Shown here piece by piece: positions 1 to 64,000 of a stretch of DNA of 64,000 bases. Position 1 is the stretch's first letter. Each line of letters opens with the position of its first letter. Both the position numbers and the translations under genes were made by a program. The stretch spans positions 140,342,001 through 140,406,000 of the forward strand of contig NC_084468.1 in NCBI RefSeq assembly GCF_027409185.1, given 5' to 3'. The notes under the pieces are model-generated. The model was not told where the DNA came from and did no database searches. It was given only the letters and a program-made list of their open reading frames with translations. Origin of the DNA: Cynocephalus volans (Eukaryota > Chordata > Mammalia > Dermoptera > Cynocephalidae).

Positions 1-540
1 TGAGTGGCCTGGTGGTGCAGGCGGGAGCCGCGTGGGCCAGGGATCACTCACAGTGCTGTGCCAGGTCGGGCGCTCGCTCTGTCTCTGGTTTGTTGCCTTC
101 CGTGTTCTCGGCGCTGCCGTCTCGGGCTGTTCAGTCGCGGTGCCACTCGGGCGCTCCCAGGAATCTTCTTTAATGCCGGCCTGAAACCTCGAATCCTGAA
201 AAGGGCAGCTGGCCGCCTTCAGTGCGGCCCCAGCCTCCGGGATCCTGGCTGCATCCACAGCAGCCCTGGCGCCGTGTTCCCTGTTTCAAGACTCGCTTTT
301 GCAGCTAAGAATCAGTTCTTTTCCTGCTCCACACTTCAAAGCTGTTGCCTGTAAATGAGGCAGCCTCTCCTGCCGGGGGCAAAGTGGCGTTGAGCCCCCA
401 CGACCGGCCAGCAGCAGCAGTCCTCCCTTAAGAGATGGCCAGAGGAAGGTCCACAAGTTTCCCGGCTGCCTGAGGCCCAGTGGCCACCTTTTCCACCTCA
501 GCTACTCCGCGCCAGCCGCCGCAGCCGCCGCCATCTTGAA
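1..540 (-). mobile_element. L1 5' UTR (5' end of an L1, body off the left edge)
   Basis: This GC- and CpG-rich block contrasts sharply with the AT-rich DNA that starts at about 545. Read on the minus strand it begins near 540 with CAAGATGGCGGCGGC, a YY1-type site typical of the very start of mammalian L1 5' UTRs, and runs leftward past position 1. ORF1 and ORF2 would therefore lie outside the window. L1 5' UTRs carry an internal Pol II promoter, and often an antisense promoter that would fire rightward here. A 116-codon plus-strand frame at 4-354 lies inside this block and looks like a by-product of GC richness. The alternative is a CpG-island promoter or first exon of an unrelated gene; the abrupt edge right after the YY1-like motif favours L1. 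Confidence 0.6.
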
Positions 541-977
541 ACCCAAAAAATATTTTTTAAATATTTTAAAACACAGAGAACATAATTTATATAAATCTTT
601 GCTTAAGAAACTAATAGAGGATAAACTTCATCCAAACAATTAATGATTAAATAAATTACTGCAAAAAGATTGACATTGAGTATTAATGCCATTTAATTAC
701 AGACTTAAAATTATATGGGGATTTGGTTAAAGGACCAAATATAAGTACTATAACCCCTGATAACGTAGAAATAATGTAACGAAAGTCATAATTAAAGGGG
801 TGAGAAAAGGTGGGAAATAACATTAATATGTCAATTTCCCCACTTTCTATAACCAGGCATCAAAAGATATAATTAAAGTTATTAAATCAAATAATAGAGA
901 TTAAAGTATATTTAAAGTTATAATGAATACCAAGAAAAATCATAAATCTAGTAAAATTGGTAGTTGAAGAGAAGTGT
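541..977. other. AT-rich old repeat-like DNA, no gene
   Basis: A-rich, stop-dense sequence resembling degraded LINE DNA. It continues beyond the young L1 insert at 994-1340. No coding region is seen. Confidence 0.4.
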
Positions 978-993
978 AAAAGAAGGAATTGCT

Positions 994-1340
994 AAAAGAA
1001 AAGAAATAGAGTACAATAGTGGTTACAAGAGGCAGGGAAGGGGAGAAAGAGGGAAGGAGAGAAGTTGGTAAATGGTTACAAAGTTACAAAGTTAAAGTTA
1101 GGTAGGAAGAGAAAGTTCTGGTGCTCTAGGGTGACTATAGCTAATAACATTGTATTGTATATTTCAAGATAGCCAGAAAAGAGGACCTTGAATGTTATAA
1201 CCACAAAGAAATAATAAATGTTTAGGTGATAGATACACTAACTAGTCTGATTGAATCATTATACAATGTATGCATGTATTGAAACAACTGTACCTCATAA
1301 AAATGTACAGTAAATAAAGCAATACAAGAACAAATAAAAA
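994..1340 (+). mobile_element. 5'-truncated L1 insertion (3' UTR only) with TSD
   Basis: The sequence matches the common L1M/L1MA-type 3' UTR: a GTGGTTAC...GGGAAGG start, a 'tctggtgctctagggtgact' block, then a 'gtatatttcaa' block, ending in an A-rich tail. It is flanked by a perfect 16-bp direct repeat, AAAAGAAGGAATTGCT, at 978-993 and 1341-1356. This is the target-site duplication left by L1 endonuclease-primed insertion. The host sequence is older AT-rich repeat DNA. Confidence 0.8.
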
Positions 1341-1356
1341 AAAAGAAGGAATTGCT

Positions 1357-2040
1357 CATAGTGGATATGGTCTAAAGAAATTGTGGGTTAAATATTTTAA
1401 ATAAATGTTTAGTTATGCAGGTAAACATCAGGTAAAAAATACAAAACTGTCAAATTATTAGAAAAAAATAGACAAATTAAAATAAATACACATCATTTAT
1501 AGAGAATGATTTAAAAAGAAAAATTAAAAGAAGCCAAAGAAACAGAAAGCATAACATAAAACATTATGCTAGAACTAAGAGTAATTATAATTAAAATCGA
1601 ATAAATGCAAATAGGCTGAATTTATCCATAAATATGCAAAACATAGTTATATGTTGCATAAAGAGATTCATGTAAAACAAAGTGAATTCCTATCCCACCA
1701 CTAACGCAGAATTAATTCCAGGTGGATCCAAAATAGATCGAAGATTTAAACAAAAATGAAGTTACAGATAAACTAGAAAAAAAAGAGAGAGGATTTTTAA
1801 TAATACAATCTTAAAGTAAGAAAGTAATCTGTAAAATTATAAAATTTTGATAAATGTCTCTATTTAAAACAAGAACTAAAATAAAATTTTAGTCTACATT
1901 GCCAAAACCTAGCCAAAAGATAAATGAAAATCAGGGGGAATATCTTCAATTCAAACCACAACGAGAATTTCTGTAATATGAAGATTGCTCCTTTACCTGA
2001 GGGTGAAAAACTGAATTGTTTTTCAAAATATTCAATACTC
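1357..2040 (+). mobile_element. Degraded LINE-like A-rich DNA
   Basis: Plus-strand A-rich sequence with many lysine- and asparagine-type codons and stops, resembling decayed LINE ORF2. The subfamily cannot be resolved and no open gene is present. Confidence 0.35.
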
Positions 2041-2149
2041 CTCCTGTGGGATGATTATACCTTCCTGCCCTGTTGAATGCAGATGGAGCCACCTTGGCTT
2101 TGACCAATGGAATATGGACAGAATTGACATGTGTCACTTCCACACAGTC

Positions 2150-3270
2150 TGTATTCTTTTTTATTGGGCTTCTTTTATTGGACATGAGATTTTGATATTT
2201 GTTCATGTTGGTGCATATGTCAATAGTTGTTCCTTGTTGTTGCTGATTAGCATACCATTGCATGAGTAAACTGTAATTTATTTATCTCTTCTCCTGTTGA
2301 TGAACATTTGGGTTGTTTCTAGTTTTATATTATTGTAAACAATGCTGCTTTGAACATTCTTATGCCAATCTTTTTGTGGACATATGTTTTCAATTATCTT
2401 GAGTAAATACACAGAAGTAGAATTACTGAGTAATAAGATAAATCTATGTTTAGTCTTAACAAAAACTACTTAACAGTTTTCCAACATGAGAGTTCCTGCT
2501 GCACTACCTCATCACTAATATCTGTTGTTTTCGGTCTTTTCAATTGTAGCCATTCCACTACGAGTAAGGTGGTAATTCATAGAGGATTTAATTTGTATTT
2601 CTCTGTTAACTAGAGATTCTGAGCACCTTTTCATTTGTTTATCGGTTGTTTGAATATCTTCTTCAGTAGATGTCTATTCAAGAGTTTTGCCCATTTTCTT
2701 TGGGTTGCTTATCTTTTTATTACTGTGCTATAGCTCTTTAGATATTATTTTCAAAGAGATAAACTTTTTATTTTTTTACTACAGTTAGTGTTTTTAACAC
2801 CCTCTCTAAGAAATCTTCGCCTACCCCAAGATCGTGAAGATATTGTAGAAGATTTTATTTTTATGAAAGAAGCTTTTTTTCTCTAGAAACTATGTAATTT
2901 TAGTTTTTATGTTAGGTCCATGCTTCACTCAAATTAATTTTGGGTGTAGGGTAAGATGAGTGTCAAGGTTAATTTTTCCCCGTATATCTTTCAGTTATTC
3001 CAGCCATATTTGCTGAAAAGTCTTTTCTTTACCCATTAAATTGAATTGAAATGAACTTAGAACCTTTTCAAAAATCAGTTGATTGTGCATTTATGTCTAT
3101 TGTGGATTTTCAATTCTGTTCCACTAATCTATTTGTCTGTCTATATGTCAGCACCACTCTGTCTTGATTACTGTAGATCTATAGTAATTACTGAAATCAA
3201 ATAGTGAAACTCCTCTAACTTTGTTCTTCTCTGTGAGATACTTTGGTTATTCTAAGTTCTTTATTCCTGT
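2150..3270 (-). mobile_element. Antisense old L1 (ORF2 3' part and 3' UTR)
   Basis: The plus strand shows the usual antisense L1 phrases: 'gatgaacatttgggttgttt', 'ctttgaacattcttatgcc', 'tttcaattgtagccattcc', 'ccactaatctatttgtctgt' and 'cttgattactgtagatct'. These are the complement of the ORF2 C-terminal coding region and the adjoining 3' UTR. The element is heavily mutated, with no ORF of useful length, and is truncated at both ends. Confidence 0.8.
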
Positions 3271-3279
3271 CTAGTAAAG

Positions 3280-4907
3280 GAGAATTAATTATGCAAGAAA
3301 GGAGACAATTGTTCACGCAATGTTTATGAGGTTACCCACAATCAAGCGTCACCTACACTAGGATTTGTTATTTTAAATTTTTGTATCAATTTGATAGTTG
3401 AAGTTGATATTTCATTATTGTAATAGCATCACTTGATTACCTAGGCATTTCACAGTTTTTTGGCTTTTTTATATTTCTTTATCACAAAATTCTTTTAATG
3501 TCTTTGGTTCATTATTTTAGTTATTCCTTTTTCCTCAGATGAGAAAGACCTGACCATTCCTGAACTCTCTCAAATGGTGCCAGAATTCAGTCTTGCTGGG
3601 GCTACTGTGAACAGTACAACACAGAAGGAAAATTGCACATTTGGAGCGCAGACAGAGATGCAGGTAGAAACCAAAATGTGAAAGATCTTATGTTACATGA
3701 ACAAGAAATTGCATGTGGAGAGTACTAGTGTAAAAACTGAAGGGATGGGCAAGATGGGAAGCAAGAAGACAAGTTAGAAATTAGTGGGCAGCTATTACAA
3801 TAGTAAGAGAGAATAAGACCTTTGAAAAAAGCATATCCAAGAACAAAAACAAAAAATCATATCAAACAAAGCCAAAATCACAAGGACACAAACAAAACTA
3901 CAAGGGGGATACAGAAGCTGGAATGAGGTAACACAGAGGCGCAGAGGCAAATAAAAGAACTTAAGATTACCCACATGAATCAAGTTATTTATGACCAAGT
4001 TCAGAAATAGAGAGGATGTCAGGTCATCAGGATAGAAATGAACAACTCCAGCCTCAGGAAACGACTGCTGCAAAGAACATGGACCCAAGAATTATTCACA
4101 GTTGAAAACACTAAAAAAGAGCAACAGAGGCAAGAATGTTCACATATCAATTTCCAAACCAAACTGTCAACACAGCTAAGTGTTATCCCACCACCTCTTA
4201 TTCCACCTGGTCTCTTATATAGGTATTTTTCACCCCTAAATCCTAAATGGACAGCATAGCTTACACAAATTGGGCATGGAAAAGAGGAAGAGTGGAAGGT
4301 CAGAGAGGATACCAGGATCACATGTTTGATTGTCTGAGTAAATGGTGAAACTATCAACCAAAGAATAAAGTTCGGAAAAAGTATGTCTTTTTTTAAGATA
4401 GGGTAAAATGATGCATTGGTAAATATACATCAGGAAATAAACTGTAGTAAATCATGAAGAATTAGGGCAAAACAGAGGACCTGAGAAAAGTGTTAAAGAT
4501 GTTAAATAGTTGCTAGAAGAAATGAGAAAAGGAATTGATTAGAATTAAGTAACAATGCTGTTGAAAACCTAAATAAAGAAAGAATTTATAGATGTGTCAT
4601 GGAGCCAATTATCATGGTTTTGCAATATTCTCTGGCAGCATTCCACAGATCGGGAGTAACAATGAAGAAAGTGAGAAAGTAAGCTCCAAGTTAAAATATA
4701 TCAAATTCTCCAAACACTGTGAATTTTTTAAGTCTTCTCTATCCAACCAGACTGTAAGTTCCTTGAGACCTTGCGTTGAACAACTTCTAATGCTTCACTG
4801 CTCCTAGTTCAGTGCCGTGTACAAATGAATGCTTAATATGTAAATGTGAACGGACATAATACTGCTATTTCTAGCCTATCTCTTTAAATGCAGACTATAG
4901 CAATGTT
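3280..4907. other. No recognised gene or repeat
   Basis: Unassigned intergenic sequence. Overlapping 70-110 codon frames occur on both strands at 3795-4430 but show no domain, signal peptide or splice context. Confidence 0.4.
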
Positions 4908-4924
4908 AAAAAATGTTTACTGTG

Positions 4925-5091
4925 GGCCAGCCCCATGGCTCACTCGGGAGAGTGCAGTGCTGGTAGTGCCGAGGCCGCGGGTTCGGATCCTATATAGGGA
5001 TGGCCGGTGCGCTCACTGGCTGAGCGTGGTGTGGGCCACACCATGCCGAGGGTTGCGATCCCCTTACAGGTCACAAAAAAAAAAAAAAAAA
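4925..5091 (+). mobile_element. CYN-type tRNA-derived SINE (composite) with TSD
   Basis: The element starts GGCCAGCCCCATGGCTCACTC and carries two tRNA-like units. Each ends in a B-box-like region (GGTTCGGATCC and GGTTGCGATCC), and a poly(A) tail follows at about 5075-5091. The imperfect direct repeat AAAAAATGTTTACTGTG (4908-4924) / AAAAAATGTTTAATGTG (5086-5102) is the target-site duplication. The units look like the tRNA-Ile-derived CYN SINEs reported from colugos. A 71-codon frame across it is not a gene. Confidence 0.85.
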
Positions 5092-5102
5092 TGTTTAATG
5101 TG

Positions 5103-5531
5103 ACAAGAAGTTCACTTGCTCATGCCTGTCATCTGCACTGAAATATCTTTCCTCATTTATGTGCACCCAAACAGAATCATATAACATGAAACTCTTGGGC
5201 ATATAATGAGTCAGACACTGCTCTCTGATCTCCTTGCCAAATATATAATAGTAATATGCCAGTCAAAATATGTAACAGATAAAGGAGGAATAATACTTTC
5301 CGTAGCCCATCACAAAATGGAAAAAATAAGAGATGAGTAGAGAGACCCAGAGACTGAACGAAAGAAACTCACAAGAGAGAAGCAGAGAAGAGGATTAGTA
5401 AGTCAAGGAATGAAAACATGGGAAGTAGAGAGCATCTCTGGCAACTGTTTATTCTAATAGTGTGGTCTCTGGGCAAAGAGATAGAGCTTTAGAATAAAAA
5501 GAATGAATTTTAGACTCTGGGAACTGGGGGT
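5103..5531. other. No recognised feature
   Basis: Intergenic sequence with no gene or clear repeat seen. Confidence 0.4.
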
Positions 5532-5541
5532 CTTGAGGTGG

Positions 5542-5573
<32 letters not shown>

Positions 5574-5721
5574 TGACCGGTAAGGGGATCTTAACCCTTG
5601 ACTTGGTGTTGTCAGCACCACGCTCACCCAGTGAGCTAACCGGCCATCCCTATATGGGATCCGAACCCATGGCCTTGGTGCTATCAGCACCGCACTCTCC
5701 CGAGTGAGCCACGGGCCGGCC
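5542..5721 (-). mobile_element. CYN-type SINE (composite), antisense, with TSD
   Basis: A poly(T) run at 5542-5567 is followed by the complement of two tRNA-Ile-like units. Read on the minus strand, the head is GGCCGGCCCGTGGCTCAC, with GGTTCGGATCCCATATAGGG in the first unit. The flanking repeat CTTGAGGTGG at 5532-5541 and 5722-5731 is the TSD. Confidence 0.88.
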
Positions 5722-5732
5722 CTTGAGGTGGG

Positions 5733-6584
5733 TTTTGACTGTGAACCACAGTACTCAAAGCCAACCCAATTAAATGGTAGAGTAACAAATTCATGCCACA
5801 AACAAGAATATGCTTTCTCTTCTATCCTTTTAATTTAAACTACACATTAATTTTTCTTATTGAAAACACACTCCAATTTGGAATTAATCACACTGACATA
5901 TTGCATGAGGCTTGGATGTAGAAGAGTAGCTAATAAAGTTCATAAGAGAACAAGCTAAAATCTGACTTCAGAGATAAGCTATACATGAAAGTCTGGAAAC
6001 AGTATTTCAGCATCAATCACCTATCTGTATGTCTCAACCGTCAGAGGTACTTGTTTGAGGTAACACTGTATACAGCCATTGTATTTCACAAGCCATCTGT
6101 TCCTGGCCATAGTAACTACAGAAATGAGACATAATGAATAGGAAAGTCTGAAAGTCATTTGGACTTCACTTGGCTCCGTGTAATGTTCATTCTGTCTTGT
6201 TCAGGGCCTCTTAAGCAAACTATCAATGGAAGTGGAAGGTAGAAAATGAAGATACATGAGATCAGTGCAGAAAACAGAACTGGCAAGGGTTTACCTCCAT
6301 TCTGGATCAAGATATTACTACAGAAGCTTTACTATATTATAAAGTCATTTTTAATGAAATGTGCCACAGGAACACTAATAAGTACACTGTTATCGTTTTT
6401 AAATGCCATGCTATGTATAAGCATGTGAAGAAATTGTTATGGATGATCGGCTATATTCTAAGGCAATTATAAAATACAGAAGTTAGTACCAACCAATTTT
6501 CTAAGATACAGTAATCATTAACAGAGTCCCCTCTTCCTCCTCCTGATGTATATCTCTTTCTCTAGCAGATGATAGCAACTGCTA
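5733..6584. other. No recognised feature
   Basis: AT-rich intergenic sequence. The short frame at 6246-6428 has no support as a gene. Confidence 0.4.
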
Positions 6585-6715
6585 TTGCAGACATTTTCAA
6601 CCTTGGCTTTGTACCAAAATCACCTGCAAAACTTTGTAAAAATATTGATGCTGGACCTTTACACCCAGATATTATGATTCTGTAGAACTCATGTAGAACA
6701 TGGGATTATTTATCC
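6585..6715 (+). mobile_element. Degraded MER5-type hAT fragment
   Basis: 'ttttcaaccttggctttg...aaaatcacctgcaaaactttg...gatgctggac...attatgattctgtag' follows the order of MER5-type nonautonomous hAT-Charlie elements. It is highly diverged. Confidence 0.5.
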
Positions 6716-6973
6716 ATTTTTCCATAAGAAATTCTGAGGCATTTCTAGGGGATAAAACCCCTGTCTTAACTTCACCCCATACAGCCTATAGCTACCATAT
6801 AAAGTAAAAGTGACAGGGATCCAACTGGTTTATGTGGATATCATTTTAGTTTCAGGAAAAAAATTTAAATGAGATGTATATAACAATAGTAGTGACACTA
6901 TTTGAGAATTGGTGGGTTAGCATAAATATAGCCTCTCACAAATCTTTTCAGCTCCGGTTGATGATGAGGTGTC
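6716..6973. other. No recognised feature
   Basis: Intergenic; nothing assignable. Confidence 0.3.
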
Positions 6974-6987
6974 GATGAAAAGATTTT

Positions 6988-7123
6988 TTTTTTTTTTTTT
7001 TTTGTCGTTTTTTCGTGACCGGCACTCAACCAGTGAGTGCACCGGTCAGTCCGAACCCGCGGCGGGAGCGTCGCCGCGCTCCCAGCGCAGCACTCTACCA
7101 AGTGTGCCACGGGCTCGGCCCTT
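6988..7123 (-). mobile_element. CYN-related SINE, GC-rich subtype, antisense, with TSD
   Basis: Poly(T) is followed by the complement of a tRNA-like unit headed GGCCGAGCCCGTGGC, with a GC-rich internal stretch (GGGAGCGCGGCGACGCTCCC) and the ending 'ggtcacgaaaaaacgac'. The repeat GATGAAAAGATTT at 6974-6986 and 7124-7136 is the TSD. The head and core differ from the copies at 4925 and 5542, so this is a distinct subtype. Confidence 0.82.
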
Positions 7124-7234
7124 GATGAAAAGATTTGATGGCACAATTTAGATCCATTGAGCCAAAAATAGTCGATAGCCAAATCCTCTCAAAGTTGTTG
7201 ACAGAAGCAGCAGCCTCTAAGTATTTAAAGAATT

Positions 7235-7311
7235 AGGGCTGGCCAGTTAGCTCACTGCGTTAAAGCGTGGTGTTGGTAATACCAAGGTTAAAAAAAAAAA
7301 CAAGCAAACAA
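7235..7311 (+). mobile_element. CYN monomer SINE, 3'-shortened
   Basis: GGGCTGGCCAGTTAGCTCAC, then 'gtggtgttggtaataccaag', running into an A-rich tail. The tRNA-Ile-like 5' half is present but the B-box half is missing. A weak flanking repeat (TAAAGAATTA / TAAGGAATTT) may be the TSD. Confidence 0.75.
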
Positions 7312-8485
7312 ATATGTAAGGAATTTACTAACTAAGGAGGACATAAAAGTAAAGTTTAGCCTTCCTCCCTCAGACAATGATTTTTGAAGAGATTGTACTT
7401 GCCTCTCTTGTCCGAGAACAATGTGAATAGTTTCCTGAGAGCTAGTGTGTTTTCTCATTAAAAATGACATAAAATATGTAATCCTTTTCATGCGTCCTTT
7501 TTTTCTTTGAAAACAAGGAAACCTAAAAAAAGATCTAAAGCTATAACTATGTCGAACACTATGTCCTGCATATTTTATACTCTTTCTTTCCCATCTTGCA
7601 TTATTTTATATTGTCCTTCATTCAGATTTTATCTGATTTAGTTTAATCTTCCATTTAGCCTACTTAATATGGAAAATGTTTGATGATATTAGAATCATTT
7701 TTGAATACTTAGCACAGGTTTTTTTTAATTATCAGCTGAAGAAAAACTGAAAGGTCATCATGATGAGCCTTCCTGAGCCTCTTCAAAACTAAAGCAACTT
7801 AGAGGTAAATTCTGTGATCATAAGATGTCAGCATCACGTCCAAAGCTAAGCTCACCTGCACTTCACTTCAAACCCCCAATTTCTCCAAATTGGGAGCTAG
7901 TACTGATCATCTTAGCTGGTTACATGCAGAAGGCTGAGGGTGACCGGACAGTTAATCACCCAGGTATACATAGGACAAAGCACCCAGATGACATTTGTAA
8001 TTGTAGAAACACTGATTTATTCTGCTTTTCCTATTTCATTTCCTAGAGCAAATCTTATTTTTATTTAAGGGTGCAGTGTTTTGACTTACCATTGGCTAGG
8101 AAGGAATCCAGTGTATTTTCTGAGTAATTATGCTTACATAAAATTCAGTGCTCTCCAGAAATTCTTCAAAATTTGTCCAGAACAAAGGTATCTTTCAGGC
8201 CCTTTTAAATAGTCAATATTCATGACAAAGAAAGCAAAGTTTTTCATTATAATTTAGAAAAAATTTGTTCCTAAAGACTTTAAAGAGAAATTACTGGGGT
8301 CTTGGAAGATACTTTTATTCTCTTGTATTGTGATGCTATTGCCAGAAGACTGAGATTCGAAAAGGCCAAAGGTTTATTCCTACCCATTATCAGAGTAATA
8401 CAGAAAATGTATGCAGTGGGAAATTAGTCAGATAAGCCTTCCAGAAGCATATGGCAATTTCTTTCTTTTTTATTTTTTTTTTACT
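7312..8485. other. No recognised feature
   Basis: AT-rich intergenic DNA. The 73-codon frame at 7825-8046 has no domain or context support. Confidence 0.4.
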
Positions 8486-8486
8486 G

Positions 8487-8965
8487 GCTTAATATAAATT
8501 TATTATCTTATAGATCTTCAGGTCAGAAGTTCGCCATGGGTCTCATACACTGGTCTAAAATGCAAGGTGTCAGCAGAACTGTGTTCCCTTCTGGGAGCTC
8601 TCAAGGAGAATCTGTTGCCTTATCTTTTCCATTTTCTAGATGCCGCTTGCATTTTTCAGCTCATAGTCCTTTCCTCCACCTTCAAAGCCTGCAACAACAG
8701 TCCAATTCCTCCTATACTTTCAATCTCTGTTCCTTCTTTCTTCTCATCTCTTTACCCCAAACAAGAAAGGTTCTCTGCTTTTAAGGATTCATATAATTAG
8801 ATTGGGCCCACATTGATAATCCAAGACAATCTCTTCATCTCAAAATCCTTCTCCTTCCTAGCATCTGCAGTGTCCTTTTTGAGATGTAAGGTAACATATT
8901 TATAGGTTCTGGGATTAGGACACAAACATCTTTGGGCAGGGGTTCATCTCCGCAGGATTAGCGTT
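8487..8965 (+). mobile_element. MaLR-type LTR (MLT1/MST class)
   Basis: The order of conserved blocks matches mammalian MaLR LTRs: 'atttattatcttatagatct', 'ggtcagaagttcgccatggg', 'aaggtgtcagcagaactgtg', 'ttggg(c)cccacattgataat' and 'ataggttctgggattagga'. The overlapping 77-82 codon frames at 8536-8800 lie inside it and are not genes. Confidence 0.7.
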
Positions 8966-9254
8966 GAGAGGATTTATTATCTTCTGTGGTTTAAAATTGT
9001 TCTGTACATTTGTGATGACTGCATAGGGCGATTTCATCAATGCCAATCCAAGGCCAAATTTTGCTTTGGATCAGGCTGAATCTTCTGGATGTGAAGAATA
9101 AAACATAATCTGTCATCTTGAAGCTTCATCTAGAGGTGGTATGGTGAATGTAACATTTGCCCACTGTCTTCTGCCTTATCCTCAGGTATCTTCTCCTATT
9201 TAATGAAGGTTATTGTTGGAGCTGATATCTTTCGATTCCCAATTATGTCCTGTC

Positions 9255-9405
9255 TCTAGACTAGTGGCTACAGATTAGAATCACCTGGCGAGCTCTTAAA
9301 ACTCCTGATGCCAAAGCCAAACCCAGACCAACTGGATCAGAATATCTGGAGGAAGGACCTATGCATCAATTTTAAGCTCCCCAGGTGATCCCATTAAGCA
9401 GTCAA
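9255..9405 (+). mobile_element. MER5-type hAT element
   Basis: 'gtggctacagattagaatca', 'cctggcgagctcttaaaac', 'gatgccaaagccaaacccag' and 'aagctccccaggtgatccca' follow the MER5A-like consensus, a nonautonomous hAT-Charlie DNA transposon. Confidence 0.75.
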
Positions 9406-9409
9406 ATGA

Positions 9410-10094
9410 GATGTCCAACTTCACATAAAATCAATTATTTTTGTTATGTGTAATTGGATCGAGAATCTCATTACACAATGAGTGAAATAATGCAATCAAT
9501 CAATGATTTAATTTAGAGGTCACTCTTGGTAATAATTGTCCTCATTTTTTTCTACTGCTATATCTGTCCTGAAATTAGCAACAGAATCCGAATTAGTGTT
9601 TTAATCGTAAATAGAGGCAAGTTCTATAAAACTCTTTATTATTAATTTTATTCAGGATGTTCTTTGTAAAATTTTCTACTCAGTTTAAATTTAGAGAGGG
9701 GTCTCAGAGTCAGTTACTCTAAAATAAAAGGACTACAGATTCAGTCTGAAAGACAAAATTTGTTTATAAAATATTTAGGGAGAAGGCTCATTCAAAACAT
9801 GATTTATTCAGAATAAAAATGCAATGAGAAAGTTCAAATGGCTCTTGAAAAACAACTTGAAAGAAGAAGCAGTAATTCTGATTTGCTCAAGAAAATTGGC
9901 ATTTTAGGGAGAAGAAAAAAGGCAATGGATATTAAACTTCATTTATCTGTCCTGGACCAGTTTCAAACAAGAAGTAAACAAGGTTTGCCATCCTCATGTC
10001 TGCTTTTTCCAAAATCTGATTTATTTATGAATTTATTTGAAAGGTAGACAATGTTATAAGTATATACAAAATGCCTGAAACCCATGGATTAGAA
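9410..10094. other. No recognised feature
   Basis: Intergenic. The 69-codon frame at 9838-10047 lacks support. Confidence 0.4.
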
Positions 10095-10255
10095 GTAAAC
10101 TCTTATTCATACTATGTCAACTTTATTTATGTTTTCAAGGAGAAAAGCTGAGGTGCAAAGACATTAAATAACTTATTTAAGGCTATCCAGTAAATTGAAT
10201 CAGTATGAGAGGGAGAAATAAAGTCCAAATCTACTAATTTCTATGTCAGTAGTTT
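10095..10255 (-). repeat. MIR fragment
   Basis: 'aggagaaaagctgaggtgca...cattaaataacttatttaaggc' and 'aaagtccaaatctactaatt' match the complement of the MIR core. Diverged. Confidence 0.5.
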
Positions 10256-10774
10256 GCCCAATAACCACTTTTTCCATGAATGCATCTCAATTCATACTCA
10301 CACAAATTATAGTTCAAGACTCTTGCCAGAGTTTCAAATATCTCTTAAAAAAAAGAAAACACTGTATTCTTTTAAAGCTCTGCTCTTTAATATTTCCAAA
10401 ACTAATGGTAGGATTTAGACTTTTGACATCGGTGAATGAAAACATTCATCCCTGATGGGGCAGAAGACCACCATGTCAAAGAAACTAAATAAACCTTTCA
10501 AGAACGATTCATGTTTATGGAAAGATCCACATGTAGAGTTCCTAAGCCTGCCTTTCTGAGCCATCTGCTGTGTCTGTCGTGAGACTAGTTGCATAAGTCA
10601 GCACCTGGCCTTTCCAAAAATTGCCTGTTTTGCATCCATGATTCATATTGCTGACCTCATCAAATGGTTGGCAACTCTGATGTTGCCATCAAAATTGGAG
10701 TCTTCTGCCATAGCAGGGCAATGAGTGCTGATTAGGAATGGGTTGCAGAGGAAAAACGGACTGCGTGCTCCCAT
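10256..10774. other. No recognised feature
   Basis: Intergenic, nothing assignable. Confidence 0.35.
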
Positions 10775-10789
10775 AAGAATACTAGCCTC

Positions 10790-10847
10790 GTATGTCGACA
10801 AAATAAAATTTAAAAATAAAATAAAATAAAATACATAAAATAAAAAA
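10790..10847 (+). mobile_element. 58-bp A-rich retro-insert with 15-bp TSD
   Basis: A perfect 15-bp repeat, AAGAATACTAGCCTC (10775-10789 and 10848-10862), brackets GTATGTCGAC followed by about 48 bp of A-rich sequence with TAAAA periodicity. This looks like a target-primed reverse-transcription product with almost no body, only about 10 nt of template plus a tail. The source element is unknown. Confidence 0.75.
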
Positions 10848-10862
10848 AAGAATACTAGCCTC

Positions 10863-11878
10863 AACATCAAACTGTAATTTTCTATAGTAATTTCACGGTT
10901 TCCTCTTTATTTACAGGAGAGATACATTCTAAGATTATTGAAAAGCAAAACCCAACAATACTATTTAGAAGATAAGCAAATATTTATAGATGAAATTCTT
11001 AATTATAGACAATTTAAGTGATATTTGGCCCCCCAAAGACTGGCATTTGGTATTTATTTTATGGCATAATTCCCAAGTAAGCCTTACCAACTACCAATAT
11101 TGTATTATCAATACCCTCAGAATATGCCAGCCAAGAAGTCAATATCCCAGGAGAACTTAGCCTTTCCCTTACTGAAACGATTTACCCAGACACCTCAGTG
11201 CCAGGCCTTTTCTTAGGCTGGGAAGTACCACCCAACTTCCAGACATCATCCTTCCCTTTTTCAGAGACAAGGAATTGTATCTGTATAAGACATATGTGTG
11301 GACCCACCACTTGTTACTACTCTCTCAAAATTTTCCTGGTCTCCATCAACATTATTTTTCTTGATCTTTTGTCTGAGTTGCACCATCACCTCTAGACCTC
11401 TGTTCCAACTCTTCAGGAGACTTTCTGTGATACCTTTGGCTGTGATGCCACTGTCCCTTGACTCTGATGTCAGTTTCATTCTCTTAACTTGTGGTACTTG
11501 CTTCTCTCATGTTGTAATGCTAATTCTCTTTGCTTTCTCCAACTTGTGACCTCATGCTTCCCTCCCTGCACCTGATCCACCGAAGTCTCTGGGTACATGC
11601 GCCATTTTGTCCTGACCAGTTTTTACTGCAATTCACCACCCAAGATCACCAGCTGTACATGAAAACACATGTTATATACAAGCTAGGAATTGTTCATATT
11701 CCCCGGGTAGGAAGATAATGGTCCTTTAAAACAAAATCAAATGTCTTTACTTCACATGCAAATAGGATTATCTGTGTAAGTAATTAAATGAGTAACTCAC
11801 TGAGAGACAACTTTTAAAAAATAAGTTAATAAAACCCAGAGAGAAAAACCAATGTGTCAAAGACAACAGAAAGTTAAA
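10863..11878. other. No recognised gene
   Basis: Intergenic. Pyrimidine-rich sequence at 11215-11560 creates overlapping frames of 60-83 codons on both strands, with no motif that would support a protein. Confidence 0.4.
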
Positions 11879-11989
11879 GTCAGCATGTATAAAACATATG
11901 GGTAAAAACCAAACAAGTCAGCATGTATAAAACATATGGGTAAAAACCAAACAAGTCAGCATGTATAAAACATATGGGTAAAAACCAAT
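11879..11989. repeat. 38-bp tandem repeat, about 2.9 copies
   Basis: Units start GTCAGCATGTATAAAACATA at 11879, 11917 and 11955 and are essentially identical. The last copy ends in AAAAACCAATGTG, and that string also occurs upstream at about 11845. Near-identity implies a recent duplication. Confidence 0.95.
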
Positions 11990-12830
11990 GTGCTGAGAGA
12001 AGTGGACAGAAAAGGTCAAACAAAATACATTGGGGATTTTTGTATACAAAATGAGAGGTGCGTATTTCAGAGAATCATTTCATTGAAATAGGACACCCAT
12101 ACAGTAGAGATTTTTAAATAGAGTTATTTGACTCCTTTTGCAAACAACTTTTTTAAAAATCAGAATTTTTTTCCCATACTCAATCTTTTAATGAATAATG
12201 TAAACCCACAGCATTTTAACTTGTACACTACTCAGTATGACCTTCCCTAATTAGTTTCATATGGTGACTCTTGCACTTTTGTGCAATTATTAAAGATAAT
12301 GAAAAGACCTCGAGGTTAACAACGTTTCATGTTTTCTCTTTGCTGTCCCAATGTGTATGCACACACACGTGCAAACATAAACTCTTCCTAAAATCACTGT
12401 GGGAATATAATAACTGGGGTTATCTGAGTTTATATCCTTTATGAAGGCAGGGGCAGGTTTTGCAGTCATTGCATAAGAAACCTCAGATGTCCCTTTACTC
12501 TTATGTAGCAGGAATGTTAAGGCAAAGATCACGTTCTCAGATCAAACTGGTGTTATGACCTTTGAAGAGAGCATGGAACAAGGACAGCCAACATAAAACT
12601 AGAAACCTTTATAGGAAACATTTCTAAGAAAGTGAGGCAGTGCTAACTGAAGGCTAAAGAACAAACTGGAGAAGGAGACGGTTTTCAGAGGCAGTTACTG
12701 ACAGATTCCTACAAACAGTGCTGCTAAGATGTTTGCTCTCTGACAGCAGTTGAGTCCGCTATTTCCCAAACGTAACTTAGCAGCAAACGGTTCCTGCCCT
12801 GTCAAGAGCACATGCTATAAACTTACCCAG
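11990..12830. other. No recognised feature
   Basis: Intergenic sequence. Confidence 0.35.
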
Positions 12831-12831
12831 T

Positions 12832-12995
12832 TTAAATCCCAACCACTTTATGCCATTTTAATTCTGTGACTTAATTTTTCTAAGTTTTAATTTCCTCATC
12901 GGAGAAACAGAGATAACATCATCTTCCCCATAATGACTGTTAGATGTAAAGCACTTAGCTGTGGTGTTTGGCACAGAATTAAAAAGTGTTAGCTA
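12832..12995 (+). repeat. MIR fragment
   Basis: 'tctgtgacttaatttttcta...tttaatttcctcatcggaga', 'gttagatgtaaagcacttag' and 'gtgtttggcacagaatt' follow the MIR core and 3' region. Confidence 0.7.
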
Positions 12996-13600
12996 AAATA
13001 ATAAACACAAATAACAATAATAACTTGATATTCAGGAGCATTTCATTTGTTTCTCACCACATTTCTTTTGGTTCTCAAATGACCTGATTTCCCAGGGCAT
13101 CAGAAAGGGCCCACTGAGCTGCAAGGTCCCCGGGCAGCCTCACGGTCTGGTGGTCAAACTCTTAATTGTTTGAATGTAATTTAGAATTCAGGGAGTTTGG
13201 TGTGCCAAGACAGTCTCCACCAATTAATTATACAAGCATCGGTCTATATTTCTGCGACGTTTGATGTGTGTCTAGCCATTTGATAGGTCCTTTGGGAGTT
13301 GCAAAAAAAACTTGTAGGTTGAATTCATGAAACAGGCTAAGGCAAATGACAAATCCGAAATTAGACAACAGAGAAAATCCAGATTAGAAAAGGAGATACA
13401 TGCATAGAATGAACATAAATCTACTCCAGGACAAAAGGCTACAAATCAGAAGCTCAGGGTTCAGTTAGGGAAGTTATGAAAAGTTAACTATGTAATGTGG
13501 CTAAGTGAGAGGTTGAATAGCAACATGGAACTGACAGAAAGTTCTAGAAAGAAGGCAGTTTCCTGGGTCGAGTACTGTATAATATTTCCCATATACCCTA
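12996..13600. other. No recognised feature
   Basis: Intergenic. Possible very degraded MIR DNA near 13020-13140, not scored. Confidence 0.3.
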
Positions 13601-13665
13601 TTTTTTTTTATTGGAACATAATTGATTACACAAATTTGTGGGGTATTATATGTATTGAGGAATGT
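13601..13665 (-). mobile_element. Short L1 3' end, antisense
   Basis: Poly(T) is followed by 'attggaacataattgattac' and 'acaaatttgtggggta'. This is the same 3'-terminal motif as the antisense L1 at 25.75 kb. Only about 60 bp of the element is present, and no clear TSD was found. Confidence 0.65.
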
Positions 13666-13739
13666 GTTTTGGTAGCTCTACAAGTTCTGCAGAAGAGAAA
13701 ATAGGTTTAGATGACTGGAAGGGAGGAAAATTTTTCTTT

Positions 13740-14270
13740 TTCCTCTACCCATCTTAGGTTCATTGGCTGGGGCCCTGCAAATTAGACTGACAGAAGACAG
13801 ATTAACAAGAGAAAAATGAACAGTTCATTAATTGTACAGTGCAAATCACATGGAAGAAACGTCAATGGTGAGTAACTCAAAGGGGTGCTTAGAACTTGGG
13901 CTTACATAGCATCTTAGCAAAGAACGGTAAGTGTGTAGATAAGTGATAAGACAAAAGAAAAGGATTTTAGGCTCCCAAGAGCGGCCAACTGTGCAAAAGT
14001 AAATATGTGAGCGAAACAGAGTAAGGTGTGTCTATACAGATCCATCTCAGCACCAACTTTCCATCTTTTTCACCATCATGAAACTTCCCCAGGTGAGTTG
14101 ATTTATGGTGATCCTCATTTCTCAGAAGTTTCTGCTTTTAGTTAGATAAGGGAAGTTCTGAGAAGATTTCTTTCTGAGTCTGTAAATTCTTATTTCCCTC
14201 CAGCTCAAAATAATACTTTTACCAAAGTAACACATTTTGGAGTGGCATATTTTAATCCTTTACAACTTCC
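13740..14270. mobile_element. Probable ancient LTR fragment
   Basis: 'agacagattaacaagagaaa', 'gagtaactcaaaggggtgct...cttgggcttacatagca' and 'catcatgaaacttccccagg' resemble a known mammalian LTR-class repeat that I cannot name. No coding frame. Confidence 0.4.
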
Positions 14271-15574
14271 TAGAGCAGGAAAACGAAGTTAATTATTTGC
14301 ACCAACATAAACAGTGGGATGGATACCAATTCTAAAATTTTCTCATAGATTATCTACTTCCCAGGCTAAGGAGCCCAACATAAAAGTAGCTCACTAACAT
14401 ATATACTCTTTAAGATCCCCCGGATAGCAGTCAAATGTGTGACTTCAAGAGATAAAATTTTTAAGTTAGCTCTATAACACTAGAAGCATAACAATTGCAG
14501 TGGAAGAACTGAAATGAGAAATAAGAAGCTTTTTCCAAAAAGAAGAATCCAAACCCAGTAAAGGGCAGCACCTCCAGATCATTGGTAAGCTAGGGAAAGT
14601 CTCCAAAACTCAACAAGCACCATGCTTCAGGGTCCACCGACCTCCCTGACACTATAATGAGGCACAAGGGATCTTTCCTGCAGTGTCGTCACCAAGACAT
14701 CACTTTTCAAAAGTCTAACATCATTTTATAAATATTTTTCCATGCGAACCAAAATGTAAATATAACATAAACTACATTTGTAACCTAGTGCCTTCCTTAA
14801 TATATTGTTAGTTTCAATGGCAAAGTAGTCCACCCATTATCACCTGTTATTCACTTGCACAGATATTACTTATAAAGCACCTCTTTGAAACTAAACAACT
14901 AAATTCTGACATAGAGAGCATCGACCTGAAAAGCATTTGTATTTTCCTCCTGGCTTCTATTGCATGTCACTGTGTGTTCAAAGCACCTAAGGAGATGTAA
15001 GGAAGCATTCACTTTATCAAGGTAGACAATAAGAAAATATCCAAAGGACCTATTTAAAACGAATGCCAAAATTATCAAAGTAGAAAACATTAGCGTGCAC
15101 ACACATCCTTGGGCTCCTGGCTTGACACCAACTGCTTTGTGGATTCAGTAGCTTAAAAGAGATCTGGCTGAGTACCTCCGTGACTATCAATGTGCATGAG
15201 ATCTAGTACAGCATATAATGAGACGTTTTTATACCACATCCGCAGTTACTCACTTTGTCAAAGGTTCACTTTTTCTAATTCCCCTTTAATACAGTGGGAT
15301 AGGAGAAGGGGTTTATTCTTGCCTTGCTCCATCTCATCACTTCTAAACTATTAATTTATTACCTTCCTTCCAATTATCTTCATTTGAATTTCAAATTTAA
15401 TATTCTCTCCACATCACCAGCTGAACTCAAGAACTATTCAAACCTTTGGGATAACTTAACAACTGACTGAAATTTTTCTTATTCTCCTCAACCCTGAGAG
15501 TCACTTCCCCACTTATCCATTCGTTTTTTTACTCATTCATCAGTTCACCACATTAAGTGCTGACTTCCTACTAT
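14271..15574. other. No recognised feature
   Basis: Intergenic. The 67-codon minus frame at 14899-15102 is unsupported. Confidence 0.4.
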
Positions 15575-15998
15575 TGTGGCCAGTATATCAATGGCTGCCA
15601 TACAGGTACCACACACTAAGTGGCTTCAACAACAGAAATGGATTTTCTCACAGGTTTGAAGGCTGCAAGTCCAAAATCAAGATGTCAGCAGGGTTGATTC
15701 TTTTTGAGGGCTAGAAGGAAGGATCTGTTCCAGGACCTTCTTAGCTCATAGATGACCATCTTCTCCCTGTCTCTTTCTATCATCTTTCTTCTATGTGTAT
15801 CTGTACCCAAATTTCTCTTTTTTGTAACTACACTAGACATATTGGATTAGGGGCCCACCCTACTCCAGCATGCCATCATCTTAACTAATTACATTAGCAG
15901 TGACCTATTTCCAGTTCAGTCACATTCTGTGGCACTGGGAGTTATGACTTCAATGTATTAAATTGGGGAGAGAGGGACAATTTAATCTCTAATAGTCA
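15575..15998 (+). mobile_element. MaLR-type LTR (MLT1 class)
   Basis: 'ctaagtggcttcaacaacag', 'tttctcacaggtttgaaggc', 'tcaagatgtcagcagggttg', 'gatgaccatcttctccctgt', 'tattggattaggggcccacc' and 'agtcacattctgtggcactg' give the full block order of an MLT1-type LTR. Confidence 0.8.
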
Positions 15999-16104
15999 GG
16001 TACAGTGCTAAGCACTGAGGATAAAAGACCCCATATAACACCCCTCAGGTTATTTTCAGTGTGCACCAGGATATAATTTTCTAAATTACTGTTAAAATAA
16101 TTCA

Positions 16105-16446
16105 TTGGGAGGCCATTAGACTGAGGCAGCTTTAGCACCCTGAGTTCCTACTAAGCAAACCAAAACCCAATTCAGCATGAACAACACATCTTGGAAAAAC
16201 AAATCTTATTTTACCTATCAGAAACTGCCAACTAATCTCCAGCTAGGGACTTTAAGGTACTGCTGCACTTTAACCAATCAGATATTTTCTTAGCCTTGCT
16301 TCCACATTCACCTCATAAAAGCCTCCCCACATGCCCTTTCACCAGAGCCCCAAGCCACCAGTGGTCTGGAGCTGCCCAATTCATGAATTTCTCTCTGCTC
16401 AAATAAACTCTTCAAAACTTTAACACACGAAAGTTTATGTTTTACC
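16105..16446 (+). mobile_element. Probable solo ERV LTR
   Basis: The block contains a TATA-like CTCATAAAAGCC at about 16312 and, about 90 bp downstream, the polyadenylation signal AATAAA in 'ctcaaataaactcttc' at about 16401. The U3-R spacing is that expected of a gammaretrovirus-like LTR. No flanking internal region is visible. The family is not identified. Confidence 0.5.
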
Positions 16447-17000
16447 TCTATGTAAAGAGTAACTAAATAATGTGGCCATCATGCCATCACATATCTGTGA
16501 TCAATGCATTAAATTCATGGCTGAGACATTTCCTGTTTTAGAATTTAAATGATAGGTATTTAGAATATGCTTGGTTTGGATAATCATTCAAAGGTTCAGA
16601 AGCTCACTAACATATATCCTGACTTGTCAGATATATTTACAAGGTTTTTATCTCTATTCAATTTTGTTTTGCCTTTGCAGATAAAACACTTTACTGTGCT
16701 TCTAAATGAAAACTTATCTTCACAAATTAAAAACATAGCTTAATTACTACAAAAGGGCCCTGAGAAAGCAGGAGGCACCAGAGAATAGCAAATGATACAC
16801 ATTCATAGACCTGATAAGTAGGAAACAAAGAAAAACTTGAGAATGAGGATTATTTTTGGAGGCAATGAAAGATAAAATTCCATTCATGAGTGAAATTCAG
16901 GACAATGGGCATTTTAATAGCATGTATTAGCTGCCATTTGGGACATGATCATATGATCAAATTGGAAAAGAGCTTCTAAAGGAATACTAAGCATGACATT
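16447..17000. other. No recognised feature
   Basis: AT-rich intergenic sequence. Confidence 0.3.
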
Positions 17001-17700
17001 CACTCATTCGTTCAACACTCAAAAATATGTATTAAGTCTTTGCTATGTTTCAGACATTGTGCCAGGCACCTGGAATACAATATTGAGTAAAATAGACACA
17101 ATTTTAGTTAATTTATAGAACAGGATAGTAGGAAAAAAAAATTGTGCTCCAAAAAAGATACTACCATGAATAGGAAAGGCTTGGCATGATATGGAAATAA
17201 TTCACAAGAACATCTAACCTTATGTATGTGGTTCTTTCATATCCTTTTAAAGGAAAACTGCCTAAAGGATGAAGAGGGTTTAGTCAAAGCAAATGGAGGG
17301 GGGAATGTGTACCAGACAGAGTTAAAGATGGTCAAAGAAACGAGTCAGGAAGCCGTTGGAATAGTTCAGATGGTGACATGAGCTAAGGTGGTGGCAGTGG
17401 GGATCAGGAAATGAAATGCATTTGAGAAAGGTTTATGATAGATTTGACAGCAATGAACCACTGGTGGGATCAGGAGAGTGAGGAAAAGAAAGGAGTATAG
17501 AGCGACTCCCAGATCCCTGGCTTGAGCAAACAGATGACAGTTCCACTGATAAGGAAGGGACCACACGAGGAGGAGCACACTCAAGAGAAAAGACGATGAT
17601 GCCAGGGTGTCAGGGAGACTGCAGAGGACCTGTCTGGTAAGCAAGTATGGAGTTCAAAAGAGAGATTTTAGCTGGAGATATTGATTCAGGACTTATTGAG
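17001..17700 (-). repeat. L2 fragments
   Basis: 'cactcattcgttcaacactc...attaagtctttgctatgttt...ttgtgccaggcacctgg' is the antisense L2 3' end. 'gaatagttcagatggtgaca...gtggcagtggggat' and 'agcgactcccagatccctgg' continue in the upstream antisense L2-like sequence. The two minus-strand frames at 17366-17831 are incidental. Confidence 0.6.
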
Positions 17701-19132
17701 CAAATGGATAGTAACTGAAAGTAGGATATTGACGAGATTTCCCTGAGACTGTATAAAAATAAGACAAGAAAAGGGCTTAGGAGAGCAGCTTGAGCATAAG
17801 AGAGATTTAATCCATTCAGAAACATTTGCATTTTAGAGAGGTGCAGGTTGGAATGGGGGTCGGGTAGAAAATGAGCTCTGTTTCATATATACAAAATCTG
17901 AGGAGCCTGAGAAATCCAGAAAGAAGCTAGGTTAGATTTAGCTTCTGAGAGGCATCTTTCTTCTTCAGTAAGCGTCAAGGAGTTACAAAGGCCAAAATAG
18001 AGTATCCACAATCATTTATCTTCACCCCTTACTGAGACCCTTAAAATTGTGTAAAGTAATAAAAATAGGTATAAGCTCACTATAAAACCTGTAGCAGGAA
18101 GACACAGGGTTCCAGGAAGAAGCTATCTGAGAAAAAAGATTTGCAGATTTGATATTATTCTTGAGAAGTTATTAATAACTTCAGAATGTAATTTATAAAC
18201 AGTCAGTGAAACAATTAGAAACATAAATAAAATCCTCAAAACAAAATTTTCAAAATGCCTAAAAAGGAACTTTAATCGTAGCATACTGGTAGCCAGAGCA
18301 AAAGAAGTTGCATAGCTATAACCAAATACAGTATCTACTGACTTTCAAATTTTAGAATTAATCACTTGATTAAATCAAGAAGAAATGATTATGATTACTA
18401 AATAGAAATTTGTATCTTAACCTTGACAATTTAAAGTGAAATGCGAGAACTTTGGTGAAAAGGGGAAAGAAAAGGTAAAGAATATTCACATTACGATGTG
18501 GGGATTCAAGACTTACAGCCTGCAGTTCATGGAACAAGAATTTTAAATACTTAAATTTATCACGAGGAAAAAAAGTAGAATAATAACTGTAATGGCATGG
18601 GTGAAAAGGAAGTTTAGTAAGTGCACTATATTTTGCTTGTCATAGCAGAAAGCCAATAGATCATGTCTAAAATTCATAAATCATGATATGTGCATACTAC
18701 ATTGTGATAGGCTAAAACTGCTAGAAGAAGCAGTTAAAAAATAACTCTGGAGATGGAATAAGTAAAAAATCAAAAGAGGTGTGACTAGGAGGTTTTTGTC
18801 ATAAGCCCTTCACTACTCTTTGGTCATCAATCATGCATGTTTTATTTTTGATAAAAATTAAAAACATATTTTAAAAATGTAATGAGGTCTGCAATAATTT
18901 GCTCCCAACCTACTTGTCCAACTTTATTTCTTCTTTCTCTCTCCATTTCTCTCTCTCTCTGTCCTTCCTGGACCCTACCTGCAACCTAAATTGACTATCC
19001 AATAGGTGCTATTCAGACTTTGTTCTTTAGGTACACTATGGAGGAGCACCATGCAGTGCCGGGGCGAAATAAAGCTGGAGTACTAATTACATTGCCAAAA
19101 GAATTTGTCTCGTCTTCCTGCTTGTAACTGCA
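17701..19132. other. No recognised gene; possible LTR end near 19050-19120
   Basis: Intergenic. 'gccggggcgaaataaagctg' at about 19059 contains AATAAA within an LTR-like end, but no paired structure was found. Confidence 0.3.
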
Positions 19133-19146
19133 AACACACACTCACA

Positions 19147-19180
<34 letters not shown>

Positions 19181-19218
19181 ACCACCACCACCACTACCAC
19201 CACCACCACCACCACCAC
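19133..19218. repeat. Compound microsatellite (CA)n-(CCA)n
   Basis: A dinucleotide CA run changes directly into an ACC/CCA trinucleotide run with one interruption (ACT). Confidence 0.97.
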
Positions 19219-19754
19219 GGTAACAACACATTCTTAAGAGCTGGTGTCATTTGATCTTTAACTTCGCTTAGATCCCCAGCTTTTAAGTTCTCTGCTACTT
19301 CTCAGCAAGTCTGAGTTTGCTCCTGGAATTCAGCTCTGCATAGCCTTCCAGTTCTTTTTTTCCTATTTTAGTCATGCTCTCTTCTGTTAACCACTTGCTC
19401 CACACTCTTGGGTCGCCTCCAATCCTCATATTCTGCTAACTTCACAATATAGGTTACCACGTGATTTGTTGACCTCTTCTCCATCTGTCAGTCTTACACA
19501 TTCTTTAAGACCTATATCAAATACCAACTACTCTTAATATCTTCTCTTTGCTTCACAGAACATTGCTTTCTATCTGTAATAGCAGAGGACCCCATGACTT
19601 GTATTATAAATATATTGTTTGTGCAAATTTATTACAAAATTATTGTTTATGTTTATTTCTAAGATTCTCTCTGTTAAATTCTTGGAATGCCAGGACTATA
19701 GTTCACTCATCTTTTATCTAACATAGTAAACGTAATAGTTTAATGCATATAATT
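19219..19754. other. No recognised feature
   Basis: Intergenic. Confidence 0.3.
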
Positions 19755-20187
19755 TTCCTTAGGTGAATGCTGTGGAGTCCCTCCAAACTCATGGAAACTT
19801 TAATCTCCACTGTGACAGTGTTAAGAGAGTGGGAAATTCTACTATGGTAATTGAAAAGTGGAGCCTTTAAGAGGTGATCAGATTGTGAGGACTGTGCCTT
19901 CATGAGTAGATTAATCCATTAATGGTTTGATAGCTGGTAGTGAGTGTGGTTCTGACGGCTTTAAAAGGAGAGCAAGTGAGGTATTAGCTCTCTCTCTTGC
20001 TCAGCCAGTCATTCTCACCATGTGATACCCTGTGTCACTGTAGAGCCACCACCACAAAGGCCCTCACCAGATGTACTCCCTGAACTTTGGGCTTGCCAGA
20101 CTCTGAAACTCTAAGCAAAAAATATTGTTTCAAATAACCTGGTTTCAGGTATTTCTGTTATAAGCAACAGAGACAGACTAATACAGT
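19755..20187 (-). mobile_element. MaLR-type LTR, antisense (MST-like)
   Basis: The plus strand ends in 'agagacagactaataca', the complement of the TGTATTAGTCTGTC LTR start. Internal blocks 'aagaggtgatcagattgtga', 'gattaatccattaatggttt', 'ctcaccatgtgataccctgt' and 'aacctggtttcaggtatttc' follow antisense MST-like LTRs. It resembles the copy at 22461 in opposite orientation. Confidence 0.78.
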
Positions 20188-20574
20188 GAATATTTAACTA
20201 TATCTTAATTTTGGTGAGATTCTCACAGATTTTTATACATCAGGCAATTAGGGATTGTTTTCTTTAAGTTTTGGGAGGGAGGCTCTTTCATTTTCTTTGT
20301 AAGTGTTTATTGCATGTTATATACTTTTTATATTATGGCTCTTCCAAAAAATTAAAGATGGCTTGCAAAATAGTAACATATTTAATGAGGTCAATAAAAT
20401 GGAAACTGAAAATTTAAGTGTAGAAAAGAATCAAATATATGAAACATATTTTCTGTGATTAAGCCCTAAGTTTGTTGAATTATTTCCCAGTTTTCTAACA
20501 TCCAGAGAAAAAAGGTAAGTATTCATTAATATCAACTTGTGTCTCTAAATATGCTCTAATTTGAAGGTGTTTGG
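20188..20574. other. No recognised feature
   Basis: Intergenic. Confidence 0.3.
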
Positions 20575-21506
20575 GTACTAGACAGACTTACCAGAGAACT
20601 TTTGAAACAGAGTGAGGGACATATCAGAAGATCTAATGCATAGGCTATTGCAATCTCAGAAACAGAGAATGGAGCAGAAAAAAATATTTGATGGCATAAT
20701 GAATGAATATTTACCAAATTTGATGGAAGATATAAGTTTACAGATTCAAGAAGCTCAGAAAGCCCTAGGCAGTATATATTCAAAATAACCACTAGACATA
20801 TCATGGTCAAACAGCCGAACTCATAAGTAAAGAGAAAATCTCGAAAGCAGCCAGAAAAAAACCTCAGCATATTACATACATTTCAAAAATGATTCAACTG
20901 ACTGCTGACTTGCACTGGAAATTACAGAGGTCAGAAATGAGTGGGCCAACATCTCTAAAGTGCTTAGAGAAAAAAATAGAAAGTCAACCTAAAACCCTAA
21001 ATTCATTAAAAATATTCTTTAAGAATTAAGATGAAATAAGCACACGTCTAGATAGAAAGAAAACTCGTAGGATTTTTTACCAGCAGCTCTGCACTGAAAC
21101 AAATGATGAGGAAGTTCTTTAGGCTGAAGAGAAATAACACTAGGTGGAAATTCAAATTTTCAAGAAGGAATGAAGAGCTTCAGAAATTATAAACATCTGG
21201 GTCAAAATAATGAACTATTTTTTTCTCTTAATTTTTAAAAAATACATATGACTTTAAACAGAAACTATAATATTCTTTCATGAGGTTTATAGAATAAGTA
21301 GATGTAATACACATGACAATTATAACATAATAGATGGGAGAGTAGCAAATGGACTAATAGAGTTGCAAAGTTTCTCCATTTTTCATGAAATCATACAGTA
21401 TTAACTCTAAATAGGCTGTGAAAACATGAGAACGCATACTGTAACTCCAAGAGCAACCACAATAACTAATACAGTGAGATGTAAGTGCAAATCCAATAGA
21501 TAAATT
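20575..21506 (+). mobile_element. Old L1, 5' part of a split element
   Basis: Plus-strand blocks 'agaaaatctcgaaagcagcc', 'tgactgctgacttgcactgg', 'aacatctctaaagtgcttag', 'ccagcagctctgcactgaaa' and 'gaagttctttaggctgaaga' are typical of the old L1M/HAL1 interior. All frames are broken. The element resumes after the SINE composite at 21521-21788. Confidence 0.75.
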
Positions 21507-21520
21507 AAAATGTTGATCCA

Positions 21521-21600
21521 GGGTTGGCCGGTTGGCTCAGCTGGTTAGCATGCAGCCTTGGAAAACCAAGGTCAAGGGTTTGGATCCCCATATTGGCCAG

Positions 21601-21673
<73 letters not shown>

Positions 21674-21788
21674 ACTGTCTTGCTTTTGGAGATGTCTGGT
21701 TAGCTCAGTTGGATAGAGCATAGCCTTGTAACACCAAGGTCAAGGGTTTGGTTCCCTGTACCAGCCAGTCTCCAAAAAACAAACAAAC
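21521..21788 (+). mobile_element. CYN / (CA)n / CYN composite inserted in an L1
   Basis: The first tRNA-Ile-like monomer occupies about 21521-21601 (GTTGGCCGGTTGGCTCAGC ... GGTTTGGATCCCC). A pure CA run of about 67 bp follows. A second monomer lies at about 21690-21770 (TCTGGTTAGCTCAGTTGGA ... GGTTTGGTTCCC) with an AAAAAACAAACAAAC tail. One imperfect repeat, AAAATGTTGATCCA (21507-21520) / AAAATGTCATTCCA (21789-21802), 11 of 14 identical, flanks the whole unit. This suggests one dimeric insertion whose linker became a microsatellite. A 63-codon frame with a long His-Thr run crosses it and is not a gene. Confidence 0.8.
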
Positions 21789-21802
21789 AAAATGTCATTC
21801 CA

Positions 21803-22452
21803 AAAAATATTCAATTAACCTAAAAGGAAGCAACTAAGAGTGAATATAGGAGCAAAAATCAGAGGGGGCCAACAGAAAACAAATAACTTAATTTTAGACC
21901 AAAATCTAACCATAGCAATAATTGCATTAACTGTCATTGGAGTAAAACATCCTACTTATAAGATAGAGGTTGTCAGAATGAATTTTTTAAAAGACCCAAA
22001 CATATGCTATTTTAAGGAGATGTACCTTAAACATAAACATACAGATAGATTGAAATTAAATAGTTGGGGAAAATATACCATGCAAAATGTAAGCATGTGA
22101 AAGGTTACAGTGTTTACATTAATATCACATAAAGTAGACTTCAAGACAAAGAGTATTGCCAGAGATAAAGAGGAACGTTTCAGGATGATTAAAATATATA
22201 TATATTAGGAAGATACAACAACCATAAATATGTATGCACCTAGTACAGAACTTTAAAGTACATGAAGAAAAAAAAAAGAATTAATGGAGCAATAGACATT
22301 TCCAGAATCATAGTTGGAGATTCAGCAATTGATGGAGCAACAATTTTAAAAATTAAGCAAAAAATAAATGACAGGATTCCTTCAAAACAGATAACCCTTG
22401 ATTTAGAAAACAAAAGGAGTTATACTAATGTTCTTGCTACTATCAAACAGTG
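21803..22452 (+). mobile_element. Old L1, continuation (ORF2 endonuclease region)
   Basis: 'gtcattggagtaaaacatcc', 'gatgtaccttaaacataaac', 'aaagtagacttcaagacaaa', 'gtatgcacctagtacagaac' and 'atagttggagattcagcaat' follow the ORF2 endonuclease-coding part of old L1s. Decayed pieces of that frame persist at 21840-22100 and 22262-22453. No functional enzyme could be made. Confidence 0.8.
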
Positions 22453-22460
22453 AACCAATT

Positions 22461-22842
22461 GCATTAGTTTGTTCCTGTTGGTTTTAACAGAAATACCTGG
22501 AACTGGGTGATTTGTAAGAAAATGTAACTTATTGTTTACATTTTCAGAGACTGGGAAGTCTAAAGTTCAGGGAATACATCTGGTGACTACAGCAACTCAG
22601 CATATCACATGGCAAATATGGTGGAACTGAGAAAGAGTTCCTCATGCACTTTCTTTTTAAAGCCCTCAGAACCATGCCTCTGACTACCATTATTAATCCA
22701 TTCACTGTGGCATTTTCCTACAATCTAATCACCTCTTTAAAGCCCCACCTTTCAATTACCATAATAGGATTTCCTACCCTCAACAGTTACAGTGGGAATT
22801 AAGCCTCAGTAAGGTTGAGGGGGCATCCAGTCTACAGCACCA
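22461..22842 (+). mobile_element. MaLR-type LTR (MST-like)
   Basis: GCATTAGTTTGTTCCTGTTG at the start, then 'agaaatacctggaactgggt', 'taatcacctctttaaagccc' and 'ggggcatccagtctacagca' near the end. Same class as the antisense copy at 19755. Confidence 0.78.
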
Positions 22843-23680
22843 ATGATCAACAAATGCATATACTGAGTTTGTTTACCTTTATGATATACAATGGTTAACA
22901 GATGACCTGACATTTTTAACATATACTTTCAAAGGTCACCCCTGGTCATGACATTGAGACAGGATACTGGAGACTGGGAAAAGAACACTTGCTTCTTAAC
23001 CATCTGGACATGGAACTGTCATATCACTTACAATCAGAGTACTTGGCAAGAATTAGGACCCCACCTAAATGCAAGAGGGGCTAAGAAATATAATACTTGG
23101 CTGGGAAGACACTTCCTAGCAGAGACTCTACTTTAAGTAAGAGAACATGAATCTTTATACACAGCCTGCTATCTCAGCCACAAACTCCCTAGGAGGTTGA
23201 AGAGTATAGACTGAGACCATATCAATAAGGCATCTAGAAGGATTGGTGGATTGGTCCAAGTAGGATGTTTGTTTTTACTCAGAAGCAGAAAAATCATTTG
23301 TGATGTCCCAGGTACATCCACAAAGGGTTGACTGAAATGAAGTGGAGAGGAAAGTCAATGGAGGTGAAGAAATCAAGACATTTCTAGAAAATGGTATGGG
23401 TTGTTCATGTGAACCTGGAAGCCACCCAGGATAATGGCAAACTCTTGTAAGTCTTAGAACTCTCAGCACAGACAGACACAGCATACAGTCATAAAGTAAA
23501 CACAAATAATGCTGTCTATAATGAAATCCTTACATCGTGACTTTTGATAGAAGAATTCAAACAATCAAAAGAAATATTTTTTTGTAGAGAGTAACTTTAT
23601 TCATCATACACAATGATGGTTTTGTTTTTTTTTTAATCTTTCTTTTCTGGAGCACTGTATTTAAATTCAGTATTATAGAA
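22843..23680. other. No recognised gene
   Basis: Intergenic. Short frames at 22948-23136 and 23275-23505 are unsupported. Confidence 0.35.
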
Positions 23681-23721
23681 CTGGCCGGTTAGCTCAGTTG
23701 GTTTGAACATGGTGCTGATAA
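23681..23721 (+). mobile_element. CYN SINE 5' fragment
   Basis: CTGGCCGGTTAGCTCAGTTG continues into 'catggtgctgataa', the 5' half of a tRNA-Ile-like monomer, then stops abruptly before an A-rich stretch. Confidence 0.75.
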
Positions 23722-24066
23722 ATATAAACTTATACAGAAAAAATATATATAAAACAAATGTAACCAAAACTGCTCCTGTTGAAGTAAGAGGCAGGAGCCC
23801 AGACTTCATTCCATCTGGGGTAAAAACCAGAGCACAGCTTCCTCCTATAGAGGATGCCTCAGAGCACAGCTGAAGACTAAAGCGCAAGTGGAAGAATCAC
23901 AGCTAAAGCAGGAAGCCATTCTTTAAACTGCCGTAATAGTTTCCCATTAAGACTTTCCTGCAATTTCAAAAATCACTGATCTGCATACAGTCAATACTCA
24001 ATCAATAGTTTGTGATTGGTCTCACTTTTTTCTATCCCTCTCAATGCCAGGCATATTAATGCTTCA

Positions 24067-24070
<4 letters not shown>
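23722..24070. other. No recognised feature
   Basis: Intergenic. Confidence 0.3.
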
Positions 24071-24118
<48 letters not shown>

Positions 24119-24129
24119 CACATATATAT
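24071..24129. repeat. (AT)n-(AC)n microsatellite
   Basis: An uninterrupted TA run of about 38 bp followed by a short ACAC run and ATAT. Confidence 0.95.
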
Positions 24130-24955
24130 CAGCATTTTATTACATTCTGTTATATTGCCTTAAATTCCTTTGCCTAATTGTGTTATGTATAAATCTGATT
24201 TGATTGCCTAAGTCCCTTCTACCATAAGATCTGCAAAAAGAATATATAATTGTTGGATTGGCTAAATAACCAGGATCCAACATCCAGTTCTGAATTAAAC
24301 ATTAAAATGTATGAAGAAAATATTGAAAAGATCCAAAAGATAGTAATAGAGATGAACACATGTGGAAATTAAAGGAAGCGAACCTGTTTAACTAGTCAAT
24401 AAAAGGTAATAAGAAAATAACTGTCTTCGGGTTAGAAAGAAAAAACTATAATACGGTAATAATCTTTTAACCCTTGCTATTTCATGAGGGATTTGTTAGG
24501 AAAAGGGAGGAAATTCCTCTTAAGAGAACTGACTGGTCCCTCAGTGTTACTCAGCAATTCTAAATCAGAAAACTCTCTCATTTTTCTGAATAGCATTTCC
24601 AAGCACTTACCAAATACTTCAAGATTTCTGTTCCACTCCCACTCTCTGAAAATACACACACACACACACACAAAAAGATTAAAAGGCATAAATAAAGGCA
24701 AAGGGAGTGGGATTAGAGAGCGTGTGTGGCATTGGGAATGAGGGAAAGATGATAGATGTGGCAGCTTCTTGGAATAGGAAGGATGTTTGATTCCAGATGT
24801 ACAGAGGGAAGATGAGACAGAAGTGCAGGTCGTGGGTGACACCCAAGATGCTGCACTACACAGTTCAGCAAAGCGTGCTGCTGTTCACCACGACAGAGCA
24901 TGCAGGAGGAAGTGGAAGGAAAAGGGAAAAATGGTGATGATTTGTGGGTAAGTGT
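24130..24955. other. No recognised gene
   Basis: Frames at 24477-24901 on both strands overlap each other and a short CA run at about 24653-24672. None shows a domain. Confidence 0.35.
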
Positions 24956-25505
24956 GTTCCCGTTGAATATAATGAATGCCTTTGGGACACGCAGTGGAAG
25001 TGTCTATAGTGCAGTTAGATATACAGAGCTGAAGCTGGGCTGAGGACACAGATTTTGGAGTTCTTGGTGTGGCTAAAGCCGTAGATATGGTTGAAATTAA
25101 CCAGGAAGAGCAGGTAAAAGAGAGGTCCTCAGCTTGGGATCCATTGACTCCTATCGATACCAGGAGTAATCTTCAGGGGATTCCTTCAATCTCCTAAAAA
25201 TTGTGTAAGATTTTGTGAGCATGATAATTTTATCTGGGTTGAGAGTCTATATCTTTATCCAGGTTCTCAAAAAGTCATTAACCAAAAAGATTTTGATCAA
25301 GAGGTCTAGATTGAGAAAAGAAGATACCCAGGAATCATGTTCAAAAGAATATAATGTTCATACACATATAAATATGTAAATATTCATACACACAAAGAGA
25401 ATTAGGAGCCAAGATGAAGCCTGAGAAGGAGTTGGGAGCAAGAGAATAGGAGAAGCAGAAAGATGCAGGACTGTACCCAAGACAAGAGAAAGCTTCAGTA
25501 TGAGA
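24956..25505 (-). repeat. L2-like fragments
   Basis: 'gcagttagatatacagagct...gattttggagttcttggtgt' and following sequence resemble antisense L2 interior. Degraded. Confidence 0.4.
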
Positions 25506-25509
25506 ATGT

Positions 25510-25700
25510 CCTTATTTTATCACTCAAGGTACAACTCAAATGTCAACTCTTAGCAAGGCCTTCTCTGACCACTTAGCTCAACCACCCCTACATGTGTACC
25601 TCCCCTACTAAAATGAAAGTTCCCAGTGGGCAGAAGCCCTGAATCTCCAGTGCCTGCAGCATAAAAAATGTAATATAATTGTCAAATGATTAATTCACTG
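25510..25700 (+). repeat. L2 3'-end fragment
   Basis: 'aactcaaatgtcaactctta...ggccttctctgaccacttag', then 'gggcagaagccctgaat' and 'ccagtgcctgcagca', follow the sense L2 3' end. Confidence 0.65.
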
Positions 25701-25724
25701 ACTACTATTGAAGACCATCTGCAA

Positions 25725-27435
25725 TTTATTTTGTTTTTCCTTTTTGTGTTTGTTTTTATTGAAACTTATCAATTACACATATTTGTGGGGTACAGAGTCA
25801 TATTTCAATACGTGCATTAAATGTGTGATGGTCAAATTGGGGTAATTAGCATATTCATGACTTCAAAACAACATTTCTTTGTGATGTGGACATTGGACCT
25901 CCTCTATTCAAGCCATTTGATAAAATACAGTAAATTATTGTTAATTATAGATGCCTAGCTTGACTGTTCACCAATAGAACTTAATTTTCCTAACTAGCTG
26001 TTCTGTGCCCATTAACCAACCTCTCACTCTGTCGCCCTTCCCTTTTCCCACCTCTGGTAACCACAGTTCTATTCTCTCCTTCTGAAAGTTCAACTATTTT
26101 TTTAGCTCCCACATATGAGTGAGAACATGCAGCATTTCTCCTTCTCTGCCTGGCTTATTCCACTTAACATAATTTTCCCCAAGCTCATTCATGCTACTGT
26201 GAATGGCAGAATTTCATTCTTCTTTATGGCTGAGTAGTATTCCATTGTGTATATACACCACATTTTCCTTATCCAGTCATCCATCAATGAACATTTAGGT
26301 TGGTTCCATATCTTCGCTATTGTGAATAGAGCTGTGGTAAACATAGGAGTACAGGTATTCCTTCAACATGATGATTTCCATTCTTTGGGGTATATACCCA
26401 GTAGTGGGATTGCTGGATTGTATGGTAGTTCTATCTGTACTTGTTTGAGAAACCTCCATGCTGTTTTCAACAATGGCTGTACTAATCTACGATCACACCA
26501 ACAGTGTAGGAGGGTTTCCCTTTCTCTGCAACCTCACCAGCATTTGTCATTCCCTATTTTTTAAATAATATCCAGTCTCAATGGGAGGAGATGATATCTC
26601 AATGTGGTTTTCATTTGTATTTCTCTGATGATTAGTGATGTTGAGCATTTTTTCATATATCTGCTGGCCATTTGTATGCCTTCTTTTATGAAATGTCTAT
26701 TCAGGTCCTTTGCCTATTTCTTAATCGGGTTACTCATTTTTTTACTGTGAAGTTGTTTGAGTTCCTTATATATTCTGGATATTAATTCTTTGCCACATTC
26801 ACAGTTTACAAATATTTTCTCCCATTCTGTAGGTTGTCTTTTTGCTCTGTTAATTGTTTCCTTTGCTGTGCAGAAGCTTTTTGGTTTGATATAATCCCAT
26901 TTATTTTTTCTTTTGTTGCCTGTGCCTTTGAGCTCTTATTCATAAAGTCTTTGACCAATCCTACTTCCTGAAGTATTTCCCCTATGTTTTTTAATAGAAG
27001 TTTTATAGTTTCCAGTCTTACAATTAAGTCTTTAATCCATTTTGAGTTAATTTTGATATATGGTGAGAGATAAGGGTCTAGTTTTATTTTTCTACACATG
27101 GATGTCCAGTTTTCCGAGCACCACTTATTGAAGAGGCTGTTCTTTCCCCAAAGTGTGTTCTTGGCACCTTTGTCAAAGATCAACTAGCAGTAAATACATA
27201 GATTGTTTCTGGGTTCTCTATTTTGTTCCGTTGGTCTGTGTATCTGTTTTCATGCTAGTACCATGCTGTTTAGGTTACTATATCTTTTTAGTATATTTTG
27301 AAGTCAGGTGGTATAATGCCTTCAGCTTTATTCCTTTTGAACAGCAGCTTTATTCCTTTTGAACAGAATTGCTTTGGCTATCTGGGACCTTCAGTTGTTC
27401 CATATAAATGTTAGGATTGTTTTAGTTTTTCATTT
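25725..27435 (-). mobile_element. Antisense L1, 5'-truncated (3' UTR and ORF2 C-terminal part)
   Basis: Starting from a T-rich tail, the plus strand gives the complement of the L1 3' end ('caattacacatatttgtggg') and of the ORF2 C-terminus: 'ccacatatgagtgagaacat', 'gctgagtagtattccattgt', 'ccagtagtgggattgctgga', 'ggtccagttttccgagcacc'-like and 'tttgtcaaagatcaactagc'. The minus-strand frame at 26806-27183 (125 codons) is a readable ORF2 piece. Its residues include FNKWCSENW and [10 protein letters not shown], as in L1 ORF2p downstream of the RT domain. Stops and frameshifts break the rest. The same 3'-end motif recurs at 13.6, 50.2 and 56.9 kb, which suggests this L1 lineage was active in the host. 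A 22-bp tandem duplication lies at 27323-27366. Confidence 0.88.
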
Positions 27436-27439
27436 TCTT

Positions 27440-29455
27440 GCTCCAAAAATAGGTTAGATTCAGTTAGTCCATAAACATTTTTGGTTGAATGACTAAATGA
27501 ACAATTGTGCAAATGTATTCTCATTTATTTCCTAATACTACAAATAACAGTGCAGGGAGAGCGCTATCACAGATATACAGAGAAAAAAAAGATATTTAAA
27601 AAAGCAGGTAACTAAATGATAAAGTAACTAAAAGGGTTAGTCACTGACATTTATACTCATTAGCTTTATTTTATGTTACTAAAATCATTATTATTTATGA
27701 TATAAACCTTTTATTTTATTCTGTACTCCATAATGCTAGGTAGGAGTAGATGCAGCGGTTGTCAATAATTGCTAAAAGCCATCTAAATTGAACAATTCAA
27801 AAGGTCTTTATTATAAGGCAAATGCTGTGAAAAATAATGTCATAAGGCACTTAGGCTATTAATGTTTACTGAAGAAAAATGAAGTTTGCTTTACTAGCCA
27901 ATTTGAGTAAAAACAACAAAAGTCAATTACAACATAATGCTACACACCCATCTCCTGTAAAATACACTATTTCTCAGAGCTGTGGATTACATTATTGAAA
28001 ACAGATGTTTCCTTATTTTTAATATTTAAGCCATGTTTAATTCTTGCTATTAATATACTATAAGAGAGGGAAAAAACACCTTAGGCAAAGTATTTTAAAC
28101 TTCCACTTTTGGAAGTCCATGACAACATTTAAAGTAGATTTTAAAATATTAAATTCTACCTTCTGAGATGCAGGTGTAACAAATACATTAACCTGACAAT
28201 AAGGAAAAGCATCTGTGTATTAAAGAGTTCAGGTAGAAGATGGTCTGTGCAACCAAATAGTTTGTAAACTGATGCATTTTTAAAAGGTTCATCTTAAATA
28301 AAAACTGTTGGAGATGGCAGTATTTTCAAAGTGGCTGCCATATCCTTATTCCTGTACCAACTCGTAAGAGCCAAAAAAAGGAGAAAGGAGAATTTACATC
28401 TGTGCACAGCTTAATGTTGGTACAGGGCCAGCTACATAATTTGCAGGACTTAATTTTCAATGAAAATTCAGGACTGCTTTTTCAAAAGACAGGGGAAAGG
28501 TGCCACTAAAGATATGATAATACAAAGCTTTTTTCTTTCTTCCACAATCTCTCTCTCTCTCTCCTTGTCACAGTGCTTTTTATTTGCTATTTAGTGTTGT
28601 TCTAGATAAAGAAAAATTAAAATTTTAAGTTATTAGCATTAATTTTGCCATTCCTCTTTACATTGTACAATGCCAGTTTTAAATGTAAAAGAACATTTAA
28701 CTCGTATGCAAAATCACCAAAATTACACAATTTGTATTTCATAGCTTATACATGAATATGTATTTTTGTTCTTAGCAAAACAGTGGAAACACTGCACAAA
28801 CCTAAGTCATCTGTTTTTATTTCATATCTTAGTACAGCACATTCTACCAATACTCTAGCTTACTGATAAATAAGGAAGAATTAAAAGGCAAAGAACTATG
28901 GGTAGGCGTATTTTTCACTTTCCCTCTATATCGCAATTTTCTGCATAAATGGTTAGCTAGCTAGGGAAGTAACAGGAGTAACAAAAGACATGCTAGGGCT
29001 CCTAGATCATTGGTGTTTCTTAGAACCACGCTTCTGAAGCAATTCTGATTCAAATGGAAAGCAAGCCTCTCAGAGCTGTCAGCGCTGCACTTAGTCATAT
29101 GTGACGTGCTTACTTTGTACTCCCATTGAGTCTCACTGAACTCCCATGTATCCTATGTCTGTTGAAATTCTGTGCTCTGGGGCATTGCAAGACAATATGC
29201 AAATGGGGTGGCAAAGAATGGATGGCACACATATTGCATATATCTCTTCTGTTCACACCCATGTTCCATTTCCCCATCAGGCTTACAAAATACAAAATCA
29301 AAGCTTAAATATTAAGATTGTCAAGACTGTGACAGCAGAGCATTAAACCAAGCAGGGAGCCCTTCTGAGGATGGAGCCCTAGGCGACTGCACAGGTCATG
29401 ACTCAATGAAGCCAGCCCTGGGCACAGTAGTGATCCCCATTCACCCCACATCCCT
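27440..29455. other. No recognised gene or repeat
   Basis: About 2 kb of AT-rich, mostly unique-looking intergenic sequence. The frames at 29110-29346 overlap on both strands without support. Confidence 0.4.
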
Positions 29456-29459
29456 TCTG

Positions 29460-29662
29460 CTGTGCTGTCATTTTATACTGCACATACCATACTGACTTGT
29501 ACTTGCTTGTTGTCCTTCCCCACCCCCAAACCATGTGCTGCTAGAAGGCAGGGCCCTGGTTCTTATCTGAATCTTCAGCAACTAGCAAAGTACAGGAGGA
29601 ATGCTAAGTGCTCAATGTTTGTTGAGGAAATGAGTGAGTGAATAAATGAATGAATGAATGAA
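29460..29662 (+). repeat. L2 3' end
   Basis: 'tagaaggcagggccctggtt', 'atgctaagtgctcaatgttt' and a terminal TGAATGAATGAATGAAC run. This tetranucleotide tail is the normal end of L2. Confidence 0.75.
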
Positions 29663-31581
29663 CCTGTGAATAGAATGAACCTAACAGTTTGCCAGGAGTG
29701 CCAGGTCTGAAAAAGCATGTTAGGAACATGTATAAAGAGAGAAGTTGGGTGATCTTTGCTTACACACTCATGAAAGTCAATCTTTGAAGCATGAAAGTCC
29801 CCTCCTCTTTCACCTCTGTGCATCAGCTACAGCTGCCAGCTGGGTACCAAGCTTGCCCACTGCAGTGTCCCTATGGGAGATGTAGGGAGACAGGCTACTC
29901 TAGATTGGAAGAGGGCCATAGCTGGAAGTTTGCATGTGGGGTCTGGATTCTCTAAGATTGAGAGGTCTGTAGGATGTCAGGCTCTGTAAATGCTGCGACC
30001 TGTGCCCAGCTCACAAGCAGCATCTCAGGAGGAGGGAGAAATTCTAACACGGGAAGTAAAGAGGTTCCTGGGATCTGGGACTTACACACTTGATTTTGAG
30101 AGCAAGAGCAAATGTCTACCATATTGAGCTTACAGCGGGGCTGGGTTCTGAAAGGCACATCATCGTCTCAAGCCACAAGGCAGCCAAGTTGTTGACACCA
30201 GCAATCATGTAGCAAAAACAGAAATAGAAACTCTGCAGACCACCATGGACAGCTGGGGCCCAGGATTCTTGTGCCATCCAAAGAAGGGAAGAATGAAGCC
30301 ATATGAGTGTGGCTATAGAACCAGATTTAATTTAAATTAGAAAAATAAGGGACTATATAACATGTCTCGCACTGGTTTCATAACCACTTCTTACTTGAGC
30401 TCAGAAAAAAAAAAAAAAATCCACCTCAGTCCATTTATTCTTATCTCTTCAAGTTAGGCAATTTCATCTTACACCCCAAATTACACAATTTCTTTTAACC
30501 ACAAAATTGTGAAGCCTTTTTTTTAAGTAACACAGGTAAGTATTTAAATTAAAGTTCAGAACTCAGCAAAGTTGTCTCCTTATACACTAGTCATTCTTAA
30601 CTATTGCTTATATCATTTGCCTCTAACTCAAAAAAAAACTTGTTCAACTGGTAACACAGCCTATTTAAACAACTGAAACCACTTTCAGTAGTTATGTAGG
30701 AGAAGCCGTACATTAACATGGAGAATCTTTAAGAACTATGTACAGTTTTTGAATATAGAAAATTAGTTGATGTCAATTAGTTCGATAACTATTTTACCAG
30801 GATGCAACACAGCATTCTGCAAAATTAGTTACTCCTATAACTATTAAAGTCCTGTACAAGAGACCTTCACAGTTATATTTGCTTCACTGCACTTAAAATG
30901 GCAATGTAATCAAAGAATAAGTGTTGACTTGGCATTAAAAATGCATCAGGCCCAAATTTGGTTCCAGCACTAGAGCTTGACTTTAGGTCTTCATAGCAGC
31001 ACTTTCTAAAATCACGGCCTCAGATATTCTGTTTAAGATACAACGTTTGCTTGTTCCCACCAAAACTGGCAATGTAAAATCAGTCTCTTCTGTATGTACA
31101 TATTTCCCTCCATTGTTCCCTGTGTTAAAGATTTAAGACAACATTTGACATTCTAAAAATTCCTTCACAGATTTCTAAGACATGTTTTCCCAAAATAAAC
31201 AATTAAAAAGATTAAAATAGTCTTTAAATTGTTGATTGGTCTTCTTCCAGACCACCCTTGATTTCTTTTTAGCACCTGGCACAAACCTCAATGACAATTT
31301 TTAACCACTTTCAAAACACGTTTTTTGGACATCAAATAAATATACTTTTCCCCCTCAGTCCTCTTGCATTATTACTTTGTTTTGTCCTCCAAATTGCCAG
31401 CTTCAAAAGCCACCATGAGAGGAACTCTCATTGCTTTTGCCTGCTGATCTGTGCTGATGGTTATTCTCTAGCCACTTGGACTTGCCCACTCAAAGAAGCA
31501 GGAGCTATGCCTGAGGGCAAAAATTCTTCATTATTTTTTCATCTCACAAGTGAGGCAAGAAAGATCTCAAGTCCTTGTAGA
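29663..31581. other. No recognised gene
   Basis: About 1.9 kb of intergenic sequence. The 132-codon plus frame at 31291-31689 runs into a MER5 element and shows no domain, so it is treated as chance. Confidence 0.4.
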
Positions 31582-31710
31582 CCAGTGGTTCTCAAACTTA
31601 ACTGTATATCAGAATCATCTAGAGGGCTTGTCAAAGTGCATGTCACTGGGCCCAGTCCCCAGGATTTCTGCTTCAGTCCCTGGAACTAGAGACTAAGAAA
31701 TTGTATTTCT
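31582..31710 (+). mobile_element. MER5-type hAT element, 5' part (split by a retrocopy)
   Basis: CAGTGGTTCTCAAACTTAAC is the typical MER5 terminal sequence, followed by 'cagaatcatctagagggctt'. The element is interrupted at 31710 and resumes at 34712 after the SINHCAF retrocopy. Confidence 0.9.
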
Positions 31711-34700
31711 TTCTTTCTTTCTTTCTTTTTTCTTAACTGGGGACATTTTGTTCTTCATTGTTAAAAACCATCTTATACACTAGGTTAATTACTGTGCACA
31801 TCAATTAAAATGTCTTTTTTAAGGTCTTTATTTCTCAGTAAGCAGATTTTTTTCCCCTCATGGCTGGTTATAATACTAATGGCTTAAGCTGAGTATCTGT
31901 GAAGTCCAAAAGTATCAGTTATTCTTACCAAAGACCTTTCAAGCAAAGCCACAAGCGGCTCCTTTTATTTTCTAATAAGATTAAATTTCTTTAATACCCT
32001 AAGAATACTTTTGATTATGAGTATCCAACAGTATAGAAAGTACAAAACAGACTTGTAAATTTCCAATATATTAATACAAAGTGCATGACTACGTACAGTA
32101 CATCTTACAGGCAAAGGAAGGTAGAAGGGGCAAAAGAAGACTGTGGTTGAGGGGTAGTAAGAAATAAATAAATACAGAAGAAGAGATGATCCATATTACA
32201 GTATATTCTACTACCCATGCTGCAGCCAAAATGTACCCCTAAAAAATTTTTTTTTCAAAATAGCTCAGGAGGATGATAGTGGCTGGAATCTTGTGACACA
32301 CCTCAAAGGCTGTAGGAGAGCCGGCCCGACCCACTGTGTGGTCTGTACATCTGGTGCTTGTAGTATGTAGGTTTTTTCCCAAAGGGAAGATAAATAAAAT
32401 GTTCAGTTTAGATTAAGAACTATAAAACTACGGGGTACCCATAGAAAGTGGCTCACTATCCAATTTTTAAAATCCAGTTTTACAAATAAGCACTGAGTCA
32501 TGTTATGGTAAGGCAGGTAAACACTCCTCCCTTATTATGAAAGGTCTGAACTGGTGACACAAGTATCTTTTCCCTGAACTTTTAGAAAAGAGGTAATGAA
32601 AGTATTTTGGTTTGGGTTCACGTGAGAGGCTTTCAATGATGATTTTAGAATTGAAGAGGTCCGTGTTCAGGATATGTCCATGTTTAGAAAGCCTGACTAA
32701 AAGAAGCCAGACCCAAACCAACCCACTTTGCATTAACACACACCTCTTTTCTTTTAGTAAATTTTACTTTATATAGAGAGTGGAGAAAAAAACAACAACA
32801 ACAACCAGGATTAGGTTAAAAAACCTAATAGGTCAAAACAAATCAAATACCCACTCTACACAGATAAAAATTCACAAAGGTCAGCTGAAGTAATCCAGAG
32901 CTAAAACTGAATTGTGACGACTTTCAATGAAGTTGTCAGTCATGTAACACAAACAAAAGTCAATTATTTACTTACTCGGCAAGCCCTCTAAGAAATGTGC
33001 CCCAAGAAGCATTAACCTTTGTTCTGTGCCATTCTGAAGACTTGTACATTTTATTTTTCAGATAGTTCAACGTTGTTAATAAACTGTGTCCTCTGCCATG
33101 TGGTAATGCTTTCGTACTGCTCATTTAGGATCTCACCTATCCTAAGATTTGCTGTTTCCTGGAGAAGAGCTTTGATTCTGCTTTACAAGTGTCGCATAAA
33201 TTAATATCTTTATTAAATACTAATATGAAGGGAAATGGAACAGGATGCAACATACACAGTCAAGTTACCTCTTTGTATATTTAAAAATAACTTTCTCCTT
33301 CAAGGTGTTTGCAGCAGAAAGCTCAGTCTGTCCTGCTTAATAATCAGTAGTGCAGGTTTGAATCATCAGAACCTTGCCAAGACCTTAGTATTTCAAAATT
33401 ATCAGCAACCACCTCTATGGGTAAGTCTGTGTTTCTGCGTTATGAAAAATTATTATCATGAGGGAAAACAAGTGTAGCTAGCCATCTTTTAAATGCCCCC
33501 ACTGCTTCTCAATATAGAAAGACTAAAACCATATATGGTTTATCATACAACAAGTCCCATATCTGTCCCTATAGTTACCCTAATTCCATTCATTAGAAGA
33601 GGATTTTTTTTAAAGAAAAAAAAAAAGGACAGGAACATTTTACAGCAGCATTCAGCTTTCCTATGAAAAACTCAGCATCTTAAATATTACGTACACTTTT
33701 TCTTTTAGTAAGTGAGGTGCTGGTTTCAAAAGTACGTGGAACTGGGTGGAAAATAACTCATTCAAAACCGTTCTAGAAATAGTAGAAATTGTCTTTTGGC
33801 AGAATAGCACATATCCAAATTAAAAACAGGAGGGTCCATTTGTTGTTTTGTGTGGTCTTTTCAAAATTTGGATCATTTTTGTTCACCTTTTATACCCACC
33901 TCTGTCATCACTCCTGAGTGAGGGCTCTGGCACCTGCTCCTGCAGCTTTTCAGCAGCTGCGTTTCTATTGCTGCAGCAAGGCCTGGACAGACATGTGCCT
34001 ACAAGGACTTCCCCAAAGTGGCCTTTATAGATAATCCCCACAACATATGTTCTGTCTTTTCCAGTATGTGAGATCTAAAAAGGAAAAAAACTGGTGCTCT
34101 GTTAGAGCCAGAAGCCATCTCTGTGTCTGAGCCATCTCCTGACTCGTTACTGTAATGAGGAGCCGGAGCTGTGCAGGCACTAGAGGTTGTACTGTGGGCA
34201 CCAGAATTGTGATGTTTAAATTCCTTCAGTTTACTGATCTGGTTGCTTTTTATTCTATTTGCAGATAAAGTTTTCATGATCTTTGGTTTCAATGTAGTCT
34301 ATAGACTGGGCCCTGCCCTTGCATCTACCACAATTTCAGTGTTTTGGTTTTTTGTTTGCCTGTTTGCTTGCTTTTGTTTTTATCCTTCAGGCAACTTCTT
34401 CCATCTTTTCACAAGTGGGACACAGGCATTGCAGATGTCTCCTGAACTCATCTCACGCAGCCCAAAACAGCTCCAAAAGTACTTTTCATAGAGTTTACTG
34501 TCAGTGAATCATGACACTGACATGGAGGACTTAGCTCTGCAAATACAGCAGCTCTCTCTACTTCGGTACATCCTTGGCTTGTGAAAATCAGACTTCTTTT
34601 CTTCCAGGCAATAGTCTTCCAAAAGCAGCCATTCCACACGCAGTAATAGAGTGCACGCCAGGCCAGCCCCTGCTCCAAGTGCTCCCTCCTCCTCAACTGC

Positions 34701-34711
34701 CTTGTCTGGTG
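31711..34711 (-). pseudogene. SINHCAF: SINHCAF (FAM60A) processed pseudogene, full-length retrocopy
   Basis: This is a 3.0-kb intronless retrocopy of the mRNA for SINHCAF, a subunit of the SIN3-HDAC corepressor complex. Read on the minus strand it has about 115 bp of 5' UTR (34711-34596), a coding-like stretch (about 34595-33905), a 3' UTR of about 2.2 kb, and a degenerate A tail seen as (TTTC)n at 31711-31730. The longest piece, 33999-34292, keeps KTLSANRIKSNQISKL and SDTEMASGSNR. It is disabled: the start codon is replaced (AAG near 34593-34595), frameshifts separate the N-terminal, middle and C-terminal parts, and the terminal Trp codon has become TGA (33908-33910) before the old stop. The 15-bp repeat AGAAATTGTATTTCT at 31696-31710 and 34712-34726 is the TSD. 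The parent gene is elsewhere. The assignment rests on remembered protein sequence. Confidence 0.9.
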
Positions 34712-34766
34712 AGAAATTGTATTTCTAATTGATTCCCAGGACCACACCATGAGAACCACTATTCTA
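34712..34766 (+). mobile_element. MER5-type hAT element, 3' part
   Basis: After the second TSD copy, the element ends in 'ccatgagaaccactattcta', the inverted counterpart of the CAGTGGTTCTCA end at 31582. This completes one ordinary-size MER5 element when the retrocopy is removed. Confidence 0.9.
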
Positions 34767-36508
34767 GACTGTCGGAGAGGTTAAATTAAAACAAAAACAA
34801 AAATTGTTACCAAAAATTTTAAATCACTATTAAAGAAAATTATAACACTTATATTGTAATTCTAAAATTTATCTTATGACCTGACAATGTTTTTTAAAGA
34901 AACTTTAGTCATTTACAGTATTATAAATAAACATTTTTTATGTCAAAAATATGTCTAACATCATTATACTGAGTCTATTTTTGTCTTCCTATTTGGAAGT
35001 TTATGCACAGCTATTTTTTATTTTAACTTGTAGATAATTTTCCAAAGGACATACGAGTCTTTTATTTCAGAATAACATAATATTAAAGATACTCTATTAC
35101 CTTTAAAGAGCAGCTAAATTAAAATTTACTTTCACATATGTTCATTGATTTTCCAAAAATTCCAAAGCAAAGTCTATGTATAAAGTTAATTTCTTCTAAA
35201 TTCATATATGATTATTAGGTATGGTTTGCTACCAATCATGTGTATCTCTTGTTAAAACAAAGCCACATTTTTAAAATTTCCTGTTTGTACCATCTATTAT
35301 ATCACCATTTATGAGATAATGTAATAAATAGCATCTAATCAAAAAATAAATTTACCTTAGAGTACTACACATATGCTGATTAGAGAATAAATAAGATTAT
35401 TATCGCAATAAACTATACCCTACATTAACTCCTAAATGGTGTAAATTAATGTCCGAAGCAAATATCTTCATTCATTCATTAAGGATTAAAAACTGCAAAT
35501 TGCTAAGCATGCGTGCTAAGAACTTATTTTTAATGATTTTAGGCTCTGTATATTTTTATGTTTATTGAAGTTCTTTTTAAAAGTAACAACATTCTCATGT
35601 GTTTGTTTACTGCCTCTCACTGTTCAGCTTTCTGAAAACTAGCTCCTCTGCTGCCCACAGTTTATCTAGTATAGATAAACAGAATTTTGTTATGACAAGA
35701 ATACCTTCGGATGAGGTTACTTTCCAGGACTTAAGATCTCTTTTCTTATTGTTTCATTTAATAATCAAGCATGGTCTTAATAACAACCCTGCTTACAAAC
35801 TCATTTTAATGATGCTGGGTGTACCAGTTCTCCCAGCCTTTCAGAAGGATGGAAATTACTACTATGATGTAGAGATTTAGAAAACATTTGGGCAAAATGA
35901 ACAAAGATGAGGAAATTTCTGGAGTTAAATAACAGTTGCTGTTAACCAAGAGAAAGGAGAAAAAGATGGATCCAATAGTGGTCATCATGGATATGCAAGT
36001 AATAGAGTTTTCCATCAATTGACTAATTTGACATACTGCACCTAGATTCATCATCACCTATCCAGCCCTGCTCTTCCTGATCTTTTAATGCATCACCATC
36101 TTCCCCAGGCTCCTCTCCTCCAGGACAATCACCCAGTACCAGACAATGTCTAAAGTGTCCCATAGCTAGTTAAAATAGTCTCAAGAACAAGAGGTCCAGC
36201 ATGCTAAATCAGTTCATCTAGCATCCACTTCCAGAGCCCCATCCTCCTCCCACCTGACCTTCTTTTCATTTTATTGATCATTAATGTCCAATACTCTTCT
36301 AAGCTTTTGCTAAGATCCTGTTTGATTCTTGGTGTTTCCAATTTGAATTCCCCTGGTTCCACTTGGCCTTTGTACCATGACTGAATTTGCTTTATCTCTG
36401 GTACCTCCTCTCTATCTCCCCATGGTTCCAACTTACACACATCTTGCAATAGTTCATTGAGAAAATTTCCTATACCCCCACAGCAAATCTGGTAAGATAT
36501 TTGACCTC
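34767..36508. other. No recognised gene
   Basis: AT-rich intergenic sequence. Frames of 81-93 codons at 35599-36449 show no domain or splice support. Confidence 0.4.
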
Positions 36509-36522
36509 ATAAATATGTGACT

Positions 36523-36561
36523 ATCGCTTCTCGGCCTTTTGGCTAAGATCAAGTGTAGTAT
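36523..36561 (+). pseudogene. RNU2: U2 snRNA retropseudogene, 3'-truncated and tailless
   Basis: ATCGCTTCTCGGCCTTTTGG starts at 36523 and continues through 'ctaagatcaagtgtagtat'. This is the exact 5' end of U2 snRNA for 39 nt, including the stem-loop I region and the start of the branch-site-recognition segment. It stops there with no poly(A) tail. The repeat AAATATGTGACT at 36511-36522 and 36562-36573 is a 12-bp TSD. The form matches the known class of 3'-truncated snRNA pseudogenes. It lacks the snRNA promoter and 3' box, so it is not expected to be expressed. Confidence 0.93.
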
Positions 36562-36573
36562 AAATATGTGACT

Positions 36574-37780
36574 ATTTGATGTGTTTGCAGTTGAACAAGT
36601 TGTGGAGAAGTCCCAACTTCACCACAGAAGGTGAAGAGCAATCTGTAAACGTGATAGGAATGAGGAGCTGCCAAAACCTGTCTTCAATAAGTTTTTTTGC
36701 AACCAGACTCAATTATGTGTTCTGTTTGTTTAGTCTCTGGAAGATAAAATAGCAGAGAAAATCCCTGTAGCTATTTCATGACATCCTAAAATGACCCATA
36801 GCCAGTTATCTGGGAAATAGTTTAGAAATTCCAGGAACTCAAACTCAAACTCCAGTAATTCTAAAAGAAGATTAAATGAGAAACAGGAGACACATTTTTG
36901 TTTTCACAACTAGGATTTCTTATTCCAACACCTTTTTAGTTCAGTAGCACAGCCTGAAGAGTGTTATTTCACAAGAAGGAAAGTAATATGACAAAACTGA
37001 TCTATCTTCACATAGCAAAATCATAAACTTAATTGCATAATATAAAATTTTTTAATGTTTGCATTTATGACTATCATGATAATAGTAGTTACATTTCATG
37101 TTCTTCAAAAAGCTCCACATAAAGCCTGACAGTAATCTCATTCAACTCCTATTAGTTAATAATTTATCTATTTGTCATTTGTCTTTTCCTCTGTCAATCT
37201 TTCTTTTCCTCTGCCTCCCCAACCTCATTCCCCAAAAAGGACATACTTCCCAATGCCCACTTTAGATGTGCCCATTTAAGATAAATGCAAAAGAAGAACC
37301 TTCTAGAGTGCAGAAAGAGGGCCACAGTGAAGGATGAATTGGGCAGTCCCTCCCAGAAAGTAGACTCGGCCTAATTAAGGAACATTTCCCCATCCTCAGG
37401 ATAGGGAAGTTCAGCTCCTCTGCCCAGCAGGACTTCAGAACTTCTACAGACAACTATCTGCAGTGTTTCCCCTAACCTTCCCCTTGTTAATGAGAATGCT
37501 TATTGCAGTTATTTCGCCCCTGTTTCACTATTGTGAGACATATATATTGAGGCAGATAGTTTGTCTTTTCAGTTTATAGATATTTAGTCAAGAGAACCCA
37601 CATCTAGACATCATATAGGAAGTACCTACCATCCGTCACTCAGCGACCTTGAACTGGGAGTCTGACACTGCGACTGGATAACTTCTGAAACGTCTTCCTT
37701 GGAAAAGAAGTTAATGTATTATGTACTAGAGGGGATCAGAAAGGAAGACTGAAGTTTTCATTAATGCTGTTCATTAGAAT
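36574..37780. other. No recognised feature
   Basis: Intergenic. Confidence 0.35.
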
Positions 37781-37889
37781 ATTTCTGGCTCTTCTCCTTC
37801 CAGGCACAGGGTTAGATTGTCCTTCCTTTACCACTTTGAAGTTAGGCCAATGAAATGGAGCAGACATGATGTGTATGTTTTTTAAGTAG

Positions 37890-38130
37890 AATCTTTAAGA
37901 GCCAGAAGACAATTCACCAATTTGCCTTTTTCCTGCCTTGATAATCATGGATGCACATGACAACATGGACTCTCCATCAGCCTGGTGCCTGAGAGACTAT
38001 AGTGACCAGAGCCCCCTACTGACCATGATGGCCATGATGGTCACGTGAGGTAAGCAATACATTTCTGTTGACTTAAGCAACTGAGATTTTGTGCTTGTAT
38101 TTTATCACAGTGTAATCCAGTCTATGCTGA
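37890..38130 (+). mobile_element. Probable degraded LTR-type repeat
   Basis: 'gactatagtgaccagagccc', 'ttctgttgacttaagcaact...gagattttgtgcttgta' and 'gtctatgctgactgataaac' match a widespread mammalian LTR-class repeat end. The family is uncertain. Confidence 0.5.
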
Positions 38131-39110
38131 CTGATAAACCTTCTAAGAGCAGAAGGAAGAAACAAACAACTTTATTAAGGAAGAGCTTTTCTGCAAAGAC
38201 CACTGCAGATCAGGTAACATTTTTCACGACATTGCAAAAATCCAACTCTGTACCAAAATCAAAAGTTAGTCTTCTGACAAGGAAGAGGAATATTTGGAAG
38301 GAGCTAAAGAAATGAAGAAACCCTGACTTCCCAGCCTATCTCCACAATGCCTCGCAGGACAACCCCTGACTTATAGAGATGACAAACCCCCTTCACCAAG
38401 TGCAAATCACTGGAATGTGGCAGATTAGTTTTGCCACAGGAATCCATCTATTATTCCCCTTTCCTTGAAGCAGAATCCAAGATAGTTGCATTTAAACTGA
38501 AGTTTAGGGACTCTCACAGATGTTAACAGGGACACCTACAAAGCAGCACCTAGATTCATTGACAATGACTCTAAAAGCTTTGGTTAATTGCTAACAGAGT
38601 GCTACAAATTTTAAGCCACTGCATCCCGCCAGGATTTAAAAGGACTTGTGCTGCCAGAGAGTCTGGACTAGATTAACGATCCCCAGATTCTGGTCCATAG
38701 ACAGGGTCTGGAGAAATCTTATTCATTTGCAATGAAGTGAGAAAAATAAAGACAAGTATAATCATTTTTAATAAAACTAAATATATTCAATTTAGAGGAC
38801 TGTTCTGTGTGTAAATTATATCTTTCCCAATTTTGTGATATTAAAATGTCCTCACATTTATCAAATGATGGTAAAAGAGAAATGGTAGGACTTTTACTGT
38901 TGTTACTAACATTTTTACTTCACAAAATTAAGTTTGATAACTTTATATTGTCTCCATGTATTTATGAAAATTTGATTTAATCATGGAAACTATTATGTTG
39001 ATTTGACCATCAGGTCTAAAAACTACTGAAGGACTTTATACTTGTAACACCATATGATTATTATTAGTACTATAAAATGTAATGATGGAATCTTACAGCA
39101 TCCTTTAGAG
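38131..39110. other. No recognised gene
   Basis: Intergenic. The 74-codon frame at 38091-38315 overlaps repeat sequence. Confidence 0.35.
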
Positions 39111-39480
39111 CTGTACTGTCCAATATGGCAGCAACTAGCCACATGTGGCTACTGAGCTCCTGAAATGTAACTGGACCAAATTATGCTTTGCTCATTTGTA
39201 AAGCTCATACTGGATTTCAAAGACAGTTTTTAAAAAGGAATAAAATATCTCAATAATTTTTTATTACATAGTAATAATTTTTGATTGCATAATTTTTGAT
39301 TACATAATAATAATTGATTGCATGTTAAAATGGTAATATTTTAGATATACTAGGTTAAATAAAATGTATTATTAAAATTAATTCACCTGTTCCTTTTTAC
39401 TTTTTAAATGTGGCTTCTAGAACATTTAAAATTGCACATGTAGCTCACATTGTATTTCTATCAGACATCCCTGTTCTAAA
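39111..39480 (-). mobile_element. MER1-type hAT-Charlie element
   Basis: 'ctgtactgtccaatatggca...actagccacatgtggctact', a long AT-rich middle, and 'tagctcacattgtatttcta...ccctgttct' at the far end are the inverted termini of a MER1-like nonautonomous hAT element. Confidence 0.75.
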
Positions 39481-40204
39481 GTTAAAGCGTGTTCATGATT
39501 AACTGCTTAAGACTGTGTTTTTTCTGGTAACGTCTTGTGTTTGCATGCCTTTGCAGTCACATCACACCGTAATAGCTGATTCACACCTAATACTCAACAG
39601 CCTCTTCTCCCTGACTAGAGTCTCTGCTCTTTCTCATGGTTTGCATCACACGGCCATGAAATTAGTCTTCTTTATTCATCTCTTTTTGATTATGTCACTC
39701 CATTGCCCAGAAATTAATATCAACTTTTATATCATCTTTCCTATTATCCAAATTAATCAACCTAATGCATGACACTATCCAACAACTGATTATTCCATAG
39801 CTCTCCAATACTATTTATGTTATTGCCTGGCCATAGGCCCATCCAGACCTACTATTTGCCCATGATTATCCTTTGCTTTCACCTGTCTTTGATATGAAAT
39901 GTTGCTTCCATCTCTCTGTATTGGTCCAAGTCCTTCTGTGCCTTCCACACTCAGTACACAGCTTTCCTTCCCTAAAATACCTTCCACAGTTGGCCCTACC
40001 TCGCTCTCTGTACCAGTCTCTCTGATGCTCTCTCATGTCCTGTTTAATACATTATTTTCATCAATTTGAATTCATCGAGGAATTAGTAAAAATATACTTT
40101 AGGCAATTTACATATGTTTATTATGTCTCCATAACTAATTTATAAATTACTTAAAACAGAGTATCGTATTTCATAAAATGACAGAACTATGATTCACCTA
40201 GATC
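39481..40204. other. No recognised gene
   Basis: Intergenic. The 85-codon frame at 39515-39772 has a hydrophobic composition but no start or splice context beyond an ATG. Confidence 0.35.
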
Positions 40205-40312
40205 AGCTAATTGTTTTACAAGTGAGGTAACTGAAGACCAGAGCTTTTAAGTGACTTACCAGAGTTTACAGGTCTAATGAGAAAAACTGGAACTAGAACT
40301 CCCAAAATACTA
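40205..40312 (-). repeat. MIR-like fragment
   Basis: 'tttacaagtgaggtaactga...ttttaagtgacttaccagag' follows the MIR core complement. Confidence 0.55.
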
Positions 40313-40944
40313 CTGTTACTGCTGGAACAAGCAACCTTTACTTTTCTAATTTATTCTGCCTTCCGGCAGGTAGGAGACATCCCTTGTATAAACCAGGCGG
40401 TCTCAAATGAGATGCAGAGTCATCAGCAACACACTGGTAGTGCCTAAAGGGGAGACCATTGGGATTATGAGGCTCGGGCAAAGAGCACCCATAAATCTCC
40501 CGCAGGGTTGATTCCATGGGTTGAAGAGCAAGCTAAATCATAGGCAGGCAAGCAGGACTTAGTGACAAGGCTCCTATGGTAGCAGGAAACCTGAAGTGCA
40601 AGCAAGAACTCTGAAGCTGATGAAGTGTAACTATAATACTGAGCATGAGCAATGAGGTTATGGGGATAGAGGGAAGGAAGATGGCTGTTCAGAGAGCACA
40701 CAGGTAACCAGATGCAAAGCAGCAAGGTAAACTTCCAGATCCCATCCACTGTCCAAACCAAAATTGTATCACTTCTTTTATACTGTCAGTCTTGAATCAG
40801 GTAGGCTCAATCTGAGAATGAGCCTAAAGCCTGAATGTACTCAATTATAATAGTTTAAGAGAAGTAAGATAAGGTTAACAATATAAACTCTGCACAGAGT
40901 TTACACTTAACAAATGCCGTCAACTGGTATTTACTACTTAAGAT
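40313..40944. other. No recognised gene
   Basis: Intergenic. The 98-codon minus frame at 40465-40761 shows no domain. Confidence 0.35.
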
Positions 40945-41010
40945 GATAGGTAGGTAGGTAGATAGATAACATAGATAGACAGCTAGATAGATTAGATTAG
41001 ATAGATAGTT
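40945..41010. repeat. Imperfect (GATA)n/(GGTA)n microsatellite
   Basis: GATAGGTAGGTAGGTAGATA and following GATA/GATTA variants. Confidence 0.9.
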
Positions 41011-42176
41011 GAGCTTGTTGACTTTGTCCATCTTTTTCATGCTACCAGTTTTGCAGAGGGTCACTTAATTCTGCTATGTCCCAATAATATCCCTCAGTGG
41101 AATATATGGCAACCCTAGAATCCACATGGGACTTGGCTTACCATTGAATGGTTGATTTTCTGCCAAAATGATACAATAGTTTCTGATCACTTTTCACCAA
41201 GGGTGAAATTGTTTAGATTTTGTATGAAATATTTTTTGAAATACCTGTACTTGTCAATTGTTCTGTCCCAGTTGAATGTTTTGCTTGATATCATTCCCCA
41301 AATGTCATTTCACTTAAGAATTTTTTAACTAATCTTAAATCAAGACAGCTGAATTTGCCTTTTGGTGTGATTTAGAGGTAATGAGCAATCTCAGGAGTCT
41401 TGACTGACTGACAGCTGTCAACCAGAAATGGATTCATAGGATGAACAATTTGACAGCATGCATTTTAGCCCTTGGATTGCACTTAATATTTCTAATTTAG
41501 GGTGGATGTATCTGAATATCTCTACATCATGAGGCTCTGATTGAGATTTTACCAGTCTCTTGCACTGAGACTTTCCCAGGTTTAAAAAAAAACACTTAAT
41601 AAAATGGCTGTTTTTACTGTTGAAAATAATCATGGTGAATAGGTCCAGAAGCATGGATAAAAGCCCTCCAGTGTCATTATCTAATTTTACAATATGATAC
41701 CAAAGAACATAGTGGTCTGTTTCAGTCATGATGGCAAAAACCGCAAGGTTAATAATGCTTTTCTGCCTTGACCCACTAGGTTGCTACAAGAAGTAATTTT
41801 CAAATAGGAGGTTTTGTTACTATTCAGAGAGTTTCAATATGATTTTTTAAGAGGTTCCCAGATAACAAAGTGTATTAACTTCTATTAACCTGTGTCAGCA
41901 CCAAGTCTAGGGTAGAAAACCTCGACATGTTCAGCCAAGTAGAGGCATTGACATCACAGGTTCTATCATGCCCATAGTGCAAGTTTACACTTGAACAACG
42001 TGGGCAGAAAGAGGTTAGGAACACACACCATCTGTTTGTTTTTAAAACTCTTTAATGTTTGTCTTTAAATTGCAAAATAAGAGAATGAGAAAATACACTT
42101 TAATTCAAATTTTAGGTAAGAAGAATTTGATTTCAGTAATGTACTAAAAAAAAAAAATCAATGCTTGAACATTATT
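41011..42176. other. No recognised gene
   Basis: Intergenic. The 103-codon minus frame at 41418-41729 is unsupported. Confidence 0.35.
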
Positions 42177-42397
42177 CAGGGGAGCCTCTTGCTACAGCAA
42201 TCAGGATCTATTTTGTCCCCCAAAGGACATTTGATAATGTCTGAAGACACCTTTAACTGTCACAACTGTGGAGTGCTACAAGCTTCTAGTGGGTGGAGGC
42301 CAAGGATGCTTTGCATCCTACAGTGCAAAGGACAGCCCCTAACAATAAAGAATTCCCCAGCCCAAAATACCAATAGTACCTGCTGCAAATGGTTAGG
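42177..42397 (+). mobile_element. MER20-like hAT element
   Basis: 'ttttgtcccccaaaggacat', 'ttgataatgtctgaagacac', 'ctgtcacaactgtggagtgc', 'tctagtgggtggaggccaag', 'atcctacagtgcaaaggaca' and 'cccaaaataccaatagtacc' follow the MER20 consensus almost end to end, about 220 bp. The 112-codon frame at 42165-42503 is the element read through, not a gene. Confidence 0.85.
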
Positions 42398-43374
42398 GTA
42401 TTCTATATTCATCACTTTTGGGTTTTTCCACCAATGTACCTATATAAAATTAATAGTCCAGATTCACTGCCTTTGCCAAAATAAGAGAAAAGTGGCATCT
42501 TGAGAAAATAAATATCAAAAATTATTCCTTTAGGCAAATATCTATTTTAGTAAAACCTAATATATTCTTAATAAAATGAGAAACGATTTTGAAATTTTTC
42601 ACTGATAACTTCAGTAGACTAAAAATACATTGTTAAAGAGTACTTCCTGGGTACTGGCCCAACAATTGTATATGTCTATGATATATGCTCAGGCAAAATT
42701 TTAAAAGTTAATAAAATAACATCAGAAGGACTTTGAAAGCCTTTGTATCGACAGCTTACTTTATACTGGGACAATTCCCAAAGCAAGGACCTAAACTTCA
42801 CTGTTGAGAAGCTTCTTATGAATCCCCCTTCTGATACTGCCTTCCAGAAAATACTTCCAGGAAATACTATTTCTAAAATAAAAAATAAACCATTAGCCAC
42901 CCACACAATATTCTTAAAACATTTCAAGTATTGTTAAAAATATTGAATATTTAATGGGCATTTGAACTCAGTTAACCACAAACATTTCTACCAAAAAAAA
43001 GTGTCATCATTAAATAAATCTGTTGCTGAATGCATAAGGACTTGTGAAGATTCCTATACCCAATTTCTCCTTTAGTGAAATTAATTATACCAGGCAAAAA
43101 AGCAGTGTTAATATAACATTTTAGCCACTGTTTAGAAATAGGCTTTTAAACCGATTCTACTTATAGAATCTCTACAAGCAAGGGCATTAATCTCACAAAC
43201 AAATTCTTCATGTCAATGTGCTACCCATTTGTTCTAGGAATACATAATCAAGTTGCAAAATAAAAATAATACAGCCCGGCTAAAAGAAAATGTATTCCAC
43301 AGAAATGTTCTTTGCATTTTTATACTTTTTTTTCCTGCTGGTAAAATTATAAAAATCATCATCATATGAATGGC
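42398..43374. other. No recognised feature
   Basis: AT-rich intergenic sequence. Confidence 0.35.
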
Positions 43375-43580
43375 TGCCATTTAGTAATCACCTGTTATGC
43401 ACTAGGACCTACACCAGACATCAGTGTGCACTGTGCTTGTCATCACGGCTCCCTTGCTAGATAGATATTTTCCTCCAAAAAGCTAAGGCTCTGTTAAGAG
43501 TAAGCATCTGCACAACTCTAAAGTAGCAGGGTACCTATGATTCAAACCCAGGACGGCTTTACTCCACAGCATGTCTTACT
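43375..43580 (-). repeat. MIR
   Basis: 'taatcacctgttatgcacta', 'gctaaggctctgttaagagt' and 'ctatgattcaaacccaggac' follow the full MIR complement, including the tRNA-like B-box end. Confidence 0.7.
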
Positions 43581-43987
43581 CTCCACTGTGTCTAAATTCA
43601 CAAGTTCAAAAGAATGCTCAATTTTAAATTCTTTTGTATTTTTCCTTGAATCATAGCCTACTGTTCAAATTCCCAAGCTCAGACAGATTATAAAAGATTG
43701 CTACAGTTAACACTTTATAGTTCACTCCACAAAGGCATTTTTGCCCTGTGTAGTTCTATTCTTTTCCTAGTCCTATGTCATAGAGAAAAAAAAAAAATTA
43801 TTTGTGATATATCTCTAGCTCAGTTTCTTTCTAGTAGTATGGCTTTGATCATTCAGTCATTTGTCCCTGTTTATACACACTCTTATTTGTAGACTGTTGC
43901 AGCACATAGAAACAAGATGTGCAGAGTAAGCGAGAGGAGCCTGTTCTCTGTCTGAAACTTTTCCTTGCTACTCAGGTTTGTCTGTGT

Positions 43988-43988
<1 letters not shown>
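43581..43988. other. No recognised feature
   Basis: Intergenic. Confidence 0.3.

Positions 43989-44043
<55 letters not shown>
43989..44043. repeat. (GT)n microsatellite
   Basis: An uninterrupted GT run of about 54 bp. Frames across it on both strands (HT or VC repeats) are artefacts. Confidence 0.97.
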
Positions 44044-44047
<4 letters not shown>

Positions 44048-44065
44048 AAGAATATTAAAACTGTT

Positions 44066-44172
44066 AGAGAAAGAGGGTGGGGAGGAGAGATCCTGAGAGA
44101 GACAAAAGAAGAAATAAAAGGAGGAAGTATGGAAAGAGAGAGAGAAAGGAAATGGGAGAGGAAGGAGGGAAG
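44066..44172. repeat. Polypurine (GA-rich) tract
   Basis: About 107 bp almost purely of G and A on the plus strand, 120-230 bp upstream of the candidate exon at 44297. Such tracts can form triplex (H-DNA) and often lie in promoters. Function here is not shown. Confidence 0.85.
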
Positions 44173-44296
44173 ACTGCTTTGTAGCTGCTGAGATTGCAGA
44201 CAGAAATAGCACACAACCACCGTAAGCTGCATGCGACTCAGAAAGCAAGACCAGATTTTATTCACTTCCATTAATCAGTTGCTCAGAAAGAAGAAA

Positions 44297-44342
44297 ATGA
44301 CATCTGGTCCTGTCTTCAACCTCTTAATTATTGGAATATATT
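44297..44342 (+). CDS. Candidate signal-peptide first exon (partial gene)
   Basis: An ATG with purine at -3 (GAAAATGA) opens 15 codons, MTSGPVFNLLIIGIY, with a hydrophobic stretch resembling the front of a secretion signal. One extra base follows, then a near-consensus donor, TT|GTAAGTATG, at 44343. The intron would be phase 1, the usual arrangement where a signal-peptide exon precedes an immunoglobulin-type or other phase-1 extracellular module. Upstream lies a GC-moderate leader (about 44180-44296) and the polypurine/(GT)n tract. No matching second exon was recognised before the window's end, and I do not recognise the protein. A chance ATG plus donor is a real alternative. Confidence 0.3.
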
Positions 44343-44349
44343 GTAAGTA

Positions 44350-46261
44350 TGCTCAGCATCTCATTTTGTGTATCTTAATATTGCGTTAAATAACTACAAG
44401 AGCAAATGTTGATTACTTACATTTATGTTTTTAAGATAAAAATTATTTTCCGGTAAAATTGTGATCTCACTTCAGAACTATTCTCGGTACTTATCTGGTA
44501 TTTGTGTTAAAAACTGGAATGTCTTGTCATAGTCAGTAATTAGACAAGACTAACATGCCATGTAAACCTATGCTTCATAACAACCAATTTGCATAATTAA
44601 TATTATAAGAAATGTTATAATATGTAAGAGTAGTAATCCTTAGAGAAATTGCGTTTAAGGAATATGTTCATTGAAATATCCTGGGGAAGTCTTCATAGTT
44701 GTTTCATTTTCTGTGTAGTTGTAATCCTTTGTCATCCTTATCCTTGTGATTTGATATCATAAGTGTGCTTCTAGGCAGCGAGATACATTCATATAACTCT
44801 TTTTATTTAGCAAGATTTCTCAGTATTCCTAGAAATAAAAACAAAGGAAGGCACAAAGCAAGGAGAAAAACAGACATACAAGGAGTTTCAGATGGACGTT
44901 TTACTTTTACTATAATTAAAAATTTTGCTTTCTCTATGTGCACCATGGTTTATTTTCAAAAAACTTTTTTTTTAATTCCAAGGGAAGAATCATTGTGCAT
45001 TAAGCCCATTTGATTTATATTATGGAGATAAGAATAAAATGTTTTTGTTTCTTAGGTAATAAGTGATGAGAAATTCAAAGCCAAGCCAAGAAAGAGACTT
45101 TCTGGGTACCTGTAATACCTTGTTATTCTGGGAATGTGAGCTTTAACAAATTTAGAACTCACAGACATGTTTATATTCCTCTATCTCTTAAAAGTTTGAA
45201 AAAGTTCTGTTTACACTAAGATATTCTATTGAGAAATGGATCAGGGTAACTTTCAATCCTAACTTTCCCACTTCTGAAGGCATGTACTGTACCAAAGTGA
45301 TTATTTTTTTCTTTTCTCTCCTTCTCTCCTCCTTACCTCTAGTATACCTCACCTAAACAATCAAAGGTGAAAGACAGCATCAAACCCAGAGAAACTACTC
45401 AGAATCCTGGAGAAATATTCCAGCCCACTTTTCTCCATCTCTAATCTTGATTACTGATATTCCCATTTTTTAACTGCAGGGGGGAAAGTCAAATCACAAA
45501 CCTTTACCAAAAATTGAATGTTTTGCATTATAATCCAGTGTTTGAGCTCCTGTTTGCAGCCTGATAAATCAATAACATATTTTGCCATCCCCTAATCCAT
45601 TTCAATGAGATGAATAGATTGAATAAGCCAAAAGAATACTTCCAAGATAGGCATTCTAGTGTGCAGAATTCAAGAGTATTAAAAGGTGTTCAGGACAGGT
45701 TGAGAAGCAACTTTAGCTAACGTGTTAACAGTTACTTTAGGTTAGTAAAAAAGTTGCGTGTTTACACGTAGTCTTTTGTTAACAAGAAATTAGTTTCATG
45801 ACCAGAAAATAGAAAATAATAATGATGACAATACCAAAACCATCCATCTTTTTAAATTTAAATTCCTTTCTGATTAAAAAGAAAAGTTGATAATGCAATG
45901 TGAGTACGTGACAGCTTCAAGTTCTCACCTTCCCATACCTTCCATAGGGAACGGGGGCATAAATATTGGATGGAGAATTTGGTATCAAGATTCCCGGTAT
46001 CAAGTCTCACAGTATTAACTGAGCATTGAGGTGGGGGACATTATTAGCAGGGACTCCCTGAGATAGCATTCACAACCATGACTCCCCTTTACTTTAGCCC
46101 ATCACCCACCCCCCGACTTAAGTGAGAATTTCCTGTGTACACAGCAAAGGTAATCAACAACCATACTTAAGGACAAATTTGTAAACCTCTATAAGTGCCC
46201 CCAAGGTTTTTGCTTTGTTTAGTTTTGTTTTTTAAATTTACTCTCCTGGTCCCCAGGAAAG
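44350..46261. other. No recognised gene or repeat
   Basis: About 1.9 kb of sequence. It would be intronic if the candidate exon at 44297 is real. The 82-codon frame at 44765-45013 has no acceptor/donor pattern that I can defend. Confidence 0.35.
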
Positions 46262-46380
46262 GTGATGTGATATCATGGGAAACACCTGACCTATGGTGCT
46301 GAACTGCATGACCATGTACTAGCTCTATGATTGCTGACAAATAAGTTACTCTCTCTGGGTTTTAGTTTATGAAATGGCAA
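46262..46380 (+). repeat. MIR fragment
   Basis: 'gctgaactgcatgaccatgt', 'agctctatgattgctgacaa' and 'ataagttactctctctgggt...tttagttta' follow the MIR 5'-core order. Confidence 0.55.
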
Positions 46381-46685
46381 TCAAATCTTTTACCCTCTCC
46401 ACCTCCCAGAGCCCCTATGTTTGGTTCTTTATTTTCAAAATTGCCTCCTCAAATCTCACAACTCTATTATGTAGACACAATTAAGCACACAAGGAAGGCA
46501 CGACCCAAGGACATTCAGTGCCTTGGCACAAGATTCAACTTAATGAATGCCAGGATGTGAATACTTTCAAAGTTTATGCTCTTTCTCCTAGACCATGGTT
46601 ATTCTCGATTGAGATAACTTGTATAAATAGGCTTTGAAAACTGTGAAGCCCTTTAGAGACGTAAGCAACTACTCATATTAGTCAT
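46381..46685. other. No recognised feature
   Basis: Possible decayed MIR at 46430-46560; nothing firm. Confidence 0.3.
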
Positions 46686-46689
46686 CCTT

Positions 46690-46830
46690 TTAACAGAAAA
46701 TACCTATTGAATGCCAGGTACTTTAGTAAGCAATAGGACTAAGGAATAAATACAGCATGATCCCTGCTCTGAAGGCATAGAGTGGAGACTACAGCAAGTT
46801 AATGTAGATTACCACTCAGTGAGACTTGCA
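46690..46830 (-). repeat. L2 3'-end fragment
   Basis: 'tacctattgaatgccaggta' and 'catgatccctgctctgaagg' are antisense L2 3'-end blocks. Confidence 0.55.
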
Positions 46831-46974
46831 AAAACAGAGGTGTACAAAGATAGAGGTATATTAAGATTCAGAAAAGATTTTCTTCTAGTCTTAAAATTTT
46901 TTCATTCTTTAAAAATTCCTCTGTCTATACTCTAGTTAATTATATTTGCCAGTGTTATTTCCTAGTAATTTACT

Positions 46975-47090
46975 ATAGTTAGGTAAGATTTTACCATTAG
47001 GGGAAGCTGGTGAATGGCATATGGGACTTCACCATACTATTTTTTTCAACTTTTTGTGCCTTTATAGTTATTTCAAAATTAAAAGCTAAA
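46975..47090 (+). mobile_element. Old L1 3' end
   Basis: 'gctggtgaatggcatatggg', 'accatactatttttttcaac' and 'agttatttcaaaattaaaag' are typical of old L1M 3' termini. Confidence 0.65.
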
Positions 47091-47859
47091 AACTATCCCC
47101 AGGACAAGTTTTATCCTAAGTCCCTATCAGCAAATGCTTTACTTATTACTTAAACAGTACCATGAAGCAAAGCAATCGTTTTACTTAATACTTAAAATAG
47201 GCAGGGGAAAGGGAGGAAATAGGATATAGAAGGAACTCAGACCTAACCTTGATTCACTGTAGTATTCGCTAAGACTGGCCCAGCTGGTGAGGACCTCACT
47301 GTCAGACTCCTGTGGGTAGTCACCAGATCCCTGGTCTTTGCCTTGGATCCCAGCACTGACATAACCTCTAGCAAATCTTTTCTCTAAGAAGGGGAAGGGA
47401 AGAAATAATCCCAGAACAGACCATTAGCTTGATTAGTACATGAAAGAGGAGAATACTGGAATATTATCCACGTCCAGAAGACGGGAGAATAAACTTACCA
47501 ATATGCAGACTGTGAAGTTTCGAGTATTCCACCTTATATTTTTGAAGGTTGTTAACAATTTTGTATTGTTCTCACTATGAATTCAGGATCATATTACTGA
47601 GTTTCAAGGAAAAGAAAATTAATAAATCTGTGTAAATGCATCATCATCTGCATAAAGGGAAACAAATTATTATGTTTGTGAACTAAATAGTTTCTCAAGC
47701 GTAATTTCACACATCACTACAAACTTCTTAAACTGAAATGCCTAGAGTTGGGTATTCCAGTTAGGTTTATTTTTTTTTGTCTAAAAAACTGTAAGCATTT
47801 AAATCATTTGTTCTCAAGCCTTGTGGTTATGGGTGTGGTTGTTTTTGTGTTTTCTGTCT
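47091..47859. other. No recognised feature
   Basis: Intergenic. Confidence 0.3.
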
Positions 47860-48065
47860 GTTGAGAGCTTTCCATGGACCAGGAACCATGCTAACTGCTT
47901 TACAAACATTATCTCATTGTATTCCTATAACAACCCTATGAGATATTCCCACTTGACAAAATAGGAAACAAAATGAGAACCATTAAGTAGCATTCCTGGT
48001 ACAATCCCCTAGTCAGTGTTGCAAAAGAGATTTGAATCCAAGTCTGTATCCTTGAAAAGCCTATG
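47860..48065 (-). repeat. MIR
   Basis: 'gaaccatgctaactgcttta...acattatctcattgtattcc...ataacaaccctatgagatat' and 'gagatttgaatccaagtctg' follow the full-length MIR complement. Confidence 0.82.
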
Positions 48066-50113
48066 CTAGTAAAATATGATTAAGTTCTAATACTTTCTAA
48101 AATTATAATATTTTAGAATTGAAAGGGACCTTAACAGATCCCCTGATCTAGCCCATTGGTCTTTAGGCAAGATAAATATTTCTCCATTTTAGAGATTAAG
48201 AAATAATGAAATATTAACCAGTCCAGGGACTCAAAGCTGGTTAAGTCCAGGGCTTTTCCCACCTAGGACAAGGCCTTCCCTATCCCACGCAAGTTCAACA
48301 AATCCATGCTCTGTAGTTACGGATCACCTCTTTTATGAGCTGGTACTATCTTCTCTGTATCCACTGCCCCGCATATGCCAAGAACTGATGAATTAGGATA
48401 CATATTTAAATAATTTGAATGTACAGAAAGCACTTTTGTTTGCGGCAGGTGACACTGAGCTATCCACATAACAGGTACCAGTAAATATTGACTTAAATTT
48501 TATATTAGCTCACCTATTCCTCCTCCTCGGTATTTTTTCCCCTCATTACCCCACAGCCCCAGAAGTTCTTTTCCCTGTCCTATGTATAGTGAGTGATCCA
48601 ATACATTCTCATCTTCTTTCAATTCTCTAGCTTCACCCATTACCCTGATCAAAGCAAGGACCCATCACTGAAACGAAAAGCTTTTTCCTTGTTTGGAAAT
48701 AAGCAGAGGCAAGTTGTGAATATTTCAAATTTAAGTTTTGTTCTCTATCACAACAAAAATAAATTTAAAGTGACAAGGATGGTGTAAAGTAAGATCTCCT
48801 GTTATTTGTGTTAGAAATTGGTATTTTCCTGTTAAATAGCTGTATTTTATAGTAACTTGGATATTTGACTTTTTGTTAAATAGATTCATTTTATAATTAT
48901 TTCGATATTACCTGAATTAACTGGGATACCCTTATTTCTTCAATCATCTGTAATAATGAATATGTCTTTTTTGAAATAACCAGTGCTGTCAGAAAAGTCT
49001 GAGGGTTATTCTTTGGGAAGGGGACTCTTGGGGCTTTTACACTGGCTGCTCTATGCCACATAGAGCCTTGCCTCTGGCCATTGCTCTAGCAACTCTCCCC
49101 ACCTCTCTCTTTCCGTCAGTCTTCCTCAATTTCTCCTCCCACGTTGCCCTAGAAACTCACGTTCTCAGTCTATATTGCTGAAGGACACAGCCCTGTCTCC
49201 TTAACCCCTGTTTCCAAACTCAATTCCAGCTCTACCTTTAATCAAGGTGCTCAATTGAACCAAAATGTTATCCACATGATTAGCTACAAAATAGGAGAAC
49301 AGATGATCTGATCTATTTTTTAATAGTAGAATTTACCCTTTTTATTTTTATTTTTATTTTTTATTTTTGTTTTTGTTAGAGGATTAAGTCTCTACTTGAA
49401 CTGAGGGGCCATACAATTACATGAGCTATTTCATTGATTAAAACATCTTGTTATGCTGTTGTCTCCTAGTAATTTTTCCTCCTGATTCTTCTCTAATTCA
49501 TTTAAAGAAAAAATAATATAAAGTTTCTTTTTCTGATTTCCACAGTCTAAGCCTCCAGTGAATTGCTATCTAGTTAGGCAGTTTCCACTTATGTCTGTCA
49601 AATACTTTTTAAAATTTGTATCATAAAATCAGACTTTTTTGAGTTGGAAGGAAAATTAAAGCTTATAGAGGACAATACCCTTATTTTTTACAAAGGAAGA
49701 AACTAAAGCCATATAGCTGTGTTCCTTTTTATTTTCAGTTCTGCTATTCTTTACTCACTTTTAAAAGTGGGTTTCTAAATTTTAAAAAACCTGGACTGAG
49801 GTTATTAAAATAAATTTATTATCCACCAAAACTCTAGCCTCAAAGATTAAAATTTTGCCAATATACCAAGCTAATATAATCACTTTTCACATATCTTCCT
49901 GGTAGATCAACATTTTAAATCATTCTCACAACCAGTGAGAGAAAGGTTCTGATCTCACCACCCCAACTCCACGTTTGCAATCAGGCGCAGAGGAACTTTA
50001 ACAGAAGAGGCTTTCAAATGGTTGGAACAGATCAAGATCCAGCAGATGTATTCGCTATTGACATTTCCTCTCCGTCCATGCTGCTATCCTATTCCTCAGA
50101 CAAAGTCATCTCT
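48066..50113. other. No recognised gene; scattered MIR/L2-like scraps and a (TTTTTA)n run
   Basis: 'aattgaaagggaccttaaca' at about 48117 and a related phrase at about 49640 are small ancient-repeat scraps. A T-rich TTTTTA run lies at about 49337-49375. No coding region is supported. Confidence 0.4.
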
Positions 50114-50130
50114 AAAGATGCAGTCCTTTT

Positions 50131-50250
50131 GGAGGAATTGGTAAAGAGACACTAAAATCAACTATATTGTGTATTGATAAATTGAAATAAAAAATAACTA
50201 ACTAAATAAATATATTTATATAAAAATACTATAAAAATAAATAAACAAAT
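50131..50250 (+). mobile_element. L1 3'-end stub with A-rich tail and 17-bp TSD
   Basis: The near-perfect repeat AAAGATGCAGTCCTTTT (50114-50130) / AAAGATGCAGCCCTTTT (50251-50267) brackets 120 bp. The middle, 'tattgtgtattgataaattg...aaataaaaaa', matches the 3' end of the L1 at 25.75 kb read in sense ('atgtgtaattgataag...caataaaaa'). A long A-rich tail with TAAA periodicity follows. It is a very short 5'-truncated L1 insertion. Confidence 0.78.
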
Positions 50251-50267
50251 AAAGATGCAGCCCTTTT

Positions 50268-51334
50268 CATCACATGCCACACAAATCATGAATCTGGCCC
50301 TTTGAGCTGCACCTCAGGTTGAAAAATGACACTGAGCATTGCTGTAAAGGAGTACAGTGCAGCTACAGCAGAATAAACTTTGCCAACTTCTCAGGAGTAA
50401 TTTTTAGACTATTGGAATCTCCCAGATACCTCTAGTTTTCAGACAAATGCCTTCTTTTGTCTAGATTTCCAAAATAGCATAGGCACCGAATACCTGTGTG
50501 CTTAACCTCTCCCATAACCCCATCCTCCCCAGCAAAAAAGAATACCATGTCTTCTGTCTTTCCACCTATTCTGGGGCTGGTTCCACAGAGGAGGAACAGT
50601 GGAGGCCCTGTTCATACAGAGCAGAGTCACCCAAAATGTACTCTTTTCCTCCTTCTTCCCAGCCCAGCACACACAGTTTCCTGAGATGGAGTAACAGGGT
50701 TCCCCGACTTTGTGGGGATGGAAAGGTCACTTAACAGAGGCAAGGCAATGTACCCTCACTGCATAAAGCTACCCCAAGGTATTAACCATTCATGGTTTGG
50801 TAGCAAATAAATCCCACACTGCTAGTAAACTATATGTTATTTTGACTGTCCGATTTCTTACTTATCATGTGGGGTGAGACTGTCTTTGCATTTTGGTTGC
50901 AAGCACTGGATGAAGTGGGTATGTGAAAATTAAACAATTCTCCCTGGCCACTTGCCCACCTCCTTCAAGTTTTGCTATATGCTCTGTTTCTCCTCCTTTT
51001 CTTCTCTCCCACACGTAGTCTGTTTAATGCCAAGTGGATCTCAGCAGAATTTCCTTTCCTGGCCTCCAAGTAGTCCACATATTGGTTTCCAATTCTAATC
51101 AACCAGTTCCTCTTCTCCCCTAGCACTTGAATTCTTTTTATCTTAACCATTCTCTCTATTCCTTAGTCTACCATCAGTCCTGACAAAATACTCACAGAGA
51201 GAAACTCCTCTCTTGGTTCCAAACCTTGCAACCAAAATTCTTATCACTACCCATCTCATCTCCCTGATACTCTCTCCTCACAAATTAGGACTCGCATAGA
51301 GGACAGCTGCCTCTTAAACATACCGCCTGCAGAT

Positions 51335-51336
<2 letters not shown>
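50268..51336. other. No recognised gene
   Basis: Intergenic. Overlapping frames at 50496-50734 lack support. Confidence 0.35.
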
Positions 51337-51392
<56 letters not shown>

Positions 51393-51561
51393 CACACTCA
51401 CACACACTCACACACACACTCACACACACACTCACACACACACACACACTCACACACACTCACACACACTCACTCACACACTCACACACACTCTCTCACA
51501 CACTCATACACACACACACACACTCTCTCACACACACTCACACTCTCTCACACACACTCAT
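51337..51561. repeat. Long compound microsatellite (CA)n/(CACACT)n/(CTCTCA)n
   Basis: About 225 bp of CA repeats that change into irregular CACACT and CTCTCA higher-order patterns. The minus-strand Val-Cys frame at 51256-51459 is an artefact of it. Confidence 0.97.
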
Positions 51562-52569
51562 GAGTATTTTGTAGTTGCCTGGATTCATGGACATCTTTGG
51601 CTGTGTTTTTTTTTTCAGTATTCAGTAAAGTGGTTCAACACCTGATCCTCACAATATGAGGAAGTTATGATCCTGCAGGTTGCTGTAGTTATGGCCATTT
51701 AAACATAAAAATCTTACTTTCCAGATTTCAAATTGAAACATTATAGAGTAAAACATACAAATGGATAAGAATTGAAACTTTTTGATCAAAATGTATAAAT
51801 GTATGTGCTTGGATCTACTGAGAGAAATCAGATAAGCTGCCCTATAAAGCATTTTTGAAAGCTTTTATCTAGACCACATATTGCCAAGTATAAATTAATG
51901 AAAATGACTGATGAAGTTCTCAGATGCATGTCAGGCACTGGCTTCTGAGACAGAATTCAATCTGTCATTACCTTCACTCATAAAACCTCTGATCCTTGTC
52001 TTTGCTTTTTATCTTCTTCTCTCACCCTCTGTCGCGCACCCCAGGCTTTTGATATTTTAATAGGTTTTTCCCAGAGCAGGCTAGAAATGTTTGGTTCATT
52101 TTCAATAGTCCAGAAGATTTGCCATTTTTACTTTCCCAGTGGAGGCTGATTTGCTGGAAATTGCAAATCTGCCTCATGGTTTACAAATGTTCCCACTTTC
52201 TCACATATTTCAAACTTAGACAAGGTGACATCATCAGTCATGCTTTCTGTTAGCTTCTCTTAACCTCCACTTAACCTCCCTCTTTGTGTTAAGATCAAGA
52301 GAGGTGGCTAGTTTAGCTGAGTCATATTTAGATTTTTATTTCTGCCCTTCTAATTTCAGTCCTTACCCCTGATCTCATGAGCTTACAGCACAATTTAAGC
52401 TCTCTGGAAAGTAAGATTGTTTTTGTTTGTTGAAATTCAACAACTTTTCTCAAAAAGTAAACATTCATCCTCATTGTTGGCCTGAAATAATGTGGTAAGT
52501 TATTTGCCCATCAAATCATTTAACGGAAAAAAATCTGCACAAAGCTTTTGGTAATGCTGCTGGCTTTTA
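51562..52569. other. No recognised feature
   Basis: Intergenic; pre-integration flank of the ERV. Confidence 0.35.
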
Positions 52570-52574
52570 GACAT
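52570..52574. repeat. ERV target-site duplication, left copy (GACAT)
   Basis: GACAT immediately precedes TGTTGGG and is repeated at 55200-55204 immediately after CCCAACA. Confidence 0.85.
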
Positions 52575-52955
52575 TGTTGGGAAAATGGAATAATTTAATC
52601 AGGCCTCCTCGCCTTAGGGATGGTTGGGAGTGGTGCGGCAAATTCTTTGTAAGCAAATTATGGGGGAGGTGGAGTCAGTGCACATGTGTGGCACTGCCAT
52701 CTTGGCTGGCATCTACTGCCTCAGGCGTCCACCTAAGTGGCCATGCTCTCCAACCTATGGCTTCCAATGACCTCTTTGCCAGTTACCTAGCTCATAGACC
52801 TGTGTGTGAGGGGTCTGGTGACCCAGCCTGGCATGTGAAAGGTTTGTGTCCCAGTCTGTGAATAGGCTTGAGGGGTCTGTGAGCTCCACACTCAGCCCTA
52901 GCTTGAAAATTGGCCCAGTCAGCAGGATTACAGGCAGGTATAAGAGCTCAACAAT
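52575..52955 (+). mobile_element. Left LTR segment (U3 to TATA/cap region), sense
   Basis: This is the part of the LTR shared with the inverted right copy. It ends just past a TATA-like GTATAAGAG at 52938-52946, so it covers U3 and the start of R. The 95-codon frame at 52574-52861 is LTR read-through. Compared with the right copy it lacks one roughly 31-bp unit of the 'gtgacccagcctggcatgtg' type. Confidence 0.8.
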
Positions 52956-52994
52956 TGGTGTAGTCTGTGGCAGGCTTCTGAGCAGGTACAGGAG

Positions 52995-53258
52995 CCAAAA
53001 GCCCTTGGAAGAAGGAGGAAATGTGGCTACTTTCGAATATGCTCTGCCCTGTGGCCACCTTCCTGTTGATTGGCATCTGGTTGCTGCACACTATACTGCA
53101 AGGCAGCATAGACCAGGTACTACAATGCAAAACCCCTTGGGAGGGGGGGGAATGTGGCTGTCCTTGAGGGTGTGGTGCCCGGTGGCCACTTTTCTGCTGA
53201 CCAGAGCCTGGCTACTGTTAACTATGCTGCAAACTGATTGAGATTTGTGGCTGAAAGC
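52995..53258 (+). repeat. 132-bp tandem duplication in the ERV leader
   Basis: Two diverged units start near CCCTTGG at 53002 and 53134. Both contain 'atgtggct', 'gtggccac(c/t)tt', a 'cctg(g)tt/ctactg' block and 'ctatactgcaa/ctatgctgcaa'. They lie between the LTR segment and gag, and may belong to R/U5 or the leader. The primer-binding site could not be located with confidence. Confidence 0.7.
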
Positions 53259-54228
53259 AGAGTTGTTGGAAGTGCAGATAAATGTCCTGGAGTATGATAT
53301 GCAGCGACTGGCCACTCCTGCCTCTCACACCAGGGAAGACGACCAACCCAGTGGTGAGTTGGGGGAAACTGTGCATCTCCAGGACCAACCTGTTGTGCAT
53401 GAGAAACTGAAAGACAAGCAGCCTATGGGACCAGATGGACAACTGGTAGGCAATCCACAGTTGACCCAGTTCACCACCTATGTCCCATATACCCAGGTTG
53501 AACTGGTTGACTTGGGAAGACAGTTCAGGCAGAAACATGGGGAGACCCTGGCTGCTTGGCTGTTGCAGTTATGGGACCTAGGGGTGGATAGTGTGATGTG
53601 CTCTGGTGAGGAGATGGAGAAGTTGGCCTGAAGCAGCGGCCTGAAGCAGCGGCTACAGAATAGCCACAGATATGCACAAGGACAAGGTAGTCATTCCTTG
53701 ATGGACTGGGTGAATGCAGCTGCCCAAACCATGTGGGCAAATGCTGGAGAACTGCCCGAGATTGTTAGTAAATGGCAAACATATGCTGAGCTGGTCCAAA
53801 TCATTCGGGAGCTGGGGATGCAGCAGTCCACGTTTAATATGAACACTTGTGGCCCGGACAATGAGAACTTTACAGGCAGCATGAGAGACATAGTGCTGCA
53901 AAATGCCCCGTCAACATCCTTTAGGTCACTGATGGCCATATTGGCCCCATACATTGGTCATCCTATACACTAGATAACAACCATGATAGCCAGCTTGGGT
54001 GAAGTTGAGGATAGAAGGCAAGCAAAAGGGGTCCGAAAGGTGGCTAAGACAAAACCCCCAAGAAATGCTTGGGATTTTATCCCAAAGGGACCAAGCAAGA
54101 CTAGCCGTAAGCAGATGTGGCTTGACTTGCTTGCAGCAGGAGTTGATAAAAAGAAAATTGACTGGCAGCCAAATGCAGCCCTGTTTGCCTTGTGGCAACA
54201 ATTGCTCCCTGAACAATTCACTCAGTGA
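53245..54228 (+). pseudogene. gag: Decayed retroviral gag
   Basis: One reading frame runs through three open pieces (53245-53631, 53632-53973 and 53974-54228), broken by in-frame stops at 53629-53631 (TGA) and 53971-53973 (TAG). The pieces are alpha-helical in composition, with capsid-like stretches such as WLLQLWDLGVDS and MRDIVLQNAPSTS, and end in a basic region with RKQMWLDLLAAGVDK. No CCHC zinc knuckle is visible, so nucleocapsid is missing or lost. A 13-bp tandem duplication (GCCTGAAGCAGCG, 53626-53638 and 53639-53651) sits exactly at the first stop. Gag is the structural precursor in retroviruses; this copy is dead. The gag assignment rests on position before protease and on general character. 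Confidence 0.7.
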
Positions 54229-54368
54229 ATTTTGAGGACTTTTTGGTTGCTCCCGAGGAGGCAGATGAACTGTTCCATTTTGATTAGGGAGTAGGCCAAG
54301 GTACTCGTCTTTTGGGGGCAGGCAAGGACTGGAGGCCTCACATTGAATTGGCAATGTAATGGTCGAGG

Positions 54369-54787
54369 ATGAATGTGCAGTGTGTTTTGGCATTGGTGGA
54401 TACAGGTGCAGAATGCAGCCTGATATATGGCAATCCAGATAAGTTTCCAGGGGCCACAGTTTGTATAGATGGTTGTGGAGGACATTCTACTGTGGTCAAA
54501 GCTGTGTCAGTGCCATTGGGCATAGGTAGATTACCTCCTCGTGTACATATTGTATATATGTCTCCTGTAGCTGAATACATCTTGGGTATGGATGTACTTT
54601 ATGGTTTGCACCTGCAAACAACATTTGGAGAGTTTTGGCTGCGAATACAGACAGTAAAGCCTGTGTTACAAGGATATGCTAAACATGACCCACAGGTGTT
54701 ACCCCAGCCAAGACGTGTGGTTAATGTAAAGCAGTATCGCCTACCAGGAAGACATGCAGAGATAAGTGCCACTATATTGGAATATAT
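54369..54787 (+). pseudogene. pro: Retroviral aspartic protease remnant with pol linker
   Basis: In a different frame from gag, about 140 uninterrupted codons carry the retropepsin active-site motif LVDTGAECSLI (DTG at residues 11-13) and the second conserved block ILGMDVL (residues 71-77). A QYRLP-type stretch follows at residues 122-126, as at the protease-RT boundary. The frame continues to 54983 only because it runs antisense into the inverted LTR. RT, RNase H and integrase are absent. Retropepsins process Gag and Pol; here no functional context remains. Confidence 0.85.
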
Positions 54788-55199
54788 TGTCATGCTCTTT
54801 TTTCTGCCCATAATCGTGCTTACTGGGCCAATTGCCAAGCTAGGGCTGGGTCTGGAGCTCACAGACCCCTCAAGGCTGTTCACGGACTGGGTCACAAACC
54901 CCTCACATGCCAGGCTGGGTCCCCAGACCTCTCACAGGCCAGGCTGGGTCACCAGACCCCTCACACGCAGGTCTATGAGCTAGGTAACTGGCAAACGGGT
55001 CCTTGGAAGCCGTAGGTCAGAGAGCATGGCTATGTGGATGGACACCTGAGTCAGTAGACACCAGCCAAGGTGGCAGTGCCATGCATGTGCACTGACTCCA
55101 CCCACACACACACAATTTGCTTACAAAGAATTTGCCGCACCACTCCCAACCGTCCCTAAGGCGAGGGGGCCTGATGAAATTATTCCATTTTTCCCAACA
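54788..55199 (-). mobile_element. Right LTR segment, inverted relative to the left one
   Basis: The reverse complement of 55199 to 54788 aligns with 52575-52955 from the first base (TGTTGGGAAA...). It runs through 'aatttgccgcacc' (complement), the GTGACCCAGCCTGG repeats and 'ttggcccagt(a/c)agca(c/g)g' to about the TATA/cap region, where homology stops and antisense-free pol begins. It is about 412 bp against 381 bp on the left, owing to one additional roughly 31-bp repeat unit. The TATA-like box of the left copy is altered to an A-run here. Confidence 0.85.
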
Positions 55200-55204
55200 G
55201 ACAT

Positions 55205-55308
55205 CATTTTTCAAAGTTATTGGCTAAGTATATGTAGAGTGTTTGATATTATTCCCACAGTCCATTATAGTCATTAACTAAGAGAAGCTATACAAAAAAA
55301 TTAAATAC
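55205..55308. other. ERV right flank
   Basis: Short unique flank. Confidence 0.3.
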
Positions 55309-55629
55309 AATCAGCCCTTTGTATCTGCAGATCCCACACCCATGATTCAGCCAATCATGGATCAAAAATATTTTAAAAAACCAAAATAAAAAAATAATGC
55401 AACAATACAAAAAGTACAAATAAACAATACAGCATAACAACTATCTATATAGCATTTACATTGTATTAGGTATTATAAGTAATCTAGAGATAATTTAAAG
55501 CATAAGGGAAGATGTGCATAGGTTATATGTAAAGACTATGCCATTTTATATCAGAGACTTGAGCACTGGCAGATTTTGTTATCCTTAGAGGTCCTGGAAC
55601 CAACCCCCACAGATATTGGTGGATGACTG
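55309..55629 (-). mobile_element. MER2-type Tigger element, antisense
   Basis: Plus-strand blocks 'cagccctttgtatctgcaga', 'acattgtattaggtattata', 'taatctagagataatttaaa', 'gtgcataggttatatgtaaa', 'aggtcctggaaccaaccccc' and terminal 'tggatgactg' are the complement of MER2, a nonautonomous Tigger/mariner DNA transposon. Both ends are present. Confidence 0.85.
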
Positions 55630-56576
55630 TTCTTTTCCCTCTAGGAGTTCACAATTTAAGGCAGACAGATATGAATAGACCCAGACCTGAACTATTAACT
55701 TAAAATGTGAACAGAAAGGTCAAGGCCAAACATTTTATTATAATTATATCCCCTCAACATTTTGCCTATGGTATAGTCATAATAAATGCCTGAATAGATA
55801 AGTGAAGGAATGAATGAATGAAGGAGTAAATGAATGAGTGAATATGGCTCTGTTAAAAAAGAATGAAACTTAACAAGGAAGTGTGTTATGAGGAAATCAA
55901 AAAAAGAATGATGCTACATGGTGTTGAATCAAAATAATAATGTTTGTGGACAGAAAGCAATTCCTCAGAGGTTAAAAACAGAGCTTAGTGAAATTACCCA
56001 GCAGCCTATGATATAAAGTTTGGGCATCAAACTAAGGCGTATATGTTGGGGATGGTGTTAGTGTGAGCCTTATAAAGCCGTTCTATGTCATCCAGTCCCA
56101 GGACGGGTTCATATTTTAAAGAAACTTACCCAGAACAAGGGTATTCACTCATGACTCTTAAAGAATAGTCTACTTTATTTGATCTACACAGCTCTTATTA
56201 AAGTGTCCTCTCCTCTTCACTATAATTTTTCAGTCCCCAAGAGCGTTTGATTCTTTTCACCGAGATTTCTCTCTGATCCACGGCTGTGTGGATTCACTTT
56301 CTGCCCTCCTGTTTCCTTGTCACTCAGCCCCTCACTCCCGATGTGCTCCTGACAGCACATTCTTCTGCTGTGCAGGCTCCTTTCGAGAAGGAAGCTTGTC
56401 TTCTGCTCTAATTTTTTTTTAGTTAGGAGAATTCACCTCTCAGTTTTTATCCTTTTCTTTCTTCTGAAAGCTCAGGGTTGGTGAGGGTTTCAGGGAAGAA
56501 GGTTAAAAAAGCAATGCCAGCATTCTCTGACATGAAGTTTGAGGGTGGAGAGAAATGTTATAAACTGTGACTGCAC
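55630..56576. other. No recognised gene
   Basis: Intergenic. A short AATG-type run lies near 55808-55845. Confidence 0.35.
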
Positions 56577-56615
56577 ACAGGCACACGCACACGCACATGC
56601 ACACACACACACACT
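56577..56615. repeat. Imperfect (CA)n
   Basis: CACAGGCACACGCACACGCA continuing into a pure CA run. Confidence 0.9.
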
Positions 56616-56926
56616 CGAATACTTTTGCACCATTATTAATATTAAGCATACCAAAACCAGGTATAGTTAATGGCATAAAAGGTTTTCATATTTTTAGGCC
56701 ACGAATCTCAGATGTGCAAAAATAGATTTTCATATTTCTGTGACTAAACTCTGAGCTCACAACTCATACATAAAATGATAGTATATTTACATTTACTACT
56801 TGTAAGTAGCTTGGTTTAAAAATCAGGCACTTTTTCTTAAAAATTCAACCTTAAACATTTAAGAAATCTTACCCTATCCCCTTTTTTCCCCTTGTGCTCA
56901 ACAGCATCTGGGTTCAGTGGCACTTT

Positions 56927-57575
56927 TTTTTTTTTAAATGTCTGTGTGCAATATGTGATGCTCAAATCAGGATAATTAGTATATTCAACCTTACCCATCA
57001 TAATCATTTTTTGTGGGCATTTATCAATTTTTTACTAACCCCCAATCCTCCTTCCCACCTCTGGTAACCTCAGTTCTGTTCTTTCCTTTTGAAAGTTCAA
57101 TGTATTGTTATGGTTGTTTGTATCTTTCTTTCTTTTTTTATTTATTTGTTCATTGTTTTAGCTCCCACTTATAAGTGAGGACAGGTGGTATTTCTCTTTC
57201 TGTGCCTGGGCTTATTTCACTTAACATAATCTTCTCTAAGTTCATCCATGTTGCTGCAAATGGCAATATTTCATTCTTTTTTATGGCAGAGTATATTCCT
57301 TTGTGTAAACATACAAAATTTTCCTTATCCAGTCATCCAATGATGGAAATTTAGGCTGTTTTCTTATAAATAGTTGGCCTTGTAAATACTTCTGGGTGTT
57401 GCAAACAGAGCTGCAATGAACATGAGTGCAGGTATCCCTTTAACATGATGATTTCCGTTCCTTTGGGTGTATACCCAGCAGTGGGATTGCTGGATCATAT
57501 GGCACTTCTATCTGTAGTTGTTTGAGGAACCTCCATACCATTTTCCATAATGGCAGCACCAATTTACAGTCCAGG
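56927..57575 (-). mobile_element. Antisense L1, 5'-truncated
   Basis: After a T run, the plus strand reads 'gtgatgctcaaatcaggata', 'ctcccacttataagtgagga', 'ttatggcagagtatattcc', 'ccagcagtgggattgctgga' and 'aacctccataccattttcca'. This is the same ORF2 C-terminus and 3' UTR seen at 25.8-26.5 kb, more decayed. It stops at about 57575, next to a tandem duplication. Confidence 0.85.
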
Positions 57576-57578
57576 GGT

Positions 57579-57648
57579 AAACATCAAAGTTAAGAGAAAG
57601 GTGGAGAGATGTCTGAAACATCAAAGTTAAGAGAAAGGTGGAGAGATG
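57579..57648. repeat. 37-bp tandem duplication at the L1 5' junction
   Basis: Two identical 33-bp cores, AAACATCAAAGTTAAGAGAA and onward, at 57579-57611 and 57616-57648, with a 4-base spacer and a period of 37. They begin within a few bases of the truncated end of the antisense L1. Confidence 0.93.
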
Positions 57649-57649
57649 A

Positions 57650-59414
57650 ATATTTTGCAGTAACTTTGCTCACTTTCTGTGAGGATTAACTCACTCCAGT
57701 GGGTGTTGGCATCAGCACCTACCAAAGCATTCAAACATTCTTCCATATTCTACAGCTAATCCACACACTTCTCACCTAAACAGGCCACTTTACATTGACT
57801 GTCTGCTCATAGCCAGTCTTCTCAAAGAGCATAGGAAACCCTCAGATGTCCTCTGTCACCTGTCAGGAGCCAATGGAGATTTGGGACTGGCAAAAGCCTT
57901 ACCATCACTACCCAGCCCCCTCATATCAAGTAGGACATATGACTTCTCCAAGAAACTAGCTCTTTCCTTGGGCTGCATATAAGGATGTGAGACAAGAATC
58001 ACTTCTGCTTGGGCAACGCTTCTACTCTCTTGGTGATTTCTGCCTCCTCCCTTCCCCTTAGCAGTTTTAGATCCTAAGGGGACAGAACGCTTTATTCTCA
58101 CATTTAGCTCTTACCAAGTTCAGGAAAACTGCTTTGAGGGAGTCACACGTGCTTACCCTCTCTACATGTTGTAAAAAGACTCAGTGTTCTGTGTCCTTCA
58201 GTATTTGGTCTTGATAGTCAGAGCTAAGATGGTAGAATTTTTAAAATAAATAAATAAAGAGAAAAAAATTCTCTCTCAAGCACCTGGCTTTTGCCCTTGA
58301 CAGCCATGACTTTTAAGCTTTGGAACCCAAAGCCAAGAATTTAACCATTCTAGAAAGATTATTTTTAATGCTCTATCATCCCTGGGCAATAAAATACAGT
58401 CTAAATGCCTAGTTTTAGTGATGGAAGAATAAAAATGAAATAACCAGGAAAGAAGCATAGTTGGATGTATCATAAAATCAGCATTTGGTAAACAGGAATT
58501 ATAAACACAAAGCCACAGTAACTTGAAATAACAGGTAATAAAATACCTTAGTAAAATATGAACCGTTGATCATTTGTAAATCATATAATATCAGATTTTG
58601 CTGTTTCTCAACAGTGTTTTGTGGTCACACGTGAATGTACATGTTTATCCACACTCTCAAGAAACATCTATAAGAGAATCGGAATTCCCAAAACTTATCT
58701 AATGGTGAATAAGTTTATTCCCTTTATCAAAGTTTTTTTAAGTTATCCAAAAATGTGTTCACCCTATTTGGATTCTAACTGAAATATTCTGACTGAAAAT
58801 CCTGTACTCTTTTGGATACTATTTCTTCCTACCTTTCCATTCTGTTGCCAAACTGGTTCCTCTTATTTCACTTACTTTGTGTAATTTTTATGTAATTTTT
58901 TGTGCAATTTTTGTGTAATTTTCATTTTTAATCTTTTTCCTACATTTTACTATATGTTTTTTCCTGTTCTTATAATCAACACTAATCATAATGTTATAAA
59001 AGAAAACACCAAAATATAAAACCGTTATTCAAAATGTGAAAAATCCCAAGACCCAAATCATTGGACTTCTCTATTAACTTTTTCCACAAATTCTTTCTGA
59101 TGGAATGCCTAAACCAATAAAATTTACAATAAATCACTGGAAGGAACAAGGAATACCCTGACATGGTACTCCAATCCTCCTAGAACTTATGCTATCACAC
59201 TCTTCTCTAATTAGTTCCCCAGGGACCTATACTACTTTGAAATTTATACTGAGAAAATTCTTGCAAAATTATAATATATATTAATGTGCTTTGTTCTATG
59301 CATTTAGATATACAAAATGTGCTAGATCAAAGTAACCATACTCTGATTATTAATATGCATTATTTATATTGCTAAAGTTGTAGTGATGGTTAGTCAAATT
59401 ATTGAAGTTCTGGT
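57650..59414. other. No recognised gene
   Basis: Intergenic. Minus frames at 57856-58101 and 58276-58473 are unsupported. Confidence 0.4.
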
Positions 59415-59600
59415 TAAATGATAAACACTTGTAAGTGTTGTCTAATTAAATCCTCATGTGAACCCTGAAAGGTAATATTTTCTCACTTCTGTAGATGAGG
59501 GACTAAATCTCAGGGAGATTCAGAAATTTGCCAAGGTCACAGGCGCATAAATGCTTGATCCAAGACTTGAACTCAGGTTTATCTGATTCCAAAGTCAGCT
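59415..59600 (-). repeat. MIR
   Basis: 'taaatcctcatgtgaaccct', 'cttctgtagatgagggacta', 'tttgccaaggtcacaggcgc' and 'gacttgaactcaggtttatc' are in MIR complement order. Confidence 0.85.
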
Positions 59601-59884
59601 TTTTTCACTCACCAGACAAATAACAAAATCGTGTTACATAAATCTGTGTATTACCTCTCATCTTATAGGACAAGTATTCCTATTCTCATTTACAGGTGAG
59701 CACACAGACAAAGCTAGGTAAACTCAATTCAGATCTACCATGTATTGCTATCCAGGAAAAGAGGAGAAGGGAACTGCAAGAACAAAGTCACGGAGACAGG
59801 AGAAGACACGGCAGATTTAGGAAACAATGAGATCAAGGTGGTTTAAGAGTAGGGCCGAAGCAAATGCCTGGAGATGAAATTAGA

Positions 59885-60060
59885 GAGGATCATTGGAACC
59901 AGATCATGAGGGTCTTTGTATGCCACACTCCAGAATGTGGACTACAGTACGTCAGTAATTGGAATGGAGGTTTTACACAGAATAATATAAAGAGATTTAT
60001 TTTTGAGGCAGTAACTCTGGCAACCTACTAAAAATGGACTAGAATGTGAGAAACTGAAAA
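59885..60060 (-). repeat. L2-like fragment
   Basis: 'aaccagatcatgagggtctt...gtatgccacactccagaat' and 'taactctggcaacctac' match antisense L2-class sequence. Confidence 0.5.
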
Positions 60061-60174
60061 CATCCTTATGAGGAGGTGTGGCCATTGCACCTGAGTCACT
60101 AAAAAGGTGGAAGCTATTACCACGTCATATCAGCTGTTGGCTTTGACAATGTTGTCCTAGGACCTTAATAAATT

Positions 60175-60285
60175 TTTAATATATGTTCTCCCTAACGAGT
60201 ACCTATAAAATATATAAAATATGTGTTTTAAATATAAAATATGTAAAATATATTTATATAAAATATATAAAATAAAATGCAAAGT
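60175..60285. repeat. AT-rich low-complexity (TATAAAA)n
   Basis: A run of TATAAAATAT variants. Confidence 0.85.
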
Positions 60286-62054
60286 TTCTGTTTAATACCC
60301 TATATAGAACTGGCTTTTTTGACATCGCACTCCACAAACATCCAACTATGTATTTCTCATTCCCAGAGTCTTTTGATCTACTCTATGCCTATATTTACCA
60401 CACTTTCTATTTCTCCAGTGTTATTTTCTAACACTTTTCTTTAACTATGTAAAGTTTGCAAACAAGACAGTAGACCAAACATAACGGAAGACATTGTTAA
60501 CAAAGGCTCAAACAATAATGGACATAGATGAACAAAGTGCTTATACACAATCATTTGGCTCAAATAGAATGCACTGACTATCTAGAAGTACAATCTGTAC
60601 TGTTTAGTCAATAAGTAACTTCCCAACACCAGGCTGTTGCTCAGAAAGTATCAGTCAACAAATTTAAGTGATTTTATTCAGCAACTGTGGCCTCACAACA
60701 GTGAAAACATATACAAATAATTTAAAATATTGTGTTTATAGGGCCCAGACCTAATATTGATGACTATAATTTTACTCTATTTTAATGTATTTACATTTTA
60801 ATCAATAAAACTACACACAATGAGTTTTGTGCACAAATATACATTCATTACTTGATGTCACTTGAATTTTCCTTTTTGAAGGATAATACAAGAGCAGAAT
60901 GAAATGGTGCTGAAAGTTTAAGGTGCATTATTGAAATTGCATCAGAGATACCGTTACCCCCTCAGGACATTTTTAATTTTCCTAAAAATTGCAGAACTAT
61001 AGTTAAACTATCTAGAGAAATAATTTGCCTAGAACAACTTTAAAATAAGAATACATTATATCATTCTTGCAGGTAATTATTAACCCAAGTACAGAAGTAA
61101 AAGAAATACCTAACTGAAAACAGTTTCTTTTTGCAAATACTGTATATATTGCATAAAGACCATTGCTGATAGGACTAGAAATATAACTACACAGAAAAGT
61201 ATAAAATAGTTTCAATGCATTTACGAAGACTAGTGAATCATCTTCAGCTTAACTAAGTCATACTCTTCTACTAGATAAATTACTTTCTGGTATAAATTAA
61301 ATGCACATTTGGAAACTGTATTAATGCTTTCAAAATTACATAGCCAAGAAATTATAGACATACTGGAGTTGCAATATTGATGTACTAAACAGAGTTTACA
61401 CTGGTGGGCTGAAAGAATTTCATACATATGGAACGCACAACGTTTTGCTTACTGTTTCCCAAAATGAGTGAGTTCTATGCCAAATTGTCAATTTATAGAA
61501 ACCTAGCTAATCTAGGAGAATATGTTTTTATTCATCTGATTAATACAGATGTATGTTCTAGAATCTAAATCAAAAATCAACCTTTCTTTAGGATTTTTGC
61601 CATCATTTGATGACAAACTACAGCTACAGTGAATACAGTTTTATCCCCACCACTAGCTTTACTGGAGAACTAGTTCTAACTTAAAATATTTCTGTTTTTA
61701 TCTCTTTCTTTCCTTAACTGTCTATTCCCTCATCTTTTCCTACCCTTGCCCCCAAAACAACAAAATTTCTTTAGTCTAGTTGTTCCATAGATGAAATCTG
61801 TGGCCCCTAGAGTTTCCGTGAGGCTGATAAAAAGCTTATGTCCTTTGAGGAAACAAGAATTTCATGGATGACTATACTAATATCAAGTCCAGGATGCCTT
61901 TGAGGATAGTTATAGAAATTAGGTCTCAATTAGCTGACACCAGAGTCTGGAGAAAAGGGCCGCTTTTCCATACTTATTAAAGAGTTCTTCGCAACATTGC
62001 CATTTTAAAATATTCCCCTAAATGTTTCAGATGCACGGACAATATTCATCCTTC
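60286..62054. other. No recognised gene or repeat
   Basis: About 1.8 kb AT-rich. Minus frames at 61012-61427 are unsupported. Confidence 0.4.
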
Positions 62055-62700
62055 CTTTTTTTCAACTGATTTCTTTTTTAGTCCCTACCATATGCCCAGC
62101 ACCAATACAGACATCAAAAATCAATGGTGGACACCAGCAGAAAAATCCCTCGCATACAGGAATTTACATTTTGGTGGCAATATTTAAATAACAAAAAAGT
62201 AAACTAAAAAATAAAATATCTCATAGTAATGTGTTATGATGAAGAAGGAAAAACAGTGGAATAGGATAGTAACTAGCAGGGAATGTGGAGGGACTTTAGA
62301 TAAAGTGATCCAAAGCAGTCTCTCTAAGGGAAGAATTCTTAGGCTGAGACCTGAATAATGAGGAACAGCCTGCCTTATAATGATCCAGGGGAAGAATAAT
62401 CCAGATACCCAGGTAGATGAAACAGCTAACTCAAAGACCCTAAAGCAAGACCAAACTTAGCCCATGCAGAGAGGACAGTCGGTGTGAAAAGGAGAAAGAA
62501 ACCATAGTGAATAGGAGTGGCCCATTCATGTAAGGTCAAAAGGTAAAGATAAAAACCTTGGATTTTATTTTAAGAACAATGGGGTGTCAGTAGAAGTTTT
62601 GAAAGGGATACTTTCATGATCTAATTTATTTCTGAAAAAATCCGTCTGGCTACTGTGTGGAGAACAGTGTGAAAAGAGGCAGGGGCGGAAGCAGGAAGAG
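62055..62700 (-). repeat. L2-like element
   Basis: 'agtccctaccatatgcccag', 'tcttaggctgagacctgaat', 'ccttggattttattttaaga' and 'ctggctactgtgtggagaac' occur in the order of the antisense L2 3' region. Confidence 0.6.
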
Positions 62701-64000
62701 CACGTGAGAGACAACTGCAATTCCCACCTGGCCGGGGCTCACACTCTGGAGGAAGAAGCAGAGATCAGAAGTTGACACATTCAGGATTGTTGTGGACAAA
62801 GAGTCGCCAGCACTTTCTGAAGGTGGGAGGTGAGGGACAAAGAGAAAGAGAATCCTTTATCCCTAAGCAATGAGAGAACGCAAAATGAATTGTAAGGATC
62901 AGAGAGAAGCTAAAGGAATTTTTTTAAGGAGAGAAAGAATATGTGGAAAAATGGTCATATCATCTAAGGCTTCTCTGCTTAATAATTCAATTCTAGAGGA
63001 ATGGTGCTTCCTCTTACCTGCCCCAGATGCACATCCAACTCATTTATTGGTCTAGTCTGCTGGATACAGATGGCTAGGGCAGCAGGTGGCCACTCACAGC
63101 AAGCCCAGGTGGCATCAGCAGAAACAGAGTATGACCAAAGAGAGAGAAAATGAATCCTTCTTCACGGCTTAACCCAATGACCTGAATTAGCGACCACCTC
63201 CCATCACAGCCTTCACTCTTAATTTGAGATGGAAGCATGGACAGAGAGAGGAAGTCAGGCAGGTAGCAACGTAAACAAAGTACCCACAGTGACTATACTC
63301 ATTAAAAGACAATCAGGAAAGACTTGGAGGGGGGGATGATCTGCAAAAGATTAAGAAGAGTATTAACTAGTTCTGATACACGTTTATATGAAAAGAAGAA
63401 AGGCATAAGTAAGTACCTCTCTAGTTGGTATCAGAGAGGGTCTTAGCATCAAAGTGGACCACACGTGACACTGAGCATCTCAGCATATTTGATCCATGGT
63501 GCTCACAATTTCGTGGACTGATGATTGATTTGATGGTACAGATTCCATGAAATATATGTTTAGTACAGCTGTTAGTTACAATAGAACAAACCTGCAAGCT
63601 AAGACCAATGGACTTAGAGAGAAGGGGAGTTCACATTCAGTACTGTGACTTCTGTGAAAGGCAATAATAAGAAGTCCTTTCACATCCTTCAATTTCATCT
63701 AATTATACCAAACAACCTGGGGGAAGAGTTACTAATCTCCATGCCCTAGAAGAAGAAACCGAGGCTTAAGAAACCTGTGCAGATCCCACAACAGTACACT
63801 GAGAGCTTCTAAGAATAACCTCCCCGCCACTTGGCAGCTGCACTTAACCTGTGCTGTGAACATGCAGTATGGGTGGGCAGAGCGCAGCACGCATTAGGGA
63901 CTGCTGTTATCTGAGGTTGTGGTAATTCCGAGAAAAGGCAAATGCAAGAAAACACAGCATTCAGACTTAAATAAGCCTCTTTGATTTTGCTGAGTAATAA
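62701..64000. other. No recognised gene
   Basis: Intergenic. A weak MIR-like phrase lies near 63740-63800. The 61-codon frame at 62870-63055 is unsupported. Confidence 0.4.

Follow-up and report, generated by a model that had tools for sequence, protein, structure and literature searches.

How can a retroviral insertion come to carry its two LTRs in opposite orientation, with a U3 end at each outer edge, inside one target-site duplication? A normal provirus has LTRs in direct orientation, whereas those of the element described here, located in a 64-kb window (the whole stretch of DNA that was analysed), are inverted. We argue that the element derives from one retroviral DNA that was malformed before integration and then inserted through two U3 ends, a reading to which we give a probability of about 0.73.

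Structure of the Locus

Self-comparison returned one strong inverted match, between 52575-52955 and 55199-54786, with 335 identical columns out of 414, three gaps and an E value of 3e-116 (table 1). The largest gap corresponds to a 29-bp tandem unit present twice in the right LTR and once in the left. Direct reading of positions 52400-55400 placed TGTTGGG at the left outer end, from 52575, and CCCAACA at the right one, up to 55199, with GACAT adjoining both; identical 5-mers at exactly these two places would be expected by chance about once in 1024. The first-pass annotation had described these ends, the flanking GACAT and LTR segments of roughly 380-410 bp in opposite orientation. The direct reading bore out the first two, and the dot-plot-type self-alignment found the inverted homology, the segments measuring 379 and 412 bp. 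Its further observation of U3 ends at both outer edges is also supported, and one target-site duplication encloses the whole element. The inverted two-LTR structure is thus confirmed as real. The chance that it was created by the assembly is negligible in our view: an artefact would hardly produce exact LTR ends beside a perfect 5-bp duplication, and mis-joining between the two LTRs is unlikely because they differ at 50 of 379 compared positions.

Table 1. Coordinates, strand and basis of the features of the inverted-LTR element
Feature	Position	Strand	Basis
Target-site duplication, left copy GACAT	52570..52574	.	Direct reading
Left LTR, complete, 379 bp, sense, U3 end outward	52575..52953	+	Genome-wide LTR comparison
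AT dinucleotide, then primer-binding-site-like stretch starting TGG	52954..52973	+	Layout similar in 13 other 5' LTRs
Leader and broken gag-like reading frames	52974..54228	+	Open frames; collinearity with L002 and L006
Protease and first RT residues; normal pol ends at 54783	54360..54783	+	Pfam RVP, E 5e-5
Inner junction ATAT: two filler bases and AT like an unprocessed U5 tip	54784..54787	.	pol/LTR comparison
Right LTR, complete, 412 bp, inverted; U5 inward, U3 outward; extra 29-bp unit (54895-54952)	54788..55199	-	Self-comparison; genome-wide LTR comparison; sister of left LTR in two trees
Target-site duplication, right copy GACAT	55200..55204	.	Direct reading

The interior, in sense orientation, comprises gag-like ORFs, an aspartic protease and just the first residues of RT. 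The protease, matched by Pfam RVP, upholds one half of the earlier description of a sense gag-protease interior. The other half, gag, is assigned by position: the segment is collinear with two relatives that both open with a sense LTR, and the three gag-region pieces tried gave no Pfam match, so that we call it gag-like. A solved-structure search gave five marginal matches (E 0.59 to 0.83). The motif at the end of the protease segment, which has no Pfam match, we take to be the RT start. The leader contains a direct repeat of ~106 bp (52996-53101 and 53128-53232, 69% identical), each copy with ATGTGGCT.

RT_RNaseH_2, RT_RNaseH and RNase_H domains were found in ORF pieces of one relative (L074). 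No integrase domain was matched in nine ORF pieces of L018 and L074, and no Pfam match to a tyrosine recombinase was obtained in four pieces from the window and nine from relatives, which sample part of the family only. Scans of viral contigs with the protease and with an LTR 26-mer detected no relatives.

The remainder of the window contains several other features. Two inverted copies of a tRNA-like SINE lie at 4924-5091 and 5551-5722, and part of one of them (5572-5646, minus strand) was called a tRNA-Val gene; the SINE seems to resemble a composite SINE of colugos. A U2 snRNA match at 36523-36621 (46.9 bits against a family threshold of 46) is perhaps a pseudogene, and a unit of about 38 bp occurs in three tandem copies at 11877-11988.

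Extent of the Repeated Unit

The first-pass annotation held that homology of the inverted copy stops at about the TATA/cap site, so that only U3 and the beginning of R would be repeated. The other family members in the 2.81-Gb genome containing the window lead to a different delimitation. The left LTR used as query gave 4956 first-look candidates, the best 40 of which were scored; the 39 other copies among these are 84-87% identical to it, and in 33 of them the alignment reaches position 379-381 of the 381-base query. With the right LTR as query, the 39 other best-scored copies were 82-86% identical and about 397-417 bp long. Nearly all printed LTRs open with TGTTGGGAAA or a near variant and close with CA, and the TATAAGAG pointed out in the annotation lies near the 3' end of the LTR. 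Solo-like LTRs have an exact 5-bp duplication in 15 of 25 cases and one with a single mismatch in 6 of 25.

The borders with internal sequence are equally regular. In 5' LTRs the terminal CA is followed by AT in 11 of 14 copies, the window's own included (10 of 13 others), and those two bases are followed in all 14, again with the window's, by TGG, which is primer-binding-site-like. On the other side, the polypurine tract AAGGGGTGGAT precedes the six 3' LTRs found, and with up to two mismatches allowed its junction with U3 was counted 1538 times genome-wide, compared with 7 hits for the control. Measured against these family borders, both window copies are whole LTRs, of 379 and 412 bp. On these alignments, the inverted repeat is a whole LTR that ends at the U5/primer-binding-site border: it is complete to the U5 tip, without a primer-binding site, and the shorter extent proposed earlier does not hold.

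Normal Copies of the Family

Thirteen stretches downstream of 5' LTRs were taken, one of which lay on the wrong side, leaving 12. Six of these contain a 3' LTR, in every case direct, as the annotation had stated for normal proviruses, and in every case after a polypurine tract; the other six had no LTR in either orientation. The 5-bp duplication is exact in four of the six proviruses (L047/L074, L051/L076, L061/L079 and L068/L080) and matches at 4 of 5 bases in L006/L070, while the 3' LTR of L048/L075 is truncated. Three pol loci (L020, L030 and L037) likewise have a nearby LTR in direct orientation.

The possibility that other copies share the inverted junction was also checked. Among the best 40 matches to an inner-junction query, the locus itself alone spans the junction and the rest hit either the pol side or the LTR side; as only these 40 were scored, rarer or more diverged copies could escape. 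A non-systematic look in the same genome found no second U3-U3 integrant. When the genome was searched for palindromic U5-to-U5 junctions, 8 sites turned up, compared with 2 in the control, none of them an exact match; one of the 8 that was inspected, on C18, was rejected as not being an LTR. The locus is a real, unusual single integrant, and no new kind of element.

Relationship of the Two LTRs

Trees were built from 51 LTRs, chosen as the best scorers against the left LTR, the right LTR or the junction. The two LTRs of the window form an exclusive pair both with FastTree (support 0.92) and with IQ-TREE (SH-aLRT 90.7, bootstrap 95). As exclusive pairs, the six normal provirus pairs were recovered in one case of six in the first tree and in four of six in the second, and some unrelated LTRs also pair with support in IQ-TREE (SH-aLRT/bootstrap 85.3/95 for L043/L050 and 73.1/96 for L062/L065).

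Identity between the left and right LTRs is 0.868, within the range of the six normal pairs (0.841-0.905). For 1268 background pairs the median is 0.840, and the identity of the two window LTRs is equalled or exceeded in 104 of them. By raw identity among the LTRs compared, the nearest to the left LTR is L041 (0.875), followed by the right LTR, and the nearest to the right LTR is the left one. The two have four rare variants in common, a number reached by 16 of the 1268 background pairs, which are not independent of each other; within the six normal pairs the corresponding numbers are 0, 4, 2, 1, 2 and 9. The K2P distance of 0.147 falls between the extremes of the normal pairs (0.104-0.184) and, at an assumed rate of 2.2e-9 substitutions per site and year, corresponds roughly to an age of ~33 million years.

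The unequal number of 29-bp units might be taken as a sign of separate origins. We rejected this argument, for a single 29-bp gap separates four of the six normal provirus pairs, and a fifth pair differs by 57 bp. This suggests that the unit has been gained or lost frequently, and LTRs with one and with two units are both common in the family. These differences concern L006/L070, L048/L075, L051/L076, L061/L079 and L068/L080.

Given their sister position in both trees and a similarity like that of normal pairs, the two LTRs probably share an origin in one virus or provirus. Their sister position supports a single reverse transcription, short of proof.

Inner Junction

A pattern search caught 22 other loci, in which pol runs on with TTAG (e.g., ACTATATTGGAATTAGAGAAAGTTGG). 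In the window, ACTATATTGGAAT is followed by ATAT and then by TGTCATGCTC, which belongs to the inverted LTR, so that the layout is GGAAT-ATAT-TG where those loci have TTAG. The AT beside the inverted LTR is the dinucleotide that integrase processing would take off a free U5 end, a match with a chance of 1 in 16. At its inner end the inverted LTR goes beyond CA by these two bases and lacks a following primer-binding site. Judged by these bases, the inner junction is unlike an integrase product: CA joined directly to unchanged target, as expected after self-attack or nested insertion, is not what the locus has. The inverted piece has a natural U5 tip inside and a natural U3 tip outside, as would be expected of free LTR-length viral DNA.

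The alteration of pol before the LTR argues both against the integration of an LTR into pol and against an attack of the viral DNA on itself. In the first case, nested or neighbouring insertions would have been independent events, the inverted LTR having come from another copy with a later deletion, and GACAT being matched by chance or preserved by a deletion through CAACA. The family does have thousands of LTR candidates, LTRs with one and two 29-bp units are both common, and unrelated LTRs also pair with support. Integration into pol, however, would leave an intact GGAATTAGA beside the LTR end, not the GGAATATAT observed. Because this junction, the sister position of the LTRs in two trees and the low odds of a chance duplication (about 1 in 1024) point the same way, independent insertions are quite improbable.

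In the second case, the U5 end would have attacked the pol region of its own molecule, and the inverted product would have been inserted later. Retroviral DNA is known to undergo such autointegration (PMC2644782). Integrase, however, would join the processed CA straight to an unchanged target; the locus has ATAT in between and a pol that is altered before the joint. Moreover, the usual product of autointegration is a circle, which also counts against it, and we consider this origin very improbable.

A DNA Probably Malformed before Integration

The reading we favour is that the viral DNA was malformed before integration; both this timing and the enzyme responsible are inferred. One partner would have been a truncated left part, consisting of the LTR, primer-binding site, gag, pro and RT start. 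Its right end, broken off or still being extended, would have become attached to a second, inverted and complete LTR, at the U5 tip of the latter. In the simplest route, the growing plus strand would have stalled in the RT region and switched, end to end, to the 3' terminus of a displaced plus-strand strong-stop DNA that ended at the U5 tip. Copying of this template would then have proceeded to its 5' terminus, where U3 borders the polypurine tract. Cellular end joining of an LTR fragment might have given the same product. The resulting linear DNA would have had two natural U3 ends, permitting normal insertion by integrase with a 5-bp target duplication.

The general idea of a DNA malformed before integration and inserted through two U3 ends was already contained in the first-pass annotation and is supported, while the detailed route has been changed and is put forward tentatively. 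As an example of such an error, the annotation had plus-strand strong-stop DNA jump onto pol RNA at about the TATA/cap site, which does not agree with an inverted copy that is a whole LTR. Priming on pol RNA is also awkward because the genomic RNA starts at R and cannot supply the complete left U3, and a DNA strand would seem better suited as the jump partner. The strand jump has a difficulty of its own: the last bases of plus-strand strong-stop DNA are normally copied from the tRNA, and no such tail is present at the inner LTR end in the window. That the locus is a germ-line fossil of two-U3-end integration in which the plus strand switched to free strong-stop DNA without such a tail is therefore put forward tentatively, at slightly less than even odds.

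A normal provirus at GACAT might instead have been rearranged later in the germ line. Replication could have switched from pol into the reversed 3' LTR and returned to the right flank via CAACA, or the 3' LTR could have flipped between its short terminal inverted repeats, with pol deleted up to the LTR. Such events would leave GACAT duplicated and the two LTRs sister to each other, and the TGTTG/CAACA shared by the left LTR tips would offer 5 bp of microhomology at the outer junction. Nevertheless, one break would be required no more than about 2-4 bases away from the U5 tip, and a second precisely at the U3 tip. Furthermore, flipped 3' LTRs are at background in the genome: a reversed LTR end directly after the polypurine tract was matched 48 times against 34 in the control (up to two mismatches, none exact), compared with 1538 against 7 for the normal order. 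We therefore regard later rearrangement as rather unlikely.

Comparison with Known Systems

The element and its relatives have features of vertebrate retroviruses and other LTR retroelements with a DDE integrase: LTRs of the TG...CA type with a fixed short duplication, together with protease and RT/RNase H. Class III (ERVL) elements are characterised by a tRNA-Leu primer-binding site. ERVL-type elements such as MuERV-L likewise have 5-bp target duplications. In MuERV-L the tRNA-derived end of the strong-stop DNA is irregular toward extra sequence (PMC5930517), whereas in the window sequence is missing and an LTR is inverted.

Complex LTR insertions with a single duplication have been ascribed to template switching (Sabot and Schulman 2007, PMC1950507). 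The likeness lies in a malformed element with one target-site duplication and outer LTRs that are closely related. The elements of Sabot and Schulman, however, have a third, internal LTR common to two core sequences, while the present one has two opposed LTRs and a truncated internal region.

Inverted terminal LTRs are found in DIRS-type retrotransposons (PMC5633606). These elements differ in using a tyrosine recombinase and circular intermediates; inverted LTRs are not the norm in the family of the window, whose members have direct LTRs and 5-bp target duplications. DIRS elements are not known to have an integrase-type target duplication.

Significance of the Integrant

Most of what is known of aberrant reverse-transcription products comes from DNA that had not integrated, in cultured cells. 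Among the titles and abstract openings listed in our literature search, in which few subscription journals were covered, no integrated U3-U3 provirus appeared, an absence of little weight; PMC11054761 and PMC12789967 contributed nothing decisive. If the strand-switch reading is true, viral DNAs bounded by U3 on either side arise in vivo and can serve integrase as substrates. An inherited integrant, with its duplication intact and a datable pair of LTRs, would show that such a molecule can survive to integration. It would also provide a search image, inverted sister LTRs within one target duplication, by which such errors may be counted across genomes.
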